A model generated the notes under the pieces. It was given only the letters and a program-made list of their open reading frames with translations. It did not search any database and was not told where the DNA came from. Below, piece after piece: positions 1-64,000 of a DNA stretch of 64,000 nt. A program made the position numbers and the translations under genes. Within the stretch, counting starts at the first letter, position 1; each line of letters starts with the position of its first letter. Where the stretch lies: NCBI RefSeq assembly GCF_000423005.1, contig NZ_KE383968.1, positions 267,482 through 331,481 on the forward strand, given 5' to 3'. This DNA comes from Gelidibacter mesophilus DSM 14095. Its GTDB lineage: Bacteria > Bacteroidota > Bacteroidia > Flavobacteriales > Flavobacteriaceae.

Positions 1-2720
1 TGTTCTCTGTAACAGCGCAACAAACCATTATTAAGGGAAGTGTAATTGACGGTGCCACCCTAGTCCCCATACCCAACGTCAGCATCACCATTGAGGAGAC
101 CAATCAAATGGAGGCCACGGATGCCGAAGGTGAATTCAACTTCATCTTTAATGTGCCACTTGGAGAACATATACTCAAGGTTGAAAAAACAGGCTATATT
201 ACCAAACGCTTCCCGATTATTGTCAACGAAGGACAGGTATTGGATATTAGGGATATGATGCTCGATATAAACGTAGCTGATTCCGTTGATAGGTACACCA
301 TCACATTATCTGATGACGAATTAAACGATGATAGTACTGGAGGCGCAGATAATATTTCCGGACTATTACAATCTTCCCAAGATGTTTATCAACGCACCGT
401 TGCCTTTGAGTTTAGCTCTTCATTCTTTAAAGTAAGAGGTCTCGATTCAGAACATAGTGCGGTGCTGATCAATGGTATTGAAATGAATAAGATGTACAAT
501 GGACGACCAGAATGGAGCAACTGGGGTGGTTTAAATGATGTCTTAAGAAACCAAGAGCTCTCCACCAATTTGGGGCCATCGCATTATTCTTTTGGTGGCG
601 CTTTGGGATCAACCAATATGATTACCAGAGCTTCCGAATATAGAAAAGGTGGACGCCTCACCTACTCGTCATCTGATAGAAGTTATGCCAATCGGGTTAT
701 TGCAAGTTATGCTACCGGACTTATGGACGGGAATTGGTCAGCTTCTGTCGCTATTGGACGGCGTTGGGGCGAAGAAGGTTTTCAAGAGGCTACTTTTTAT
801 GCTTCCAATTCGTTTTTTGCGGCTATTGAGAAAAAAGTCAATGAGCAACATAGTATCAATTTAACTGCTATTTATGCACCTAACCAACGTGGAAAATCAT
901 CGCCCAACACACAAGAAGTCTACGATTTAAAAGCTATTAAATACAATGAATATTGGGGGTATCAAAATGGTGAAAAACGCAACTCGCGCGTGAAAGAGGT
1001 TGATGAGCCTATCTTAATGTTGAATCATTATTGGAATTTTAACGATAGAACTACCCTAAATACCAATCTTGCCTACCAATTTGGGAAAACAGGAAACAGC
1101 CGGTTGGACTATCCCGGTGGCGGTAACCCAAGTCCCGCCTATTATCAAAAACTTCCAAGCTACGCCCTTGCCGATAAAAATGGACCAGATTATGCCAAGG
1201 CCTATCAATTGGAACAAGCTTTTTCAGAAGATGGTCAAATTGATTGGAACAGGATTTATGATGCTAATATCACCAATAGCAGCAATGGTCTAAACGCTGC
1301 ATATGCGTTATACGAAGATAGAAACGATGACGCCCAACTCACCGTAAATACCATCCTTAACTCTGATATTACAGACCATATCACTTTAAATGGCGCTATC
1401 AACTACCGCCATTTAAAATCTGAAAATTTTGCTCAGGTGAAAGATGTGTTAGGTGCCTCGGGCGTTTTGAATGTTGATTCTTTTGACAACGTTCAATATG
1501 ACTTACAAAACCCCAATAGAATTGTAGGAGAAGGTGAGCGGTTTAGATACAATTATAATTTAATTGCTCGTGTAATTTCAGGATTTGCCCAAGTACAATT
1601 CAAGCATAAAAAAGCCGATTATTTTGTAGCTTTAAGTGCTTCCAATACGACTTACCAACGGGAAGGATTGTATCAACATGAAATCTACGCAAATAATTCT
1701 CTCGGCAAAGGTGATAAACTAAGCTTTGCAGGTTTTGGAGCAAAAGCTGGATTGACCTATAAAATTACCGGAAAACACGTATTAGATTTCAATTTGGGTT
1801 ATCTTTTAAAAGCTCCAACGCTGAGAAACTCCTATTCCAACCCCAGAGAAAATCATAACGTCGTAAAAGATATTATGGAAGAAAAAATAACATCCATCGA
1901 TGCGAGTTATATTTTCCGTTCTTCAACCATAAAGGCAAAACTGACTAGCTATTATGCGACAATTGAAGATGCCAATAAAATCTCATTTTACTATGCTGAT
2001 GGACTGAGCAGTTTTGAAATTTCAGAAAATCAGACTTCAGCATTTGTTCAAGAGATTACGCATGGGATTGACAAAACACATTTTGGTGGAGAGTTTGGTC
2101 TTGAGGCACAAATAACACCTGCTATAAAATTAAAAGGCGTGGCTTCCTTAGGTCAATATACCTATGCTAACAATCCCAATTTATATCTGACCTCTTCAAG
2201 TTTCACTAATCTCAATGGTATTGATTTTGGACAAGCCCACCTTAAAAACTATAAACTTGCAGGCGGGCCTCAAACCGCTTATTCCGTAGGTTTTGAATAC
2301 CGTGACCCTGATTATTGGTGGCTTGGAGCAACGGCAAACTTTTTTGACAACACCTATGTTGACGTCAGTCCGCTTATTAGAACACGAAATTTCTATACCG
2401 ACGCTGATGGATTGCCGTTCAATGATTATGATCCAGAAGTGGCCAGTCAGCTTTTAAAACAAGAAAAATTTGATGACTATATGATCGTCAATCTTGTGGG
2501 TGGGAAATCATTGCGAATCAACAATTATTTTGTGGGCTTTTTTGCCAGTATTAACAATCTACTCGACGTCACGCACAAAACTGGTGGCTTCGAGCAAGGT
2601 AGAAATGCCAATTATAGAGTATTGAAAAAAGATGCCAGCAATGAAATTCCGGTATTTGGTTCAAAATATTGGTATGGCCGAGGCACAACCTATTTTTTAA
2701 ACGTTCATATAAGGTTTTAA
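1..2720 (+). CDS. TonB-dependent receptor, 5' end cut by the window edge
   Basis: This is an outer-membrane TonB-dependent receptor that would import a large substrate; the substrate cannot be read from sequence. The reading frame is open from base 3, before the first ATG at 108, and begins with FSVTAQQTIIKGSVIDG, the end of a signal peptide followed by a carboxypeptidase-regulatory-like domain that runs to about residue 60 after that ATG. So the true start lies outside the window and the ATG at 108 is internal. A plug domain follows (FFKVRGLDSEHSAVLINGIEMN, residues about 105-127), then a long barrel rich in aromatic and Asn/Tyr strands, ending in FLNVHIRF, a usual outer-membrane C-terminus. 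The next gene is a surface lipoprotein 48 bases downstream, as is common for Bacteroidota uptake pairs. No SusD homologue is adjacent. Confidence 0.93.
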   Translation, partial: FSVTAQQTIIKGSVIDGATLVPIPNVSITIEETNQMEATDAEGEFNFIFNVPLGEHILKVEKTGYITKRFPIIVNEGQVLDIRDMMLDINVADSVDRYTITLSDDELNDDSTGGADNISGLLQSSQDVYQRTVAFEFSSSFFKVRGLDSEHSAVLINGIEMNKMYNGRPEWSNWGGLNDVLRNQELSTNLGPSHYSFGGALGSTNMITRASEYRKGGRLTYSSSDRSYANRVIASYATGLMDGNWSASVAIGRRWGEEGFQEATFYASNSFFAAIEKKVNEQHSINLTAIYAPNQRGKSSPNTQEVYDLKAIKYNEYWGYQNGEKRNSRVKEVDEPILMLNHYWNFNDRTTLNTNLAYQFGKTGNSRLDYPGGGNPSPAYYQKLPSYALADKNGPDYAKAYQLEQAFSEDGQIDWNRIYDANITNSSNGLNAAYALYEDRNDDAQLTVNTILNSDITDHITLNGAINYRHLKSENFAQVKDVLGASGVLNVDSFDNVQYDLQNPNRIVGEGERFRYNYNLIARVISGFAQVQFKHKKADYFVALSASNTTYQREGLYQHEIYANNSLGKGDKLSFAGFGAKAGLTYKITGKHVLDFNLGYLLKAPTLRNSYSNPRENHNVVKDIMEEKITSIDASYIFRSSTIKAKLTSYYATIEDANKISFYYADGLSSFEISENQTSAFVQEITHGIDKTHFGGEFGLEAQITPAIKLKGVASLGQYTYANNPNLYLTSSSFTNLNGIDFGQAHLKNYKLAGGPQTAYSVGFEYRDPDYWWLGATANFFDNTYVDVSPLIRTRNFYTDADGLPFNDYDPEVASQLLKQEKFDDYMIVNLVGGKSLRINNYFVGFFASINNLLDVTHKTGGFEQGRNANYRVLKKDASNEIPVFGSKYWYGRGTTYFLNVHIRF

Positions 2721-2768
2721 AGATGACTAAAAACAAGACGAATTTGAGATTTCTAAAATAATGAGATT

Positions 2769-4190
2769 ATGTTTAAGACAAATAGAATTTTAGCAATTTT
2801 CATCATGATAGCAATGAGTATCATGATGAGCTCTTGTGTCCAAAGCGATGACTTTTCGGTTCCAGATAATTTGGGTATTGAAGAAAACAAAGGTCTAGAA
2901 GCACTTTTGGCAAGTGGCGCCATTCAAGTTACTATGACTGAGTTGAAAATGAAATATGTCAATAATTATAAAAAACCCGTATTAATTGACACTGATATCT
3001 ATATAAAGGGTTATGTCACATCATCAGATAAAGAGGGCAACTTCTTTAAAGAACTATTTCTTCAGGATGCACCTGAAAATCCTACTGAAGGAATTAAAAT
3101 AATCCCCAATCAAGTAGAAACATATAATCAGTATAATTTTGGAAGGGAAGTTTATATCAAATTAAAAGGGCTCTATATAGGTGAAGAACGCGTTGGCAAT
3201 GGGGTTGTGACCATTGGTGGCGAAACGGCTACGGATCAATATGGAACTACAGTAAAACGCTTGTCCGAAAACCAACGAAAACAACAGCTATTCCGCTCCC
3301 AAAAAACCTTACAATTGATACCACTACAGCTTAAATTTTCAGAAGTTAACGCCGACCACCTAGGCCTTTACGTACAGTTTAATGACGTGGAATTCGCTAA
3401 CAATTTAGAAGGCAAACGCTATTTTGATCCTGCTCAAGATTTTGATACGCTAAGAGAAATGCAAGTCTGTTCAGACAATATAGGCTATGATAATTTCAAT
3501 TTAGAAATCAGCTCCTTCTCATCCTTTAAAGATAATTTGCTTCCTTTTGGAAATGGAACCATTACGGGTGTTATTTCAAAAACATTTGATGGTACTGAAA
3601 TAGTCTTAGCAGTGAATGATTTGAGTGGTGTCAACATGACCGAAAGTAGATGCACAACATTGGGCATTGAAGATTTTAATACCATTCTAAAAGAAGATTT
3701 TGAATTGGCAGATAACGAAACCGATTTAGACCTTGAAGGTTGGACCAATTTTGCGCAAGCTGGAAAAGTGAGTTGGAAAACCCATCATTCTGACGGAAAT
3801 AAATATGCGGCATTCAATCCTATCGGTTCTGGTAATGCATCCAATATTGGTTGGCTAATCACTCCGGTTTACAAAAAAACCGCATCCTCTTTTGCCTACT
3901 TAAATTTTAAGGCGGCCCAATCTAACGTGCGGTCTGCCACCAACACATTGGAAGTTTTGATATCTACAGATTTTGACGGCACGAATGTTGTAGCCGCAAC
4001 TTGGCAGCCTTTAGAAGCTTCATTACCATCACAAAGCGCTCCATCAAATGTATTCCTTGATTCAGGTTTAATTGATCTATCGTCTTATGAAGGAATTTTG
4101 TACATTGCCTTTAAAGTGAAGGGCAACGGAAGAGCAACATCATTATCTGGCGCTTATTTAATTGACGATATTCTCATTTTAGAAAAATGA
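2769..4190 (+). CDS. DUF5689 lipoprotein with choice-of-anchor J domain
   Basis: The predicted lipoprotein has 473 residues, a hydrophobic leader and a lipobox ending at Cys23 (SIMMSSC). Residues about 45-290 match the DUF5689 family (IYIKGYVTSSDKEGNFFKELFLQD is typical), an OB-like domain found in Bacteroidota surface proteins. From about residue 305 (ILKEDFE) to the end, the sequence looks like a choice-of-anchor J/cleaved-adhesin jelly roll (WTNFAQAG, GWLITP, SGAYLIDDI). It sits 48 bases after the TonB receptor on the same strand and is probably cotranscribed. Inference: it is the surface-exposed partner of the receptor and binds a polymer or ligand. Family assignment is from memory of motifs; the ligand is unknown. 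Confidence 0.85.
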   Translation: MFKTNRILAIFIMIAMSIMMSSCVQSDDFSVPDNLGIEENKGLEALLASGAIQVTMTELKMKYVNNYKKPVLIDTDIYIKGYVTSSDKEGNFFKELFLQDAPENPTEGIKIIPNQVETYNQYNFGREVYIKLKGLYIGEERVGNGVVTIGGETATDQYGTTVKRLSENQRKQQLFRSQKTLQLIPLQLKFSEVNADHLGLYVQFNDVEFANNLEGKRYFDPAQDFDTLREMQVCSDNIGYDNFNLEISSFSSFKDNLLPFGNGTITGVISKTFDGTEIVLAVNDLSGVNMTESRCTTLGIEDFNTILKEDFELADNETDLDLEGWTNFAQAGKVSWKTHHSDGNKYAAFNPIGSGNASNIGWLITPVYKKTASSFAYLNFKAAQSNVRSATNTLEVLISTDFDGTNVVAATWQPLEASLPSQSAPSNVFLDSGLIDLSSYEGILYIAFKVKGNGRATSLSGAYLIDDILILEK

Positions 4191-4216
4191 TGACATTTTA
4201 ATGATACCAACTTTAT

Positions 4217-4591
4217 ATGACCATATTTGACCAACTATTTTTTAATAGTTTCAACCATTACAAAAAAGGCACTTTAAAAGCTAAGGCCAACGCCATTGCC
4301 ATATTGTATATTACCATAGTACAAGCCTCATTATTACTGGTTTTGGGTGTGTTTTTTGCTGAATTTTTCAATAAAATGCATGTGACCACCATGTCGTCAA
4401 CAAAAGCTTGGGTTTTATTCGTTATCGTTGCATTGCTTCTTTACTTCAAAAACTGGATACAATACAGTGGTAAAAAAAGAAAAATTTTGAATGCCAATCA
4501 AAAAAAGAAAACCGTCTATGGTATTTTTACGCTTTGGCTCATTCCGTTGGTAGCCGTTTTTTTGGCCATGTTGTTCCTTAGACTATTTTAA
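4217..4591 (+). CDS. Small three-helix membrane protein, unknown function
   Basis: A 124-residue protein follows the lipoprotein gene by 26 bases on the same strand. Three hydrophobic segments are visible: about residues 25-50 (AIAILYITIVQASLLLVLGV), 56-76 (AWVLFVIVALLLYF) and 101-124 (LWLIPLVAVFLAMLFLRLF). Between helices 2 and 3 lies a basic stretch (SGKKRKILNANQKKK), which places that loop in the cytoplasm. I do not recognise a named family. Its position suggests cotranscription with the receptor and lipoprotein, but nothing in the sequence gives a role. Confidence 0.75.
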   Translation: MTIFDQLFFNSFNHYKKGTLKAKANAIAILYITIVQASLLLVLGVFFAEFFNKMHVTTMSSTKAWVLFVIVALLLYFKNWIQYSGKKRKILNANQKKKTVYGIFTLWLIPLVAVFLAMLFLRLF

Positions 4592-4663
4592 ATAAAAAGT
4601 CGCAACTTACATAACGTCAAGACTTCAACTTTGATGAGAGGTGCCATTATGGTTGGCTGTTCT

Positions 4664-5632
4664 TCAAGAAAGTCCATTCCTTTTCAATTGGATATATACA
4701 GGAAAATGATCGCTATAACCGCCCATATATTTCCTACCAACATAAGTCCTAAAGGGTTGACCTTTGTATTTACCCTCATATTGCGTTAGGAATCGATCGT
4801 CAAAAATATCCGCTTTTAAAAATTGAAATCCATTTTGGTTTGGATCTCTAAAATTGTTGGTCATCAGAATTTGATCAAAGAGAATCCATTTAAATTGATG
4901 GTTAGCGCTTCCTCTGGTATATGACAGCAATGCTTCCATTGGATTGTAGAGTGATTGTTCTTTTTTAAGAAATTGGATGCTTTTATTTTTCGGATTGTCG
5001 TTGAAATCGCCCATAATGATAACTTTGGCATCACTATCATCTGCATGTATTTTGTCAATAATCCCAACGATGGTTTGAGCGGCAAACATGCGTTTATGTC
5101 CAGTAGTATCAGATTCTTGATGCCGAGATGGCCAATGATTGACTAAAATATGGATTTTTTCACCCTCTAAATAACCACTTACTTGAAGAATATCCCTCGT
5201 ATAATCTCTTACCCCCAATTCATTTTCCACTTCGAGCACAATATTTTGAGAACGCTCTAATCTAAAACTATCTTTATCGTATAACAAGGCCACATCAATA
5301 CCTCTTTCATCTGGAGAGTCATAGCGTACAAAGTCGTAATGATGCGCTTTTAAGGCGCTACTTTGGATTAAATCGGTTAACACCCTGTCATTTTCTACTT
5401 CTGCCAAACCAATAAGTGTAGGCGGTTTTTGGAGGTCCTCAAATCCTATTTTAGAAATTGCCAGTCCTGTTTTATACACTTTCTTTTCATAGCGCTCCTT
5501 ATTCCACTTTTTAGGAGAATTGGGCAAAAAGTCATCATCAAGAGTTAAAGGGTTATCGCTATAATCAACTAAGTTCTCAGTATTGTAAAAGGCAATGGTA
5601 TGGACGTCAGAATTTGGGTATTGAAGGCTCAC
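4664..5632 (-). CDS. Endonuclease/exonuclease/phosphatase-fold hydrolase
   Basis: The 322-residue protein belongs to the metal-dependent endonuclease/exonuclease/phosphatase (DNase I-like) superfamily. The motifs occur in order: FYNTENL at the N-terminus, GLAEVEN with the metal-binding Glu, VNHWPSR with a catalytic His region, IIMGDFNDNP with the Asp/Asn pair, and YSDHFPVYI with the terminal Asp-His. A stop codon lies directly before the GTG at 5632, so GTG is the earliest possible start. No signal peptide is seen, so it is probably cytoplasmic. The substrate (DNA, phosphoester or lipid headgroup) cannot be told. It converges on the small membrane gene and is divergent from hflX. Confidence 0.88.
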   Translation of the reverse strand: MSLQYPNSDVHTIAFYNTENLVDYSDNPLTLDDDFLPNSPKKWNKERYEKKVYKTGLAISKIGFEDLQKPPTLIGLAEVENDRVLTDLIQSSALKAHHYDFVRYDSPDERGIDVALLYDKDSFRLERSQNIVLEVENELGVRDYTRDILQVSGYLEGEKIHILVNHWPSRHQESDTTGHKRMFAAQTIVGIIDKIHADDSDAKVIIMGDFNDNPKNKSIQFLKKEQSLYNPMEALLSYTRGSANHQFKWILFDQILMTNNFRDPNQNGFQFLKADIFDDRFLTQYEGKYKGQPFRTYVGRKYMGGYSDHFPVYIQLKRNGLS

Positions 5633-5682
5633 TTAAAATAATTTAAGTTTTAAAAATACTAAATGAAAGCCAATCAATTACG

Positions 5683-5690
5683 TAACTTTG
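5683..5690 (+). promoter_or_regulatory. Candidate -7 box for hflX
   Basis: TAACTTTG matches the Bacteroidota -7 consensus TAnnTTTG and lies 16 bases before the hflX ATG. I see no convincing TTTG at the usual 19-20 base spacing upstream, so this is a partial match only. Confidence 0.4.
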
Positions 5691-5706
5691 TGTTTTAATC
5701 CTATTT

Positions 5707-6924
5707 ATGCTAGAGAAAAAAGATATTAATTTAGAAAAAACAGTTTTAATTGGTGTCGTGACCAAAGAACAAGATGATCTAAAATCTAAAGAATATTTAG
5801 ATGAACTTGAATTTTTGACCTATACAGCTGGTGGTGAAGTAGTGAAGCGCTTTACCCAAAAAATGGAGATGCCTAATCCTAAAACCTTTATAGGAACAGG
5901 AAAAATGCAAGAAGTTCAGCTTTTTATTAAGGAAAACGATATTGGAACCGCCATTTTTGATGATGAATTATCGCCTGCCCAAGAACGAAATATCAGTAAG
6001 TTGCTAGACTGCAAGGTTTTGGACAGAACCAACCTCATCCTTGATATTTTTGCACAACGCGCGCAAACAAGTTATGCCAGAACCCAAGTTGAATTGGCGC
6101 AATGCGAATATTTATTGCCGCGATTAAAAGGCATGTGGACGCATCTGGAACGTCAACAAGGGGGAATTGGAATGCGTGGGCCCGGGGAAACTGAAATTGA
6201 AACGGACAGACGTATTGTTAGGGATCGGATTTCACTTTTAAAAGACAAAATCAAAAATATTGACCGACAGATGGGCGTGCAACGTGGCAATAGAGGCCAA
6301 TTGGTACGCGTTGCTCTAGTGGGTTACACCAACGTTGGCAAGTCAACCTTAATGAATGTTGTGAGTAAAAGTGATGTATTTGCTGAAGATAAATTATTCG
6401 CAACCCTTGATACTACGGTTAGAAAAGTGGTGATTGGAAATCTTCCGTTTTTAATGAGTGATACCGTCGGTTTTATCAGAAAACTGCCCACCCAATTGGT
6501 AGAATCTTTTAAAAGTACGTTGGACGAAGTTAGAGAGGCTGACCTATTATTGCATGTGGTGGATATTTCCCATCCTAATTTTGAAGATCAAATTGCTTCT
6601 GTAAATAAGATTCTTGGAGAAATTGATAGTTCAGATAAACCGACCATCATGGTTTTTAATAAGATTGATGCTTATGAAGCGGTTCCTTTTGATAAAGATG
6701 ATTTGATTGCGGTTAAAACCAAGGCCAATTATACACTTGAAGAGTGGAAAAGAACCTGGATGAACAAGATTGGGAATGACGCCATCTTTATATCAGCTTT
6801 AAATAAAGAGAATTTAGAGGCTTTTAAAAGACGTGTTTATGACGAAGTAAGAGAAATCCATGTGCAGCGTTTTCCATATAATAATTTTCTCTATCCAGAT
6901 TATGACACTGAGGAGGAAGAATAA
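5707..6924 (+). CDS. hflX: GTPase HflX
   Basis: HflX is a ribosome-associated GTPase that splits stalled or heat-damaged ribosomes. The protein has 405 residues, near the usual length. The N-terminal HflX domain carries GTGKMQE and the characteristic GPGETEIETDRR. The G domain then shows the P-loop GYTNVGKST (about 204-212), the DTVGFIRKLP switch and NKID for guanine specificity. The C-terminus is acidic (DYDTEEEE). The gene is alone on its strand between a divergent hydrolase gene and a convergent DUF3078 gene, and ends in a strong shared terminator. Reading frame and motifs are complete. Confidence 0.97.
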   Translation: MLEKKDINLEKTVLIGVVTKEQDDLKSKEYLDELEFLTYTAGGEVVKRFTQKMEMPNPKTFIGTGKMQEVQLFIKENDIGTAIFDDELSPAQERNISKLLDCKVLDRTNLILDIFAQRAQTSYARTQVELAQCEYLLPRLKGMWTHLERQQGGIGMRGPGETEIETDRRIVRDRISLLKDKIKNIDRQMGVQRGNRGQLVRVALVGYTNVGKSTLMNVVSKSDVFAEDKLFATLDTTVRKVVIGNLPFLMSDTVGFIRKLPTQLVESFKSTLDEVREADLLLHVVDISHPNFEDQIASVNKILGEIDSSDKPTIMVFNKIDAYEAVPFDKDDLIAVKTKANYTLEEWKRTWMNKIGNDAIFISALNKENLEAFKRRVYDEVREIHVQRFPYNNFLYPDYDTEEEE

Positions 6925-6941
6925 TCATGTACTAATTAATT

Positions 6942-6976
6942 AAAAAATGCTACCCGATATACAGGTAGCATTTTTT
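6942..6976. terminator. Bidirectional terminator between hflX and the DUF3078 gene
   Basis: A perfect 13-base inverted repeat (AAAAAATGCTACC / GGTAGCATTTTTT) with a 9-base loop gives a GC-containing stem with a T-run on each strand. It fits termination of both convergent genes. Confidence 0.88.
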
Positions 6977-6996
6977 AATTGATGTCACTTTTGGTC

Positions 6997-7944
6997 TTAA
7001 AATTTGTAAGTCAAACCAAGTGTATAATACGTTTGTAAATCATTATCTACGTTATCAAAAGTAGGCAAGGTTTCTGCAGGTACAGCGGCAGGGTTATAAT
7101 TACCCAAAGCATAGTTTAAAGCTTCTTGTTTGTTGCTTCGTAATGCAAAGTCAAAACCTACTCCAATATTTTTCCAAAGGGTATAGCTGAAATTGTTGGT
7201 CCATGTCCAATTTGATAAATCAGAACCTTTATAACTTAAGAATGCAGATAAGTTAGATTTAAAATCAATTTTACCGAATTTTCTGGTATAATCAGCAACG
7301 ATTTTAGCACCTAAAGATGATTCGAAGATGGTATCGCTATCCGAAAAGACAAAATTGTAGTTCAATGGATGGATCACAACCAATAAATTATCAAGTGGCG
7401 TCCAAGTAAAACCGATACCTACATCTAAATATCCAGGATCGTTAAAATTGTCAAGAATCGTTGTTCTATATTCTGCCAAGGCTGAAGCGGCCCATTTATC
7501 GCTTAATTTCCGACCGTATAGAGACGAAACATTGAAAACATCAGAAGTTGGTTGAAAACTGTCGTTATCATTTGGATCATCTTTATCATCCAATTTTACC
7601 CAAGCAAGATTAACGGTTAAAGAGTTTCTCCAAAAATATTTATCCTCCAGTTTATTGGCATAGGCATTAAAATTAATACCAATGTTTCCAGAACTGCTAT
7701 TAGGAGTACCCTGAGCGTACCAATTGTTGAAATTTGACAAACTACCTCCAATAACTCCAAAAGCACCTTTTTTCCAACCTGGTAGCGCATCTATTTGAGC
7801 TTGAATAGCATCAGCCTCTTTTTGGGCAGCATCAGCTTCAGCTTGTTTTTCTGATTTTTGGGCTTCCAGTTCTGATTTCGTTTGTGCAAAGCCAAAAGAA
7901 ATACTAAACAGTAAGCATAGTGTAAATACTAATTTTTTTGTCAT
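6997..7944 (-). CDS. DUF3078 outer-membrane beta-barrel protein
   Basis: The 315-residue exported protein has a signal peptide (MTKKLVFTLCLLFSISFGFAQ). A short charged, Ala-rich coiled coil follows at about residues 22-52 (SEKQAEADAAQKEADAIQAQ). The body matches DUF3078 (WKKGAFGVIGGSLSNFNNWYAQG; YFWRNSLTVNLAWVKLDD) and is made of alternating beta strands ending in YYTLGLTYKF, as expected of a C-terminal outer-membrane strand. The function of DUF3078 proteins is not known. On the minus strand a TATATTTG box lies at 7989-7996, upstream of the start, and fits a -7 element. It converges on hflX. Confidence 0.88.
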   Translation of the reverse strand: MTKKLVFTLCLLFSISFGFAQTKSELEAQKSEKQAEADAAQKEADAIQAQIDALPGWKKGAFGVIGGSLSNFNNWYAQGTPNSSSGNIGINFNAYANKLEDKYFWRNSLTVNLAWVKLDDKDDPNDNDSFQPTSDVFNVSSLYGRKLSDKWAASALAEYRTTILDNFNDPGYLDVGIGFTWTPLDNLLVVIHPLNYNFVFSDSDTIFESSLGAKIVADYTRKFGKIDFKSNLSAFLSYKGSDLSNWTWTNNFSYTLWKNIGVGFDFALRSNKQEALNYALGNYNPAAVPAETLPTFDNVDNDLQTYYTLGLTYKF

Positions 7945-8031
7945 GTTTCTAGATTTTAGGTGTTTATGGATTAATTTGTTTTAAAGTGCAAATATAAATG
8001 TTAGCGTATTTATAATAAAGTCTTCTCTCTA

Positions 8032-8538
8032 TTATTTTCTTTTATATAAAGGCACTGATGAGCAGGCTTCCCCATACATAATTGACTTTGCAATAGGTTT
8101 TAATTTTTGCGACAACATGATATAAGCATTGGCAGGCACAGGTTTATGGGCGCATCCTTTTATGATTAGCGGCTGATCAACATAAGCCTCTATTTCTAGG
8201 TTTTGGATAATATCTTGGTAGATGGATGTTTCCAGTTGTTCTAAACTGCCAACCACAATTCTTTTGGCATAAGGCTGTAAATTCATGGTTAGCAACATAA
8301 ATGCCCATGCCGGAACAATAGCATCTGAAGTACAGGTCAAAGCGACATAATGGTCTTTATATTGCGTCCAATCATGCTCTTTAACATATGTTCTGAAATC
8401 TTTTTCACGAAGTACCAATTCATGAAACAGCCAATCCTTGATGTCAAAAACGGTACGTTGCCCTTTTGGGTAGTAATCTTCAAGGTCCACTACAACCAAT
8501 TTGCTATTGGCGACTCTGTTAATAATTTCATTTTCCAT
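8032..8538 (-). CDS. DUF2480 family protein
   Basis: The 168-residue cytoplasmic protein is of the DUF2480 family, recognisable from the N-terminal EIINRVANSKLVVVDLEDYYP and the CTSDAIVPAWAFMLLT segment. The family is confined to Bacteroidota and has no established function. A late Cys/Lys-rich segment (IKGCAHKPVP) and a final Cys (YGEACSSVP) are notable. A TAATTTTG -7 box on the minus strand sits at 8543-8550, only four bases before the ATG, which implies a leaderless or nearly leaderless message. It may be cotranscribed with the ABC exporter upstream, but the private promoter argues for separate control. Confidence 0.88.
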   Translation of the reverse strand: MENEIINRVANSKLVVVDLEDYYPKGQRTVFDIKDWLFHELVLREKDFRTYVKEHDWTQYKDHYVALTCTSDAIVPAWAFMLLTMNLQPYAKRIVVGSLEQLETSIYQDIIQNLEIEAYVDQPLIIKGCAHKPVPANAYIMLSQKLKPIAKSIMYGEACSSVPLYKRK

Positions 8539-8662
8539 CTTACAAAATTAAGTGTTTTATTAATGAAACCCTATTTTGTCTAGAACGTAGTGTTCAGACA
8601 GAATAGAAGTGTATTATTTACGATTTTGGGCGGGATCTCATAGTAATCAATACAGCATATGA

Positions 8663-10498
8663 TTACTGATAGCCTTCCGCTTGCAATTGAAAAAGTTGTG
8701 CATATAGCCCTTCGTTTTCCATTAATTGCTCATGAGTTCCTATTTCCAAGACTTTACCTGCCTCTAAGACCAAAATACGATCGGCTTGCCGGACCGTGCT
8801 GAATCTATGAGAAATAATGATACTCGTTTTACCTCGGGTCAGTCCGATAAATCGTTGAAAAACATCACTCTCCGCTTTAGCATCCAAGGCCGATGTAGGT
8901 TCATCTAGAATCATCACTTCAGCATCTTTCATGTATGCTCTTGCCAAGGCCACTTTTTGCCACTGGCCTCCTGAAAGTTCCTGGCCCTTATAAAAACGTT
9001 TGCCTAATTGTTGGTCATATCCTTTTTTTAAACCTGAAATAACGTCGTTGGCTAAACTTAATTGGGCTGCATTCTCAATTTTTTCTTGATTATCCAATTG
9101 ATCAATAGCTCCTATGGCAATGTTTTCTCTGACGGTAAACTCATATCGGAAAAAATCTTGAAAAATGACACCGAAAAATTCTTGATAGGCATCCATCTTA
9201 AATCGGTTGATATTGATGCCATCCAACAATATTTCGCCAGAAGTAGGCTCATAAAAACGCAACATCAATTTTGTCAAGGTTGTTTTTCCGGCGCCATTTT
9301 GACCCACAAAAGCCATTTTTTCTCCCACAGCAATTTTAAAGCTGACTCCTTTTAAAATCTCAGATTCAGAATCAGGATACGAAAAATGAACATTACAAAA
9401 CTCAAAACCCGATTTTATTTTATCAGGCAAAGGTTGATCTTCATCGTGTTTTGGAACAATCGAAATATCCACAAATTCAAAATAATCCTTCAAATAGAGT
9501 GCACTCTCAGTAATTCGTGTGAATTTTGAGAAGAAATCCTGTAGATTCCGAGTCAATCGATTAAAGGAACCCGATAAAAAAGTCAATTCACCTAGGGTAA
9601 TTACGCCAGAGATAACACGATAGATAATAAAAATATAAGCACCATAATAGCTAAGGGTTCCTAGAACGTTGAATACGAACCCAAGAGCTGAACGCTTGAT
9701 GGCTAGTTTTTTATTCAATTGATAATATTCTTCGGACAGGTTTTTAAATCGGTCTACGATAAAATCCGTCAATCCAAAAAGTTTGATTTCTTTAGCGGTG
9801 ACATTATTCGCACCAATAAATCTAAGATAATCCAGTTCGCGCCGTTCAGCAGTCCAACCTCTTGCCAAAGAATATTGCTGTTGGCTGAACCAAATTTCAT
9901 TTACAAACGATGGTATAATACTCAGCACTAATAAGATAATCAAATACGGCTCAAAGTAGATCAAACCAGCCACTAAAGTTGCAATGGAAATCAAACTTTG
10001 AATTTCACCTAACGCATTTGAGATGAGTCCCACGCGACCTGAGGTTTGCATTCTAGCACGTTCCAACTTATCATAAAACTCCGAATCCTCAAGCAGACTG
10101 ATATCTATTTGATTGGTTTTTTTTATGATAGTAACCGAAGATTCAATGGAATAGGCATCACCTAAAAGGCCGTCCGTTAAAGAAATGGCGCGACTCATGA
10201 GATCAGAAAGAACAATGAGGCCTAATTCAATCCCCACATACGTCCATAGTTGGGTTAAATCTGACGAATCTGTATTGGTCTGAAGAATGATCTCATCAAT
10301 AATAAGTTTTCCAACCCATAAGATCACCACCGGCAGTAGGGCGCCTATTAGTCTGCAGAAAGCTGATAAAAGAAATAACCTTTTATTTGTTCTCCATATT
10401 TCCTTAAAGAAACGCGGGATAAATACCAAGGCACTAAAAGACTTTTTTAAGCTGATTTTATTTTTGTCCTTTAAGGATTTTGGGCTAGGTCTTGGCAT
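8663..10498 (-). CDS. ABC exporter half-transporter (fused permease and ATPase)
   Basis: The 611-residue protein fuses an N-terminal six-helix transmembrane domain (about residues 40-345) to a C-terminal nucleotide-binding domain (about 370-605). The ATPase motifs are complete: Walker A GQNGAGKTT, signature LSGGQWQKVALARA, Walker B VMILDEPTSALD and the H-loop SHR. It would act as a homodimer in the inner membrane. The N-terminus is basic (PRPSPKSLKDKNK) rather than a peptidase domain, so it is not an obvious bacteriocin exporter. The substrate cannot be assigned; lipid, peptide and drug are all possible. The gene stands alone, with 455 non-coding bases upstream. Confidence 0.92.
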   Translation of the reverse strand: MPRPSPKSLKDKNKISLKKSFSALVFIPRFFKEIWRTNKRLFLLSAFCRLIGALLPVVILWVGKLIIDEIILQTNTDSSDLTQLWTYVGIELGLIVLSDLMSRAISLTDGLLGDAYSIESSVTIIKKTNQIDISLLEDSEFYDKLERARMQTSGRVGLISNALGEIQSLISIATLVAGLIYFEPYLIILLVLSIIPSFVNEIWFSQQQYSLARGWTAERRELDYLRFIGANNVTAKEIKLFGLTDFIVDRFKNLSEEYYQLNKKLAIKRSALGFVFNVLGTLSYYGAYIFIIYRVISGVITLGELTFLSGSFNRLTRNLQDFFSKFTRITESALYLKDYFEFVDISIVPKHDEDQPLPDKIKSGFEFCNVHFSYPDSESEILKGVSFKIAVGEKMAFVGQNGAGKTTLTKLMLRFYEPTSGEILLDGININRFKMDAYQEFFGVIFQDFFRYEFTVRENIAIGAIDQLDNQEKIENAAQLSLANDVISGLKKGYDQQLGKRFYKGQELSGGQWQKVALARAYMKDAEVMILDEPTSALDAKAESDVFQRFIGLTRGKTSIIISHRFSTVRQADRILVLEAGKVLEIGTHEQLMENEGLYAQLFQLQAEGYQ

Positions 10499-10953
10499 TT
10501 TTTAATTTTAGGTTTAAAATTCGGCTTTTAGATTGGCATTCGACACCATCAAAAGTGTCAAATAACATTTTGAAGATCACAATTCTCCTTTAGTTGTACA
10601 TTGTTAAAAGGCGATTTTCGATTGAAATAATTCTGATTACAAAATTACATAAAAACCGTATCATTGGTGATGAGTTCATTTCTTTTGGCTATTGATAGGT
10701 GAAATTGAAAACAACTTAAAGTAATAATATTGACCAAAAAAAACCTTATAAGAACACCTTGAGCGCTACGTCAATTCCTTCAACCAAATGACAAGGTGAA
10801 TTAAATAAACAAGGATCATTTCGCAGAATAAAAATATGGTCTTAGCAGGTTTCATAAATATTCCCCTATTATAAATGAGATTTTATTAAATTTACGGTGA
10901 CTTTTAATTGAATTTAGTGCTTTAAACTCCACGGAACCAAAATAATAATTGTT
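10499..10953. other. Intergenic region with no recognised gene
   Basis: These 455 AT-rich bases separate the divergent ABC exporter and beta-barrel genes. I see a small GACAC/GTGTC hairpin near 10541 and a minus-strand TAATTTTG box at 10640-10647 that could serve the exporter gene. I found no convincing reading frame or RNA. Confidence 0.5.
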
Positions 10954-11601
10954 ATAAAGAAATTAATTTTAGTCGCCATAATAGCCTTGGCAAGTTTAGG
11001 TGTGCATGCGCAAAGTGTGAACGTAAGTGTTAATGCTGGGTACGTATTTGATAACAAATTTGACTCCTACTACGATCCTACTGAATTTTACAATGGTAAG
11101 ATTAAAGGAGGTTTTCAATGGGGCGTAGCTGCGGAATACAGAGTGCAGCCAAGTGTTGGAATAGAAATTTCCTATTTCCGGCAAGACACCCATTCGCCGA
11201 CAACCTATTTAATGAGAGGCCAACTTTTAACAAAATTTACCGATTTTGATCTCGGGATCAATTATATCATGTTGGGAGCGAATAAATATTTTAGAGCATC
11301 AAATTCTCAATTAGAAGGGTTTGCTGGTTTAAGTGCCGGTGTATTTACAGCGGGACTTACCAATCCTGATAACGGCAATGAAGCCAGCGTTACCAAATTT
11401 GCATGGGGCGGAAAATTAGGAGGTATTTTTTGGGCCTCCGATAGCGTCGGGATTAAACTTCAAATGCAGATGCTTTCAGCAGTTCAATCTGTTGGTGGTG
11501 GATTTTATTTTGGCACCGGAGGTGTTGGCACAGGAGTCAGCACGTATTCCACCATATATCAATTTAGTTTGGGAAGTGGTCTAGTTTTTAACCTACAGTA
11601 A
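10954..11601 (+). CDS. Small outer-membrane beta-barrel protein with an abnormal start codon
   Basis: The mature protein is a roughly 200-residue beta-barrel (NVSVNAGYVFDNKF..., final strand FSLGSGLVFNLQ) of the outer-membrane-protein superfamily. The first standard start codon in frame is TTG at 10987, inside the signal peptide. Reading upstream in frame gives ATA AAG AAA TTA ATT TTA GTC GCC ATA ATA GCC TTG, that is (M)KKLILVAIIALASLGVHAQ, a perfect signal peptide if the ATA at 10954 were ATG. No ATG, GTG or TTG exists between the upstream TAG (10915) and 10987. I place the start at 10954 as a mutated or non-canonical initiator (ATT at 10948 is an alternative). If the gene starts only at TTG it would lose export. 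A strong terminator follows. Confidence 0.8.
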   Translation: MKKLILVAIIALASLGVHAQSVNVSVNAGYVFDNKFDSYYDPTEFYNGKIKGGFQWGVAAEYRVQPSVGIEISYFRQDTHSPTTYLMRGQLLTKFTDFDLGINYIMLGANKYFRASNSQLEGFAGLSAGVFTAGLTNPDNGNEASVTKFAWGGKLGGIFWASDSVGIKLQMQMLSAVQSVGGGFYFGTGGVGTGVSTYSTIYQFSLGSGLVFNLQ

Positions 11602-11644
11602 ACAATAATCAAATTAGTGCACAATAATTAGTGCATCTCATTTT

Positions 11645-11694
11645 AAAAATCATTCAATTACAAACTCAAAAAGTTAGTCATTGAATGATTTTTT
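11645..11694 (+). terminator. Rho-independent terminator after the beta-barrel gene
   Basis: A perfect 14-bp stem (AAAAATCATTCAAT / ATTGAATGATTTTT) with a 21-base loop ends in a T-run. Confidence 0.75.
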
Positions 11695-11768
11695 GCTTTT
11701 TGATAAAGGTTTATAAGATTATCATTAATGGAAACCTTATAAGAATTGCTAACTCTCGTCAACGTTAC

Positions 11769-11877
11769 GTGTATGGGCAGTGGCGAGGGCTGGTACAAAC
11801 AACTGCAAACAAGTACTTGCCATTGGAAATTCCGCAGGAATTTCCAAGTAAGCGAGGACAAGCCATTGCTTATACAC
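11769..11877. repeat. Imperfect inverted repeat with a central hairpin beside the DUF4304 gene
   Basis: The outer arms GTGTATGGGCAGTGGC (11769-11784) and GCCATTGCTTATACAC (11862-11877) are complementary at 13 of 16 positions. The centre holds a perfect 11-bp stem TTGGAAATTCC / GGAATTTCCAA around GCA (11823-11847). The whole 109 bases can fold as one long stem, like a recombination site or MITE. It lies directly 3' of the DUF4304 gene and is probably part of the same mobile unit. Confidence 0.6.
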
Positions 11878-11883
11878 ATCTTT

Positions 11884-12615
11884 GTTGTGTGGCGTTTTTA
11901 TTTTAGTTCTTCATTATATAAAATAGCTATTTCTTCTATTCTGGCGACCCAAGATTGATTGACTTCTGGCTTCGATTTCTGATTTTCCCATACACCATTT
12001 GTTAGCGTGCTAAAATTAGTCCAGCTTTTTGGTTTTTTCGCTTTTTTATACACTTTATTAATTATTTGTTTAGCAACTTTATCTTTGCCAATTTTTTTAA
12101 AAAGAGCGAACTGACCTAATTCTCCATAAAAGCCCGAAATTTTAGTTCTATCTGAAAAGAACTTTTCTAAGGATAATAAAGTTTTATGATTTTCGAATAA
12201 ATTTTCTATAAGTATCAAATCTTTTTGAAGTTGAATAATTAGGGCAGCAGAACGATTGTCATTCTGTATTTTATACCAATAATCAAGTCCGTCATGTGTT
12301 ATTGTTCCAAGTCTAAATTCAATTAGAGCATCCGTACATTTTGGAAATTTCGGAAGGGAATCTGTTTTCCAGAGTTTTAAATATGTTTCTGGTTCAATAA
12401 AACCAATATTCCCTACAAATGAAAAAGAGTTTTCAAAGTTCATGGAACTTTTTTGAAAATTAAATACTTGGATAATATCGTCAGTCTTTCTATAGAAATT
12501 CGTTCCACTTTTCTTGAAGCCTAACCTCTTAAAGATTGGTGCAACAATATTTTTAATTATTAAATTATATTCTATATTTAATTCCTTGTTCGTCATTTCT
12601 CAAATGCCACACAAC
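11884..12615. repeat. Perfect 10-bp inverted repeats bracketing the DUF4304 gene
   Basis: GTTGTGTGGC at 11884-11893 and its exact reverse complement GCCACACAAC at 12606-12615 lie 4 bases outside one end and 9 bases outside the other end of the single gene between them. That is the layout of a one-gene cassette. No transposase or integrase is in the window. Confidence 0.55.
11898..12596 (-). CDS. DUF4304 domain protein in a cassette-like setting
   Basis: The 232-residue protein matches DUF4304: an N-terminal helix, then IFKRLGFKKSGTNFYRKTDDIIQVFNFQKS. The family consists of soluble proteins of unknown function, often found in accessory regions. No signal peptide or membrane segment is seen. 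The gene lies between the beta-barrel gene and the suf cluster and is bracketed by perfect 10-bp inverted repeats, with a long hairpin-forming repeat on its 3' side. Its AT-rich, Lys/Asn/Ile-heavy coding differs from the neighbouring suf genes. Both points suggest it was acquired as a single-gene cassette. Confidence 0.82.
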   Translation of the reverse strand: MTNKELNIEYNLIIKNIVAPIFKRLGFKKSGTNFYRKTDDIIQVFNFQKSSMNFENSFSFVGNIGFIEPETYLKLWKTDSLPKFPKCTDALIEFRLGTITHDGLDYWYKIQNDNRSAALIIQLQKDLILIENLFENHKTLLSLEKFFSDRTKISGFYGELGQFALFKKIGKDKVAKQIINKVYKKAKKPKSWTNFSTLTNGVWENQKSKPEVNQSWVARIEEIAILYNEELK

Positions 12616-12666
12616 TCGATATATCTTTACCGGCAAGGTCAGGACGGCTTTTCAACCAAGCTTATA

Positions 12667-12990
12667 TTAAAGCATTCCCAACTCCAACTTTGCTTCTTCG
12701 CTCATTAACTCTTGCGTCCAAGGTGGATCAAAAGTGATTTCAACCTCTGCTGATTTGACATCATCCAATGATCTCACTTTTTCTTCAACTTCCATCGGTA
12801 AGCTTTCCGCTACAGGACAGTTAGGAGAGGTTAAGGTCATCAAGATTTTAACTTCATAATCTTCATTTACCAAAACATCATATATTAATCCAAGTTCATA
12901 GATATCTACAGGAATTTCTGGATCGTATATGGTTTTTATAACTCTTAATATTTTTTCGCCCAAAGCGAAAGTGTCTATTTCTTTACTCAT
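12667..12990 (-). CDS. SUF-associated DUF59/MIP18 protein (SufT-like)
   Basis: The 107-residue MIP18/DUF59 protein resembles SufT/YitW, an auxiliary factor that helps mature iron-sulfur proteins. Family motifs are IYDPEIPVDIYELGLIYDV near residues 18-36, LTSPNCPVAESLP with the conserved Cys at about 60, and the C-terminal VEITFDPPWTQELMS. It is the last gene of the minus-strand suf cluster, 204 bases after sufE; that gap is filled by a sufE tail relic and a REP-like palindrome. Cytoplasmic. Whether it delivers clusters to particular targets cannot be read here. Confidence 0.9.
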   Translation of the reverse strand: MSKEIDTFALGEKILRVIKTIYDPEIPVDIYELGLIYDVLVNEDYEVKILMTLTSPNCPVAESLPMEVEEKVRSLDDVKSAEVEITFDPPWTQELMSEEAKLELGML

Positions 12991-13072
12991 TTTTTAAAGT
13001 TTAGGAGTTTAGAAGTTAAAAAATTCAGGAACATTGCAAAAAGCATTCGCCTAAATTTTTAACCTCATCCAC

Positions 13073-13135
13073 TTAATTTAACTGTATTTCATATGCTGAA
13101 GCATACATTTTTTTCTCTAATTCAGGAAGTATTCA
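13073..13135 (-). pseudogene. Relic copy of the sufE 3' end
   Basis: On the minus strand this stretch reads LPELEKKMYASAYEIQLN followed by TAA, while the intact SufE about 120 bases upstream ends IKQLKMYAIAYQTQLN and TAA. Nine of the last eleven residues or their near equivalents agree, and an in-frame TGA lies just before the segment. It has no start codon and is best read as a diverged duplicate of the sufE tail. Confidence 0.55.
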
Positions 13136-13172
13136 AACTTTACTTTGATTACCTACATTACATCTCAATTAT

Positions 13173-13196
13173 GAGATTCCTGCTTTCGCAAGAATT
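13173..13196. repeat. REP-like palindrome at the sufE stop
   Basis: GAGATTCCTGCTTTCGCAAG followed by AATT forms a short stem (ATTCCTGC / GCAAGAAT, one mismatch). A close relative occurs at 53651-53676. It touches the sufE stop codon. Confidence 0.5.
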
Positions 13197-13617
13197 AGTT
13201 TAACTGCGTTTGGTAGGCAATAGCATACATTTTTAATTGTTTAATCATACTCACCAATCCATTGGCACGCGTTGGCGACAAGTGTTCTTTAAGTCCGATC
13301 TCATCTATAAAATCAGTATCAGCGTCAATAATATCTTGTGGATGTTGGTTGGAAAACACGCGTATTAAAATAGCGATAATTCCTTTGGTAATAATAGCAT
13401 CACTATCTGCTGTAAACGCCACCTTATCATCATTCATTTCAGCATGAACCCAAACCTTACTTTGGCAGCCTTTAATAATGTTTTCTTCAGTTTTATATCG
13501 CTCGTCAATAAGAGGCAAGGTTTTGCCCAAATCTATCATATATTGATAGCGCTCTTCCCAATCTTCAAACATTGAAAATTCATCAATCAGCTCTTCTTGT
13601 ATCGCTTTTATAGTCAT
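13195..13617 (-). CDS. sufE: SufE-type sulfur acceptor
   Basis: SufE takes persulfide sulfur from the cysteine desulfurase SufS and passes it to the SufBCD scaffold. The 140-residue length is typical. The active Cys lies in IIKGCQSKVWV (about residue 50), and the C-terminal half has the usual GLKEHLSPTRANGLVSMIKQ motif. It follows the DUF4377/META lipoprotein gene in the minus-strand suf cluster. A TAACTTTG -7 box at 13632-13639 lies 14 bases before the start, so it may also have its own promoter. The stop codon abuts a REP-like palindrome, beyond which a relic of the same tail is found. Confidence 0.95.
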   Translation of the reverse strand: MTIKAIQEELIDEFSMFEDWEERYQYMIDLGKTLPLIDERYKTEENIIKGCQSKVWVHAEMNDDKVAFTADSDAIITKGIIAILIRVFSNQHPQDIIDADTDFIDEIGLKEHLSPTRANGLVSMIKQLKMYAIAYQTQLN

Positions 13618-13700
13618 TCTAAAATTTTATACAAAGTTACAATTTATCTCTTCAACCGCAGCATTTTAACATTGGACATCAAGGTTAAACTCTTTATATA

Positions 13701-14351
13701 TCACTCCGATTTTAAGTAGTTACATTCTATGAGCAGTTCCTGATTATCATCTAATAATTGAAGCTTGTCATCATTTAAAGTGTAAGAGGAGATGCTCGCT
13801 AAAGCATCAAGAAATGCCGTTTCAACTTCAATGTTCTTACACATCATTTTAGTGGAAGACACTTCTGTGATGTCCACGATATTATCTGTCACAACAATTT
13901 TTCCAGAAAACCGATTACAACTTGTATTGCCATTGATTTCATTTTGTGAAAGATCAATTTTAATAAATGGATTTCTGCCAAAACTGTCCATGCTCTTCAC
14001 CCGGGTCACCATCCATGAGCCTTTATCCAAATTTAAAGGTGATTTCGATTTTTGTAAAACCTCAACCAATGTATATCTCAATGATGAGCCGTCTGCTGGC
14101 GGGTTTTCAACCTCTGAAATACTGACTTTTATCTTATAGTAAAAACCTTCAACATAATCAAAACCTTCAATATCATTGTAAAAATAAGTCCAATCAGATG
14201 AACCTTCTTCTTTGATTTGAAGACATTTTTGAGGGGCTACCCCTGTACAATCCACCTTGGCACTTGCAATAAATAGTATTTTATCTTTATTTGATGAACA
14301 TGAAAAAAATAATAATACCATTGAAAAAATGGCTAAAAACTTTGAACTCAT
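13701..14351 (-). CDS. DUF4377/META domain lipoprotein inside the suf cluster
   Basis: The 216-residue lipoprotein has a leader and a lipobox ending at Cys18 (VLLFFSCSS). Residues about 25-95 match DUF4377 (KVDCTGVAPQKCLQIKEEGSSDWTYFYNDIEGFDYVEG is typical in kind), and about 105-216 form a META/HslJ-like domain (WMVTRVKSM, NGNTSCNRFSGKI, TKMMCKNIEVETAFLDAL). It is probably anchored in the outer membrane facing the periplasm. META proteins elsewhere are linked to stress and drug resistance, but the role here is unknown. It lies 26 bases after sufS and 83 before sufE, an odd place for an envelope protein. Confidence 0.87.
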   Translation of the reverse strand: MSSKFLAIFSMVLLFFSCSSNKDKILFIASAKVDCTGVAPQKCLQIKEEGSSDWTYFYNDIEGFDYVEGFYYKIKVSISEVENPPADGSSLRYTLVEVLQKSKSPLNLDKGSWMVTRVKSMDSFGRNPFIKIDLSQNEINGNTSCNRFSGKIVVTDNIVDITEVSSTKMMCKNIEVETAFLDALASISSYTLNDDKLQLLDDNQELLIECNYLKSE

Positions 14352-14377
14352 ATAATTAATTTTGTAAAATCTGCCGA

Positions 14378-15592
14378 TTAGGACAGCATCATTTTTGCTT
14401 TTTTAACCCCTTCAACCAAGGCGTCAATTTCTTGTTTGTTGTTGTAAAATGCAAAAGAAGCTCTAACAGTACCTGGGATTTTAAAATAATCCATGATAGG
14501 TTGCGCGCAATGGTGCCCAGTGCGTACTGCAATGCCCATTTTATCTAGAAGCGTACCAATATCATAGGGATGGATACCTTTCAAATTAAAGGAAATTACC
14601 GAGGTTTTATTCTTTGCAGTGCCATATATCTTTAGACCCTCAATTTCCAAAAGCTGCTTGGTGGCATATTCTAAAAGCTCATGTTCATAAGCACTAATCT
14701 CTTCAAATCCAATAGCGTTCATATAATCAATCGCGGCTCCAAAGGCAATCCCTCCACAAATATTTGGTGTGCCGGCTTCAAATTTGTGGGGTAAATCCGC
14801 ATATGTGGTCCCTTCAAAAGACACTTCTGCAATCATCTCTCCACCGCCTTGATATGGAGGCAGTTTATTGAGCCATTCTTCCTTTCCGTAAAGCATTCCT
14901 ACACCCGTAGGTCCGCACATTTTATGGGCGGAAGCCACATAAAAATCAACATTCAAAGCTTGCACATCGGCCTTAATATGAGGACAGGCCTGTGCACCAT
15001 CAATCAAAACTGCAGCGCCAACTACGTGTGCTTTTTTAATAATGGTTTCTATAGGATTTATAGTCCCCAATGCATTGGAAATATGATTAACAAAAACAAG
15101 TTTTGTTTTTTCAGAAAGCAGATTATCGTAAGCAGATATGACCAATTCGCCTTCATCATTCATAGGAATGACTTTTAAAATCGCGCCACTACGTTCACAC
15201 AACATTTGCCAAGGCACAATATTACTATGGTGTTCTAATGCAGACACCAAAATTTCATCACCCTTTTTAAGAAGTGACGTAAAACCGCTTGCCACCAAAT
15301 TAATGCCATGCGTCGTACCAGAAGTCATGATAATTTCATGCGTTTCTTTAGCATTAAAGTGCTTTTGGATTTTTAGTCGCGCCTCTTCATAATGATCCGT
15401 CGCTTCTTGACTCAAGCTATGCACACCGCGATGGATATTGGCGTTGTAGTTTGAATAATAATCTACAATGGCATCAATAACGTGTTGCGGTGTTTGCGAA
15501 GTTGCAGCGTTGTCAAAATACACCAATGGTTTCCCATTGACTTTTCTTTGAAGTATTGGAAAATCTTTTCTTATATCTTCGACTTGAAACAT
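14378..15592 (-). CDS. sufS: Cysteine desulfurase SufS
   Basis: SufS is a pyridoxal-phosphate enzyme that turns cysteine into alanine plus enzyme-bound persulfide for iron-sulfur assembly. The 404 residues include the N-terminal VYFDNAATSQTP, the PLP-binding Lys in SAHKMCGPTGVGMLYG, and the catalytic Cys362 in RTGHHCAQP, preceding the conserved VRASFAFYN. It is a group II desulfurase (short Cys loop) that needs SufE, which is encoded downstream. It sits between sufD and the DUF4377/META gene. A 155-base gap to sufD holds a MITE-like repeat. Confidence 0.97.
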   Translation of the reverse strand: MFQVEDIRKDFPILQRKVNGKPLVYFDNAATSQTPQHVIDAIVDYYSNYNANIHRGVHSLSQEATDHYEEARLKIQKHFNAKETHEIIMTSGTTHGINLVASGFTSLLKKGDEILVSALEHHSNIVPWQMLCERSGAILKVIPMNDEGELVISAYDNLLSEKTKLVFVNHISNALGTINPIETIIKKAHVVGAAVLIDGAQACPHIKADVQALNVDFYVASAHKMCGPTGVGMLYGKEEWLNKLPPYQGGGEMIAEVSFEGTTYADLPHKFEAGTPNICGGIAFGAAIDYMNAIGFEEISAYEHELLEYATKQLLEIEGLKIYGTAKNKTSVISFNLKGIHPYDIGTLLDKMGIAVRTGHHCAQPIMDYFKIPGTVRASFAFYNNKQEIDALVEGVKKAKMMLS

Positions 15593-15626
15593 GCTTTAAT
15601 TTTTGAAATTTTGAATCACTTTGAGG

Positions 15627-15743
15627 AACGCGGATAGCGCTGATTGCTTATGATAAACGCAGATTTCAATAGGTCAGAACCAAGCTGACATTTATCGAAA
15701 ACAATAATCGGCGACAATCTGCCATATCTGCGTCATCCGTGTT
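15627..15743. repeat. MITE-like inverted repeat between sufD and sufS
   Basis: The ends AACGCGGATAGCGCTGAT (15627-15644) and ATCTGCGTCATCCGTGTT (15726-15743) are complementary at 14 of 18 positions, enclosing about 80 bases. From memory, repeats with CGCGGAT...CTGCGT ends are scattered in many Flavobacteriaceae. It ends 4 bases from the sufD stop. Confidence 0.55.
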
Positions 15744-15747
15744 CTAA

Positions 15748-17061
15748 CTATAGATCGAATCCAATATTAACGCCTAATTTTTTAGCGATAATATTAGTAA
15801 TACGTTGCTTAATTTCAGGGATTTTAACGGAGCTCAGCACGTTGTTGCTAAAAGCATACATCAATAAAGCTTTTGCTTCTTTTTCTGGAATACCTCTTGA
15901 GCGCATGTAAAACATGGCACTTTCATCCAATTGACCAATAGTACATCCATGGGAACATTTCACATCATCAGCAAAAATCTCCAATTGGGGTTTGGTGTTG
16001 ATACTTGCTTTATCACTCAACAAAATATTATTGTTGGCCTGAAATGCATTGGTTTTTTGGGCCTTTCTATCGACTAAAACCTTGCCGTTAAAAACACCTG
16101 TAGAATTGTCGTCAAAAATCCCTTTGTAATCTTGATGGCTTTCGCAATTTGGTTCAATATGGTGCACCAAGGTATTATGGTCTACATGTTGTTTGTCACC
16201 AATAATTGTGGTGCCTTTTAACGTAGAATCAATCCGCTCTCCATTTTGATAAAAATTAAGATTGTTTCGGGTCAGTTTTCCACCAAAAGAAAAGGTATGT
16301 ACCGTTGCACAGCTTTCTTGCTTTTGATTGATGAAGGTGCTGTCAATCAAAGAGGCGTTTTCGTTATCATTCTGGATTTTATAATAATCCACGATGGCAC
16401 GCTTGTCCGCAAAAATCTCAGTAACGCTATTGGTCAACACAGGATTCTCCGTCAAACTTTGATGGCGCTCAATAATTTGAACATGTGAATTTTCATCCAC
16501 GACAATCAAGTTTCGAGGCTGTAACATCAATGCAGCCTCATTTCCTGTTGAAAAATGAACGATTTGAATAGGCTTTGCAACCGATTTGTTCTTTGGAATA
16601 TGAATATAGGCGCCTTCTTGTGAAAATGCAGTATTCAATGATGATAATCCATCTTTAGAAGCCACTTTATTGAAATAATTTTCAATAATAGCTCTGTATT
16701 TTGGATTGGACAATGCCGATGACATTAAACAAACATCCACGCCATCATGGGTCGTTTCAGAAAGATGTGATGAATATTTCCCATCGATAAAGACAATTTT
16801 ATACGTGTCAATGTCATGGATAAAATATTTCTTAATATCATTATAATCGATATGGTTTTCACTTTTCGGAAACACACTATAATCGTGTTTTAAAATACTC
16901 TTTAATGAGGTGTATTTCCAGGCTTCGTCCCTTCTGGATGGGAAGCCTAGCGTTTCAAATTCTTTTATGGCTTCGCTTCGCAGGTCGTGTACCGGCGAAT
17001 CAATATCTACCAGGTTTTCGAATGCCATAAATGAGGCGATGAGTTTTTCTTTTAGTTCCAT
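15748..17061 (-). CDS. sufD: Fe-S assembly scaffold subunit SufD
   Basis: SufD forms the SufBCD scaffold with SufB and SufC, on which iron-sulfur clusters are built. The 437-residue protein has the SufD N-terminal region (FPSRRDEAWKYTSL) and the beta-helix core ending in the family motif FADDVKCSHGCTIGQLDESAMFYMRSRGI, with the conserved Cys and His residues needed at the SufB-SufD interface. It is read on the minus strand after sufC, with a dead four-helix-bundle gene lying between the two. Length and motifs are complete. Confidence 0.96.
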   Translation of the reverse strand: MELKEKLIASFMAFENLVDIDSPVHDLRSEAIKEFETLGFPSRRDEAWKYTSLKSILKHDYSVFPKSENHIDYNDIKKYFIHDIDTYKIVFIDGKYSSHLSETTHDGVDVCLMSSALSNPKYRAIIENYFNKVASKDGLSSLNTAFSQEGAYIHIPKNKSVAKPIQIVHFSTGNEAALMLQPRNLIVVDENSHVQIIERHQSLTENPVLTNSVTEIFADKRAIVDYYKIQNDNENASLIDSTFINQKQESCATVHTFSFGGKLTRNNLNFYQNGERIDSTLKGTTIIGDKQHVDHNTLVHHIEPNCESHQDYKGIFDDNSTGVFNGKVLVDRKAQKTNAFQANNNILLSDKASINTKPQLEIFADDVKCSHGCTIGQLDESAMFYMRSRGIPEKEAKALLMYAFSNNVLSSVKIPEIKQRITNIIAKKLGVNIGFDL

Positions 17062-17117
17062 TCTGTAAGTTTCAAGTTTCTTTTGTTTCTTGTTTCAAGC
17101 TGATTGCACATTCGTAA

Positions 17118-17506
17118 TCATTTGAATTTGTTTCCTTTGAAATCTTGTTTATTTAAATATATTATGAAATTGGCTCTTCGTTTACTTAATTGTTCGTATT
17201 CATTTACCAGTTTCTCTAAGTTCTCTTCTTCTATATATCCATAATCAAAAACTCTATATAATTGAGATCTTGATTTTCCTGCTGATCCTTTGGCAATGGT
17301 TAGAAATTGTCTAAATTCAATAGTCCCATCACGCTCAAAACCCTCAGCAATAGTGTCCATTACTGAACCTGAAGACCCTTTGATTTGATCTCTCAGTCTA
17401 AAATCATTCTTTTATTCAGATTTTAAAACAATTTCTTTTATCTCGTTTGAAAGTCTTCGAGCTTCCTGCCATATTCTAAATCTTCAAATTTCTTAACCGT
17501 TGCCAT
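17118..17506 (-). pseudogene. Broken four-helix-bundle (23S rRNA IVP-like) gene between sufC and sufD
   Basis: The intact 3' part (from 17360) reads [19 protein letters not shown] then [17 protein letters not shown], typical of the S23/four-helix-bundle family linked to 23S rRNA intervening sequences. The expected N-terminus begins at the ATG at 17506 (MATVKKFEDLE), then loses one base in the ATATGG stretch near 17473: the frame must shift to read WQEARRLSNEIKEIVLKSE. A TAA then follows in frame near 17415 before [17 protein letters not shown] resumes. Two separate lesions make this a pseudogene. It appears to have been inserted into the suf operon and then decayed; the minus-strand direction matches the operon. 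Confidence 0.85.
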
Positions 17507-17543
17507 AACTTGAAACTTTAAACAAGAAACACTTCAAACCAAA

Positions 17544-18296
17544 CTAAGCGTTCACTTCTTCCTTAATCCAATCGTAGCCTTTTTCTTCGAGCTCATGGGC
17601 TAATTCCTTACCTCCAGATTTTACGATGCGTCCTTCAAACATCACATGGACAAAATCTGGTACAATATGATCCAACAAACGTTGGTAATGGGTAATGACA
17701 ATCACCGCATTTTCTTTACTTTTCAATTTGTTGACCCCACTGGCTACAATGCGGAGTGCATCAATATCCAATCCAGAATCAGTTTCATCTAGAATCGCCA
17801 ATTTTGGCTCCAACATGGCCAATTGAAAAATTTCATTTCGTTTCTTTTCACCACCCGAAAACCCTTCATTTAAGGATCGGGATAAGAATTTACGATCAAT
17901 TTCCAGCATCTCTGACTTCTCACGAATCATTTTCAACATCTCATTGGCAGGCATATCTTCAAGTCCTCTTGCTTTACGGGTTTCGTTGATGGCCGTTTTC
18001 ATGAAATTGGTTACAGATACGCCTGGGATCTCAGTAGGGTATTGAAACGAAAGAAAAACACCTTTATGTGCCCGATCTTCTGGTGCTAACTCGAGGATGC
18101 TTTCATTTTCAAATAAGATTTCTCCTTGAGTGACTTCATAGTCTTCCTTACCGGCAATAACAGATGCCAAAGTACTTTTACCAGAACCATTTGGTCCCAT
18201 GATGGCATGGACTTCACCAGCATTTATCTCTAAATTAATGCCTTTTAATATGGCTTTATCTTCAACACTTGCGTGTAAATCAATAATTTTTAACAT
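17544..18296 (-). CDS. sufC: Fe-S assembly ATPase SufC
   Basis: SufC is the ABC-type ATPase of the SufBCD scaffold and is soluble, not a transporter. The 250 residues show Walker A GPNGSGKST (about 34-42), Q-loop FLSFQYPTEIPGVS, the SufC-specific signature LNEGFSGGEKKRNEI and Walker B LAILDETDSGLDIDAL, followed by ITHYQRLL. It lies downstream of a small lipoprotein gene and upstream of the broken four-helix-bundle gene on the minus strand. It is full length with no defects. Confidence 0.97.
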   Translation of the reverse strand: MLKIIDLHASVEDKAILKGINLEINAGEVHAIMGPNGSGKSTLASVIAGKEDYEVTQGEILFENESILELAPEDRAHKGVFLSFQYPTEIPGVSVTNFMKTAINETRKARGLEDMPANEMLKMIREKSEMLEIDRKFLSRSLNEGFSGGEKKRNEIFQLAMLEPKLAILDETDSGLDIDALRIVASGVNKLKSKENAVIVITHYQRLLDHIVPDFVHVMFEGRIVKSGGKELAHELEEKGYDWIKEEVNA

Positions 18297-18362
18297 ATGG
18301 TTTTACTTAAAGTTAAAGTACAAATTCGAATAGTTGTCTATCAAAATTTGAATTTTATTTTT

Positions 18363-18761
18363 CTATTCTTGTGATTTTAATTTTATCATCTCACTGTCCT
18401 GTCGTTCAACTTTGGAAACAGCAATAATGTCAATGATTTCTACTCTGTTTTCCCAGCCTTCTTCATTCTCTGGTTTTTTGGTAACTTTTACTTTTAACGT
18501 CACTTTTACCTCATCGGTTGGCTGATCTTTTAAAGGCTCGGCCTGTTTAATCAATTCCTGGGCTTTTTGGTTTTCAACAACCCCAAATAGTTCACTTCGG
18601 GTTTGTAAAACACTTGCATCGTCGTAATAGATAAAATTCCCTGAGACTTCCTTCACATCCAACTGGTCTTTCTTATCCTCAACGACATCAGCAGATCTTG
18701 GATCGTTTTTACAACTTGTAAACGCCAACAAAACAACTAAAAGAAAACCTATTATTTTCAT
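18363..18761 (-). CDS. Small lipoprotein between sufB and sufC, unknown function
   Basis: The 132-residue protein has a short hydrophobic leader and a lipobox ending at Cys17 (LLAFTSCKND). The mature part is charged and Lys/Glu-rich, with EVKVTLKVKVTKKPENEEGW near the middle, and no named domain that I recognise. It sits on the minus strand between sufB and sufC, genes that are normally adjacent because their products form one complex. Like the DUF4377/META gene, it puts an envelope protein into a cytoplasmic pathway's operon. The role is unknown; the open frame, leader and spacing support a real gene. Confidence 0.78.
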   Translation of the reverse strand: MKIIGFLLVVLLAFTSCKNDPRSADVVEDKKDQLDVKEVSGNFIYYDDASVLQTRSELFGVVENQKAQELIKQAEPLKDQPTDEVKVTLKVKVTKKPENEEGWENRVEIIDIIAVSKVERQDSEMIKLKSQE

Positions 18762-18844
18762 GTATTTTGGGATGTATAAAACAGAAATCTTATGTCATTT
18801 ATTCAAACCTACACCATTTTTAAAACCTTGCAGGTTATGGATCA

Positions 18845-20299
18845 TTATCCTATGGAGCCTTCTAAACTTATCTCCAATAGTTTTTGGGCTTCTATGGCAA
18901 ATTCCATCGGCAGCTTATTCAACACCTCTTTACTAAACCCATTTACAATAAGTGCAATTGCCTTTTCAGTATCGATACCACGTTGGTTACAGTAAAAAAT
19001 CTGGTCTTCACCAATTTTACTTGTGGTGGCTTCGTGTTCTATTATTGCCGTTTTGTTTTTCACTTCAATATATGGGAAGGTGTGTGCGCCACAATCATTG
19101 CCCATCAACAAACTATCACATTCTGAGAAATTACGGGCGTTTTCTGCTCGAGGTCCTATTTGGACCAAACCTCTATAGGAGTTTTGGGATTTCCCAGCTG
19201 AGATGCCTTTTGAAATAATGGTCGATCTGGTGTTTTTACCTAAATGGATCATTTTTGTTCCGGTATCGGCCTGCTGGTGATTATTGGTCACGGCAATGGA
19301 GTAAAATTCACCTACTGAATTATCACCTTTCAAAATACAGCTCGGATATTTCCAAGTGACGGCTGAACCGGTTTCTACTTGCGTCCAGGAGATTTTGGCA
19401 TTCTTTTCACAAATCCCTCTTTTGGTCACAAAGTTGAAAACGCCACCCTTACCTTCAGCATTTCCTGGGTACCAGTTTTGAACTGTAGAATATTTAATTT
19501 CTGCACCATCCATAGCAATCAATTCCACTACGGCCGCATGCAATTGATTCTCATCACGGCTCGGCGCAGTACAGCCTTCCAGATAACTTACGTAGCTATC
19601 CTCATCAGCAATTAAAAGCGTTCTTTCAAACTGGCCTGTTCCGCCTTGGTTGATTCGGAAATAAGTGGAGAGTTCCATTGGGCAGCGCACCCCTTTTGGA
19701 ATATAACAAAAACTCCCATCACTAAAGACTGCAGAGTTTAAGGCCGCATAGAAATTGTCTTTCTGTGGCACCACGGTTCCAATATGTTTTCTGACCAACT
19801 CAGGATGGTCTTTAATGGCATCGCTTATGGAACAGAAAATAATACCTTTTTCATTCAAGGATTTTTTAAAGGTTGTCGCTACGGAAACAGAGTCAATAAC
19901 CACATCCATGGCAACACCGGCCAAGGCCTTCTGCTCATCCATGGAAATTCCCAATTTCTTGAAGGTGGCCAATAATTCCGGATCTACCTCATCCAAACTA
20001 TTTAATTTGGGTTTCGTATTAGGTGCCGAATAATAGGAAATAGCCTGAAAGTCAGGTTTTTCATAATGGACATTGGCCCATTCTGGTTCGATCATCTTCT
20101 CCCATGCCCTGAAAGATTCCAATCGCCATTCCGTCATCCATTCTGGCTCTTCCTTCTTTAAAGAAATTGCACGAACAACATCTTCATTCAAACCAGGAGG
20201 AAACGTATCTGATTCAATATCTGTGAAAAAACCATATTCGTATTCCTTGGTTTTTAATTCCTCTCTTAAATCGTCTTCTGTGTATTTCGTCATTATCAT
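18845..20299 (-). CDS. sufB: Fe-S assembly scaffold subunit SufB
   Basis: SufB is the scaffold subunit that holds the nascent cluster in the SufBCD complex. The 484-residue length is usual. Family segments are visible: [57 protein letters not shown], and near the C-terminus [20 protein letters not shown] with the conserved Cys residues, followed by [17 protein letters not shown]. It is read on the minus strand 47 bases after sufA. Its 3' flank contains a short AACCTTGCAGGTT palindrome near 18826, related to one found after sodA. Confidence 0.97.
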
Positions 20300-20316
20300 T
20301 TACATTATATGTTCAA

Positions 20317-20345
20317 CTCCTTCCATTGGGGAAGGTTGGGATGGG
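20317..20345. repeat. Short CTCCTTCC/GGGGAAGG interspersed repeat
   Basis: CTCCTTCCATTGGGGAAGG then TTGGGATGGG fills most of the sufB-sufA gap. From memory, sequences of this form (small GC-rich imperfect hairpins) are scattered in many Bacteroidota genomes. Only one copy is in this window, so the call is weak. Confidence 0.35.
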
Positions 20346-20346
20346 A

Positions 20347-20676
20347 TTATAGGGAAAAGGATTCCCCACATCCACATGTGCGATTCGCGTTTGGATTATT
20401 AAACACAAAACCAGCACCATTCAAACCTCCTGAATATTCAAGGGTTGTACCAATGAGGTATAAAAAACTTTTCTTATCAATAATAATTCTGACACCATTA
20501 TCTTCAAAAACCTTATCCTCGTCTTCTTGTGATTTATCAAATTTTAAATCATATGATAAACCCGAACAACCGCCACTTTTTACACCAACGCGTACAAAGT
20601 CGGTTGCACAGTCAAAGCCATCTTCACCCATGAGTTCAATGACCTTTTTTTTAGCTGTTTCAGATACTTTTATCAT
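20347..20676 (-). CDS. sufA: A-type Fe-S carrier (HesB/IscA family, SufA-like)
   Basis: The 109-residue A-type carrier accepts clusters from the SufBCD scaffold and hands them to apoproteins. The three conserved cysteines are present: one in VKSGGCSGLSYDLKF and two in the C-terminal RTCGCGESFSL (CGCG). It is the first gene of the minus-strand suf cluster, 47 bases before sufB. A TATCTTTG -7 box on the minus strand at 20707-20714 lies about 30 bases upstream, but no clear -33 element is seen. Divergent from thiL. Confidence 0.93.
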   Translation of the reverse strand: MIKVSETAKKKVIELMGEDGFDCATDFVRVGVKSGGCSGLSYDLKFDKSQEDEDKVFEDNGVRIIIDKKSFLYLIGTTLEYSGGLNGAGFVFNNPNANRTCGCGESFSL

Positions 20677-20851
20677 TCGTTATTAAGATTATTTCTAAAT
20701 AGAGGACAAAGATACAATATAAGAAGGGTTTTTCCATGGAACTTTATATTATATTCTTAAATGGATAGATTCGTCTTTTTAATACAAGAGCCTCCTTAAT
20801 ATTTCGAAAAAATGATTCGTGTTTTCTCAGCGATATCCCTAAATTTGCAGG

Positions 20852-21901
20852 ATGATAGAAGATAAAAATCAACCCCGCACGTCTATTAGTGAATTGGGTG
20901 AGTTTGGACTTATAGACCATTTGACCCAAAATTTTGAAATCACTCAAAAATCGACGGTCAAGGGCATCGGAGATGATGCCGCTGTTTTGGACTTTAAATC
21001 AAAACAAATCGTCATTACAACAGATCTACTTGTTGAACACGTGCATTTCGATTTGAGCTATATGCCACTCAAACACCTGGGATACAAAGCTATTATGGTC
21101 AATCTATCTGACGTTTACGCCATGAACGCCACGGCAACACAAGTCACTATTGCCATTGCAGTTTCAAATAGATTCCCTCTGGAAGCTATTGAAGAACTTT
21201 ATGTGGGATTTGAAGCTGCAGCAAAATTTTATGATATTGATATTGTAGGTGGCGATACCACCTCTTCTACCACTGGATTGATTATTTCTGTGACTGCCAT
21301 TGGAGAGGTTAACAAAAACGACGTTGTTTATAGAAGTGGCGCCAAACCAAACGACCTTTTAGTAGTTACGGGCGACTTAGGTGCTGCCTATATGGGATTT
21401 CAAGTACTACAAAGAGAAAAGGAGGTTTTTAAGGTGAATCCTAACAATCAACCTGACCTAGATCCGTATTCCTATATTGTGGAAAGGCAGCTCAAACCTG
21501 AAGCACGAAAGGATATTGTGAAGTTGCTGAAAGATTTAAAAGTAAAGCCCACGTCAATGATTGATATTAGCGATGGTTTATCTTCAGAGATTATTCATTT
21601 GTGCAAGCAAAGCGCTGTTGGAGCGGAATTATACGAAGATAAAATCCCGTTGGATCCACAGGTCATTTCGACATGCGAGGAATTTAATCTTGATAGCACG
21701 ACCATTGCCTTGAATGGTGGAGAAGATTATGAATTATTAATGACCATATCACAAGAAGATTTCCCTAAAATTAAGGGCAATCCAAATTTAACGGTCATTG
21801 GATATATCACAGATAAGGAAAAAGGCATGCATTTGGTAACACGCGGAGAAACTTTGGTTCCATTAATTGCTAAAGGCTGGAATTCATTTAAAGACCAATA
21901 A
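20852..21901 (+). CDS. thiL: Thiamine-monophosphate kinase ThiL
   Basis: ThiL phosphorylates thiamine monophosphate to the active cofactor thiamine diphosphate, using ATP. The 349-residue protein has the AIR-synthase-like fold motifs: GIGDDAAVLD (about 41-50), LGYKAIMVNLSDVYAMNA, VGGDTTSS, and SMIDISDGLSSEI. The N-terminus EDKNQPRTSISELGEFGLIDHL looks complete. A TAAATTTG -7 box lies at 20840-20847, only four bases before the ATG, so the message is probably leaderless. No TPP riboswitch fits in the short space. It stands alone on its strand. Confidence 0.95.
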   Translation: MIEDKNQPRTSISELGEFGLIDHLTQNFEITQKSTVKGIGDDAAVLDFKSKQIVITTDLLVEHVHFDLSYMPLKHLGYKAIMVNLSDVYAMNATATQVTIAIAVSNRFPLEAIEELYVGFEAAAKFYDIDIVGGDTTSSTTGLIISVTAIGEVNKNDVVYRSGAKPNDLLVVTGDLGAAYMGFQVLQREKEVFKVNPNNQPDLDPYSYIVERQLKPEARKDIVKLLKDLKVKPTSMIDISDGLSSEIIHLCKQSAVGAELYEDKIPLDPQVISTCEEFNLDSTTIALNGGEDYELLMTISQEDFPKIKGNPNLTVIGYITDKEKGMHLVTRGETLVPLIAKGWNSFKDQ

Positions 21902-22066
21902 CTCTTATTAGAAATTACTGGAATTCTAATTTTACGGCCGAAAAGCTTCGATCCGTCAGCGTTTAGCACTCATCAGGAGCCAAATTCATTTTAAATGAAT
22001 AAATTTTGGCGACTATTACTTTAACCAACAAAACCTAATGCAATGCGCATTTCTGTTTCATAGAAA

Positions 22067-22306
22067 TTAATAGACATTCCGTTTTCGATTCCTTCTTTTA
22101 TTGTAAAGCTTTCTGAGCTCCTCATTGATTTCACGTCTTTTATCGGTTAAAGGAATAAGTTCTCCTTTGTCACTGGTTGTTAATTGCATACCACAACGTG
22201 AACACTTGTATTCTTTAACGAATTTTGTGATTTCCTTCTTTATAATGAAATCATGATTAAGTAATCTGCAAAATAAATTTTTCAAAATCTCAAATTTTTG
22301 GGACAC
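22067..22306 (-). CDS. Small CxxC zinc-ribbon-like protein, copy 1 of 3
   Basis: This is one of three tandem paralogues, of 79 residues, with FCRLLNHDFIIKKEITKF then EYKCSRCGMQLTTSDKGELIPLT and a basic tail (KLYNKRRNRKRN). The shared pattern is C-x4-H, about 20 residues, E-Y-x-C-x2-C, TT, G-E/N-L-T/I-L-T, E-I-N, then basic helix. The C-x4-H plus C-x2-C could bind one zinc. The first codon here is GTG at 22306; a TTG at 22285 would give a start that aligns better with the paralogue MKTIYCSVFGH. I do not recognise the family; it is vaguely like the short prophage DUF1660 proteins. Most diverged of the three. Confidence 0.65.
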   Translation of the reverse strand: MSQKFEILKNLFCRLLNHDFIIKKEITKFVKEYKCSRCGMQLTTSDKGELIPLTDKRREINEELRKLYNKRRNRKRNVY

Positions 22307-22553
22307 CCACCATGGTAATCAAAACGAATCAGATACGAAAAGATTATATGTTAATGTTATAATAAACTCAACTGGAAGGGTAGAATTCAAAAAAATTCCA
22401 AGTCGGAAGTACAAGAACAAAGGAAGTAAAGTTTTACATTTTTAAACAGGGAAAATCTGAACACGCCATTTAGAATGGGGCGTTCATCATTTACAATAGC
22501 AATTGAATGGTGACGCTATCGCTTTATTAAGGACAACTTATCCAAAACAGTGC

Positions 22554-22787
22554 TTAATGCTCAAAAATGAGCAAGCCTTGCATTCGTTTGAAGCGTCGTT
22601 TTTTATGGATGCGTTCAAGAATTGAATTGATCTCCTTAAACTTGGGTGTTAACGGCGTTAATTCTCCGTTCCCATTTGTGGTCATTTCAGCATGGCAATG
22701 CGTACATTCATACTCATTGACATGAAAGGTTATTTTTTTGGAAACAACATAGTTATGTCCAAAAACGGAACAATAAATTGTTTTCAC
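22554..22787 (-). CDS. Small CxxC zinc-ribbon-like protein, copy 2 of 3
   Basis: The 77-residue paralogue reads MKTIYCSVFGHNYVVSKK, then EYECTHCHAEMTTNGNGEL and LTPKFKEINSILERIHKKRR. It keeps C-x4-H and C-x2-C and is closest to copy 3. The ATG start directly precedes the C-x4-H motif. The basic C-terminus with KKRRFKR suggests a possible nucleic-acid contact, but that is inference. It lies on the minus strand between copies 1 and 3; 247 bases separate it from copy 1, including an orphan plus-strand frame remnant. Confidence 0.7.
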   Translation of the reverse strand: MKTIYCSVFGHNYVVSKKITFHVNEYECTHCHAEMTTNGNGELTPLTPKFKEINSILERIHKKRRFKRMQGLLIFEH

Positions 22788-22863
22788 GTGGCTACAAGTT
22801 TTAATTATTATTTTAGAGGATCTCTAAATATATAAAAATCAAACTATAAGCCCATTTTGAGGT

Positions 22864-23127
22864 TCAACATATCGATGAACTGAGCGATTTCTCCTGCGAA
22901 CGAACAGACCTTCTCATGTACATCTCTTCCAAAATAGAATTGATCTCTTGGAACTTGGGAGTAAGCTCTGTTAAATTCCCATTACTATTAGTTGTTAATT
23001 GTTTTTTGCAACACTTACACGTGTATTCTTTGACGTGAAAAGTTACTTTCTTGGAAACTTCATAGCGGTGACCAAAAATGCTACAATAAAGCTTCAATGG
23101 GGCTGGGGCACTAGTGTTTTTTTTCAT
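22864..23127 (-). CDS. Small CxxC zinc-ribbon-like protein, copy 3 of 3
   Basis: The 87-residue paralogue has MKKNTSAPAPLKLYCSIFGH, then YEVSKKVTFHVKEYTCKCCKKQLTTNSNGNL, then LTPKFQEINSILEEMYMRR. It matches copy 2 at most positions through the middle, including VSKK-T-HV-EY-C--C and the EINSILE segment. It is the upstream member of the tandem array on the minus strand. No leader or membrane segment is seen. Function is unknown; the strict retention of the four metal-ligand-like positions in all three copies argues that all are real genes. Confidence 0.72.
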   Translation of the reverse strand: MKKNTSAPAPLKLYCSIFGHRYEVSKKVTFHVKEYTCKCCKKQLTTNSNGNLTELTPKFQEINSILEEMYMRRSVRSQEKSLSSSIC

Positions 23128-23188
23128 AATAATCTTAGTTAGAAAGCTCTAACTTAAAAAATTAAATTAAAATAAACGTCAAAGCACT

Positions 23189-23965
23189 TTATTTTTCGAT
23201 AAAACGTTTTAATTTGTAAGTAAATTCTCTAATATTTTCAATATAAGTCATATGTCCCCCTTCAAAGTCAACTGAATCAATTCCCAAAGCATCGAATTTC
23301 GATTTTAAGATAACATATTCCAAAACAGGATCATTCCGACCCAAAAGGACCATTTTATGAGCGTCCAATTGTTCGAGCACATGACTTCTATCTTTTCTGA
23401 TTTTCATCCCTTCCAAGGCTGCAATTATTCCTTGTAGTGATAAGGACATCGCTTCCAACTTAATCAATTCAATTTCCTCGGCAAATTGCGATACCTTTTC
23501 AGGACCAAATAAATTGGCAATGGCCATCGTGATAAAACTTTGGGGGTTATATTTCACTGCTTTAATTGCACGATCTCTGTTGCTTTGACGCTCAGGACTA
23601 TCTGCAAATGGGGTAGAATTCAATAAACAAAGCCCTTTTATGCGTTGTGGAAAAGATTCAGCAAGCGCCAATGCCACATAGCCACCCATAGAATGTCCTA
23701 TGATAAAGAATTTTTCAACTTTCAAATAATCCAAAACAAACGCTACGGCTTCAGCCATCAGCTCCATAGTATGGATATACCCTAGACAGCCTGTTTGCCC
23801 GTGTCCTAGAAGGTCAATAGCAATTATATTGTGCTGTGATTCAATTTCCGGAATCAAATGCTTCCACATTGAAGAGGTTTCCAAAAATCCGTGAAGCAAA
23901 ACCACAGCCCCTCCTTCTCCTTGATTTGTATAAAAAATTGGGATGTCTTTGTATTCTAAAATCAT
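23189..23965 (-). CDS. Alpha/beta-fold hydrolase
   Basis: The 258-residue serine hydrolase has the oxyanion-hole motif VVLLHGFLETSSMW, the nucleophile elbow FIIGHSMGGYVALALAE (Ser near 95), an acid in LGRNDPVLE and the catalytic His in GGHMTYIEN. The cap region is helical. No signal peptide; cytoplasmic. It could be an esterase or a MhpC/MenH-like C-C bond hydrolase; substrate cannot be inferred and no pathway genes are adjacent. On the minus strand a TATCTTTG -7 box sits at 23983-23990. It is divergent from the brnQ-type gene. Confidence 0.9.
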   Translation of the reverse strand: MILEYKDIPIFYTNQGEGGAVVLLHGFLETSSMWKHLIPEIESQHNIIAIDLLGHGQTGCLGYIHTMELMAEAVAFVLDYLKVEKFFIIGHSMGGYVALALAESFPQRIKGLCLLNSTPFADSPERQSNRDRAIKAVKYNPQSFITMAIANLFGPEKVSQFAEEIELIKLEAMSLSLQGIIAALEGMKIRKDRSHVLEQLDAHKMVLLGRNDPVLEYVILKSKFDALGIDSVDFEGGHMTYIENIREFTYKLKRFIEK

Positions 23966-24031
23966 TTTTAAGCTATATTCGGCAAAGATATAAAGAGTTT
24001 CACGCTTGACTGCATTGTCATCAATATCCAG

Positions 24032-25315
24032 ATGAATAAATCAAAAGATATACTCGTTACAGGGTTCGCTTTATTTTCCATGTTTTTTGGTGCGGGCAAT
24101 TTAATCCTGCCGCCCTATTTAGGGTTCTATGCAGGACCTGATTGGTTTTTAGTGACCCTTGGATTTGTAATTACCGCAGTGGCGATTCCGATATTTGGCA
24201 TTATGGCCCATGCCAAATTGCAAGGCACGATGTACGATTTCGGAAAAAAAATATCACCACTTTTCAGTAGCATCTTTTGCGTACTGGTTTATGGTATTTG
24301 TGTCGTGCTTCCGTCTCCTCGCACGTCTTCAGTAACTCACGAGATGGCTATTTCGCCCTTTTTTAACAGTAGCAGTTTGCTCACCAGCACCTTCTATTTC
24401 ATATTGGTATTTATTTTTGCAATGAACCGATCCAAAGTTTTGGACCTGCTGGGCAAATACTTAACCCCTATTATCATCTTCATTCTATTGGCCATCATCG
24501 GCATTGCCATATTTTATTCACCAGACGCGATTCAGCCTTCAAAATTCGAAAACCCCTTGGTGGAGGGTATTATGGAAGGTTATCAAACTTTTGATGCTTT
24601 GGCCGCTTTGGTCGTTGGTGCGGTGTTGATTATCTCTATAAATCTAAATTATTCTGGCTCTCCAACTGAAAAAAAACGACTCATTTTCAAGTCGGGGTTA
24701 TTGGCCGGCTTTGGCTTGTTCATTATCTATACCGGATTGATTCTGGCAGGATCCTTTCACAATTCTGAATTCGCTTTTGGCATTACCAGACCGGAATTAC
24801 TCTTAGGCCTGGGCAACAAAACATTAGGAAGTGCTGGCGCAATTTTATTGAGTGTTCTAATTGCGTTGGCCTGTTTTACCACTGCCGTAGGAATTGTTAT
24901 GGGTACGGCAGATTATTTTAAAGGCGTTTTTAATAATTCAAAAATTGCCTATACCATTACCGCAATTATCGGGAGTTTATTGGGAATCGTAATGGGTCAA
25001 TTTGACGTTGGCTATATCATTGATGTGGCCATTCCTGCACTCATGTTTATCTACCCGATCACCATCATTTTGATTTTACTAAATGTCATTCCGGAACAAT
25101 GGGCGTCACCTACAATTTTTAGAGGCGTAGTAATTACTGCCTTTATTTTCAGTATTCCGGACTTCTTAAAAATATTAATGCCTTCTGAAAGTATTAACGC
25201 TTTAATCGAGGTCATCCCCTTGGGAAAATTCAATTTGGGATGGCTGATTCCTTCTCTTCTGATGTTTTTAGTTTTGAATGTATATAGGCATTTCAATCCT
25301 TCAAACGTTTCATAA
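24032..25315 (+). CDS. brnQ: Branched-chain amino acid carrier BrnQ
   Basis: BrnQ is a cation-coupled importer of leucine, isoleucine and valine in the inner membrane. The 427-residue protein starts with the family hallmark DILVTGFALFSMFFGAGNLILPP, has about 12 hydrophobic helices, and includes PSPRTSSVTHEMAI, a conserved BrnQ loop. The last 23 bases overlap the 3' end of the convergent ACT-domain gene. Its neighbours on the far side make aspartate-family precursors, so an amino-acid theme is plausible, but no operon links them. Confidence 0.94.
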   Translation: MNKSKDILVTGFALFSMFFGAGNLILPPYLGFYAGPDWFLVTLGFVITAVAIPIFGIMAHAKLQGTMYDFGKKISPLFSSIFCVLVYGICVVLPSPRTSSVTHEMAISPFFNSSSLLTSTFYFILVFIFAMNRSKVLDLLGKYLTPIIIFILLAIIGIAIFYSPDAIQPSKFENPLVEGIMEGYQTFDALAALVVGAVLIISINLNYSGSPTEKKRLIFKSGLLAGFGLFIIYTGLILAGSFHNSEFAFGITRPELLLGLGNKTLGSAGAILLSVLIALACFTTAVGIVMGTADYFKGVFNNSKIAYTITAIIGSLLGIVMGQFDVGYIIDVAIPALMFIYPITIILILLNVIPEQWASPTIFRGVVITAFIFSIPDFLKILMPSESINALIEVIPLGKFNLGWLIPSLLMFLVLNVYRHFNPSNVS

Positions 25316-25949
25316 CCGAAAACGCTTTATCCACCACCTCATCTTCCACCAAAATGGTAAATTCATTAGTCGTGGAAACCACTTCGTACAAGGCAATTCC
25401 TTCCCATGCCAAACGTTTAAAAATTTGGTAATAAAGCCCCGTAACTTTGCTGTTTTCAGAAGGCAAGCTGATCGTAATGGCCGATAATTCTGCCTTTTCA
25501 CCCAACAAGACTTCTGATTCAAAACATTTTAAGATATGGTGTTTTTGCGAAGATGAGATAATGCTATTACTTTCATAAATCCCTCTTGTAAACGCATAAA
25601 ACACATTGGAATAGTTATCCATCTGTTCCAAAATTTTCGAGTGGCTATGGCTTAAGGTTTTCGAGTTTTGAAAGGTGAAATCGGTCAAATTGGAACGCAC
25701 TGTAATGTCTCCTAAATTCTGAACCACTCGCTTAAGTTTTAAGGAACTTCCAAAGTCAGTAGGTGGTTGATATCTCCGCAGAGCCATCATCACAGCTCCA
25801 GATTTCACAGGCTTTTTAAGCAATTCACCAATCGGAACCACCAATTCTTCAGCCAAAGCAGAATAATTAATGATGCCCCTGGACAAAGCTTCCTCTAAAA
25901 AAGGTTGGGCAATTAAAATTTCTTCAACACAAGCAGCGATAGTTCTCAT
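25293..25949 (-). CDS. ACT-domain-like protein divergent from aspartate kinase
   Basis: The 218-residue cytoplasmic protein begins RTIAACVEEILIAQPFLEEAL with a helical region that resembles a small winged-helix or repressor-like domain (INYSALAEELVVPIGELL). Its C-terminal about 70 residues (AITISLPSENSKVTGLYYQI, then WEGIALYEVVST) look like an ACT fold of the type at the end of aspartate kinases. It is divergent from the aspartate kinase gene at 26052, with 102 bases between them, and its 3' end overlaps brnQ by 23 bases. Inference: an amino-acid-sensing regulator or partner of the kinase. The ACT call is by eye. Confidence 0.75.
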   Translation of the reverse strand: MRTIAACVEEILIAQPFLEEALSRGIINYSALAEELVVPIGELLKKPVKSGAVMMALRRYQPPTDFGSSLKLKRVVQNLGDITVRSNLTDFTFQNSKTLSHSHSKILEQMDNYSNVFYAFTRGIYESNSIISSSQKHHILKCFESEVLLGEKAELSAITISLPSENSKVTGLYYQIFKRLAWEGIALYEVVSTTNEFTILVEDEVVDKAFSVMKRLKD

Positions 25950-26051
25950 TTGTTAACTATTTAACATTATGTGTAAAATTAGTCAAAATTTTTAATTCTT
26001 ATGGCAAGAAGAAGGGTTACGCTTATTTTCGCTGGATTAAAATCTAAGAAT

Positions 26052-27374
26052 ATGTTTGTTTTAAAATTTGGAGGCACTTCAGTAGGGTCAATCGAGAATA
26101 TGACCAATGTCAAAAATATCATCAATGATGGTCAACGTAAGGTTGTCGTGCTATCGGCAATGTCAGGCACAACCAATGCTCTGGTCACCATTTCAGACTG
26201 TATAAAGTTTAAGGAAATCGAAAATGCCCTTGAGCAAATTTCCGAACTTCACAATACCTATAAGGTAACTGTGGAAAAATTAATTCAAAATAGTACTTTA
26301 AAAACTGAGGTGGCTAGTTATGTGAATTCCATTTTTGACACACTTAAAGCTGTGGCCTATGACAACTATTCGCCGTTGCTCGCCAATAAAATTGTTGCGC
26401 AAGGTGAATTGCTGTCCACTGTTATTTTTAGTAGATTTTTGAAGCAAGAAGGTCTTAACGCCTGTTTATTGCCAGCTTTAGATTTTATGCGCGTTGATAA
26501 ATTCAATGAACCGGATAATTTTTACATCCGTCAGAATTTCAATCGTCTCATTAATGATCTTCCAGAAGCTGACATCTACATCACTCAAGGATTTATCTGC
26601 TTAGATGCCCTTGGAAACATAGCCAACCTCCAACGTGGCGGAAGTGATTACACGGCAACCATTATCGGTGCAGCATTGGGAGCTGAAGAAGTACAGATCT
26701 GGACAGATATTGATGGTTTTCATAATAACGATCCGCGGTTTGTACCAGAAACCCACGCTATTTCCAATTTATCTTTTGATGAAGCTGCGGAATTAGCCTA
26801 CTTCGGAGCTAAAATCCTGCATCCTCAAACGGTTATGCCAGTGAGAGATTTAGATATTCCTGTGCGCTTAAAAAATACCTTATCTCCATCATCCCACGGA
26901 ACACTCATTACCAACGCCATTCATAGTGAAGGCATCAAAGCAATTGCCGCTAAAGATGGGATTACTGCTATCAAAATTAAATCTGCAAGAATGCTATTGG
27001 CCCATGGCTTTCTAAAAAAAGTATTTGAGATTTTTGAGAAACATGAAACCGCTATAGATATGATCACTACCTCAGAAATTGCGATCTCATTAACAATTGA
27101 CGAAACAAAAAATCTTTCTGAAATAGTCACGGAGCTGGAAAAATTCGCAAAAGTAGAAGTCGACGGGTACCGGTCTATTGTCTGTCTTGTAGGGAATCAT
27201 ATTGTTTACCATCCTGATACACCAAAATTATTTCAAATACTGCAAGATGTTAATGTCAGAATGATTTCTTACGGGGGCAGTAGCAATAATATTTCCCTTT
27301 TGATCAACACTAGTGATAAGATTGAAACTTTAAGAAAACTGAATCGGTATGTGTTTGACTTGGTACCGGCTTAA
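26052..27374 (+). CDS. lysC: Aspartate kinase, monofunctional
   Basis: The enzyme phosphorylates aspartate, the first step to lysine, threonine, methionine and diaminopimelate. The reading frame is open from 26001, but the family start is MFVLKFGGTSVGS, so I use the ATG at 26052 (440 residues). Motifs are KFGGTSVGS (substrate Lys), SAMSGTTNALV, QGFICL, LQRGGSDYTATIIGAALGA and WTDIDGFHNNDPR. The C-terminal regulatory part carries two ACT domains (LAHGFLKKVFEIFEKHETAIDMITTS; HIVYHPDTPKLFQIL). A divergent ACT-like gene precedes it. A 36-bp perfect palindrome follows. Confidence 0.94.
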   Translation: MFVLKFGGTSVGSIENMTNVKNIINDGQRKVVVLSAMSGTTNALVTISDCIKFKEIENALEQISELHNTYKVTVEKLIQNSTLKTEVASYVNSIFDTLKAVAYDNYSPLLANKIVAQGELLSTVIFSRFLKQEGLNACLLPALDFMRVDKFNEPDNFYIRQNFNRLINDLPEADIYITQGFICLDALGNIANLQRGGSDYTATIIGAALGAEEVQIWTDIDGFHNNDPRFVPETHAISNLSFDEAAELAYFGAKILHPQTVMPVRDLDIPVRLKNTLSPSSHGTLITNAIHSEGIKAIAAKDGITAIKIKSARMLLAHGFLKKVFEIFEKHETAIDMITTSEIAISLTIDETKNLSEIVTELEKFAKVEVDGYRSIVCLVGNHIVYHPDTPKLFQILQDVNVRMISYGGSSNNISLLINTSDKIETLRKLNRYVFDLVPA

Positions 27375-27428
27375 AAAACTAATTGAAGTTTACCGCATCC
27401 TTTTGGGTGGAAACAATTATGGTGGGTT

Positions 27429-27464
27429 TATCGTAGAGGCTCTTTGCAAAGAGCCTCTACGATA
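27429..27464. terminator. 36-bp perfect palindrome, probable shared terminator or interspersed repeat
   Basis: Bases 27429-27464 are exactly self-complementary, 18 bp per arm with the half-sequence TATCGTAGAGGCTCTTTG. It lies between the convergent lysC and aminopeptidase genes, ending 2 bases from the latter's stop. It lacks a long T-run, so it may be a repeat-type element rather than a standard terminator. Confidence 0.65.
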
Positions 27465-27465
27465 T

Positions 27466-28758
27466 TTATAAATTCATGAGTTCTTCAATTTCTTCGGCTT
27501 CAATTGGAATATTGCCCATCAGGTTAAAAGGCTCCCCTTTCTTTTGGATGACCAAATCATCCTCCAATCGGATACCAAAACCTTCTTCTGGAATGTAAAT
27601 CCCTGGCTCTACCGTAAACACCATATTTTCTTGCATAGGCTCCGTTAATATTCCATAGTCATGCGTATCCAAACCAATGTTATGACTGGTACCGTGCATA
27701 AAGTATTTCTTATAAGCTGGCCAGTCTTTATCTTCATTTTTGACATCTGCCTTGTCCAACAATTTTAAACCTAATAATTCAGAAGTCATGAGTTTTCCAA
27801 CTTCTACGTGATATTCTGCCCAATCCGTACCTGGCACCAACATTTTTTGAGCTTCATTTTTTACCCGGTTCACTGCGCTATAAACCTCCTTCTGACGTTT
27901 TGAGAATGTTCCCGAAACAGGAATGGTTCGCGTCATATCACTCGCATAATTGGCGTATTCAGCACCAACATCCAATAAAATCAAATCGCCAGCTTTACAT
28001 TGTTGGTTATTGACCACATAATGTAGCACATTCGCATTATTCCCAGCTGCAATAATAGGCGTATAAGCAAATCCTTTGGAACGGTTGCGCAAAAACTCAT
28101 GCATCAATTCTGCTTCAATTTCGTATTCCCAAACACCAGGTTTCACAAAACCTAAAAGGCGTCTAAAGCCTTTTTCAGTGATATCACAGGCTTTTTGCAT
28201 CAGATTTAATTCAATCGGATCTTTTACAGAGCGTAAGCGCTGTAAAATAGGATTGCTTTTGGCTACAACATGTGCTGGGTATTTATCTTTTAGCCATTTT
28301 GTGAAACGGTCTTCGCGGGTTTCCGTTTCAACATTGGCTCGATAATGCTCATTCGTGTTGATATAAACCGTATCACATTGACTCATCAATTCAAACATGA
28401 TTTTCTCCATGTCCTGAAGCCAATAAACGGTCTTGACACCTGAAATTTCCAAAGCAGCTTCTTTGGTCAATTTTTCACCTTCCCAGACAGCTATGTGAGC
28501 ATTGGTTTCCTTTAGGAATAATATTTCACGATGCTTTTCTTTTGGGCAATCAGGAAAAAGCACCAAAATGCTTTCTTCCTGATCCACACCACTCAAATAA
28601 AAAATATCACGGTGCTGCTGAAATGGCATGGTACTATCTGCACTGATTGGATAAATGTCATTGGAGTTGAAAACGGCTAAACTAGAGGACTTCATCTGAG
28701 CCCTAAAGTTTTTTCTGTTTTTTATAAAAAGCTGTTTATCTATTGGATCGTATTTCAT
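27466..28758 (-). CDS. pepP: Aminopeptidase P family (M24) metallopeptidase
   Basis: The enzyme would remove N-terminal residues that precede proline, using two metal ions. The 430-residue protein has an N-terminal creatinase-like domain (FRAQMKSSSLAVFNSNDIYP) and the M24 pita-bread domain with all ligands: DVGAEYANYASDMTRTI (two Asp), HGTSHNIGLDTHD (His), FTVEPGIYIPEEGFGIRLEDD (two Glu). No leader; cytoplasmic. A TAATTTTG -7 box lies on the minus strand at 28773-28780. It converges on lysC through the palindrome. Confidence 0.93.
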   Translation of the reverse strand: MKYDPIDKQLFIKNRKNFRAQMKSSSLAVFNSNDIYPISADSTMPFQQHRDIFYLSGVDQEESILVLFPDCPKEKHREILFLKETNAHIAVWEGEKLTKEAALEISGVKTVYWLQDMEKIMFELMSQCDTVYINTNEHYRANVETETREDRFTKWLKDKYPAHVVAKSNPILQRLRSVKDPIELNLMQKACDITEKGFRRLLGFVKPGVWEYEIEAELMHEFLRNRSKGFAYTPIIAAGNNANVLHYVVNNQQCKAGDLILLDVGAEYANYASDMTRTIPVSGTFSKRQKEVYSAVNRVKNEAQKMLVPGTDWAEYHVEVGKLMTSELLGLKLLDKADVKNEDKDWPAYKKYFMHGTSHNIGLDTHDYGILTEPMQENMVFTVEPGIYIPEEGFGIRLEDDLVIQKKGEPFNLMGNIPIEAEEIEELMNL

Positions 28759-28970
28759 AAGATGTATTTTTTCAAAATTACAGATTCCGTAGAGGTTTAA
28801 AAAACATATTGCTGTTTTGTGAAACTTTTAACCTCAACTTTAAAAGGTTCCGTCGTGTTAATAAATTTGGAATGCTGAAGCAAATATATACAAGGTCTCG
28901 TCTCATTTTTAAGAACATGGCACCATAGTTTAATTAAACTCATTCCAAATAAGTATAAATAATTCTATTT

Positions 28971-29002
28971 TTTGGGTTTCAAACGTTTGAAACGTATCTT
29001 TG
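28971..29002 (+). promoter_or_regulatory. sdhCAB promoter with an 18-bp palindromic operator candidate
   Basis: TTTG (28971-28974), a 20-base spacer and TATCTTTG (28995-29002) match the Bacteroidota housekeeping promoter. The spacer contains GTTTCAAACGTTTGAAAC at 28976-28993, a perfect 18-bp palindrome centred on CG, as in LacI-family operators. A bound repressor there would block polymerase. The sdhC ATG is at 29028. Confidence 0.8.
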
Positions 29003-29027
29003 TATCACATTAAACTAACTTCAAAAT

Positions 29028-29699
29028 ATGAGCGGAATTTTAAATTCTTCAGTTGGAAGAAAGTTTGCCATGGCACTTTCGGCATTCTTCCTCATGATTT
29101 TCCTAGTACAACATTTTGCAATTAATATCCTTTCTGTGTTCAGTGCAGACACATTTAATGAAGCCTCTCATTTCATGGGAACGTTTTGGGTAGTGCAATA
29201 TATTTTTCAACCCATTTTAATTTTGGGTGTGATTTTTCACTTTGTGATGGGCATGGTGTTGGAAATAAGAAACAGAAACGCAAGGAAAATTGCGTACGTC
29301 AAGTATAATGGTAATGCCAATTCTACTTGGATGAGCAGAAACATGATCTACACAGGTGCAGTAATATTACTATTTCTAGGTCTCCATTTTTACGATTTTT
29401 GGTTTCCTGAAATTGAAGTCAAATTTATTGATGGCGATATGTCAGGATTACTGGCAAATGGCGAGTATCGCTATTTTGAGCACTTACAACACAAATTTGT
29501 AGACGTATGGCGCGTAGCACTTTATTGTTTAGCATTTGTGTTTTTAGCATTGCACTTATTACATGGGTTCAGTTCCGCTTTTCAGTCGGTAGGCGCCAAC
29601 AATAAATACACAAGAGGATTAAGAGGATTTGGTAAGGCTTATGCGATCATCATTCCATTAGGATTTATTTTTATCGCACTCTATCATCACTTCAACTAA
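29028..29699 (+). CDS. sdhC: Succinate dehydrogenase cytochrome b subunit
   Basis: This is the membrane anchor of a type B succinate:quinone oxidoreductase, a five-helix protein binding two haems. The 223 residues show hydrophobic helices and His candidates in [40 protein letters not shown] and [13 protein letters not shown]. There is one anchor subunit and no SdhD, as in other Bacteroidota. It is the first gene of sdhCAB, behind a clear promoter with a palindrome in its spacer, and 13 bases from sdhA. Confidence 0.96.
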
Positions 29700-29712
29700 A
29701 AAAACATCTAAT

Positions 29713-31710
29713 ATGGCTTTAGATTCTAAAATACCAAAAGGTCCACTTGCAGATAAGTGGACTAACTATAAAAATCAAATTAACCTAGTCAATCCGGCTA
29801 ACAAACGTAGCATAGATGTTATTGTTGTTGGTACTGGATTGGCAGGAGGTTCTGCCGCTGCAACCTTGGCAGAATTAGGATATAACGTTAAAGCATTCTG
29901 TTTCCAAGATTCGCCACGTCGTGCACACTCCATCGCTGCACAAGGTGGAATCAATGCCGCCAAAAACTATCAAGGTGATGGCGACTCCACCTACCGATTA
30001 TTTTATGATACCGTAAAGGGGGGTGATTACCGTTCTCGTGAAGCCAACGTATATCGTTTGGCAGAAGTATCGGCAAATATCATTGACCAATGTGTTGCCC
30101 AAGGCGTACCATTTGCTCGTGAATACGGCGGATATTTAGATAACCGTTCGTTTGGAGGTGTATTGGTGTCACGTACATTTTATGCAGCAGGTCAAACAGG
30201 ACAACAACTATTATTAGGCGCTTATTCTGCCATGAACCGTCAAATAGGTCGTGGAAAAATAACCATGTACAATCGCCACGAAATGTTGGACGTTGTTGTG
30301 GTGGGCGGAAAAGCAAGAGGAATTATCGCAAGAAATTTGGTGACTGGAGAAGTTGAGCGTCATTCAGCTCACGCTGTGGTTTTAGGAACAGGAGGTTACG
30401 GAAACGTGTTCTTCCTATCCACAAATGCAATGGGAAGTAACGTAACTGCTGCTTGGAAAGCACACAAACGTGGTGCTTTCTTTGCAAATCCTTGTTATAC
30501 ACAAATTCACCCTACCTGTATTCCTGTATCTGGGGAGCATCAATCTAAATTGACTTTAATGTCTGAGTCGCTCCGTAATGACGGGCGTATTTGGGTACCA
30601 AAGAACATGGATGATGTGATGGCCATTAGAGAAGGCAAATTAAAACCTACAGATATTCCTCATGAAAATAGAGATTATTATTTAGAGCGTCGTTATCCAG
30701 CTTTTGGAAACTTAGTGCCTCGTGATGTTGCTTCGCGTGCAGCTAAGGAACGTTGTGATGCCGGTTATGGTGTCAACAAAACTGGCGAAGCTGTTTATTT
30801 GGATTTCGCTTCCGCTATTGAACGGTACGGAAAAGAACGTGCACACGTGAGAGGTTTAAACGAAAGCGATGCCAAGTTGGTCAAACAACTTGGTCAGGAA
30901 GTCATCAAAGAAAAGTATGGAAACTTGTTCCAGATGTACGAAAAAATTGTGGATCAAAATCCGTATGAAACGCCAATGATGATTTATCCTGCGGTGCATT
31001 ATACCATGGGCGGACTTTGGGTAGATTACAATTTAATGACTAATGTTCCGGGACTATATTGTATTGGAGAAGCTAATTTCTCTGATCATGGTGCCAACCG
31101 TCTTGGTGCATCTGCACTGATGCAAGGCTTGGCAGATGGTTATTTCGTGTTACCTTATACGATTGGCGATTATCTATCCCAAGATATTAGGACTGGAAAA
31201 ATACCTACAGACACTCCTGAATTTGCAGCAGCAGAGAAAGCTGTAAACGATAACTTGGCACATTTAATCAATAATAATGGTGCGCATTCCGTTGATCATT
31301 TCCATAAAAAACTTGGAAAGATTATGTGGAACAAATGCGGAATGGCTAGAAACGCCCAAGGCTTAAAAGAGGCTATTGTTGAGATAGCAGCCCTTCGAAA
31401 GGAATTTTGGAAAGACGTCAGAGTTCCAGGAACACAAAACGAATTTAATGAAGAATTGGCCAAAGCCATGCGCGTTGCTGACTATTTAGAGTTAGGTGAG
31501 CTTTTTGCAAAAGATGCTCTTGAAAGAGAAGAATCTGCCGGAGGACATTTTAGAGAAGAATACCAAACTGAAGAAGGCGAAGCATTAAGACGCCCAGAAT
31601 TCCAATATGTTGCCGCATGGGAATATAAAGGAGAGCCAAAAGATGCCGTTCTTCATAAAGAAGAGCTGGAGTACGAGAATATTGAAGTGAAAGAAAGAAG
31701 TTATAAATAA
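29713..31710 (+). CDS. sdhA: Succinate dehydrogenase/fumarate reductase flavoprotein
   Basis: The catalytic subunit oxidises succinate to fumarate in the TCA cycle and passes electrons to SdhB. The 665 residues have the FAD-binding [19 protein letters not shown], the FAD-attachment motif [14 protein letters not shown], and the active-site region HPTCIP and later [10 protein letters not shown] and [21 protein letters not shown]. It is the longer flavoprotein of type B complexes. It lies between sdhC and sdhB with short spacers, so one transcript is expected. Confidence 0.98.
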
Positions 31711-31721
31711 GAAGGAACGTT

Positions 31722-32468
31722 ATGAAATTAACTTTAAAAATATGGCGTCAAAAAAACGCCGACGCCAAAGGACAGATAGTCGAATATCCAATAGATGGTA
31801 TTGAAGGCGATATGTCCTTCTTGGAGATGTTGGATATATTAAACGAAGATTTAATTACTAAGGGTGAAGAACCTGTAGCATTTGATCACGATTGTCGTGA
31901 AGGAATTTGCGGCATGTGCTCACTTCATATTAATGGTGAACCCCACGGACCAGATAAAGGTATTACTACGTGTCAATTGCATATGCGTATGTTTAAGGAT
32001 GGTGATACTATTTTTATAGAACCCTTTAGAGCCAATGCCTTTCCTGTAATTAAGGATTTGGTAGTTGATAGAAGTTCATTTGACCGCATTCAGCATGCAG
32101 GCGGATTTATTTCAGTGAACACCTCAGGAAATACGATTGACGCCAATGCCATCCCAATTAACAAACATGATGCTGACGAAGCCTTTGAAGCGGCAACGTG
32201 TATTGGTTGTGGTGCGTGTGTGGCGAGTTGCAAAAACTCTTCAGCCATGCTATTTGTAAGTGCTAAAGTGTCTCAATTTGCCTTATTGCCACAAGGAAAA
32301 ATCGAAGCCACAGAGCGTGTCCTAAACATGGTAAAACAAATGGACGAAGAGGGTTTTGGGAATTGTACCAATACCGGTGCTTGTGAAGTAGAATGTCCAA
32401 AAGGAATTTCACTTGAAAATATCGCACGAATGAATCGCGAATATTTATCTGCAAGTTTAAAAGGATAA
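31722..32468 (+). CDS. sdhB: Succinate dehydrogenase iron-sulfur subunit
   Basis: SdhB carries electrons from the flavin to the quinone site through three iron-sulfur clusters. The 248-residue protein has [13 protein letters not shown]...CQLHM for the [2Fe-2S] cluster, [11 protein letters not shown] for one cubane and [15 protein letters not shown] for the other. It depends on cluster supply of the kind made by the suf genes at 12.7-20.7 kb. It is the last gene of sdhCAB and is followed by a hairpin terminator. Confidence 0.97.
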
Positions 32469-32510
32469 AATTTTTACAACCTTCCAAAAGCGAAGGCCTT
32501 AATATCTCTT

Positions 32511-32539
32511 AAAATCCCAATTCATTATTGGGATTTTTT
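32511..32539 (+). terminator. Terminator after sdhCAB
   Basis: A perfect 10-bp stem, AAAATCCCAA (32511-32520) / TTGGGATTTT (32528-32537), with a 7-base loop and a following T-run, lies 43 bases after the sdhB stop. Confidence 0.88.
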
Positions 32540-32565
32540 GTTTCTTTGAATTTCAAATTAAGAAA

Positions 32566-34335
32566 ATGGACAATCCAAATCTGTACTACCAGCAGCACTT
32601 AGAACGTTATGAAGTAGAAGCCGCTTCCCTTTATAAGAAAATGGCACTTTTCAGTACACTCCGTATTCTGGTGTTTTTGCTAACCGCATTTGGTATTTAT
32701 ATGACTTTTTCCAATTGGCAAATTGCCGTAGGAATTGCAGTCATTGGCATTATTATTTTTATAGTGCTCTTGTCTAAATATACAGATATAAAGGCCCAAA
32801 GGAAATTAAAATTAGCTTTAGCAGATATCAATAGGACCGAATTGGAAATCAGTTCAGGTAATTTTCATGATCGGGACCAAGGTCTGGCCTTTCAAGAGCC
32901 TCTACATTTTTATAGCTTGGATATTGATTTGTTTGGTCGTGGTTCCTTTTTTCAATTTATTAATAGAACGGTTATTAATGAAGGTACACAAGAACTAGCA
33001 GACACTCTTAAAGCGAATAACATTGAAAATATCCGAAAGCGTCAAGAAGCCATCAACGAATTGGCCTCAAAACCAGAATGGCGCCAATTATATTCGGCCA
33101 CCGCAAGTTTGATAAAAGTAGAAACTTCAGCAAAAACCATCATTAATTGGCTTAAGAGCCATAAAGTCTTTCTGCCAAAAGCAATGCAATGGATTCCGTA
33201 TGGCTTCTTAGGAGGCACCATGATCATCTTTTCCCTTTTCTTTTTTGAACTTATCAGCATCGGGTTTTTGGGGTACTGGCTTTTAATAGGACTGGGGATT
33301 ACAGGAATATATTTAAAGAAAATCAACAATTTAGCTTCACATGCCGATGAGATCAAAGAAACCTTCAAACAATACACTATGCTTTTGGATCAAATAGAAA
33401 ATGAAGTCTTTACTTCTGAATTATTAATTGAAAAGCAGAAATACATTCAATCCGAATCAGAAAAAGCATCACTAATTTTCAAAAAATTATCAAAAGCCTT
33501 AGATGCATTGGATAATCGAAACAATTTTATATCGGCCATATTCGGAAACGGCTATTTTTTAACCGATTTAAAAAACAGCTACAAAGTAGAGCAATGGCTT
33601 TCTGACTACAAGGATAAGGTAGAGGATTGGTTTGAGGTGGTGTCGTTTTTCGATGCTTATAATAGTTTGGGAAATTATACGTTCAACCATCCAAACTATG
33701 TGTTTCCAAATATTACAAACAACAAAGAGATCATTAAAGCAAAGGATTTAGGACATCCTTTACTGAAGGTTGAGAAACGGGTGGATAACGATCTCCATAT
33801 TGATAACGAACAATTTCTTATTGTTACCGGCGCGAATATGGCAGGAAAAAGTACCTTTTTAAGAACCGTTTCCTTACATATTGTAATGGCCAATGTGGGA
33901 TTGCCTGTATGTGCTACGGCAAGCGATTACAATCCCGTAAAATTAATTACAAGCATGCGTACCAGCGATTCCTTGACCGATGATAGTTCCTATTTCTTTT
34001 CGGAATTAACACGCTTAAAATTCATTGTAGACGCAATCCAGGAAGAACCCTATTTTATCATTCTCGATGAAATTCTTAAAGGTACCAATAGTACGGACAA
34101 GGCCATAGGCTCACGGAAATTTGTGGAAAAACTCGTAGCTTCTAACGCCACGGGAATCATTGCCACTCATGATTTGAGTTTATGCGAAATAGAAAAGGAA
34201 CTTGATGAAGTGAAAAATTATTATTTTGATGCTGAAATCATTGATGACGAACTCCATTTTGACTATACCTTCAAAACTGGGGTGTGCAAGAATATGAACG
34301 CCAGTTTCTTATTGAAGAAAATGGAGATCATATAA
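32566..34335 (+). CDS. Membrane-anchored MutS-like ATPase
   Basis: The 589-residue protein has a C-terminal MutS-family ATPase: Walker A TGANMAGKSTFLRTV, then SSYFFSELTRLKFI, Walker B FIILDEILKGTNSTDKAIGS and the His of IIATHDLSL. It lacks the N-terminal mismatch-reading domain of MutS and the Smr tail of MutS2. Instead there are hydrophobic pairs near residues 28-68 (ILVFLLTAFGIYM; VGIAVIGIIIFIVLLS) and about 207-245 (PYGFLGGTMIIFSLFFFE; WLLIGLGITGIYL), which look like four membrane helices. The role is unknown; it is an unlikely standard mismatch-repair protein. It lies downstream of sdhCAB after a terminator. Confidence 0.88.
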   Translation: MDNPNLYYQQHLERYEVEAASLYKKMALFSTLRILVFLLTAFGIYMTFSNWQIAVGIAVIGIIIFIVLLSKYTDIKAQRKLKLALADINRTELEISSGNFHDRDQGLAFQEPLHFYSLDIDLFGRGSFFQFINRTVINEGTQELADTLKANNIENIRKRQEAINELASKPEWRQLYSATASLIKVETSAKTIINWLKSHKVFLPKAMQWIPYGFLGGTMIIFSLFFFELISIGFLGYWLLIGLGITGIYLKKINNLASHADEIKETFKQYTMLLDQIENEVFTSELLIEKQKYIQSESEKASLIFKKLSKALDALDNRNNFISAIFGNGYFLTDLKNSYKVEQWLSDYKDKVEDWFEVVSFFDAYNSLGNYTFNHPNYVFPNITNNKEIIKAKDLGHPLLKVEKRVDNDLHIDNEQFLIVTGANMAGKSTFLRTVSLHIVMANVGLPVCATASDYNPVKLITSMRTSDSLTDDSSYFFSELTRLKFIVDAIQEEPYFIILDEILKGTNSTDKAIGSRKFVEKLVASNATGIIATHDLSLCEIEKELDEVKNYYFDAEIIDDELHFDYTFKTGVCKNMNASFLLKKMEII

Positions 34336-34370
34336 TTTTTGCATCTATCAGATTAAACATTTACGCCTCA

Positions 34371-36473
34371 TCATTCTTTTACTTTCAGAAACTTTGGATT
34401 GATGTACAATTTTCCATGTTTTAATTTCTGCCAATAAATTTTCATATCCGCATTAATTTCAGGCGCCATAATATACAATCCGATGATATTAGGAAAAGAC
34501 ATGGCTAGGATCATCATATCGGCAAAACTTAAAACAGCGCCCAAACTTACCGAAGCACCCAAGACTACAAACCCTAAATACATGATTTTATAGACCATTT
34601 CCAGTTTTTTACTTCTCCCAAAGAGATAACTCCAAGAACGCATGCCGTAATACGACCAAGAGACCATTGTGGAAAAAGCAAATAGCAGTACTGCCACCGC
34701 CAAAACTGAAGGAAACCAAGACACCACACTTCCAAAAGCATCAGCAGTCAGTTCCACGCCGCCAAGACCACTACTCGTTTCATGCATTCCAGTAAATATC
34801 AAAACCAATGCCGTCATGGTACATACCAACATCGTATCAATAAAAGGCTCAACCAATGACGTAAATCCGTCGGCAATAGGATGGTTTGTCTTGGAGGCAC
34901 TGTGGGCAATTGCTGCCGATCCAACTCCTGCCTCACTAGAAAATGCTGCACGTTGCAAACCAATGATCAGCACCCCTATAAATCCTCCTTTTAAGGCTTC
35001 TGCCGAAAATGCGCCATCAACAATTGCTAAAAAGGCACCACCAATATACTCAACGTGATAACCGATCACTACCAAACATCCCAACACATATAAAATGGCC
35101 ATCAGCGGCACTACTTTTTCCGTCACTTTGGCAATACTTCTAATTCCTCCAATAATTACAGCACCTATTAAAAGAGCAAAGACAATCCCGAACCAAAATC
35201 CATGGCCCTGTAAAAACGGAAGTTCTTCTGAGACGATTTTAAACGCCTGATTGGACTGAAGCATATTACCACCTCCAAAAGAAGCGCCTACGCCGAGAAC
35301 TGCAAAAAGAATCGCCAGGAATTTCCCCAGCTTTTTAAGATTTCGTTTTTCTAGACCATAACGCAAGTAGTTCATAGGTCCACCAAAAATGCGACCTTCT
35401 TCATCAATAAAACGGTATTTTACACCCAAGGTACATTCGGCAAATTTTAAAGACATTCCAAAAAAACCAGCGAGGAACATCCAAAAGGTCGCTCCTGCCC
35501 CACCTAAAGAAATGGCTACAGCAACGCCTGCTATATTTCCCAATCCCACGGTGGCCGATACCGCAGTGGCCATAGCCTGAAAGTGGGTTATGGTTCCTGG
35601 GGCATTAGGATCGTCATACTTTCCTCTTGCCAAGTCTAAAGAATGTCGAAAACCACGAATGTTCACAAACTTTAAACGCAACGTAAAGAAGATACTTCCC
35701 AAAATAAGCCACACCACAATAAAAGGGATGGTATTGGTTTTTGTATCGCCATTTGGATATAACAACGGTTCAGGGGATTGCAAATTGATGACCGCCAAAA
35801 GTGGTGTTTTAAAGTAACCGGCATCAGGTTCACTTGAAATGATTTCACCTTCCTTGAGAACATGTTCTATGCTGCCATCCGCCGAAGCAAATACAGCTAA
35901 TTCTTTACCAAGATCACTTTCCAATAGCGCAATTTTATCACCTTTCTTTACTTGAGTTCCATCGGCAACCAACCATTTTGTTACTTGATATTCCTCATCT
36001 GGGGTCACATCTCTTGGTGAAAGCGGAACATTCTTTTCAGAAGTGTACACTATCGGATCATAGAGACCAAGAGTAGCAAAAGCATCCCAAAACAAAACAG
36101 CACCCAGTACATCAACCGCCGGCTGTACTTTACTATTAAAAATTTCAGTGATTGATTTAGCAGGTATAGTAAATTGTTTAAAAACCGAATTTCCATTGGC
36201 ATCACTAATTGTGACTGAGTGTTCCATACCCTCTATCAAACCAACAGATTGTGCAACATCTAAAGGCGTGTTGACATTACTCCATTTATATTGGTATGGC
36301 GCTTGGCCACCTTCTATCGCTACTTTTGCCACGCCATTATTAATTTCGGAAGATGGATTAAGAAGTTCAAGGCTAACCGCCATTTCGCCAGTAGAGTGCA
36401 TCTGAGCGAAAGCATTCATAGACGTTATGAGCAACAGTGCCAACACGGCAATAATTCTAGATTTTATCATCAA
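34371..36473 (-). CDS. Alanine/glycine:cation symporter with extra N-terminal domains
   Basis: The C-terminal part (about 250-690) is a complete AGCS-family sodium or proton symporter for alanine or glycine, with AMATAVSATVGLGNIAGVAVAIS, FAECTLGVKYR and RAAFSSEAGVGSAAIAHSAS. The N-terminal 250 residues are unusual for the family: a signal peptide (to about 24), a SprB/PKD-like segment (GGQAPYQYKWSNV, HSVTISDANGNS), and a biotinyl/lipoyl-like hairpin (TKWLVADGTQVKKGDKIALL...ADGSIEHVLKEGEII). The usual modified Lys appears absent at the hairpin tip (LESDLGKE). The normal family length is 450-540; here it is 700. The extra part is probably periplasmic. Confidence 0.93.
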   Translation of the reverse strand: MMIKSRIIAVLALLLITSMNAFAQMHSTGEMAVSLELLNPSSEINNGVAKVAIEGGQAPYQYKWSNVNTPLDVAQSVGLIEGMEHSVTISDANGNSVFKQFTIPAKSITEIFNSKVQPAVDVLGAVLFWDAFATLGLYDPIVYTSEKNVPLSPRDVTPDEEYQVTKWLVADGTQVKKGDKIALLESDLGKELAVFASADGSIEHVLKEGEIISSEPDAGYFKTPLLAVINLQSPEPLLYPNGDTKTNTIPFIVVWLILGSIFFTLRLKFVNIRGFRHSLDLARGKYDDPNAPGTITHFQAMATAVSATVGLGNIAGVAVAISLGGAGATFWMFLAGFFGMSLKFAECTLGVKYRFIDEEGRIFGGPMNYLRYGLEKRNLKKLGKFLAILFAVLGVGASFGGGNMLQSNQAFKIVSEELPFLQGHGFWFGIVFALLIGAVIIGGIRSIAKVTEKVVPLMAILYVLGCLVVIGYHVEYIGGAFLAIVDGAFSAEALKGGFIGVLIIGLQRAAFSSEAGVGSAAIAHSASKTNHPIADGFTSLVEPFIDTMLVCTMTALVLIFTGMHETSSGLGGVELTADAFGSVVSWFPSVLAVAVLLFAFSTMVSWSYYGMRSWSYLFGRSKKLEMVYKIMYLGFVVLGASVSLGAVLSFADMMILAMSFPNIIGLYIMAPEINADMKIYWQKLKHGKLYINPKFLKVKE

Positions 36474-36693
36474 ATAGTTTAAGGGTTCGTGATTAATTAA
36501 TGGATAGTAACAATATTAGCAATAAATAGAGGTCCTCCCAAAATATTGAAGTTCTTTTTTTATAATTCATATAAACCTTTTGCTGAATAAAATGCAGGAT
36601 CTCAGCCTCATATATTTCTTTACACGCCCATTTTTAGAAAACTTCAGATTAATCATTAGAATTATTAACCTAAAACAATTTAAAATATATCCA

Positions 36694-36728
36694 CAAAAAA
36701 ACCCTCTCTGATTTCAGAAAGGGTTTTT
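36694..36728 (-). terminator. Terminator after rpmA
   Basis: AAAAAAACCCT and AGGGTTTTT pair around an inner TCTGA/TCAGA stem with one mismatch. Read on the minus strand it gives a stem followed by a seven-T run, directly after rplU-rpmA. Confidence 0.85.
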
Positions 36729-36752
36729 AGGTATGAAAAGAATCTGTAAAAA

Positions 36753-37013
36753 TTAAACCTCAAACGGTTCAATTGACACATAAGACTTATTGTCTCTTTT
36801 CTTTGTAAATTTCACTAGACCATCAACTTGTGCATGCAAAGTGTGATCTTTTCCACCATACACATTCTCACCTGGATGATGTGTATAGCCTCTTTGTCTT
36901 ACGATGATATTTCCAGCAATAGCAGCTTGACCACCAAAAATCTTTACACCAAGGCGTTTCGATTCTGATTCTCTACCGTTTTTAGAACTACCAACTCCTT
37001 TTTTATGAGCCAT
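36753..37013 (-). CDS. rpmA: 50S ribosomal protein L27
   Basis: L27 sits near the peptidyl-transferase centre of the large ribosomal subunit. The 86 residues are typical: [24 protein letters not shown], then [34 protein letters not shown]. The N-terminus is the direct, uncleaved form, without the Firmicutes propeptide. It is cotranscribed with rplU, 48 bases upstream on the minus strand, in the usual L21-L27 order, and is followed by a strong terminator. Confidence 0.98.
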
Positions 37014-37061
37014 TGTCTTAAGGTTTTAATTGTCTGCCTTATCAGCAAACAGGTTTCTATA

Positions 37062-37808
37062 TTATTTTTTGTCTTTCAACAAAGCTTTTGCTTGTTTAAC
37101 CCACTCCTCAGTTTCGATTTTCTCACGAGTGATGCCATCAATTGCAGAAAGTTCGTCTCTATCAGCAGCTTTCAATTTGCTGATTTGCTCGTAAGTATAA
37201 ATACCTAACTCGTTAAGCTTCTCTTCGTAGACAGGACCGATTCCGTTGATCAATTTCAAATCATCAGCATCTGCTTTTAAAGCAGTTCCTATACTATGAA
37301 GTACTTTGTCAATGTTGATTTCAATGTGTGCGTCCTCAGCTCTGTGCTCAGCACGAGTTACTAAGTTTTCACTCACTTCAACTTCTTTTTTAGTAGCTTT
37401 TTTAGCTTCTTTTACTGGCGCAGCTTTTTCAGCTTTTGCAGGCTTGGCTGCCTTGGCAGGTTTAGCTTTCTCAGTTTTTTCGGCTTTAGTTCCTCCTGAA
37501 GCAACAATGCTTTCAATAACGATTTCAGTAAGAGCTTGACGGTGTCCGTTTTTCACACGGTAACCTTTACGTCTTTTCTTTTTGAAAACGATAACTTTAT
37601 CACCTTTAAGATGACTTAAGACTTTTGCTCCTACTTGAGCTCCGTCTATAGCTGGGGCGCCTACAGTAAATGAATCACCATCACCAATCAAAAGAACATT
37701 ATCGAAAGACACTGTCTTTCCTTCTTCTGTTGCTAAACGGTGAACAAACACTTTCTGGTCTTTTTCAACTTTGAATTGTTGCCCTGCTATCTCTACAATT
37801 GCGTACAT
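37062..37808 (-). CDS. rplU: 50S ribosomal protein L21 with a long C-terminal HhH extension
   Basis: Residues 1 to about 103 are a complete L21 ([18 protein letters not shown]...[17 protein letters not shown]), a 23S rRNA-binding protein. A Lys/Ala/Pro/Glu-rich linker follows ([20 protein letters not shown], about 107-140), then a helical C-terminal domain (about 175-248) with [20 protein letters not shown] and [17 protein letters not shown], two helix-hairpin-helix-like motifs. Total 248 residues against the usual 100-105. The tail resembles nucleic-acid-binding HhH domains and would reach out from the ribosome. A good promoter (37852-37882) lies upstream; rpmA follows. Confidence 0.96.
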
Positions 37809-37851
37809 AGCGTAACGTTTAAATTAATTAATTTTTGTTATAAAATGGGTG

Positions 37852-37882
37852 CAAATATACACCTAATTAATTAATCTACAAA
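37852..37882 (-). promoter_or_regulatory. rplU-rpmA promoter
   Basis: On the minus strand TTTG (37879-37882), a 19-base spacer and TATATTTG (37852-37859) match the Bacteroidota promoter exactly. A start point near 37845 would leave a leader of about 38 bases before the rplU ATG. Confidence 0.75.
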
Positions 37883-38040
37883 CGTTTTTTGACTGCAACA
37901 CAGAATATTTACGTTTAAAAGTACAAAAAAGAAATCAAACCGATATTTGGAGCAAGCTCAGTTCCAATCAATCAAACTTTAGAAATTCCAGTAATGCCCA
38001 CTTCAAAACAAATAATTTCAAAGAGATTCTACAATTAAAA

Positions 38041-39279
38041 TCAGAGTTTTATTTGTCCTAAAGAACCGTCTTCAGTTGGAATCAATTCATAAATATGCGA
38101 AGGTGCCAATGCCTCTTCAACAGTATGAGAGACATAGATAATAGTGATTTGGGTTTTCTCAACTAAGGTGTTGATCAATTGGGCCACCAAATCCACATTT
38201 TCAGTATCAAGCCCTTCAAAAGGTTCGTCCAATATTAATAGAGGGGGCTGTTTTATTAAAGCTCTGGCTATCAATACCAACCGCTGTTGGCCCAATGGCA
38301 ATCTGTTAAAATAAGAATCTTTCAAGTGTTTCATTTCAATAACATCGAGCCATTGCTTGGCTTTTTGCTGTTGCAAACCACTAGGTTTCCTGTATAATCC
38401 GATTGAATCAAAAAAACCTGATACTATCATTTGTTCCACCGTGTGGTTTCTTTTAAATAATTCCGCCAAGTTGGTAGAAAAATAGCCGATTTTTCTTTTA
38501 AGCTCCCATATACTTTCTCCGCTCCCTTTTTTTCGGTCAAAAATCATAATATCCTGTCCGTAGGCTTTTGGATTATCACCAGTAATCATCGATAATAAAG
38601 TGCTTTTTCCTGATCCATTAGGACCTATCAATTGCCAAAATTCACCTGGCTGAACTTTCCAGTTAATATTGGTAACGATAGGTGTATCATCATAGTGAAT
38701 GGACACCTTATCAAATTTTATAATAGTTTCATAATCTTTCTTGAAAAACATCAAAGAACTAGGAAAATCTGTTGCAATTTTATTTTTTTTGGTTTGAACT
38801 ATTTCTGGGACATCAGAAATCACAAAAGAATTATCCTGCACATATCCCACATTCCTTATAAATGGCAACACACTATCTTTGCGATGTTCTACTTGAATTA
38901 TGGAAATTGATTTTGATAGTTCAAGAAGTTGGCTGGAAAGTTCTTTTCTTGATGGAACATCGAGATGATCAAATAGGCTATCAAAAATAATATAATCTGG
39001 CTTTTGAGCCAAGCAATGGTCCAACAATGCTTTTCGGCGTTCTCCCGAAGAAAACGTATGCAAAAACCTGTTTTGCGCCTTTGTAATTTCAATGGTATGA
39101 TGCCTATGTTCACTTTCAATATACTGAGCGATGGTCAAGTCTGAAAAAAGCGCACCTTTATAACCATTAAATACTCGTAATTTCCCTTCATTATTATCTG
39201 ATAAAACAGCATTCAAGAAGGCCTTTTTATCTACAATATTGGATAATAGAATTCCAAAATGAAACAGGTTTTGATTCAA
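38041..39279 (-). CDS. ModF-like protein with two ABC ATPase domains, first one degenerate
   Basis: The 412-residue soluble protein has two nucleotide-binding domains and no membrane domain, as in ModF/PhrA-type proteins. The second is intact: Walker A GPNGSGKST (219-227), RLPLGQQRLVLIARAL, Walker B LLILDEPFEGLD and SHTVEEAL. The first keeps a signature-like FSSGERRKALL (76-86) but has no Walker A, and its Walker B reads YIIFDSLFDHLD with Ser where the catalytic Glu should be. It probably works as an asymmetric ATPase. The cellular role is unknown; ModF itself is poorly understood. It lies alone on the minus strand. Confidence 0.87.
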   Translation of the reverse strand: MNQNLFHFGILLSNIVDKKAFLNAVLSDNNEGKLRVFNGYKGALFSDLTIAQYIESEHRHHTIEITKAQNRFLHTFSSGERRKALLDHCLAQKPDYIIFDSLFDHLDVPSRKELSSQLLELSKSISIIQVEHRKDSVLPFIRNVGYVQDNSFVISDVPEIVQTKKNKIATDFPSSLMFFKKDYETIIKFDKVSIHYDDTPIVTNINWKVQPGEFWQLIGPNGSGKSTLLSMITGDNPKAYGQDIMIFDRKKGSGESIWELKRKIGYFSTNLAELFKRNHTVEQMIVSGFFDSIGLYRKPSGLQQQKAKQWLDVIEMKHLKDSYFNRLPLGQQRLVLIARALIKQPPLLILDEPFEGLDTENVDLVAQLINTLVEKTQITIIYVSHTVEEALAPSHIYELIPTEDGSLGQIKL

Positions 39280-39319
39280 AACTTTAGTCTGAAAGATATT
39301 TTATGAAGAAAATTGAATT

Positions 39320-39805
39320 CTAGCGTTTTTCTGATTTTTTATCAAACAATTCTTCCTGTTGACCAACGTGCTGGCTCTTTTTAAATATTTGCATGCAAGT
39401 TAAGGTCAATACAGCAGTGGAAGCCAAGCCTTCCATCACTAAAATGAGGATCAATAAGCCAGGGCCTTGATTACTATCGCCAAACCATTCCGCCAGAATA
39501 TCCTGTGCAAATGACTTATCGAGATGGAACATATATATGGCCATAAAAATAACAAAGCAGCCTGTAGCAATAAACCCTGTAAGTAAGCCGGTTTTAAATC
39601 CATCGACATACGTAAACCCAGCATTGTATTTGAACTTGTAATATTTAATGGCAAAGAAAATCCCTACAGCCATAAAGAGCCCATTAGCCAAACGTAACCA
39701 AACACTGTCATGCAAACCAAACAATCTCAAAATTAAGAAATAGGCGATTAAACAAGCAGTAATAAACAACCCGTATTTTAAGGCAACTGTCAAAGATCTA
39801 TTCAT
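39320..39805 (-). CDS. DUF4199-like four-helix membrane protein
   Basis: The 161-residue inner-membrane protein has four hydrophobic segments: about 10-27 (YGLFITACLIAYFLILRL), 36-54 (LANGLFMAVGIFFAIKYY), 72-93 (GLLTGFIATGCFVIFMAIYMF) and 116-140 (LLILILVMEGLASTAVLTLTC). The pattern, with FTYVDGFKTGLLTG between helices 2 and 3, fits DUF4199, a Bacteroidota family of unknown function. The C-terminal tail is charged and cytoplasmic. It is 40 bases from the ModF-like gene on the same strand, so cotranscription is possible. Confidence 0.75.
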   Translation of the reverse strand: MNRSLTVALKYGLFITACLIAYFLILRLFGLHDSVWLRLANGLFMAVGIFFAIKYYKFKYNAGFTYVDGFKTGLLTGFIATGCFVIFMAIYMFHLDKSFAQDILAEWFGDSNQGPGLLILILVMEGLASTAVLTLTCMQIFKKSQHVGQQEELFDKKSEKR

Positions 39806-39994
39806 GAAATAAGTGTTTTTTCATTTAATATTTAAAATTCGTGAAAAATTCTGAATTATTGTAATTTTCTGACGTTATTTTTAACAGCTTATGACTCTAT
39901 GGCATAATCATTTGCTATTTTTGTGAGAATGTGTAACTATTGTTCACTTTGAGCTACTTACATCATAAAACAACTAATCTTTAAATAAAAGACA

Positions 39995-41314
39995 ATGAAA
40001 AAATGCTTATTCTCCTTGGCCTCTTTGCTTATTTTTGGCACTTTAGCCCATGCGCAAAAGGTTGAATTTGAAGAGTTTGATTTAGACAACGGACTCCATG
40101 TTATTCTGCATCAAGACAATTCAGCCCCTGTAGTAATTACCTCAGTTATGTATGACGTAGGTGGAAAAGATTATGAACCATCCCGTACGGGTTTTGCTCA
40201 TTTTTTTGAGCATCTTTTATTTGAAGGCACTGAAAATATTGGCCGTGGCGAATGGTTTACCGTAGTATCCTCCAATGGAGGAACCAACAACGCCAACACT
40301 TCTTTGGACAGAACATACTATTACGAAATCTTTCCTTCAAATAATTTGGAGTTGGGTTTATGGATGGAATCTGAACGCTTGATGCATCCTATTATCAATC
40401 AAGTAGGGGTAGATACTCAAAATGAAGTGGTAAAAGAAGAAAAACGATTGCGTATGGACAACGCTCCTTATGGTGCATTTTTAGCGGCCATTGGAGAAAA
40501 CTTGTTTAAAGTCCATCCTTACAAAGAGAAACTTATTGGTGAAATGGAAGATTTGGATGCTGCTACTTTAGAAGAATTCCAAGCTTATTTCAAAAAATAT
40601 TATGTACCAAACAACGCCGTATTAGTTGTTGCTGGTGATATTGACAAAGCAAAAACAAAAAAGATGGTCAAGGATTATTTTGGTCCTATCCCAAGAGGCG
40701 AAAAGGTTGTGAGAGGTTTCTCTAAAGAACAACCCATCACAGAAACTATTAAAGCAGAGTATTACGATAACAACATTCAAATTCCTGCAGTAATCGCCGC
40801 TTACCGTACGCCAGGTTTTAAAGAGCGTGAATCTTATATTCTCGATATGATCTCAAGTTATCTAAGTGGTGGTAAAAGTTCTGTGCTATACAAAAAAATG
40901 GTAGATGAGAAAAAAATGGCACTTCAAGCGCAAGCTATCAACGTAGGTCAAATGGATTATAGCGTGTTTGCAATTTTGGCGTTACCTTTAGGAGACGTGA
41001 CCCTAGACAGCTTGTTGGCAGAAATGGATGAAGAAATTTTAAAAATCCAGACGGAATTGATTTCTGAAAGAGATTACCAAAAACTTAAAAATCAATTTGA
41101 AAACCAATATGTCAATTCCAATTCCAGTGTGGAAGGGATTGCAGAAAATTTGGCCACCAACTATCTTTTAAAAGGTGATGTGAATCTTATCAACTCTGAA
41201 ATTGATATTTACCGCTCTGTCACTAGGGAAGAAATTAGAGATGTGGCCAAAAAGTACCTCAGCCCTAACCAACGTTTAGAACTTGACTATCTTCCAAAGA
41301 AAGATAACAAATAA
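39995..41314 (+). CDS. M16 metallopeptidase, catalytic member of a pair
   Basis: The exported 439-residue zinc peptidase has a signal peptide (to AHAQ, residue 21) and the inverted zinc motif HFFEH (residues 69-73) with the third ligand Glu in NEVVKEEKRLRMDN about 75 residues later. The C-terminal M16C half has KKYYVPNNAVLVVAGDID. It is placed 30 bases before a second, non-catalytic M16 gene; such pairs form one two-part peptidase. Probably periplasmic. A TATTTTTG -7 box lies at 39916-39923, which would give a leader of about 65 bases. Confidence 0.94.
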   Translation: MKKCLFSLASLLIFGTLAHAQKVEFEEFDLDNGLHVILHQDNSAPVVITSVMYDVGGKDYEPSRTGFAHFFEHLLFEGTENIGRGEWFTVVSSNGGTNNANTSLDRTYYYEIFPSNNLELGLWMESERLMHPIINQVGVDTQNEVVKEEKRLRMDNAPYGAFLAAIGENLFKVHPYKEKLIGEMEDLDAATLEEFQAYFKKYYVPNNAVLVVAGDIDKAKTKKMVKDYFGPIPRGEKVVRGFSKEQPITETIKAEYYDNNIQIPAVIAAYRTPGFKERESYILDMISSYLSGGKSSVLYKKMVDEKKMALQAQAINVGQMDYSVFAILALPLGDVTLDSLLAEMDEEILKIQTELISERDYQKLKNQFENQYVNSNSSVEGIAENLATNYLLKGDVNLINSEIDIYRSVTREEIRDVAKKYLSPNQRLELDYLPKKDNK

Positions 41315-41343
41315 TTGAAATTTTAAAACAAAAATTGTATCCT

Positions 41344-43419
41344 ATGAAAACTTATATATCAGCGTTTCTAATGTTGTTTTTTGTTGCTTTTTCTGCGCAT
41401 GCACAAATTGACCGTTCAAAACAACCGCAACCTGGACCTGCTCCAAAAATCGATTTAAAATCACCGCAGGAATTCACACTTAAAAACGGGATGAAAGTGA
41501 TGGTGGTCGAAAACCACAAACTCCCTAGAGTTTCCTTTAACTTAACTATAGACAACACACCAGAAACCGAAGGCACTAAAGCTGGTGTTTCCACTTTGGT
41601 AGGCGGTATGTTAGGTAACGGAACTACATCCATCTCTAAAGAAAAATTCAATGAAGAAATCGATTTCTTGGGTGCAACTTTAAATTTCGGATCTTCTGGC
41701 GGCTATGCCAGCGCGCTTTCTCAATATTCTGATCGGGTTTTAGAACTGATGGCTGATGCAGCCACTCACCCATTATTGACTGAGGATGAGTTCCAAAAAG
41801 AAAAGGATAGACTTCTTGAAGGTTTGAAAGCACAAGAAAAAAGTGTCGATGCTGTTGCGAGCCGAGTGGGACAAGCATTATCCTATGGCGTTAACCATCC
41901 TTATGGCGAATTTGTATCTACAGAAACCGTTAATAATATCAATTTTGGGGATATTACTGCTTTCTATGAAGAAAGCTTCAATCCTAACCATGCCTATCTC
42001 GTTGTTATCGGTGATGTGGAATTCACAAAAATTAAATCTCAAGTTGAAAAATATTTTGGTAATTGGAAGAAATCTATAGTCATTGAAACAAATGTTCCTG
42101 ACGCAACGCCCAACGCGCAATACACACAAATTAATTTTGTGGATATGCCCAATGCCGTACAATCTAACATCGCTGTGACAAATAATGTCAATTTAAAAAT
42201 GAATGATCCAGATTACCATGCCGTATTGGTAGCCAATAAAATTTTGGGCGGTGGTTTTGACAGTTATTTAAATATGAACTTACGCGAGAAGCACGCCTAT
42301 ACGTATGGCGCAGGTTCGAGCGTAAATGCAGATAAGTATGTTGGACGTTTTAGAGCTAGTTCTGCTGTAAGAAACGCTGTTACAGATAGTGCTGTCGTTC
42401 AAACATTAAAGGAAATCAATCGCATAAAAACAGAACCTGTAGATGCTATAGCACTTAAAAATGCAAAGGCTAAATATGTTGGTGATTTTGTATTGGCCTT
42501 AGAAAGTCCGCAAACGGTTGCCAGATATGCTTTAAACATCAAGATAAACAATTTACCAAAAGATTTCTACGAGACTTTTTTACAAAAAATAAATGCAGTG
42601 ACATCGGAAGATGTCACCCGTGTAGCCAACACATACTTTAAACCAGAAAATGCTCGTATTATCGTGGTTGGAAAAGGCGCTGATGTTTTAGAGAACCTAG
42701 AAAAAACTGGGATTCCAATTCTGTATTTTGATACTTATGCAAGTCCTGTAAGCAAACCAGAGTTTTCAAAACCAATTCCTGATGGTGTTACCGCACAAAC
42801 CGTAATGGACTCTTATCTAAATGCTGTTGGCGGTAAAGACAAAGCAAAAACTGTAAAAACAGTTTGGACCTCTGCCAACGTAACTATTGAAGGCATGCCT
42901 TTTTCTCCTCTTGGTGAAATGAAAGCTATGGTACCAAACAAAACTTCTATGGAGATGTCCATTGAAGGTATGGGCGTAGTGATGAAGCAAAAATTTGACG
43001 GTACCACTGGCTATATAGAACAACAAGGAAATAAGCTCGAGCTTACAACAGACCAGATTGCAGACCAAAAAGCCGAATATTCAATTTTTCCAGAATTGCA
43101 TTATGAACCTAGCATGTTAACTTTAGAGAGCGTTACCAGTATTGATGGAAATGATGTTTATAAAATAAAGGTTTCCTCAAACGGCAAAGACTCATTTCGT
43201 TATTATGATGTAAACTCAGGTCTTTTGATAAGGGTTGAAAAAACTACTGAAGCACAAGGACAATCTTTTACAGCAGTAGAAGATTATGGTAACTATTCAC
43301 CAGTAAAGGAAGTACTGTATCCTTATAGTATTTCTGTGACAACAGGACCGCAAGTGATTAAAATGAACGTGACGAACCACATTGTTAATGAAGGAGTAAC
43401 AGAAGCAGATTTTAATTAA
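41344..43419 (+). CDS. M16 family partner protein, zinc motif lost, with extra C-terminal domain
   Basis: The ATG at 41344 gives MKTYISAFLMLFFVAFSAHAQ, a full signal peptide; the TTG at 41335 is less likely. Residues about 35-465 are M16-like (FTLKNGMKVMVVENHKLPRVSFNLTID; YLVVIGDVEF), but the HxxEH zinc site is missing (TLVGGMLGNG), so this is the structural half of the pair. From about 480 to 691 an added domain (MDSYLNAVGGKDKAKTVKTV; EMSIEGMGVVMKQKFDGTTGY; SFRYYDVNSGLLIRVEKTTE) looks like LolA/LppX-type outer-membrane lipoprotein-sorting folds. The total of 691 residues exceeds the usual 450. Cotranscribed with the catalytic member; ends at a strong hairpin. Confidence 0.92.
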   Translation: MKTYISAFLMLFFVAFSAHAQIDRSKQPQPGPAPKIDLKSPQEFTLKNGMKVMVVENHKLPRVSFNLTIDNTPETEGTKAGVSTLVGGMLGNGTTSISKEKFNEEIDFLGATLNFGSSGGYASALSQYSDRVLELMADAATHPLLTEDEFQKEKDRLLEGLKAQEKSVDAVASRVGQALSYGVNHPYGEFVSTETVNNINFGDITAFYEESFNPNHAYLVVIGDVEFTKIKSQVEKYFGNWKKSIVIETNVPDATPNAQYTQINFVDMPNAVQSNIAVTNNVNLKMNDPDYHAVLVANKILGGGFDSYLNMNLREKHAYTYGAGSSVNADKYVGRFRASSAVRNAVTDSAVVQTLKEINRIKTEPVDAIALKNAKAKYVGDFVLALESPQTVARYALNIKINNLPKDFYETFLQKINAVTSEDVTRVANTYFKPENARIIVVGKGADVLENLEKTGIPILYFDTYASPVSKPEFSKPIPDGVTAQTVMDSYLNAVGGKDKAKTVKTVWTSANVTIEGMPFSPLGEMKAMVPNKTSMEMSIEGMGVVMKQKFDGTTGYIEQQGNKLELTTDQIADQKAEYSIFPELHYEPSMLTLESVTSIDGNDVYKIKVSSNGKDSFRYYDVNSGLLIRVEKTTEAQGQSFTAVEDYGNYSPVKEVLYPYSISVTTGPQVIKMNVTNHIVNEGVTEADFN

Positions 43420-43440
43420 GAAACATCCATTATAATAGGG

Positions 43441-43475
43441 AAAAGTCTGAAGCCTAAAAGCTTCAGACTTTTTTT
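43441..43475. terminator. Shared terminator, M16 operon and EamA gene
   Basis: A stem AAAAGTCTGAAGC / GCTTCAGACTTTT around a 6-base loop, with a T-run, follows the M16 operon. The EamA stop codon (43463-43465) falls inside the right arm of this hairpin, so the minus-strand gene ends within its own terminator. Confidence 0.88.
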
Positions 43476-44362
43476 ATGTTAGTTTTATTTGATAAAAACA
43501 CCCCTACTAAAATGACGGAGGCGGCAACTCCTTGTATGGCACTAAAGGACTCACCATCCAAAACTCCCCAAATTATAGCTACCAAAGGAATTAAATAAGT
43601 TACGGAAGATGAAAACGCCGGAGTTGAAATCTGGACAAGCTTATAATAAAGAAGCTTTAATAGTGCCGTTCCAAAAAGGGCCAAAATACCAACATAAAAA
43701 ACAGCCATTTCAAAATTTGGATCTCCAAAAGTCGTCTGTGTAAAAAATTCTGACCAAAATAGGACGGCAAGAGCTGGTAGAAAAATACTTAAATAATTTC
43801 CCGTTACTATATACAATGGTTTCACGTCTTGAAGAAAGCGTTTAATGATATTAACATTGGCCGCGTACATAAGTGTGGAGATTATCACATATAAAATATA
43901 AAAATAATTTTGATTGGAATGAAGGGTTGCTCCTTTAAAAATGAGTAACGATGTACCTATAAAACCAATAATTATACCCGCAACTTGACGCTTTGTAGAG
44001 GCAATTCCAAAAACTGCAAATCCCAATAAAACTGTATTTAGCGGCACTAAAGAATTTAGCATTGACACCACTGAACTGTCTACTTCAGTTTCTGCCAAAG
44101 CCAATAAAAATGAAGGAAAAAAAGCGCCTATAAATCCAGATATTAAGATCCATTTCCATTGCGCTTTATGGATGTGCTTTAATGTTTGATAACTAAAACC
44201 TGCAAGAAACAAGGTTGTAAAAACAATTCGCAAGGCTCCCAATTGGTAGGGTCCCATGCCTATCAAACCTTTTTTAATGAGTATAAACATGCTGCCCCAA
44301 ACAAATGTAAGAGCCATTAAATACAGCCATTTCAAATACATACTTTTCTTCCTATAAATCAC
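43463..44362 (-). CDS. EamA/DMT superfamily transporter
   Basis: The 299-residue inner-membrane protein has ten predicted helices and two EamA repeats, as in drug/metabolite exporters. Typical segments are WLYLMALTFVWGSMFILIKKGL at the start, AETEVDSSVVSMLNSLVPL at the end of the first repeat, and SVTYLIPLVAIIWGVLDGE in the second. The start may be the Met at 44341 (MYLKWLYLM), since the first seven residues are basic and poorly family-like. Substrate unknown. Its stop codon is embedded in a terminator hairpin shared with the convergent M16 genes. Confidence 0.9.
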   Translation of the reverse strand: MIYRKKSMYLKWLYLMALTFVWGSMFILIKKGLIGMGPYQLGALRIVFTTLFLAGFSYQTLKHIHKAQWKWILISGFIGAFFPSFLLALAETEVDSSVVSMLNSLVPLNTVLLGFAVFGIASTKRQVAGIIIGFIGTSLLIFKGATLHSNQNYFYILYVIISTLMYAANVNIIKRFLQDVKPLYIVTGNYLSIFLPALAVLFWSEFFTQTTFGDPNFEMAVFYVGILALFGTALLKLLYYKLVQISTPAFSSSVTYLIPLVAIIWGVLDGESFSAIQGVAASVILVGVFLSNKTNIKKV

Positions 44363-44475
44363 TGCAGGTTAAATTCTTAATTCTAGGTGCAAACAACGTG
44401 AATATTTCTTAATTTTGACTTTTACAACCATATTAAATAGCTATAACTCAATCAGAGTTTTAATCCCGATATATT

Positions 44476-44877
44476 ATGAAAACTTTTAAAGCCCTTATCT
44501 TGCTTACTACACTGACCTTATTTTCAGTAAGCTGTAAAGACAATGCACAACCAGAAGTAATATCTGTTGCTATGGAGCAACCTGTCCCAGCTTCTGAAAA
44601 ACAACTCGATCCCAATGCAACTTATGCAAAAGCGGAGTTTGGAATTGAAGGAATGACCTGTGCTATGGGTTGTGCCAAAACTATTGAAAAGAAGATTGCT
44701 AAAATGGAAGGCGTAAAATCGGTTACGGTCGATTTTGATACACGTTTAGCCAAGGTGGAATATGACAACGCCAAAATAACTCCTACGTCACTCGAAGAGG
44801 CTGTTATTGCTGTTTCAGACACCTACAGTGTGAAAGACATGAAAACTGTGGATGCATTTTCTGCAGATTTTCAATAG
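44476..44877 (+). CDS. Periplasmic heavy-metal-associated (HMA) domain lipoprotein
   Basis: The 133-residue protein has a leader with a lipobox at Cys20 (LFSVSCKDN) and an HMA fold from about residue 52: AEFGIEGMTCAMGCAKTIEKKIAKMEGVKSVTVDF in essence. The metal-binding Cys pair is C62-x3-C66 (CAMGC), not the standard C-x2-C of CopZ-like proteins. It could bind copper or another soft metal in the periplasm, but with altered geometry. It stands alone between the EamA and YciI-like genes. A TAATTTTG -7 box lies at 44410-44417. Confidence 0.87.
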   Translation: MKTFKALILLTTLTLFSVSCKDNAQPEVISVAMEQPVPASEKQLDPNATYAKAEFGIEGMTCAMGCAKTIEKKIAKMEGVKSVTVDFDTRLAKVEYDNAKITPTSLEEAVIAVSDTYSVKDMKTVDAFSADFQ

Positions 44878-44910
44878 ACAACAATTTAGTCGCTGAACTT
44901 AAATATTTAC

Positions 44911-44940
44911 AAAACCACTGTTCCTTAAAACAGTGGTTTT
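44911..44940. terminator. Shared terminator, HMA lipoprotein and YciI-like gene
   Basis: A perfect 12-bp stem AAAACCACTGTT (44911-44922) / AACAGTGGTTTT (44929-44940) with a 6-base loop lies between two convergent genes and has T-runs on both strands. Confidence 0.87.
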
Positions 44941-44948
44941 GTTGTTTC

Positions 44949-45473
44949 TTACCTTAAGGAATAGCCTTTAGGAGCCCACCACGGATGCATTTCAACAACC
45001 AAACTGCCTGATTTGACCATTGGATCGGCATTGGCCAAACTATCAGCCTTTTTCAAGGATGGAACACTGTAGATTGTCATATTACTTATCTCGCCAACGT
45101 CTCCAAATGGACCTGAAATATCAGCATAGCCTAGATCATACATTTTTTTTAAGTGTTCTAAATGTAATTTTTGCAAACGTTTAGATTCTTCCTCATTTTG
45201 GATTTTGCTAGGTCCTGTTTTTAAAAAGGCGACAAAATATTGCTGCATAATTATGGTGTCTTTTGTTTTCTCATCAATAACATCAAAAATTTGATAACCT
45301 TTGGTAAGTAATGCCTCCCTAAGTTCAGTTTGAGTCTTAGGCTCAGGAATAATCGAATCTAAACGCTCCGAACTTACAGTAACGTCATCTTTATCTATTT
45401 TTCTATATTTTTCATTGCAAGCGGTCAGAAATAAAAATATTCCTGCCGTTAAGATTATATATTTCTTCATCAT
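44949..45473 (-). CDS. YciI-like domain lipoprotein
   Basis: The start at 45473 gives MMKKYIILTAGIFLFLTACNE, a leader with lipobox Cys19; the frame is open to 45494, but that start would overlap the CYTH gene and spoil the leader. Residues about 70-170 resemble the YCII-related domain: MQQYFVAFLKTGPSK, LHLEHLKKMYDLGYADISGPFGD, IYSVPSLKKADSLANADPMVKSG. YciI proteins are small putative enzymes with a His-Asp pair; here HLEHLKK supplies the His. An exported lipidated version is unusual, since YciI is normally cytoplasmic. Function unknown. Confidence 0.82.
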   Translation of the reverse strand: MMKKYIILTAGIFLFLTACNEKYRKIDKDDVTVSSERLDSIIPEPKTQTELREALLTKGYQIFDVIDEKTKDTIIMQQYFVAFLKTGPSKIQNEEESKRLQKLHLEHLKKMYDLGYADISGPFGDVGEISNMTIYSVPSLKKADSLANADPMVKSGSLVVEMHPWWAPKGYSLR

Positions 45474-45484
45474 AAATTTTAAAA

Positions 45485-45964
45485 TTAAGTCCAATTTTGA
45501 TATGGATTTTTGACTAATTGGGAGTTATAGTATTTTAATTGACCCGTAACTTCCTCACCAAGCCATTTCGGTTTTTGAAAAGTTTCAGATACATGCTTTA
45601 ACTCTACTTCAGCAACTATCAAACCTTCGTTGGAGCCAAAAAACTCATCCACCTCAAAAATATGATCGCCATATTTTATCTCATATCTCATCTTCTCAAT
45701 ACTGCCTTCTTCGCATAAATTCAAAAGGGCTTCGGCGTCTGCAGTTGAAATTTTTGTTTCCCATTCAAATCGGGAGATACCATCTCCTGTCGGTTCTCCT
45801 TTTATGGTCAAAAAACCTTCATTACCATGAATTCTTACCCTAACAATTCTGCTTTTATCAGAATTTAAAAAAGCCTGTACAATCCGTTTTTGCTTAAGAG
45901 CTTCCAATTTAAAATCTTCAGATAGCACCAAAAATTTACGCTCTATTTCAATCAGTTCACTCAC
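45485..45964 (-). CDS. CYTH domain protein
   Basis: The 159-residue protein is of the CYTH/triphosphate tunnel metalloenzyme fold. The hallmark ExExK is E6-I-E8-R-K10 at the N-terminus (SELIEIERKFLV), followed by VRVRIHGNEGFLTIKGEPTG and FEWETKIS, and late acidic strands (FEVDEFFGSNEGLIVAEVEL). Such enzymes hydrolyse triphosphates: inorganic tripolyphosphate, thiamine triphosphate or similar. It overlaps the NAD(P)-binding gene by 8 bases, so the two are translationally coupled. Cytoplasmic; exact substrate unknown. Confidence 0.91.
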   Translation of the reverse strand: MSELIEIERKFLVLSEDFKLEALKQKRIVQAFLNSDKSRIVRVRIHGNEGFLTIKGEPTGDGISRFEWETKISTADAEALLNLCEEGSIEKMRYEIKYGDHIFEVDEFFGSNEGLIVAEVELKHVSETFQKPKWLGEEVTGQLKYYNSQLVKNPYQNWT

Positions 45965-46616
45965 CTAATTCTTGTATTTTTTTTGATTTAATTCGTCCGG
46001 AATTATAAGTTGTATTGACTAACCAAACCATACACTTGGCGATAGTTTCTGGAGCAATGGGCTGATAGCGTTTTAGGCCTCCAAAACGAAACATTGGTTT
46101 GATCAAACTCATCAAGCCGTTAAAGACATATTCTCCAAATCGAAATTCCTTCCGCTTGCCACTAATTAATGAAGGTTGTAAGATATAGGTATGAGGAATC
46201 TCCTCGCCAAGCACGGCTGCTTCCATTTTTCCTTTAGTTCTATTGTAAAATACTTTACTATTTTTTTTGGCACCTAAGGCCGAAATCACTAGAAAGGTTT
46301 TAATGCCATTCGTTTTACAGAGTTTTGCCGCAGCTACCGGAATGCCATAATCAATCTTTACATAGATCTCCTTATTTGAGGTTTTAGCTTTTGTGGTTCC
46401 GATACAGCAGTGTACTTCATCAGCCTTAAACTTATTGACATAATGGTCCAATTGAAATAAGTCAATGATGTATTCTTCAAGTTTCGGGTGTTTAATGTTA
46501 CAGGAATTTCTTCCAAAAACGATGATTTGATTGTAACGCTCATCGTTTAAGAGCATATTTAATAAAATGTTCCCTGTGAGTCCGGTGGCTCCCAAAACAA
46601 TTGCCGATTTTGCCAT
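45957..46616 (-). CDS. NAD(P)-binding Rossmann protein (HTATIP2/NAD(P)H-binding type)
   Basis: The 219-residue protein has the nucleotide-binding motif AIVLGATGLTGNILLNMLL at the N-terminus and resembles the atypical SDR group of HTATIP2/TIP30-like proteins (VHCCIGTTKAK; FLVISALGAKKNSKVFYNRTKG with Ser...Tyr; YTYILQPSLISGKRKEFRFGE). Enzyme activity is uncertain: the group includes regulators and oxidoreductases. The coding region overlaps the CYTH gene by 8 bases. It is divergent from dinB with 42 bases between the starts. Confidence 0.87.
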   Translation of the reverse strand: MAKSAIVLGATGLTGNILLNMLLNDERYNQIIVFGRNSCNIKHPKLEEYIIDLFQLDHYVNKFKADEVHCCIGTTKAKTSNKEIYVKIDYGIPVAAAKLCKTNGIKTFLVISALGAKKNSKVFYNRTKGKMEAAVLGEEIPHTYILQPSLISGKRKEFRFGEYVFNGLMSLIKPMFRFGGLKRYQPIAPETIAKCMVWLVNTTYNSGRIKSKKIQELGE

Positions 46617-46658
46617 GTTTTATAATTTCTCTTCACTTAGATGTTATAAATTTACGGC

Positions 46659-47768
46659 ATGCCAAACGATTTACCAATTAGAAAGATCATTCATGTGGAT
46701 ATGGACGCATTTTACGCATCTGTAGAGCAAATGGATTACCCTGAACTTAAAGGTAAAGCTTTGGCGGTTGGTGGCAGTGAGAAACGAGGAGTGGTGGCGG
46801 CAGCAAGTTATGAAGCCCGAAAATTTGGCGTACGAAGTGCCATGAGTGGTGCCCAAGCCAAACGCAACTGTCCGGAGTTAATTTTTGTGAAACCTAGATT
46901 TGATCGCTACAAGGAAATCTCAAAACAAATCAGAGCCATTTTTTATGATTATACAGACTTGGTAGAACCACTTTCTCTCGATGAAGCTTATTTAGATGTT
47001 ACCGAAAATAAAATAGGAAACCCGAGCGCTTCCTTAATTGCCCAAGAAATCAGGGAGCGGATTTTTAAAGAAGTTGGGTTAACGGCTTCAGCAGGAATCT
47101 CAGTCAATAAATTTGTCGCCAAGATTGCAAGTGACTATAACAAACCCAATGGGCAAAAAACAGTAAATCCGGAAGAAGTTTTGGATTTTGTGCACGTGTT
47201 GGATATCAGAAAATTTCATGGTGTAGGAAAGGTTACTGCAGATAAGATGTACCAAATGGGCATTTTTACGGGAAATGATTTAAAATTAAAATCCCTGGAA
47301 TACCTCGAAGATCATTTTGGAAAATCTGGAAGTTATTATTACCACCTCGTCAGAGGCATCCACAATAGTGAAGTTAAGCCCAACCGTATTCAAAAATCAT
47401 TGGCGGCAGAACGCACATTTAATGAAAATTTATCAAGTGAGATTTTCATGCTGGAAAAATTGGATAAAATCGCTCATGAAGTTGCCAAGCGATTGGAAAA
47501 TAGTAAGGTTGCCGGAAAAACAGTAACCTTAAAAATTAAATATAGCGATTTCACACTTCAGACCAGAAGTAAAACCCTACCTTATTTTATCAGCGACAAG
47601 AATATTATTCTCGAAACAGCCAAAGACTTACTTTATCAAGAAAAGATGAGCAATTCAGTGAGGTTACTAGGTATTTCATTGTCTAATTTGAATACGGAAA
47701 GCATCAAATTAAAGGACGTCGATTCTTTAAAGAAAAGCGTTACCGTGCAGCTAAAATTTGGGTTTTAG
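46659..47768 (+). CDS. dinB: DNA polymerase IV
   Basis: DinB is a Y-family translesion polymerase. The 369-residue protein has HVDMDAFYASVEQMDYPEL (catalytic Asp), KALAVGGSEKRGVVAAASYEARKFGVRSAMSG, SLDEAYLDVTE (catalytic Asp-Glu), LTASAGISVNKFVAKIASDYNKP and a little-finger domain. Length is usual. There is no clear LexA-type site. A TAAATTTA box, one mismatch from the -7 consensus, lies at 46647-46654, four bases before the ATG, hinting at a leaderless message. Divergent from the NAD(P)-binding gene. Confidence 0.96.
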   Translation: MPNDLPIRKIIHVDMDAFYASVEQMDYPELKGKALAVGGSEKRGVVAAASYEARKFGVRSAMSGAQAKRNCPELIFVKPRFDRYKEISKQIRAIFYDYTDLVEPLSLDEAYLDVTENKIGNPSASLIAQEIRERIFKEVGLTASAGISVNKFVAKIASDYNKPNGQKTVNPEEVLDFVHVLDIRKFHGVGKVTADKMYQMGIFTGNDLKLKSLEYLEDHFGKSGSYYYHLVRGIHNSEVKPNRIQKSLAAERTFNENLSSEIFMLEKLDKIAHEVAKRLENSKVAGKTVTLKIKYSDFTLQTRSKTLPYFISDKNIILETAKDLLYQEKMSNSVRLLGISLSNLNTESIKLKDVDSLKKSVTVQLKFGF

Positions 47769-47795
47769 ATCTCCCTTAATTTTCTCGGTTCCGAA

Positions 47796-48188
47796 TCAGT
47801 ATTCGTCAACCTTAATCTCAACGCTGTATTCATGAGGTTCAATTGGGCGCCCAGAGATTGGATAAGGCCTGATGTTGATTAATGTGATGGTTATTCCGTC
47901 GATGATGGTATCGCTCTGAAAATTACTATGACTATGTAAATTGAAATTACTGACATTGTCGTTTTTAGTTATCGTAAAGGCGGCCAACGCATCACCTCCC
48001 CAAACGCAAACGAGATCTGAAGGACATCTGGAATCATTAAAGACGGAGTCCAAACAAATTTGAGCTCTATTCTGGAATTCGTGAAAGCAGCCATTAACTT
48101 TTAAATTAACAACGCCTTTAGTGCCATTATTGTTACTGGAACAACTAAATGCCAAAATTACAAGTAAAAGAATAACGGTGTTTTTCAT
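47796..48188 (-). CDS. Small lipoprotein of unknown function
   Basis: The 130-residue protein has a short leader and a lipobox ending at Cys16 (VILAFSCSSN). The mature part carries FHEFQNRAQICLDSVFNDSRCP then SDLVCVWGGDALAAFTI, with four cysteines; the segment SRCPxxxxCVWGG recurs in small Bacteroidota lipoproteins as far as I recall. The rest is beta-rich (SNFNLHSHSNFQSDTIIDGI). Probably in the periplasm. It converges on dinB and stands alone on the minus strand. Confidence 0.8.
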   Translation of the reverse strand: MKNTVILLLVILAFSCSSNNNGTKGVVNLKVNGCFHEFQNRAQICLDSVFNDSRCPSDLVCVWGGDALAAFTITKNDNVSNFNLHSHSNFQSDTIIDGITITLINIRPYPISGRPIEPHEYSVEIKVDEY

Positions 48189-48332
48189 AAGGCAGATATC
48201 ACTTTATATTAATTTACAGCTGAACACCTCACTATTTAGATGCGATATGACTATAATGGTTGCGTAATTAATTCTAGATAATGTGGACTCCGATAAAGTT
48301 ACAAATTTTTAAAGATTTCAATTATATCAACA

Positions 48333-48369
48333 AAAAACCTCAAAGCCTTAAAAAGACGTTGAGGTTTTT
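48333..48369 (-). terminator. Terminator after pyk
   Basis: AAAAACCTCAA (48333-48343) pairs exactly with TTGAGGTTTTT (48359-48369), and the stem ends in a T-run on the minus strand downstream of pyk. Confidence 0.83.
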
Positions 48370-48405
48370 GTGTTGAATAGGCTAACAGTAATTAGGCTTT
48401 GGTGT

Positions 48406-49848
48406 CTAAAAATTACAACTTGTTATTTCAGTCACTCTTAAGGTATTAACCATACCCTTTTCCTGGATGGGCATTGCCGCCAAACTTACGAGCATGTCAC
48501 CCTCTTCTAAATAACCCTGTTTACAAGCTATTGCATTCACATCTTCAATGGTTTCATCTGTACTCACAAACTTATCATAGAAAAACGCTTTAACGCCCCA
48601 AAGTAAATTAAGTTGGGTTAAAATTCTGAGATTGGAAGTAAATACCAAAATATGAGAACTTGGTCTCCACGCTGATATTTGAAAAGCCGTATAACCACTA
48701 TTTGTAAGGGTTGAAATAGCTCTTGCATTGATTTCATTGGCCATATTGGCCGCATGATAGCAAATTGACTTTGTAATATAACGTTTGGTACGAATATGTG
48801 GCGGTGATTGTGGCACCTTAATTAAGGGTGAATCTTCCACACTTTTAATAATATTGCTCATTTGTCGGATCACTTGTATAGGATATTGTCCTACGGAAGT
48901 CTCTCCTGATAGCATGACTGCATCTGCACCATCCATGACAGAGTTCGCAACATCATTTACTTCAGCGCGAGTTGGTGTTAAGCTAGAAATCATGGTTTCC
49001 ATCATTTGTGTTGCAATAATCACTGGAATTCTTGCCCGCTTAGCTCTTAAAACCAATTGTTTTTGAATTAATGGCACTTCCTCTGCAGGAATTTCCACAC
49101 CCAAATCTCCACGAGCAACCATCAATCCATCGCAATAAGCGACAATTTTATCAATGTTTTCTACCGCTTCCGGTTTTTCAATTTTGGCAATAATAGGAAT
49201 TTTATGATCACTATGCTTTTTGATCAATTCACCCAACTCCATTAAATCTTCAGCATGACGCACAAAAGATAAGGCCATCCAATCTACTTTCATCTTTATG
49301 GCGAAAATGGCATCTTCAATATCTTTTTCCGTTAAGGCAGGTTGTGAGATATTGGTATTTGGAAGGTTAACACCTTTCTTTGATTTTAATGGTCCACCTT
49401 GGATAACGCGCGCTTTTACTTCAGATTTCTTATCTGTGGAAACCACTTCAAAAATCAGCTTTCCATCGTCAAGAAGAATACGTTCTCCCGGTTTGGCATC
49501 TTGTGGGAATTTGTCATAAGTCATAAAGACACGATCTTTTGTGCCTTCAAATTTCTTCCCCGTTGCGAAGATAATTTCATCGCCCGCATTCACGACCACT
49601 TCACCCTTCATCACACCAACGCGTAATTTGGGTCCTTGTAAATCTCCTAAAATGGCGGCATTATAGCCAAACTCCTCATTGAGATCCCGAATCATATTGA
49701 TACGTTCTTCAACGTCAGCATAATTGGCGTGAGAAAAATTGATCCTGAAGACATCAACGCCTTCGTCAAGCATTCCTTTTAAAACTGCTTTAGTACTCGT
49801 TGCGGGCCCTAAAGTGGCTACTATTTTTGTTTTCTTTCGTTTTTGCAT
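48406..49848 (-). CDS. pyk: Pyruvate kinase
   Basis: Pyruvate kinase makes ATP and pyruvate from phosphoenolpyruvate, the last step of glycolysis. The 480-residue protein has TKIVATLGPATS, DVFRINFSHA, GPKLRVG, MALSFVRHAED, IPIIAKIEKPEA (active Lys), VARGDLGVEIP and ATQMMETMISSLTPTRAEVNDVANSVMDGADAVMLSGETS. The C-terminal domain is complete. It is the last gene of the minus-strand set acpP-fabF-rnc-IPExxxVDY-pyk, 3 bases after its neighbour. Confidence 0.98.
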   Translation of the reverse strand: MQKRKKTKIVATLGPATSTKAVLKGMLDEGVDVFRINFSHANYADVEERINMIRDLNEEFGYNAAILGDLQGPKLRVGVMKGEVVVNAGDEIIFATGKKFEGTKDRVFMTYDKFPQDAKPGERILLDDGKLIFEVVSTDKKSEVKARVIQGGPLKSKKGVNLPNTNISQPALTEKDIEDAIFAIKMKVDWMALSFVRHAEDLMELGELIKKHSDHKIPIIAKIEKPEAVENIDKIVAYCDGLMVARGDLGVEIPAEEVPLIQKQLVLRAKRARIPVIIATQMMETMISSLTPTRAEVNDVANSVMDGADAVMLSGETSVGQYPIQVIRQMSNIIKSVEDSPLIKVPQSPPHIRTKRYITKSICYHAANMANEINARAISTLTNSGYTAFQISAWRPSSHILVFTSNLRILTQLNLLWGVKAFFYDKFVSTDETIEDVNAIACKQGYLEEGDMLVSLAAMPIQEKGMVNTLRVTEITSCNF

Positions 49849-49851
49849 TAA

Positions 49852-50331
49852 TCAAAAAATTAAGTTGTCCTTAGACTTTAGTTGGTCTACATCTATGGCA
49901 TATGTTGTTACTACCTGAGGTATTCCCTGTATTTTTTCCAGCATCTGTTTTTCGTCTAAATACCGATCATCATTTGTCACTTTTATTAAAAAATCTACAT
50001 TTTTTAGTTCAGGCAACAAATGGTATGTTTTCAACACTTTCTCGCTCGTTGAAAACAACGAACCGGAACTTTGCAAGCTGTCTTCTTCCTTCTTACAGAC
50101 ATTTGACACCATGTGCCAGGTTGTAAAAAACTCCTCATCAAACCATTCATAAATTGGATAAGTTGCTGCAAAATATTTATAATCCAAATCGTGACGCTGA
50201 CGTTTCAGGTTCAGATTTAAATATTTATTAAGAAGATAGGCAAGTCTGTAATCTTCCAACCTACAGTGTACGGCTAAAAGCGAGTAGGAAGCGTCATAAA
50301 AATCATCTACAAGTAGTTTGTGTAACGCCAT
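49852..50331 (-). CDS. IPExxxVDY family protein
   Basis: The 159-residue cytoplasmic protein fits the Bacteroidota IPExxxVDY family, with LLAVHCRLEDYRLAYLLNKYLNL at the N-terminus and IPQVVTTYAIDVDQLKSKDNLIF at the C-terminus. No catalytic motif is evident and the function is unknown. It ends 3 bases before pyk on the minus strand, so the two are surely on one transcript, and it follows rnc by 126 bases. From memory, this pairing with pyruvate kinase and RNase III is conserved in flavobacteria. Confidence 0.86.
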   Translation of the reverse strand: MALHKLLVDDFYDASYSLLAVHCRLEDYRLAYLLNKYLNLNLKRQRHDLDYKYFAATYPIYEWFDEEFFTTWHMVSNVCKKEEDSLQSSGSLFSTSEKVLKTYHLLPELKNVDFLIKVTNDDRYLDEKQMLEKIQGIPQVVTTYAIDVDQLKSKDNLIF

Positions 50332-50457
50332 AGTGATAACAACATGAAGCGTAAAGATACCATTTTATCTCAACTGTGATGCGAAGTTTTACTTATTCTT
50401 AACAGGCGTAGCAAGCGAAATCGTTATAGTTAGCAACTTTTATTAAAAAACTAAAAA

Positions 50458-51204
50458 CTATTCCTTAAACGATCTGTTAATTCGGTTTTGAAACGCAAAA
50501 AAAGCACGTTTGGAAGCCTTTTCTTCAGCTTTCTTTTTGGAGGTTGCTCGTGCCTTTGAAACTACTTTCCCATCGATAGAAAGTTTAACGGAGAAATGTT
50601 TGATATTGTCATTGCCGGTGTCTTCATAAACATTGAAATCGAAGGTTTTCTTTTCTTTTTGGCACCATTCAATCAATAAGCTTTTGTAGCTGATAACTTT
50701 GCCTTCAAGCGTTTCAATATCTATATGTTTATAAATAACATTTTTGTTGATGAATTTTTCGCATTGCTTAAATCCTTTGTCGAGGTAAATGGCACCAACA
50801 AGGGCTTCGAACAAGTTGCCGTGAATATTACTACCAAAATTGTTCTTAGGAATTTTTGCTTCCACATAGTCAATAAGCCTGAGCTCCTTTCCCAATTCAT
50901 TAAGGTGTTCTCTACTCACTACTTTAGATCGCATTTTCGTCAAATAACCCTCGTCTCCTTCTGGTACTTCATCATAAAGATAGGCGGCAATAACCGCACC
51001 CAACATAGCATCCCCAACAAACTCGAGCCTTTCGTAATTGAGGGCCATCCCCTTATCGTCCTTGATGTTCATAGAGCGATGCGTGAAGGCCTTTATGAAA
51101 AGACTCTTATTTTTGGGCTTATAGCCTATGATTTTCTGAATTGCTAAAAAAAAATTCCCGTCAGATTTAGAACGGGAATTTAATATGTTACGAATGTAAT
51201 TCAT
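50458..51204 (-). CDS. rnc: Ribonuclease III
   Basis: RNase III cuts double-stranded RNA in rRNA processing and decay. The 248-residue protein has the signature LNYERLEFVGDAMLGAVIAAYLY (consensus ERLEFLGDAVL, with V and M changes that are conservative), then LFEALVGAIYLDKGF with the second acidic pair. The double-stranded-RNA-binding domain occupies about 178-245 (YKSLLIEWCQKEKKTFDFNVYE; SKARATSKKKAEEKASKRAF). It starts 7 bases after fabF on the minus strand. Confidence 0.97.
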   Translation of the reverse strand: MNYIRNILNSRSKSDGNFFLAIQKIIGYKPKNKSLFIKAFTHRSMNIKDDKGMALNYERLEFVGDAMLGAVIAAYLYDEVPEGDEGYLTKMRSKVVSREHLNELGKELRLIDYVEAKIPKNNFGSNIHGNLFEALVGAIYLDKGFKQCEKFINKNVIYKHIDIETLEGKVISYKSLLIEWCQKEKKTFDFNVYEDTGNDNIKHFSVKLSIDGKVVSKARATSKKKAEEKASKRAFFAFQNRINRSFKE

Positions 51205-51211
51205 TCGGGAT

Positions 51212-52462
51212 TTAGTCTAATTTTTTGAATAATACGCAGGCGTTATGACCGCCAAATCCAAAGGTATTACTCATAGCCACTTTAACCTCTCTCTTTTGAG
51301 CTTTGTTAAGTGTTAAGTTTAATTGTGGATCAATATTTTCATCTACAACGGTATGGTTTATCGTAGGCGGCACGATACCATATTCCATAGCCAAAATTGC
51401 GGCAATAGACTCAATAGCACCTGCAGCACCCAATAAATGGCCCGTCATAGATTTTGTTGAATTGATATTGATGTTCTTGGCGTGTTCACCAAAAACTTCC
51501 GTAATTGCTTTTAGTTCGGCAACATCACCTAAAGGCGTGGAGGTACCGTGTGTGTTGATATGATCAACATCTTCCGGCTTCAATCCAGCATTTTCCAAAC
51601 AATTTCTCATTACGGCAATAACTCCTATTCCTTCAGGATGTGGTGCAGTCATATGATAGGCATCAGAAGACAATCCGCCTCCAAGTACCTCTGCATAAAT
51701 TTTTGCCCCTCTTTCCTTAGCATGCTCATAATCCTCAAGAATAATAGCACCTGCACCTTCACCTAAGACAAAACCATCTCTAGTAGCGTCAAAAGGTCTA
51801 GAAGCTGTTTCCGGACTATCATTTCTAGTTGATAGAGCGTGCATGGCATTAAAGCCACCCATTCCTGCTTTAGTAACGGCTGCTTCACTTCCACCGGTAA
51901 CAATAACATCGCAATAGCCCAAACGTATATAGTTCAAAGCGTCAATCATTGCATTAGCGGATGATGCACAAGCCGAGACCGTGGTATAGTTAGGTCCCAT
52001 AAATCCATGTTTAATGGAAATGTTACCCGGAGCTATATCTGCAATCATCTTTGGAATAAAGAAAGGGTTGAACCGTGGCGTTCCGTCGCCTGCGGCAAAA
52101 TTAAGTACCTCATCCTGAAAAGTCTCCAACCCACCAATACCAGCACCCCAAATCACCCCAACGCGAAGTTTGTCAACCACACTAAGATCCAATTTGGCAT
52201 CTGCAATAGCTTCATCAGAAGCCACCATTGCATATTGCGTAAATCTGTCCATTCTGTTGACTAACTTGCGATCAATGAAATCGGTAGGTATAAAGTTTTT
52301 TAATTCGCAAGCGAATTTAGTCTTGAACTTTTCAGCATCAAAATAGGTTATAGGTCCAGCACCACTTTTACCACTAACCAGGGCATCCCAATATTCATCT
52401 TTGGTATTCCCGATTGGTGTAAGAGCACCTAACCCTGTCACTACAACTCGCCTTAATTCCAT
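51212..52462 (-). CDS. fabF: Beta-ketoacyl-ACP synthase II
   Basis: FabF condenses malonyl-ACP with the growing acyl-ACP in fatty-acid elongation. The 416-residue protein shows the active Cys in TVSACASSANAMIDAL, the His of HINTHGTSTPLGD and the His of KSMTGHLLGAAGAIESI. The N-terminus RRVVVTGLGALTPIGN is complete. It is 12 bases after acpP and 7 before rnc on the minus strand, the classic acpP-fabF-rnc order. Confidence 0.98.
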   Translation of the reverse strand: MELRRVVVTGLGALTPIGNTKDEYWDALVSGKSGAGPITYFDAEKFKTKFACELKNFIPTDFIDRKLVNRMDRFTQYAMVASDEAIADAKLDLSVVDKLRVGVIWGAGIGGLETFQDEVLNFAAGDGTPRFNPFFIPKMIADIAPGNISIKHGFMGPNYTTVSACASSANAMIDALNYIRLGYCDVIVTGGSEAAVTKAGMGGFNAMHALSTRNDSPETASRPFDATRDGFVLGEGAGAIILEDYEHAKERGAKIYAEVLGGGLSSDAYHMTAPHPEGIGVIAVMRNCLENAGLKPEDVDHINTHGTSTPLGDVAELKAITEVFGEHAKNININSTKSMTGHLLGAAGAIESIAAILAMEYGIVPPTINHTVVDENIDPQLNLTLNKAQKREVKVAMSNTFGFGGHNACVLFKKLD

Positions 52463-52474
52463 AAAGTTTGTTGC

Positions 52475-52708
52475 TTATTTTGCTGCTTCTATATAAGAGA
52501 TAGCTTGACCTACTGTAGCGATGTTTTCAGCTTGGTCATCTGGAATTTGGATATCAAATTCTTTCTCGAATTCCATGATTAATTCCACAGTATCCAAAGA
52601 ATCTGCTCCCAAATCATTGGTGAAGCTTGCTTCAGTGACAACTTCGTTCTCGTCAACACCTAATTTGTCTACTATAATCGCTTTTACTCTTGATGCAATG
52701 TCTGACAT
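52475..52708 (-). CDS. acpP: Acyl carrier protein
   Basis: AcpP carries acyl chains on a phosphopantetheine arm. The 77-residue acidic protein has the attachment site [12 protein letters not shown], with the modified Ser at position 37. It is the first gene of the minus-strand acpP-fabF-rnc run. A TATTTTTG -7 box on the minus strand lies at 52738-52745, 30 bases upstream, though I see no good -33 element. Confidence 0.98.
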
Positions 52709-53009
52709 AATCTTTAATTTTAAGTTTTATTAATTGGCAAAAATAAAAAACTTTATTTTAAAACCCATTTTTATTTCTAGAATAAGCTAGAATGAGTTTG
52801 TAATTTAGTCAAAATACGGTGAAGTATTTCTATTTTACCTCCTAATTGTTAATAATTATTCTTTTTTTTGTTTTCGAAATTAGGAGCGAATATCTGTAAA
52901 TGAAATGAGATTATGGAACTTTGCTGAACATATTTTTTAATTGGACCTCAAATTGCATCTGAATAGCTGAAGACAGGTCTGACTATAATTTTAAAACGAA
53001 TAAAAGCAG

Positions 53010-53579
53010 ATGAAACGGATTGTGATTTTTGCCTCGGGAAGTGGCACAAATGCTGAAAATTTAATCAAATTTTTTCAGAATAGTGATATCGGTTCTGTAG
53101 TTCAGGTTCTGACCAATAATCCTCACGCCAAAGTTTTAGAGCGCTGTAAAAGTTTAAAAGTGAGTGCACTGTCATTTAACAGAATAGCCTTTTCTGAAAG
53201 TCAGGATGTTCTCAATATTTTAAAGGCAGCAAAACCCGATTTGATAGTCTTGGCAGGTTTTTTATGGAAGTTTCCAGAATTTATACTTCACGAATTTCCA
53301 AATAAGGTCATCAATATCCACCCAGCCTTGCTTCCCAAATACGGCGGAAAAGGGATGTATGGCAGTTATGTTCATGAGGCGGTCGTCACCAATAAGGAAG
53401 TTGAAACAGGCATTACCATTCATTATGTCAATGAACATTATGATGAAGGAGCGATTGTTTTCCAGTCAAAATGTAAGGTTCACCCAACTGATACCGCTGA
53501 AGGAGTCGCTGCAAAAATCCATGAGCTCGAGATGGCCCATTTTCCAACTGTTGTGAAAGAATTGCTGAAATCTCAATGA
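53010..53579 (+). CDS. purN: Phosphoribosylglycinamide formyltransferase
   Basis: PurN adds a formyl group from 10-formyl-tetrahydrofolate to GAR in purine synthesis. The 189-residue protein has the substrate loop IFASGSGTNAENLIKFF, the catalytic region INIHPALLPKYGGKGMYG with the active His, and the Asp of NEHYDEGAIVFQ. It stands alone on its strand; another purine gene, purF, lies about 2.6 kb downstream but is separated by other genes. Confidence 0.97.
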   Translation: MKRIVIFASGSGTNAENLIKFFQNSDIGSVVQVLTNNPHAKVLERCKSLKVSALSFNRIAFSESQDVLNILKAAKPDLIVLAGFLWKFPEFILHEFPNKVINIHPALLPKYGGKGMYGSYVHEAVVTNKEVETGITIHYVNEHYDEGAIVFQSKCKVHPTDTAEGVAAKIHELEMAHFPTVVKELLKSQ

Positions 53580-53650
53580 TTAAATTATAAAGTTGATCCT
53601 TTATCCCAAAAGAAATTAGGGCATATCTAAACACTATTTATAAATTAAAA

Positions 53651-53676
53651 GAGATTCCTGTGTTTGCAGGAATGAG
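53651..53676. repeat. REP-like palindrome before the RNase H gene
   Basis: GAGATTCCTGTGTTTGCAGG followed by AATGAG forms a stem (ATTCCTG / CAGGAAT) and is a near copy of the element at 13173-13196. It ends two bases before the RNase H start codon, so a folded copy could affect translation. Confidence 0.5.
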
Positions 53677-53678
53677 GC

Positions 53679-54317
53679 ATGAGCAAAAAGAAAAAATACT
53701 ACACCGTCTGGAAAGGCCACAAAACTGGCATCTTTGAAAAGTGGAACGATTGTAAAGCCCAAATCAAAGATTTTCCAGGTGCGCAATACAAGTCTTTTGA
53801 AACCTTCGATGCTGCCAAAAAAGCATTAAATGGCAACTACAGGGATTATATTGGCAAATCCAAAAGCTTTAAAAGTGATTTGTCAGACGCACAACTAAAA
53901 AAAATAGGACAGCCCAACTACAATTCCATTTCGGTGGATGCAGCTTCAAGTGGCAATCCAGGCATTATGGAATACAGAGGTGTGGATACAAAATCGAAGA
54001 AACAATTGTTCATTCAAGGCCCATTTCCTGAGGGCACAAATAATATCGGGGAATTCTTAGCGCTAGTTCACGGGTTAGCATTGCTCAAAAAAAATGATAG
54101 CCAACGTATCCTTTACACAGACTCAAAAATAGCGATGAGCTGGGTGAGAAAAAAAACCTGCAACACGAAGTTGCCACGTAATCCTAAAAACGAGAAACTA
54201 TTTGAATTGGTAGATCGAGCTGTTATTTGGCTTAAGGAGAACAGCTACAAAACCACCATCGTAAAATGGGAAACCAAGGCATGGGGTGAGATTCCTGCGG
54301 ATTTCGGAAGGAAATAA
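53679..54317 (+). CDS. Viroplasmin-RNase H1 fusion protein
   Basis: The 212-residue protein has an N-terminal caulimovirus-viroplasmin-like RNA/DNA-hybrid-binding domain (KKYYTVWKGHKTGIFEKWND, about 4-48) and an RNase H domain from about 83: SVDAASSGNPGIMEY (first Asp), NNIGEFLALVHGL (Glu), ILYTDSKIAMSWV (Asp) and the final Asp in WGEIPADFGRK. It degrades the RNA strand of RNA-DNA hybrids. This fused form is common in Bacteroidota. It starts two bases after a REP-like palindrome and is followed by 602 non-coding bases. Confidence 0.94.
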   Translation: MSKKKKYYTVWKGHKTGIFEKWNDCKAQIKDFPGAQYKSFETFDAAKKALNGNYRDYIGKSKSFKSDLSDAQLKKIGQPNYNSISVDAASSGNPGIMEYRGVDTKSKKQLFIQGPFPEGTNNIGEFLALVHGLALLKKNDSQRILYTDSKIAMSWVRKKTCNTKLPRNPKNEKLFELVDRAVIWLKENSYKTTIVKWETKAWGEIPADFGRK

Positions 54318-54919
54318 ATTAATTATCCAATTGTTTTTGAGGCAAGATTCTTGGAATGCAGACGGTTCTTTATTCAACTAAATAGAGAACACTTAATGGG
54401 CGTACTTTAGTAAACAGAATAATTTGTTTTTCTCCTATTGTGATTTTGAATCCTTTCGTCCATCATTGCTTTATAACCTTCTAATATTTCAAACGCATAC
54501 ACACCTTTTCGCAGCACCAACTCCCTTTAATTCTTTTAATCGATTTTCATTTTTTCCCATTGAACATCAATTTAGGAACATGTTCGGATAGTGCACTGTC
54601 AACTTCAAAGTAATTATCGTTTATTTACTTTCTTAATAACCATCTTAAAAGTTTCAATTTGTAATTTATTATCGCAACACATCCATTAATATTATTAAGA
54701 TATCTGGAAGCAATAATTTATGGATTCACAATAGATGCAATGATCAAAACATCTCTAAAAAATATAGACTATTTCTCCATTATAAAGTCATATTTGAACC
54801 ATACAAATGCGTGCCTAAGACATTTTGATTCTGAATGATTTCTTGTAAAATTCCCAAAAAACATTCGTGCATTCGTGGCGAAAAAGCCTTATATTTGCAG
54901 CAAATTTTGAAACCTCATT
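54318..54919. other. 602-base intergenic region with a possible gene relic
   Basis: AT-rich and mostly featureless. On the minus strand 54407-54523 reads ELVLRKGVYAFEILEGY then KAMMDERIQNHN to a TAA, protein-like but without a start and with a stop just upstream, so perhaps a dead fragment. A TATATTTG -7 box at 54890-54897 probably serves the PfkB gene. Confidence 0.4.
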
Positions 54920-55852
54920 ATGAGCAAATTAGTAATTGTAGGTACCGTTGCCTTTGACGCTATCGAAACACCTTTTGGAAAGACAGATAAAGTACTAGGC
55001 GGAGCCGCAACCTTCATAGGCTTGGCTGCTTCTCAATTTAATGTAGATGCTGCGGTCGTCTCGGTTGTTGGAGGTGACTTTCCACAGGAATATTTAGATT
55101 TACTATCTGATAAAAATATTGATATCTCTGGTATTGAAATCGTAAAAGAAGGCAAAACTTTCTTTTGGAGTGGTAAATATCATAACGATATGAACACACG
55201 TGATACATTGGCGACAGAACTTAATGTTCTTGCTGACTTCAACCCTATAGTTCCAGAAGATTACAAAAATGCCGACGTGGTTATGTTGGGCAACCTGCAT
55301 CCATTAGTACAGATGGGTGTGTTGGATCAAATGAACAAAAAACCAAAAATGGTGATCTTGGACACTATGAACTTTTGGATGGATTGTGCATTGGAAGAAT
55401 TAAAGGCCGTCATCAAAAGAGTAGATGTCATCACGATCAATGATGAGGAGGCACGTCAATTGACAGGAGAATATTCTCTTGTTGTGGCTGCTCAAAAAAT
55501 ACATAAAATGGGCCCGAAATATGTGGTTATCAAAAAAGGGGAACATGGTGCCTTATTGTTTCAAAACGAAAACGTGTTTTTCGCACCCGCATTACCTTTA
55601 AAAGAAGTGTTTGATCCTACAGGAGCAGGTGATACCTTTGCAGGTGGGTTTGCTGGATTTTTAGCAAAAACTGAAGACTATTCTTTTGAAAACATGAAAA
55701 CTGCCGTTATTTACGGCTCCACTCTAGCTTCTTTTTGTGTTGAAAAATTTGGGACGGAACGCATGAAAAAACTCCAGGACAAAGAAGTTCATCAACGTTT
55801 GGAGCAGTTTAAGCAACTGACCCAATTTGAAATTATTTTAGAGAACAACTAG
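54920..55852 (+). CDS. PfkB-family carbohydrate kinase
   Basis: The 310-residue sugar or nucleoside kinase has the N-terminal GG motif (LGGAATFIGLAASQFNVDAAV) and the C-terminal signature DPTGAGDTFAGGFAGFLA, with the catalytic Asp in GAGD. The family includes ribokinase, adenosine kinase and fructokinase; the substrate cannot be fixed by sequence alone. It is followed by a strong terminator and then purF, so a link to ribose or nucleoside salvage is possible but is inference. A -7 box at 54890-54897 lies 22 bases before the ATG. Confidence 0.93.
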   Translation: MSKLVIVGTVAFDAIETPFGKTDKVLGGAATFIGLAASQFNVDAAVVSVVGGDFPQEYLDLLSDKNIDISGIEIVKEGKTFFWSGKYHNDMNTRDTLATELNVLADFNPIVPEDYKNADVVMLGNLHPLVQMGVLDQMNKKPKMVILDTMNFWMDCALEELKAVIKRVDVITINDEEARQLTGEYSLVVAAQKIHKMGPKYVVIKKGEHGALLFQNENVFFAPALPLKEVFDPTGAGDTFAGGFAGFLAKTEDYSFENMKTAVIYGSTLASFCVEKFGTERMKKLQDKEVHQRLEQFKQLTQFEIILENN

Positions 55853-56029
55853 GAGACAACAAAAATTAACATGAGACGGTGCACTCTGATCTTTAAGAAA
55901 TAGCTTTTACCATCCACTAAAGTTTTACTCAGAAAGAGCGCATTGTCAAAACGAAACGTAATAAATCAATTTAATATGATCTTAAAGCAACATCTATTGG
56001 GAACCTATAAAATTAAATTGACTTAAACT

Positions 56030-56057
56030 AACGCGCTCTAAATGAAGCGCGTTTTTT
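56030..56057 (+). terminator. Terminator after the PfkB gene
   Basis: AACGCGCT (56030-56037) pairs with AGCGCGTT (56046-56053) around an 8-base loop, followed by a run of six T. It lies 177 bases after the stop codon. Confidence 0.83.
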
Positions 56058-56139
56058 AATTACCTTAAATCGTAATAAATTTGATCTTGTTACGACTACA
56101 TCATCGCAATATAAGCATATCTAAAATTTAAAAAAACCA

Positions 56140-58038
56140 ATGAGTGATGCGTTAAAACATGAGTGCGGAATTGCCCTCATCCGACTTTTAAAACCTTTAG
56201 AATTTTACAAAGAAAAATACGGCAGTGCATTTTATGGGGTCAATAAAATGTATTTGTTGATGGAAAAACAGCACAATCGTGGACAGGACGGTGCTGGTTT
56301 TGCAAGCATTAAGCTAGACACAGCACCTGGCGAGCGCTACATCAGTCGCGTGCGGTCCATAGCTCAGCAACCCATTCAGGATATTTTTGCCCAAATTAAT
56401 GAACGCATTAATAAAGAGTTTGCGGAACATCCTGAATACACCGAAGATGTGAACTTGCAAAAAAAGAACATTCCATATATAGGGGAGTTGCTTTTAGGAC
56501 ATGTACGCTACGGAACCTTTGGGAAAAACAGTGTTGAAAATGTTCATCCTTTTTTGAGACAGAACAACTGGATGCACAGAAATCTTATCGTGGCCGGAAA
56601 TTTCAACATGACGAATGTAAATCAGTTGTTTGAAGGTTTGGTTAAAATAGGACAGCATCCTAAAGAAAAGGCAGATACCGTTACCATAATGGAAAAGATC
56701 GGTCATTTTCTAGACGATGCGGTTGCCAAAAAGTACAAGCAACTTAAATACGAAGGCTATAATAAAAACGAATGCTCACCTTTGATCGCTGACCGTCTCA
56801 ATGTTGCAAAAATATTGAAGCGCTCTGCGAAAGACTGGGATGGCGGTTATGCGATAGCTGGACTTTTAGGACACGGAGATTCTTTTGTGCTTCGCGATCC
56901 TGCAGGCATACGACCGGCATATTATTATCAAGACGATGAGATTGTAGTGGTTGCTTCTGAACGTCCCGTCATCCAAACGGTATTTAACGTCAATTTTGAG
57001 GACGTCAAAGAATTGACACCGGGACATGCCATCATTACCAAAAAATCTGGAGAAACCTCCATCAAAAAAATATTAGAACCTACAGAGCGCAAGGCCTGCT
57101 CTTTTGAACGCATCTATTTCTCCAGAGGGAGTGATGCCGAAATATATCAAGAACGAAAAAAATTAGGAAAGTTGCTAATGCCAAAAGTCTTGGAGGCCAT
57201 TGAATTTGACACTAAGAATACGGTGTTTTCCTATATCCCAAATACGGCTGAAACCTCATTTTTTGGAATGATCGAAACCGTTGAAGCACATCTCAACAAG
57301 AAAAAAACAGAAGCCATCCTTAACGGCAACGGCGAATTGTCTGCTGAAAAGGTAACCCAAATATTATCAGAACGCCCACGTATTGAAAAAATAGCCATTA
57401 AGGATGTTAAACTGAGAACTTTTATAACTGAGGATAGCAGTAGAGACGATCTGGTAGCCCATGTTTACGACGTTACTTATGGGGTCATAAAACCTACAGA
57501 CAATCTAGTTATTATCGATGATAGTATTGTACGTGGAACAACCTTAAAAATGAGCATCATTAAGATGATGGATCGCTTGAACCCGAAAAAAATAGTGGTT
57601 GTTTCTTCAGCACCTCAAATTCGTTATCCTGATTGTTACGGAATTGACATGGCTAGACTGGAAGATCTCATTGCTTTTAGAGCGATGCTAGATTTGTTAA
57701 AAGAAAACAACAAATACCATCTTGTAGAAGAGGTATATTCCAAATGCAAAGCTCAAGAGCATCTAGAGGACAAAGAAGTAAGAAATTTTGTAAAAGAGCT
57801 GTACAATCAATTTAGTGCGGAAGAGATTTCAGATAAAATAGCTGAACTTATTTGCGATTCTTCAGTCAAAGCAGAGGTCAAAACAATATTTCAAACTATT
57901 GAAAACTTGCACCTGGCATGCCCAAAAAACCTAGGAGATTGGTATTTTACAGGAAATTATCCAACAGCTGGAGGCAACAGGGTGGTCAATAGAGCTTTTA
58001 TCAATTTTTATGAAGGCAATAATAAGAGAGCTTATTAA
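56140..58038 (+). CDS. purF: Amidophosphoribosyltransferase, long Bacteroidota form
   Basis: PurF starts purine synthesis by moving an amide from glutamine to PRPP. The N-terminal glutamine amidotransferase domain has its nucleophile at Cys9 (MSDALKHECGIALI), implying removal of an eight-residue propeptide, and HNRGQDGAGFASI and GHVRYGTFG follow. The PRPP-binding motif is VIIDDSIVRGTTLK, and SAPQIRYPDCYGIDMA follows. At 632 residues it is about 120-150 longer than the E. coli or B. subtilis enzyme, with extra segments in both halves; from memory this long form is usual in flavobacteria. A TAAATTTG box lies at 56076-56083. Confidence 0.95.
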   Translation: MSDALKHECGIALIRLLKPLEFYKEKYGSAFYGVNKMYLLMEKQHNRGQDGAGFASIKLDTAPGERYISRVRSIAQQPIQDIFAQINERINKEFAEHPEYTEDVNLQKKNIPYIGELLLGHVRYGTFGKNSVENVHPFLRQNNWMHRNLIVAGNFNMTNVNQLFEGLVKIGQHPKEKADTVTIMEKIGHFLDDAVAKKYKQLKYEGYNKNECSPLIADRLNVAKILKRSAKDWDGGYAIAGLLGHGDSFVLRDPAGIRPAYYYQDDEIVVVASERPVIQTVFNVNFEDVKELTPGHAIITKKSGETSIKKILEPTERKACSFERIYFSRGSDAEIYQERKKLGKLLMPKVLEAIEFDTKNTVFSYIPNTAETSFFGMIETVEAHLNKKKTEAILNGNGELSAEKVTQILSERPRIEKIAIKDVKLRTFITEDSSRDDLVAHVYDVTYGVIKPTDNLVIIDDSIVRGTTLKMSIIKMMDRLNPKKIVVVSSAPQIRYPDCYGIDMARLEDLIAFRAMLDLLKENNKYHLVEEVYSKCKAQEHLEDKEVRNFVKELYNQFSAEEISDKIAELICDSSVKAEVKTIFQTIENLHLACPKNLGDWYFTGNYPTAGGNRVVNRAFINFYEGNNKRAY

Positions 58039-58152
58039 CTTTGAAACGAATGAAACACCCCAGTTTCAGTGCAAAATCACGCTTAATCGGATAATTTAGT
58101 AATTCATCTAAATTTTATGTGAACTTGTTAAAATTCAATATACTTTAGTATC

Positions 58153-58226
58153 ACCATAACATAAGTAGGTTAAGTTCATGGTAGATTTGGGGCAAAAAAA
58201 GGTAAACATCTGTTTACCTTTTTTTA
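58153..58226 (+). ncRNA. Candidate small RNA, tandem copy 1
   Basis: A TACTTTAG box (58141-58148, one mismatch from TAnnTTTG) precedes ACCATAACATAAGTAGG, then TTAAGTTCATGGTAG, ATTTGGGGC and an A-run, and then a perfect terminator stem AGGTAAAC-ATCT-GTTTACCT with a T-run. ACCATAAC can pair with GTTCATGGT. There is no open reading frame of note. The unit is repeated at 58415 with the same spacing throughout. Confidence 0.6.
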
Positions 58227-58414
58227 TGCCCTTTTTTATTTGCGATACTCTATTGATTAGCAAACTGATAGTTAAACATACTTAAATAATTACTTTTTAG
58301 AGGAAAACCACGTTTTACCTGTATTTTCGACAATACAACTTCATTCAGCCTAATTTATACGTAGTTTATCTAATAAATTAAATGATTACATTTTAGTCCA
58401 CTTATATTTGCTTC

Positions 58415-58486
58415 ACCATAACATAAGTAGGTTAAGTTTATGGTAGATTTGGGGCAAAAAAGGTGGACACTCGTCCACCTTTTTTC
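58415..58486 (+). ncRNA. Candidate small RNA, tandem copy 2
   Basis: A perfect TATATTTG box (58403-58410) sits at exactly the same distance from the conserved core as in copy 1. The 50-base core differs from copy 1 by one substitution and one base of A-run length. The terminator is AGGTGGAC-ACTC-GTCCACCT: same 8-bp stem and 4-base loop, but with two compensatory pair changes, so structure rather than sequence is kept. Confidence 0.62.
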
Positions 58487-58570
58487 ATTTCCACACCTAC
58501 GAAAGCCGGTGTCTTATTAATCGCATTTCCAAATAAGATTTTTCAAAAACCTAAATCCAGTTTAAATAAA

Positions 58571-58599
58571 AAAAGCAAACTTTAAAAAGTTTGCTCTTA
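58571..58599 (-). terminator. Distal terminator for sodA
   Basis: AGCAAACTTT (58574-58583) and AAAGTTTGCT (58586-58595) form a perfect 10-bp stem. Read on the minus strand it is followed by a seven-T run. Confidence 0.78.
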
Positions 58600-58607
58600 T
58601 CATTAAA

Positions 58608-58640
58608 AAACCTGCAGGGCTTCACAAACCTTGCAGGTTG
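58608..58640 (-). terminator. Proximal terminator for sodA
   Basis: AACCTGCA and TGCAGGTT pair around a 15-base loop and lead into a six-T run on the minus strand, 30 bases after the sodA stop. The AACCTTGCAGGTT part also occurs 3' of sufB near 18826. Confidence 0.65.
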
Positions 58641-58669
58641 ATTTTTAAAACATTTTAAATATCTGCATA

Positions 58670-59278
58670 TTATTTTGCTTCCGCATAGCGTCTTTCAACT
58701 TCATTCCAGTTGATTACATTAAAAAATGCATTGATGTAATCAGGTCTTCTATTTTGGTAGTTCAAATAGTAAGCGTGTTCCCAGACGTCCAATCCTAAAA
58801 TTGGAGTTCCTCCACAGCCTACACCAGGCATCAATGGATTATCTTGGTTTGGTGTTGAGCAAATTTTTACTTTTCCGCCCTTGTGCACGCACAACCAAGC
58901 CCATCCTGAACCAAATTGTGTAGCAGCAGCCTTGCTAAATTCATCTTTAAATGCATCCACTGATTCAAACTCAGCTTCAATAGCATCTTTCAATCCGCCA
59001 GACAAACGTCCTTTCCCTTCTGGGTTCATTACTTCCCAGAAAAGTGAATGGTTAAAAAAACCGCCACCGTTATTTCTAACAGCTTTATTGTCCATATCTA
59101 AGTTGATCAAGATATTTTCGATCGTTTTTCCTTCGAGGTCTGTACCTTCAATAGCAGCATTCAGTTTATCAGTGTACCCTTGATGGTGTTTTGTATAATG
59201 TATTTCCATTGTTTTTGCATCAATATGAGGCTCTAAAGCATCATATGCGTATTTTAATTTCGGTAATTCGAAAGCCAT
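58670..59278 (-). CDS. sodA: Superoxide dismutase, Mn/Fe type
   Basis: The enzyme dismutates superoxide using Mn or Fe. The 202-residue protein has metal ligands in [20 protein letters not shown] and [19 protein letters not shown] (Asp and His), all present. The [11 protein letters not shown] stretch and [11 protein letters not shown] fit either metal; I would not choose. No signal peptide, so cytoplasmic. A TAAATTTG box on the minus strand lies at 59316-59323. Two hairpin terminators follow the gene. Confidence 0.96.
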
Positions 59279-59489
59279 AATGTGTATATTTTTAAGTGTT
59301 AATATTTATTCTACCCAAATTTACACATAAAACTGTGCATTAAAAAATATTAACCCTTTCGTATTAAAGAGTTAAGAAAAGTTTAACGTTGCCGGACTAC
59401 GAATAAAACACCACTAATGAATGTTGAAATCATATAAATTAACACGGGAAATCCGCTTAAGTTTTTATCTTGTCTAAAAAATCGCAAAA

Positions 59490-62400
59490 ATGGCCGAACA
59501 TCCTTTCTCAATATATAATGCTTCAGCAGGCAGTGGTAAAACCTTTACGCTAGTAAAAGTCTATCTAAAAATTCTTTTTAGCACCAATCATGCCAATGCT
59601 TTTAAAAACATTTTAGCGCTTACCTTTACCAATAAGGCCGTTGCCGAGATGAAGGAACGTGTTGTGGATATGCTCATCGAGTTTTCAAATCCGAAGATTT
59701 TAGAAAGGCCAACCCCGATGTTTAACTTGCTCTCAGAGGAACTACAAATAGATTTTCAAAAACTGCATGAGAAAGCAAAACTTATTTTAAATACCATTGC
59801 CCATAACTATGCTGCTTTTGATATTTCAACCATTGACAAGTTCAATCACCGCCTCATCAGAACTTTCGCCCATGATTTGAAATTACCTCTAAACTTTGAA
59901 GTGGAACTTGACACTAGGACTGTTCTTGCAAAAGCAGTTGATCAACTTATAGATAAAGCGGGCGCAGAAAAAGAACTCACAAAAATACTCGTTGATTTTG
60001 CCATTGAAAAAGCTGATGACGATAAAAGTTGGGATGTGGCCTTTGATTTTAATCAAATTGCCCAATTGTTGATCAACGAAAACGACATTCCTTTCATTGA
60101 ATTATTAAAGGACAAGTCACTAGATGATTTTAAGCTACTTAAAACCCAACTTATTGCACAAATTGTACAATCAGAACAAGAAATTAGCCAAAAAGCAAAA
60201 GAAATGCTTGCTCTATTTGAAGCAAGGGGTTTGCTTTTTAATGATTTTTCAAGTGGTTATCTTCCCAAACATTTTTTAAAATTAGCCGAGGGTAACCTTA
60301 ATGTAAACTTTGACGATTTAAAATGGCAAACAGATTTGATGGAGGGGAATGCGCTTTATCCAAAACGTGTGGATGTCTATAAAATGGAAACAATAAATGG
60401 TCTCCAACCTCGTATTGTGGGCGCATTCAAAGCCACCAAACAGCTGATTATTCACTCTAAATTTCTTAAAAACGTACTTAAAAACCTCACGCCGCTATCT
60501 GTTCTAAACGCTATTTACAAGAGTCTTCAAGAGATAAAGACCGATGAAGATTTGGTACTTATTTCCGAATTCAACACTCTTATCAGTACAGAGATCAAAT
60601 CACAACCAGCGCCATTTATTTATGAACGTTTAGGTGAAAAATTCAAACATTATTTTATTGATGAGTTTCAAGATACCTCTGTAAAACAATGGGAGAATCT
60701 GGTTCCATTAATTGACAATGCCATTTCGGGGCAAAATTTTAAGGGGGAAACAGGTTCTGTAATGTTGGTTGGTGATGCAAAACAGGCTATTTACAGATGG
60801 CGTGGCGGAAAGGCTGAACAATTTATAGATCTATATACAGAAAATGATCACCCTTTTCAAATTCAACAAAAAGTGGAGAACTTACCTGTCAATTATAGAA
60901 GTTTAAAAACCATTGTAAATTTCAACAACAGTTTTTTCAAACATATAGCCACGTTTGCTTTTACCAATCCTTCCCATTGTGAAATTTATGAAGCGAGTCG
61001 CCAGGAACAATCCATACAAGGCGAAGGTTTTATCGAACTTTCGTTTTTAGATTTTGAAAAAGAAGAAAAAGACAACGCCTATGGTGCTAAAGTATTAGAC
61101 GCCATTCAAAAGGCACAAGAAAATAAATTTGCACTACGTGATATTTGCGTCATCACTAGAAAGTCCAAAGAAGGCATTGCACTGGCTGAATATTTGAGCA
61201 TTAAAGGTGTTCCCATCATTTCTTCAGAGTCATTATTGCTTAAAAATTCTCCTGAAGTGCAATTTCTCACCAATATTATAGCGTTGGCATCACAACCCTA
61301 TAATGATATGTTAAAAATTGAGGTTTTGGCCTATTTGGCAGAGCATCAACTCCAACTGCCAGACAAACATTCCTTTTTTGAAAGCTCGGTACACTTAGAA
61401 CCTGTTGAGCTATTTAAAAACTTGACACGTTATAGTCTCTTTTTCGACTACAATCAGTTTTTACAACTTCCTTTTTATGAGGCCGTGGAAAGTATGGTCC
61501 GCCAATTTCATCTGAACAAAACATCTAATGCGTATATTCAATTTTTTCTTGATGAAGTATTGGATTATTCCCAGAAATATAATGCCGGCTTTTCTAATTT
61601 CACTGCACATTGGGAGATCAGAAAGGAAAAGCTTTCCATAGCAGCGCCACAAGGCAATAATGCAGTTCAGATTATGACCATCCACAAGTCAAAAGGATTG
61701 GAGTTTCCAGTTGTTATTTTCCCTTATGCCAATCAAGATATATATTTTGATATGTCCCCCAAGATGTGGTTTCCAGTTGATCCAGAAGCCTTCAATGGTT
61801 TTTCAAATGTCTTCATTAATATCAATAAAGATCTTGAAGAACTCGGAGAGTTAGGCCAATCCATCTACGCCAATTATAGGGCACAATTGGAATTGGATAG
61901 CATGAACCTATTATATGTAGTACTTACACGAGCTGTTGAGCAGCTCTATATCCTATCAGAGTACGATCTTGATAAATCTAAAAACGAAAAATTAGGGTTC
62001 TATTCGGGCCTGTTCATTAGTTATCTTAAATCGGTAGGCTTATGGAATGAGGATGAGAAAATTTATACGCTTGGGCAACCAAGTCGTATTCTATCGGTTA
62101 AAGATGTCCAAACATCCGTCATTCAAGAGCGCTTCATATCTGTGGCCAAAGAAAGCCATGATTTACGTATTGTAACCAATGCTGGGTATTTGTGGGACAC
62201 AGAACAAGAAGCCGCCATTGAAAAAGGAAATTTAGTGCACCTGATCATGTCGAAAATTGAAACTGCCAAGGATATCGATTATGTTTTTGAAGAGCTTGAA
62301 AACAAAGGGAACCTCAATGCTCAACAAAGCTTGGAACTCAAACCCATGATTGGACAGATAGTCAATCATGAGCAGTTAAAAAAATTTTTCAGATCTGAAC

Positions 62401-62639
62401 TTTCTGTTTATAACGAAAGAGACATCTTAGCTGCTGGAGGTCTGATTTCTAGACCAGATCGGATTGTGGTAAATGATAAGTTAGAAGCCGTTATTATAGA
62501 TTATAAAACAGGTGCAGAACGTCCTGCACATCAAAATCAGATTAAGGAATATCAAATTATTCTTGAAGAGATGGGCTTTAAGGTGATAAAAAAAATACTT
62601 ATCTACATAAATGAGGACATTCAGATAAAAGAATTTTAA
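59490..62639 (+). CDS. AddA/RecB-like UvrD helicase-nuclease
   Basis: The 1049-residue protein combines a superfamily 1 helicase with a C-terminal nuclease. Motifs: Walker A NASAGSGKTFTLVKVY (about 10-25), AFDISTIDKFNHRLI, Walker B FIDEFQDTSVKQWE, VGDAKQAIYRWRGG, VQIMTIHKSKGLEFPVVIFP and LLYVVLTRAVEQLYIL. The PD-(D/E)XK nuclease is at the end: GNLVHLIMSK, SRPDRIVVNDKLEAVIIDYKTG. It is the helicase-nuclease subunit of an AddAB/RecBCD-type double-strand-break repair complex. No AddB partner is in the window. It is followed closely by kbl. Confidence 0.94.
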   Translation: MAEHPFSIYNASAGSGKTFTLVKVYLKILFSTNHANAFKNILALTFTNKAVAEMKERVVDMLIEFSNPKILERPTPMFNLLSEELQIDFQKLHEKAKLILNTIAHNYAAFDISTIDKFNHRLIRTFAHDLKLPLNFEVELDTRTVLAKAVDQLIDKAGAEKELTKILVDFAIEKADDDKSWDVAFDFNQIAQLLINENDIPFIELLKDKSLDDFKLLKTQLIAQIVQSEQEISQKAKEMLALFEARGLLFNDFSSGYLPKHFLKLAEGNLNVNFDDLKWQTDLMEGNALYPKRVDVYKMETINGLQPRIVGAFKATKQLIIHSKFLKNVLKNLTPLSVLNAIYKSLQEIKTDEDLVLISEFNTLISTEIKSQPAPFIYERLGEKFKHYFIDEFQDTSVKQWENLVPLIDNAISGQNFKGETGSVMLVGDAKQAIYRWRGGKAEQFIDLYTENDHPFQIQQKVENLPVNYRSLKTIVNFNNSFFKHIATFAFTNPSHCEIYEASRQEQSIQGEGFIELSFLDFEKEEKDNAYGAKVLDAIQKAQENKFALRDICVITRKSKEGIALAEYLSIKGVPIISSESLLLKNSPEVQFLTNIIALASQPYNDMLKIEVLAYLAEHQLQLPDKHSFFESSVHLEPVELFKNLTRYSLFFDYNQFLQLPFYEAVESMVRQFHLNKTSNAYIQFFLDEVLDYSQKYNAGFSNFTAHWEIRKEKLSIAAPQGNNAVQIMTIHKSKGLEFPVVIFPYANQDIYFDMSPKMWFPVDPEAFNGFSNVFININKDLEELGELGQSIYANYRAQLELDSMNLLYVVLTRAVEQLYILSEYDLDKSKNEKLGFYSGLFISYLKSVGLWNEDEKIYTLGQPSRILSVKDVQTSVIQERFISVAKESHDLRIVTNAGYLWDTEQEAAIEKGNLVHLIMSKIETAKDIDYVFEELENKGNLNAQQSLELKPMIGQIVNHEQLKKFFRSELSVYNERDILAAGGLISRPDRIVVNDKLEAVIIDYKTGAERPAHQNQIKEYQIILEEMGFKVIKKILIYINEDIQIKEF

Positions 62640-62662
62640 CTTTGTAAAAAACCATATTGATT

Positions 62663-63856
62663 ATGTACGGCAAAATACAACAACACTTACAAAAAGAACT
62701 CGAAGACATTAAAGAAGCAGGTCTTTATAAAGAGGAGCGCATTATCACTTCACCTCAGGGTGCAGAAATAACCCTGAGCACGGGAGAAACTGTTCTGAAT
62801 TTTTGTGCCAATAACTATTTAGGTCTTTCTTCTCATCCTGAAGTGGTGCAGGCTGCTAAAGACGCATTGGACAGCCATGGTTTTGGCATGTCTTCAGTGC
62901 GTTTTATTTGTGGCACTCAAGACATCCACAAAACATTAGAACAAAAAATTGCAGAATTCTACGGCACAGAAGATACTATACTCTATGCAGCAGCCTTTGA
63001 TGCTAACGGTGGGGTATTTGAGCCTTTACTGGATGCTGATGATGCCATTATATCAGATTCCTTAAACCACGCTTCCATTATTGATGGCGTTCGTTTATGC
63101 AAGGCTGCCCGTTATCGCTATCAAAACAGCGACATGGAAGATCTTGAGAACCAACTTATTGCAGCAAATGAGAACGGCGCCCGATTTAAGATTATTGTAA
63201 CCGACGGGGTCTTTTCAATGGATGGCTTGGTAGCGCCCTTAGATAAAATTTGTGATTTGGCAGATAAATATGATGCCATGGTGATGATAGACGAATGTCA
63301 CGCTACTGGTTTTATTGGCGAAACAGGTCGTGGTACCCTAGAAGAAAAGGGTGTTATGGACCGCATAGATATTATTACTGGTACACTTGGGAAAGCTATG
63401 GGCGGCGCCATGGGCGGCTATACCACCGGAAAAAAGGAAATCATTCAAATGCTTCGTCAACGTTCAAGACCTTACTTGTTTTCTAATTCGCTCGCTCCTG
63501 CATTGGTTGGTGCCTCTATTAAAGTCTTTGAAATGCTTTCCAATGACACTACCTTAAGAGATAAGTTAGAAGAAAACACCAAATATTTTAAAGAAGGCAT
63601 GCAAAATGCTGGTTTTGATATTATAAATGGTGATTCAGCTATTGTTCCTGTTATGTTATATGATGCAAAACTGTCTCAAAACATGGCAAATATGCTTCTC
63701 GAGGAAGGAATTTATGTGATTGGTTTCTTTTTTCCGGTGGTTCCTAAAGATAAAGCCAGAATTAGAGTTCAACTATCGGCTGCACATACCAAAGAGCACT
63801 TGGACAAAGCCATTGCAGCTTTCATTAAAGTTGGAAAATCATTGAATATTATTTAA
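62663..63856 (+). CDS. kbl: Glycine C-acetyltransferase (2-amino-3-ketobutyrate CoA ligase)
   Basis: This PLP enzyme makes glycine and acetyl-CoA from 2-amino-3-ketobutyrate in threonine breakdown. The ATG at 62663 gives [20 protein letters not shown] and 397 residues; the frame extends six bases upstream to a TTG that is less family-like. Motifs: [52 protein letters not shown], and the PLP Lys in [16 protein letters not shown]. Closely related AOS-type enzymes are an alternative, but the match is best to kbl. No tdh is adjacent. Confidence 0.93.
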
Positions 63857-63913
63857 AATTAGTCCAAACACTACTATTTTAAGGCAATTATCCAATATTT
63901 TTATATATTTGTC

Positions 63914-63944
63914 TTTGTTAATAAAGTATAACAACTTACTTTTG
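63914..63944 (+). promoter_or_regulatory. Promoter of the truncated last gene
   Basis: TTTG (63914-63917), a 19-base spacer and TACTTTTG (63937-63944) match the Bacteroidota consensus. A second TATATTTG box lies at 63904-63911. The next ATG is at 63981. Confidence 0.7.
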
Positions 63945-63980
63945 TTCACAATTAACACTTAAAAATTAAATTATTAGAAT

Positions 63981-64000
63981 ATGAAAAATCTTAGCAGATT
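63981..64000 (+). CDS. Start of a gene cut off by the window edge
   Basis: ATGAAAAATCTTAGCAGATT (MKNLSR...) follows a strong promoter and an A-rich leader with little secondary structure. The basic start is consistent with a signal peptide. Only six codons are visible, so the product cannot be named. Confidence 0.45.

Follow-up and report, generated by a model that had tools for sequence, protein, structure and literature searches.

The two tandem units that lie between purF and sodA in the window (the whole stretch of 64,000 nucleotides analysed here) are, as we judge highly probable even without expression data, copies of a FopS-like multicopy small RNA (sRNA) that represses the surface-protein regulon of its own transcription factor (TF). 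They appear to be part of an undescribed regulatory circuit for surface proteins in Flavobacteriaceae, in which the two units would be paralogous genes of a trans-acting, base-pairing sRNA of this family. The promoter, the seed, the terminator, the shared TF site and the complementarity to start codons were all established computationally. Repression by blocked initiation is inferred by analogy with FopS, for which it was demonstrated experimentally that pairing with the start codon blocks initiation (PMC11697453). Flavobacteriaceae are major degraders of marine polysaccharides, yet their post-transcriptional control is almost unknown and our literature searches gave only one functionally studied sRNA. 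The present sRNA is deeply conserved and its strongest target can be named; with it come a common promoter site by which a regulon is defined and a new conserved small protein.

A core of 49 nt starts at 58151 and again at 58413, i.e. with a spacing of 262 and one substitution between the two, and a 30-nt core pattern gave 2 matches in the window as against 0 in shuffled windows. Each core is preceded by a -7 box on the forward strand, TACTTTAG for copy 1 (58141-58148) and TATATTTG for copy 2 (58403-58410), both of the type TAnnTTTG, the sigma-A -7 box of flavobacteria that is located at -12 to -5 (PMC9723704). Four bases separate the end of either box from the A of ACCATAAC, and because the box is placed at -12 to -5 this A (58153 and 58415) is the predicted +1. 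The units therefore extend on the forward strand over 58153-58225 (copy 1, 73 nt with terminator, C-type seed GTTCATGG) and 58415-58485 (copy 2, 71 nt with terminator, T-type seed GTTTATGG), the predicted 5′ end of both RNAs reading ACCAUAAC. A previous sequence-only reading had described a core of about 50 bases present twice at a distance of 262 with a -7-like box equally far before each, both of which are borne out, and its proposal of a small RNA of about 70 nt present in several copies is supported. The array is flanked by two conserved neighbours, purF upstream (56140-58038, forward strand) and the convergent sodA downstream (58670-59278, reverse strand). Two more hairpins are present between the array and sodA (58561-58650), which are probably minus-strand terminators of sodA.

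Both units end in an intrinsic terminator on the forward strand, AGGTAAAC-ATCT-GTTTACCT in copy 1 (58200-58219) and AGGTGGAC-ACTC-GTCCACCT in copy 2 (58461-58480), each followed by a T run. In an alignment of 24 copies, 8 of the 9 stem pairs are altered on both sides, confirming the compensatory changes that had been claimed for the terminator stems. The inner pairing proposed at the same time, a 5′ hairpin between ACCATAAC and GTTYATGGT, fared less well: it does form in silico, but no covariation was found in the 24 copies (five pairs are invariant and in one just a single side changes). Moreover, 17 of the copies, all those carrying GTTCATGG, have pair 6-25 disrupted. The hairpin region is better read as a seed. 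The seed is about 41 nt long and near-invariant, and its stretch CAUAAGUAGGUUAAGUUYAUGGUAGAUUUGGGG is by computation complementary to the start-codon regions of the target mRNAs, with the seed element GAUUUGGG facing the target element CCCAAAUC. Within the window this complementary region is CATAAGTAGGTTAAGTTCATGGTAGATTTGGGGC in copy 1 (58160-58193, forward strand) and CATAAGTAGGTTAAGTTTATGGTAGATTTGGGGC in copy 2 (58422-58455, forward strand), the latter giving the best match to the small-ORF mRNA described below. The conservation of the core is thus accounted for by its role as seed. Action through the single-stranded GATTTGGGG stretch, as suggested earlier, is supported, except that GGGGC does not act alone; nearly the whole core pairs with the targets, and therefore the inner hairpin can at most be a resting fold.

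In a search of 98 relatives, the element was present throughout Flavobacteriaceae and not convincingly outside. An exact core pattern occurs in at least 118 genome-contig stretches. The titles of the 80 that were listed either name Flavobacteriaceae (Zobellia, Maribacter, Winogradskyella, Aquimarina, Flavobacterium and others) or are those of unresolved MAGs. The RNA is nearly unchanged and in the same place in more than 100 genomes of the family. Searches of viral contigs, phages and plasmids gave no homologue. Among 134 loci with the core, purF is present in 117, always on the same strand as the sRNA; purF together with sodA occurs in 96, sodA only in 13 and neither in 4, such that purF and/or sodA adjoins the sRNA in 130. 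Homologues between purF and sodA, whose absence had been named beforehand as a refutation, are thus present. The number of tandem copies per locus varies from 1 to 6, and the copies fall into two sequence groups, A (ACCATAACATAAGTAGGTTAAGTTYATGGTAGATTTGGGGC) and B (CCATAGCATAAGTAGGTTAAGTTCATGGTAAGATTTGGGG). It should be kept in mind that all our cross-genome counts (loci, co-occurrence, pairing) are phylogenetically non-independent. In group-B arrays (L036, L037, L059, L061 and others) the region upstream of the last copy, TTATTTCYCACAATACCAGTAATTTAG, is often strongly conserved but unlike that of the other copies and lacks an evident TF site, and the seed end is altered (GGGACGAAAAGGG), which suggests that the last copies of many such arrays are under separate regulation. 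Two lone copies away from purF (L050 and L051, G013:C13) have another terminator and carry GGGTAAAAG after the seed.

Rfam at the gathering cut-off gave no match for the window and ten related loci, and at relaxed thresholds nothing convincing was seen, the many E-value matches being mostly terminators. Flavo-1 (RF01705), an identity that had been left undecided, was absent even at E ≤ 10 on 58040-58660 and is excluded by this search. The nearest Rfam family is FopS of Bacteroides (BTncRNA_FopS, RF04319), for which the copy-1 unit scores 22.1 bits as against a gathering value of 56. Like the present RNA, FopS is multicopy, 65-70 nt long and driven by a sigma-A promoter, has a single-stranded 5′ seed followed by an intrinsic terminator, and pairs around the start codons of surface-protein mRNAs (in our case computationally), and both seeds hold UUCAUGGU..AGAUUU. 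Membership of the family nevertheless fails on score, on distribution and on the missing RRM_1 protein: RF04319 was over cut-off in 0 of 148 genomes of the phylum and in the Bacteroides control alone, and no match to RRM_1 (PF00076, RbpB-type) was found in the own genome, the Bacteroides control again matching. Unlike FopS, our sRNA is present as tandem copies at one conserved locus and has a TF site in common with its targets. Our findings point to start-codon sRNAs of the FopS type beyond Bacteroides that lack the RRM protein by which those of Bacteroides are modulated, and the evolution of the mechanism therefore becomes testable. GibS of Bacteroides thetaiotaomicron is likewise a base-pairing sRNA, whose R1 seed is related to FopS (PMC11697453), but it has another promoter and combines two seeds in its only gene. 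Rfp18 of Flavobacterium psychrophilum resembles our RNA in being conserved, in belonging to the same family of bacteria and in having surface or secreted targets; however, it is described as having at least 3 stem-loops, the third of which pairs with its metalloprotease targets (PMC9723704), and so differs by description, no sequence comparison having been made, from the present two-hairpin RNA. The literature search for the sRNA itself gave no match.

The search of the relatives also matched short repeated pieces of the core at a second locus, which is downstream of scoB in the relatives inspected and on contig C7 in the own genome. An unannotated ORF of 33-42 aa is found on the scoB strand (MNTAPNLPKPTLSESKLFETFQKTLNLLKGILMLTKKIFML in the own genome), and because this ORF and its promoter are read on that strand the core pieces are antisense. 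The mRNA is the strongest predicted target and encodes an unknown protein, given as 41 aa, with the cationic/hydrophobic C-terminus LTKKxFML. It matched no Pfam family above cut-off and nothing in NCBIfam, and its pN/pS of 0.31 (codons 12-41, within the genus) indicates purifying selection. The repeated segment might instead be taken for a protein-binding or promoter-like element, with the scoB repeats as a same-strand decoy, given that TAGATTTG within it fits the TAnnTTTG -7 box and that the segment recurs about 40 nt apart in the first search; yet this is hardly tenable, as the promoter, the ORF and the TF site at scoB are on the opposite strand with the segment antisense to the transcript, and compact complementarity at a start codon is unexpected for a protein site. 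The same-strand decoy was dropped on finding the ORF and promoter on the other strand.

As a target of the sRNA, the small-ORF mRNA contains two or three, by another count 2-4 imperfect, complements of the core, with two of them in the 5′ UTR and one inside the first codons, and the start codon is among the stretches covered. Duplex energies in 25 genomes range from -27 to -50 kcal/mol, with z values of -3 to -11 against shuffled mRNA, and the duplex mostly spans the ATG (about -30 to +4), reaching 28 contiguous base pairs in one genome. On ranking 971 start regions of the own genome (1.26 Mb, 28% of it; mean -15.8, sd 3.9), the small ORF came first at -41.8 kcal/mol, 6.7 SD off the mean, the next-best being at -30.3. 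Beyond this 28% the genome was covered by pattern searches only and not by start-region energies, and RNAduplex energies ignore accessibility and kinetics. In most genomes the group A mRNAs prefer the A sRNA, by a margin of 6-9 kcal. In group B both partners have changed yet the pairing is kept (CUAUGG against CCAUAG); these pairings are weaker (-27 to -35) and the cognate preference is not seen in all, two mRNAs preferring their own group. Of the 34 genomes with a strong match to the small-ORF HMM (E<1e-9), all but one carry the sRNA (33), the exception (G022) being 84% complete, and 12 genomes of the family without the sRNA gave no strong match. Several genomes (G015, G028, G038, G053) have the sRNA and no recognisable small ORF. 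At one locus (L047, G013:C12, about 1558-1640) the small ORF is apparently frameshifted in a T run with the sRNA sites retained, which may be a pseudogene or a sequencing error.

Targeting of a short ORF at its start region by an sRNA is reminiscent of type I toxin-antitoxin systems (e.g. TimP-TimR), whose criterion of start-region complementarity is fulfilled here, unlike that of encoding at a single locus. The sRNA would then mainly silence a toxic amphipathic peptide of 33-42 aa, other targets being incidental, and it is true that complementarity is at its longest and strongest with the small ORF, which is short, ends in a cationic/hydrophobic C-terminus and co-occurs with the sRNA. We consider this distinctly unlikely, since the two are unlinked in the genomes examined (in the own genome the sRNA is on contig C2 by purF and the small ORF on C7 by scoB, and they are separate in relatives too), several tandem sRNA copies and additional targets are present, other mRNAs of the regulon pair significantly when the small ORFs are left out (p=1e-8), and the sRNA is retained in genomes without a recognisable ORF, as are its sites in G013, where the ORF is frameshifted.

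The TF site motif common to the sRNA genes and their targets, GYATTTCATCGA, is undescribed, and GTATTTCATCGA or GCATTTCATCGA is found upstream of the small ORF and of two among the next-best targets, which encode a secreted protein of 436 aa and a lipoprotein with a CAP domain (PF00188). The site is real, since none of the 8 exact copies in the own genome lies within a gene and four relatives have 49 exact copies as against 3 for the reversed pattern. Among the 110-nt regions preceding 283 distinct sRNA copies, 25 contain the exact motif (shuffles 0) and 106 contain it at up to 2 mismatches (shuffles 2.2), the sites piling up at -74 and -54 as a 20-bp direct repeat. The own-genome sites at -54 are degenerate: on the forward strand, copy 1 has the direct repeat at 58079-58110, made of ACGCTTAATCGG (-74, 7/12, degenerate) and GTAATTCATCTA (-54, 10/12), and copy 2 has a half-site GTAGTTTATCTA at -54 (58361-58372, 9/12). 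Direct repeats of about 20 bp are typical of LytTR regulators; a LytTR-type response regulator is one guess for the factor, whose identity is undetermined. The literature search for this site in a regulatory context gave no match.

Among the genes behind the TF site are those for secreted or T9SS-like proteins, together with the CAP lipoprotein gene and the small ORF. Taking the four relatives together, 38 such genes have a mean duplex energy of -22.2 as compared to -14.7 for 460 others (p=2.4e-10, and still significant at the value given above on excluding the small ORFs), and in the own genome 10 such genes pair more strongly than 910 others with p=0.005. The energy contrast reaches -7.0 with the real sRNA as against -1.7±0.9 with 60 shuffled sRNAs, and is about equal when the comparison is made with genes having signal-peptide-like starts. 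Therefore, the contrast is not due to leader composition. Orthologues of the CAP lipoprotein in three genera retain both the TF site and the sRNA pairing. Some genes of the regulon (e.g. L387, L408) do not pair with the sRNA. The loop-seed pattern TTAACCTACTTATG shows no genome-wide enrichment (39 as against 108 in the control), except that an exact site is found at the start of the CAP lipoprotein, and a search with CCAAATCTACCATGAA gave no additional strong target. A second conserved intergenic RNA of about 140 nt, which we call RNA-X (L385, about 1550-1700; own genome G000:C1, about 221400-221560; further instances L415-, L421-, L422-, L450-), has this TF site too, together with a box of the TAnnTTTG type, an invariant TTAGTTCAATGGATTAATTAATTAATATTTGC and a terminator, and its stretch ACCCTRAATCTA is complementary to the sRNA seed over 11-13 bp. 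It has no match in Rfam and is possibly a sponge or a partner sRNA.

The small-ORF mRNA could itself be a sponge that titrates the sRNA, its peptide being secondary and the secreted-protein mRNAs the real targets. Such a role would fit the 2-4 imperfect sites on one mRNA, with two in the 5′ UTR and one in the first codons, and RNA-X as a second regulon RNA with a complementary stretch of 11-13 nt; but outside the sites the ORF shows purifying selection and the best duplex is usually over its own start codon, so that we find this explanation rather unlikely, though not to be dismissed. As to the sign of the regulation, opening or stabilisation of the 5′ UTR is a known sRNA mechanism. Activation of the targets by our sRNA would also have a precedent in Rfp18, a Flavobacterium sRNA that supports expression of its targets (PMC9723704), but the duplexes cover the ATG itself and such pairing blocks initiation in FopS (PMC11697453), which makes activation very unlikely. 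On the preferred reading as a repressor, the sRNA is predicted to cover the start codon and block translation initiation, this repression being inferred. The inferred architecture would be a mixed feed-forward loop, whereby the TF acts on both the sRNA and the targets and the sRNA represses the targets. If the TF activates both, the loop would be incoherent and may cap or delay surface-protein synthesis, with the copy number of the sRNA setting the dose and the C/T seed variants tuning target choice. An extension to a three-layer, family-wide circuit of direct-repeat TF, sRNA and targets, in which the small-ORF mRNA and RNA-X, also driven by the TF, serve as sponges that set the threshold for repressing the other regulon genes, is possible and is offered only tentatively.

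Two other genes may be mentioned. A conserved CxxC-containing protein of 88-90 aa lies behind the TF site in two genera (L435, L440), and the L435 copy gave no match in a Pfam scan. The gene of a 3485-aa secreted protein (G000:C1:748986; L327, about 8986) is situated some 6 kb away from a different predicted target, and both seed complements, AATCTACC and AACCTACT, occur around the start codon of this gene.
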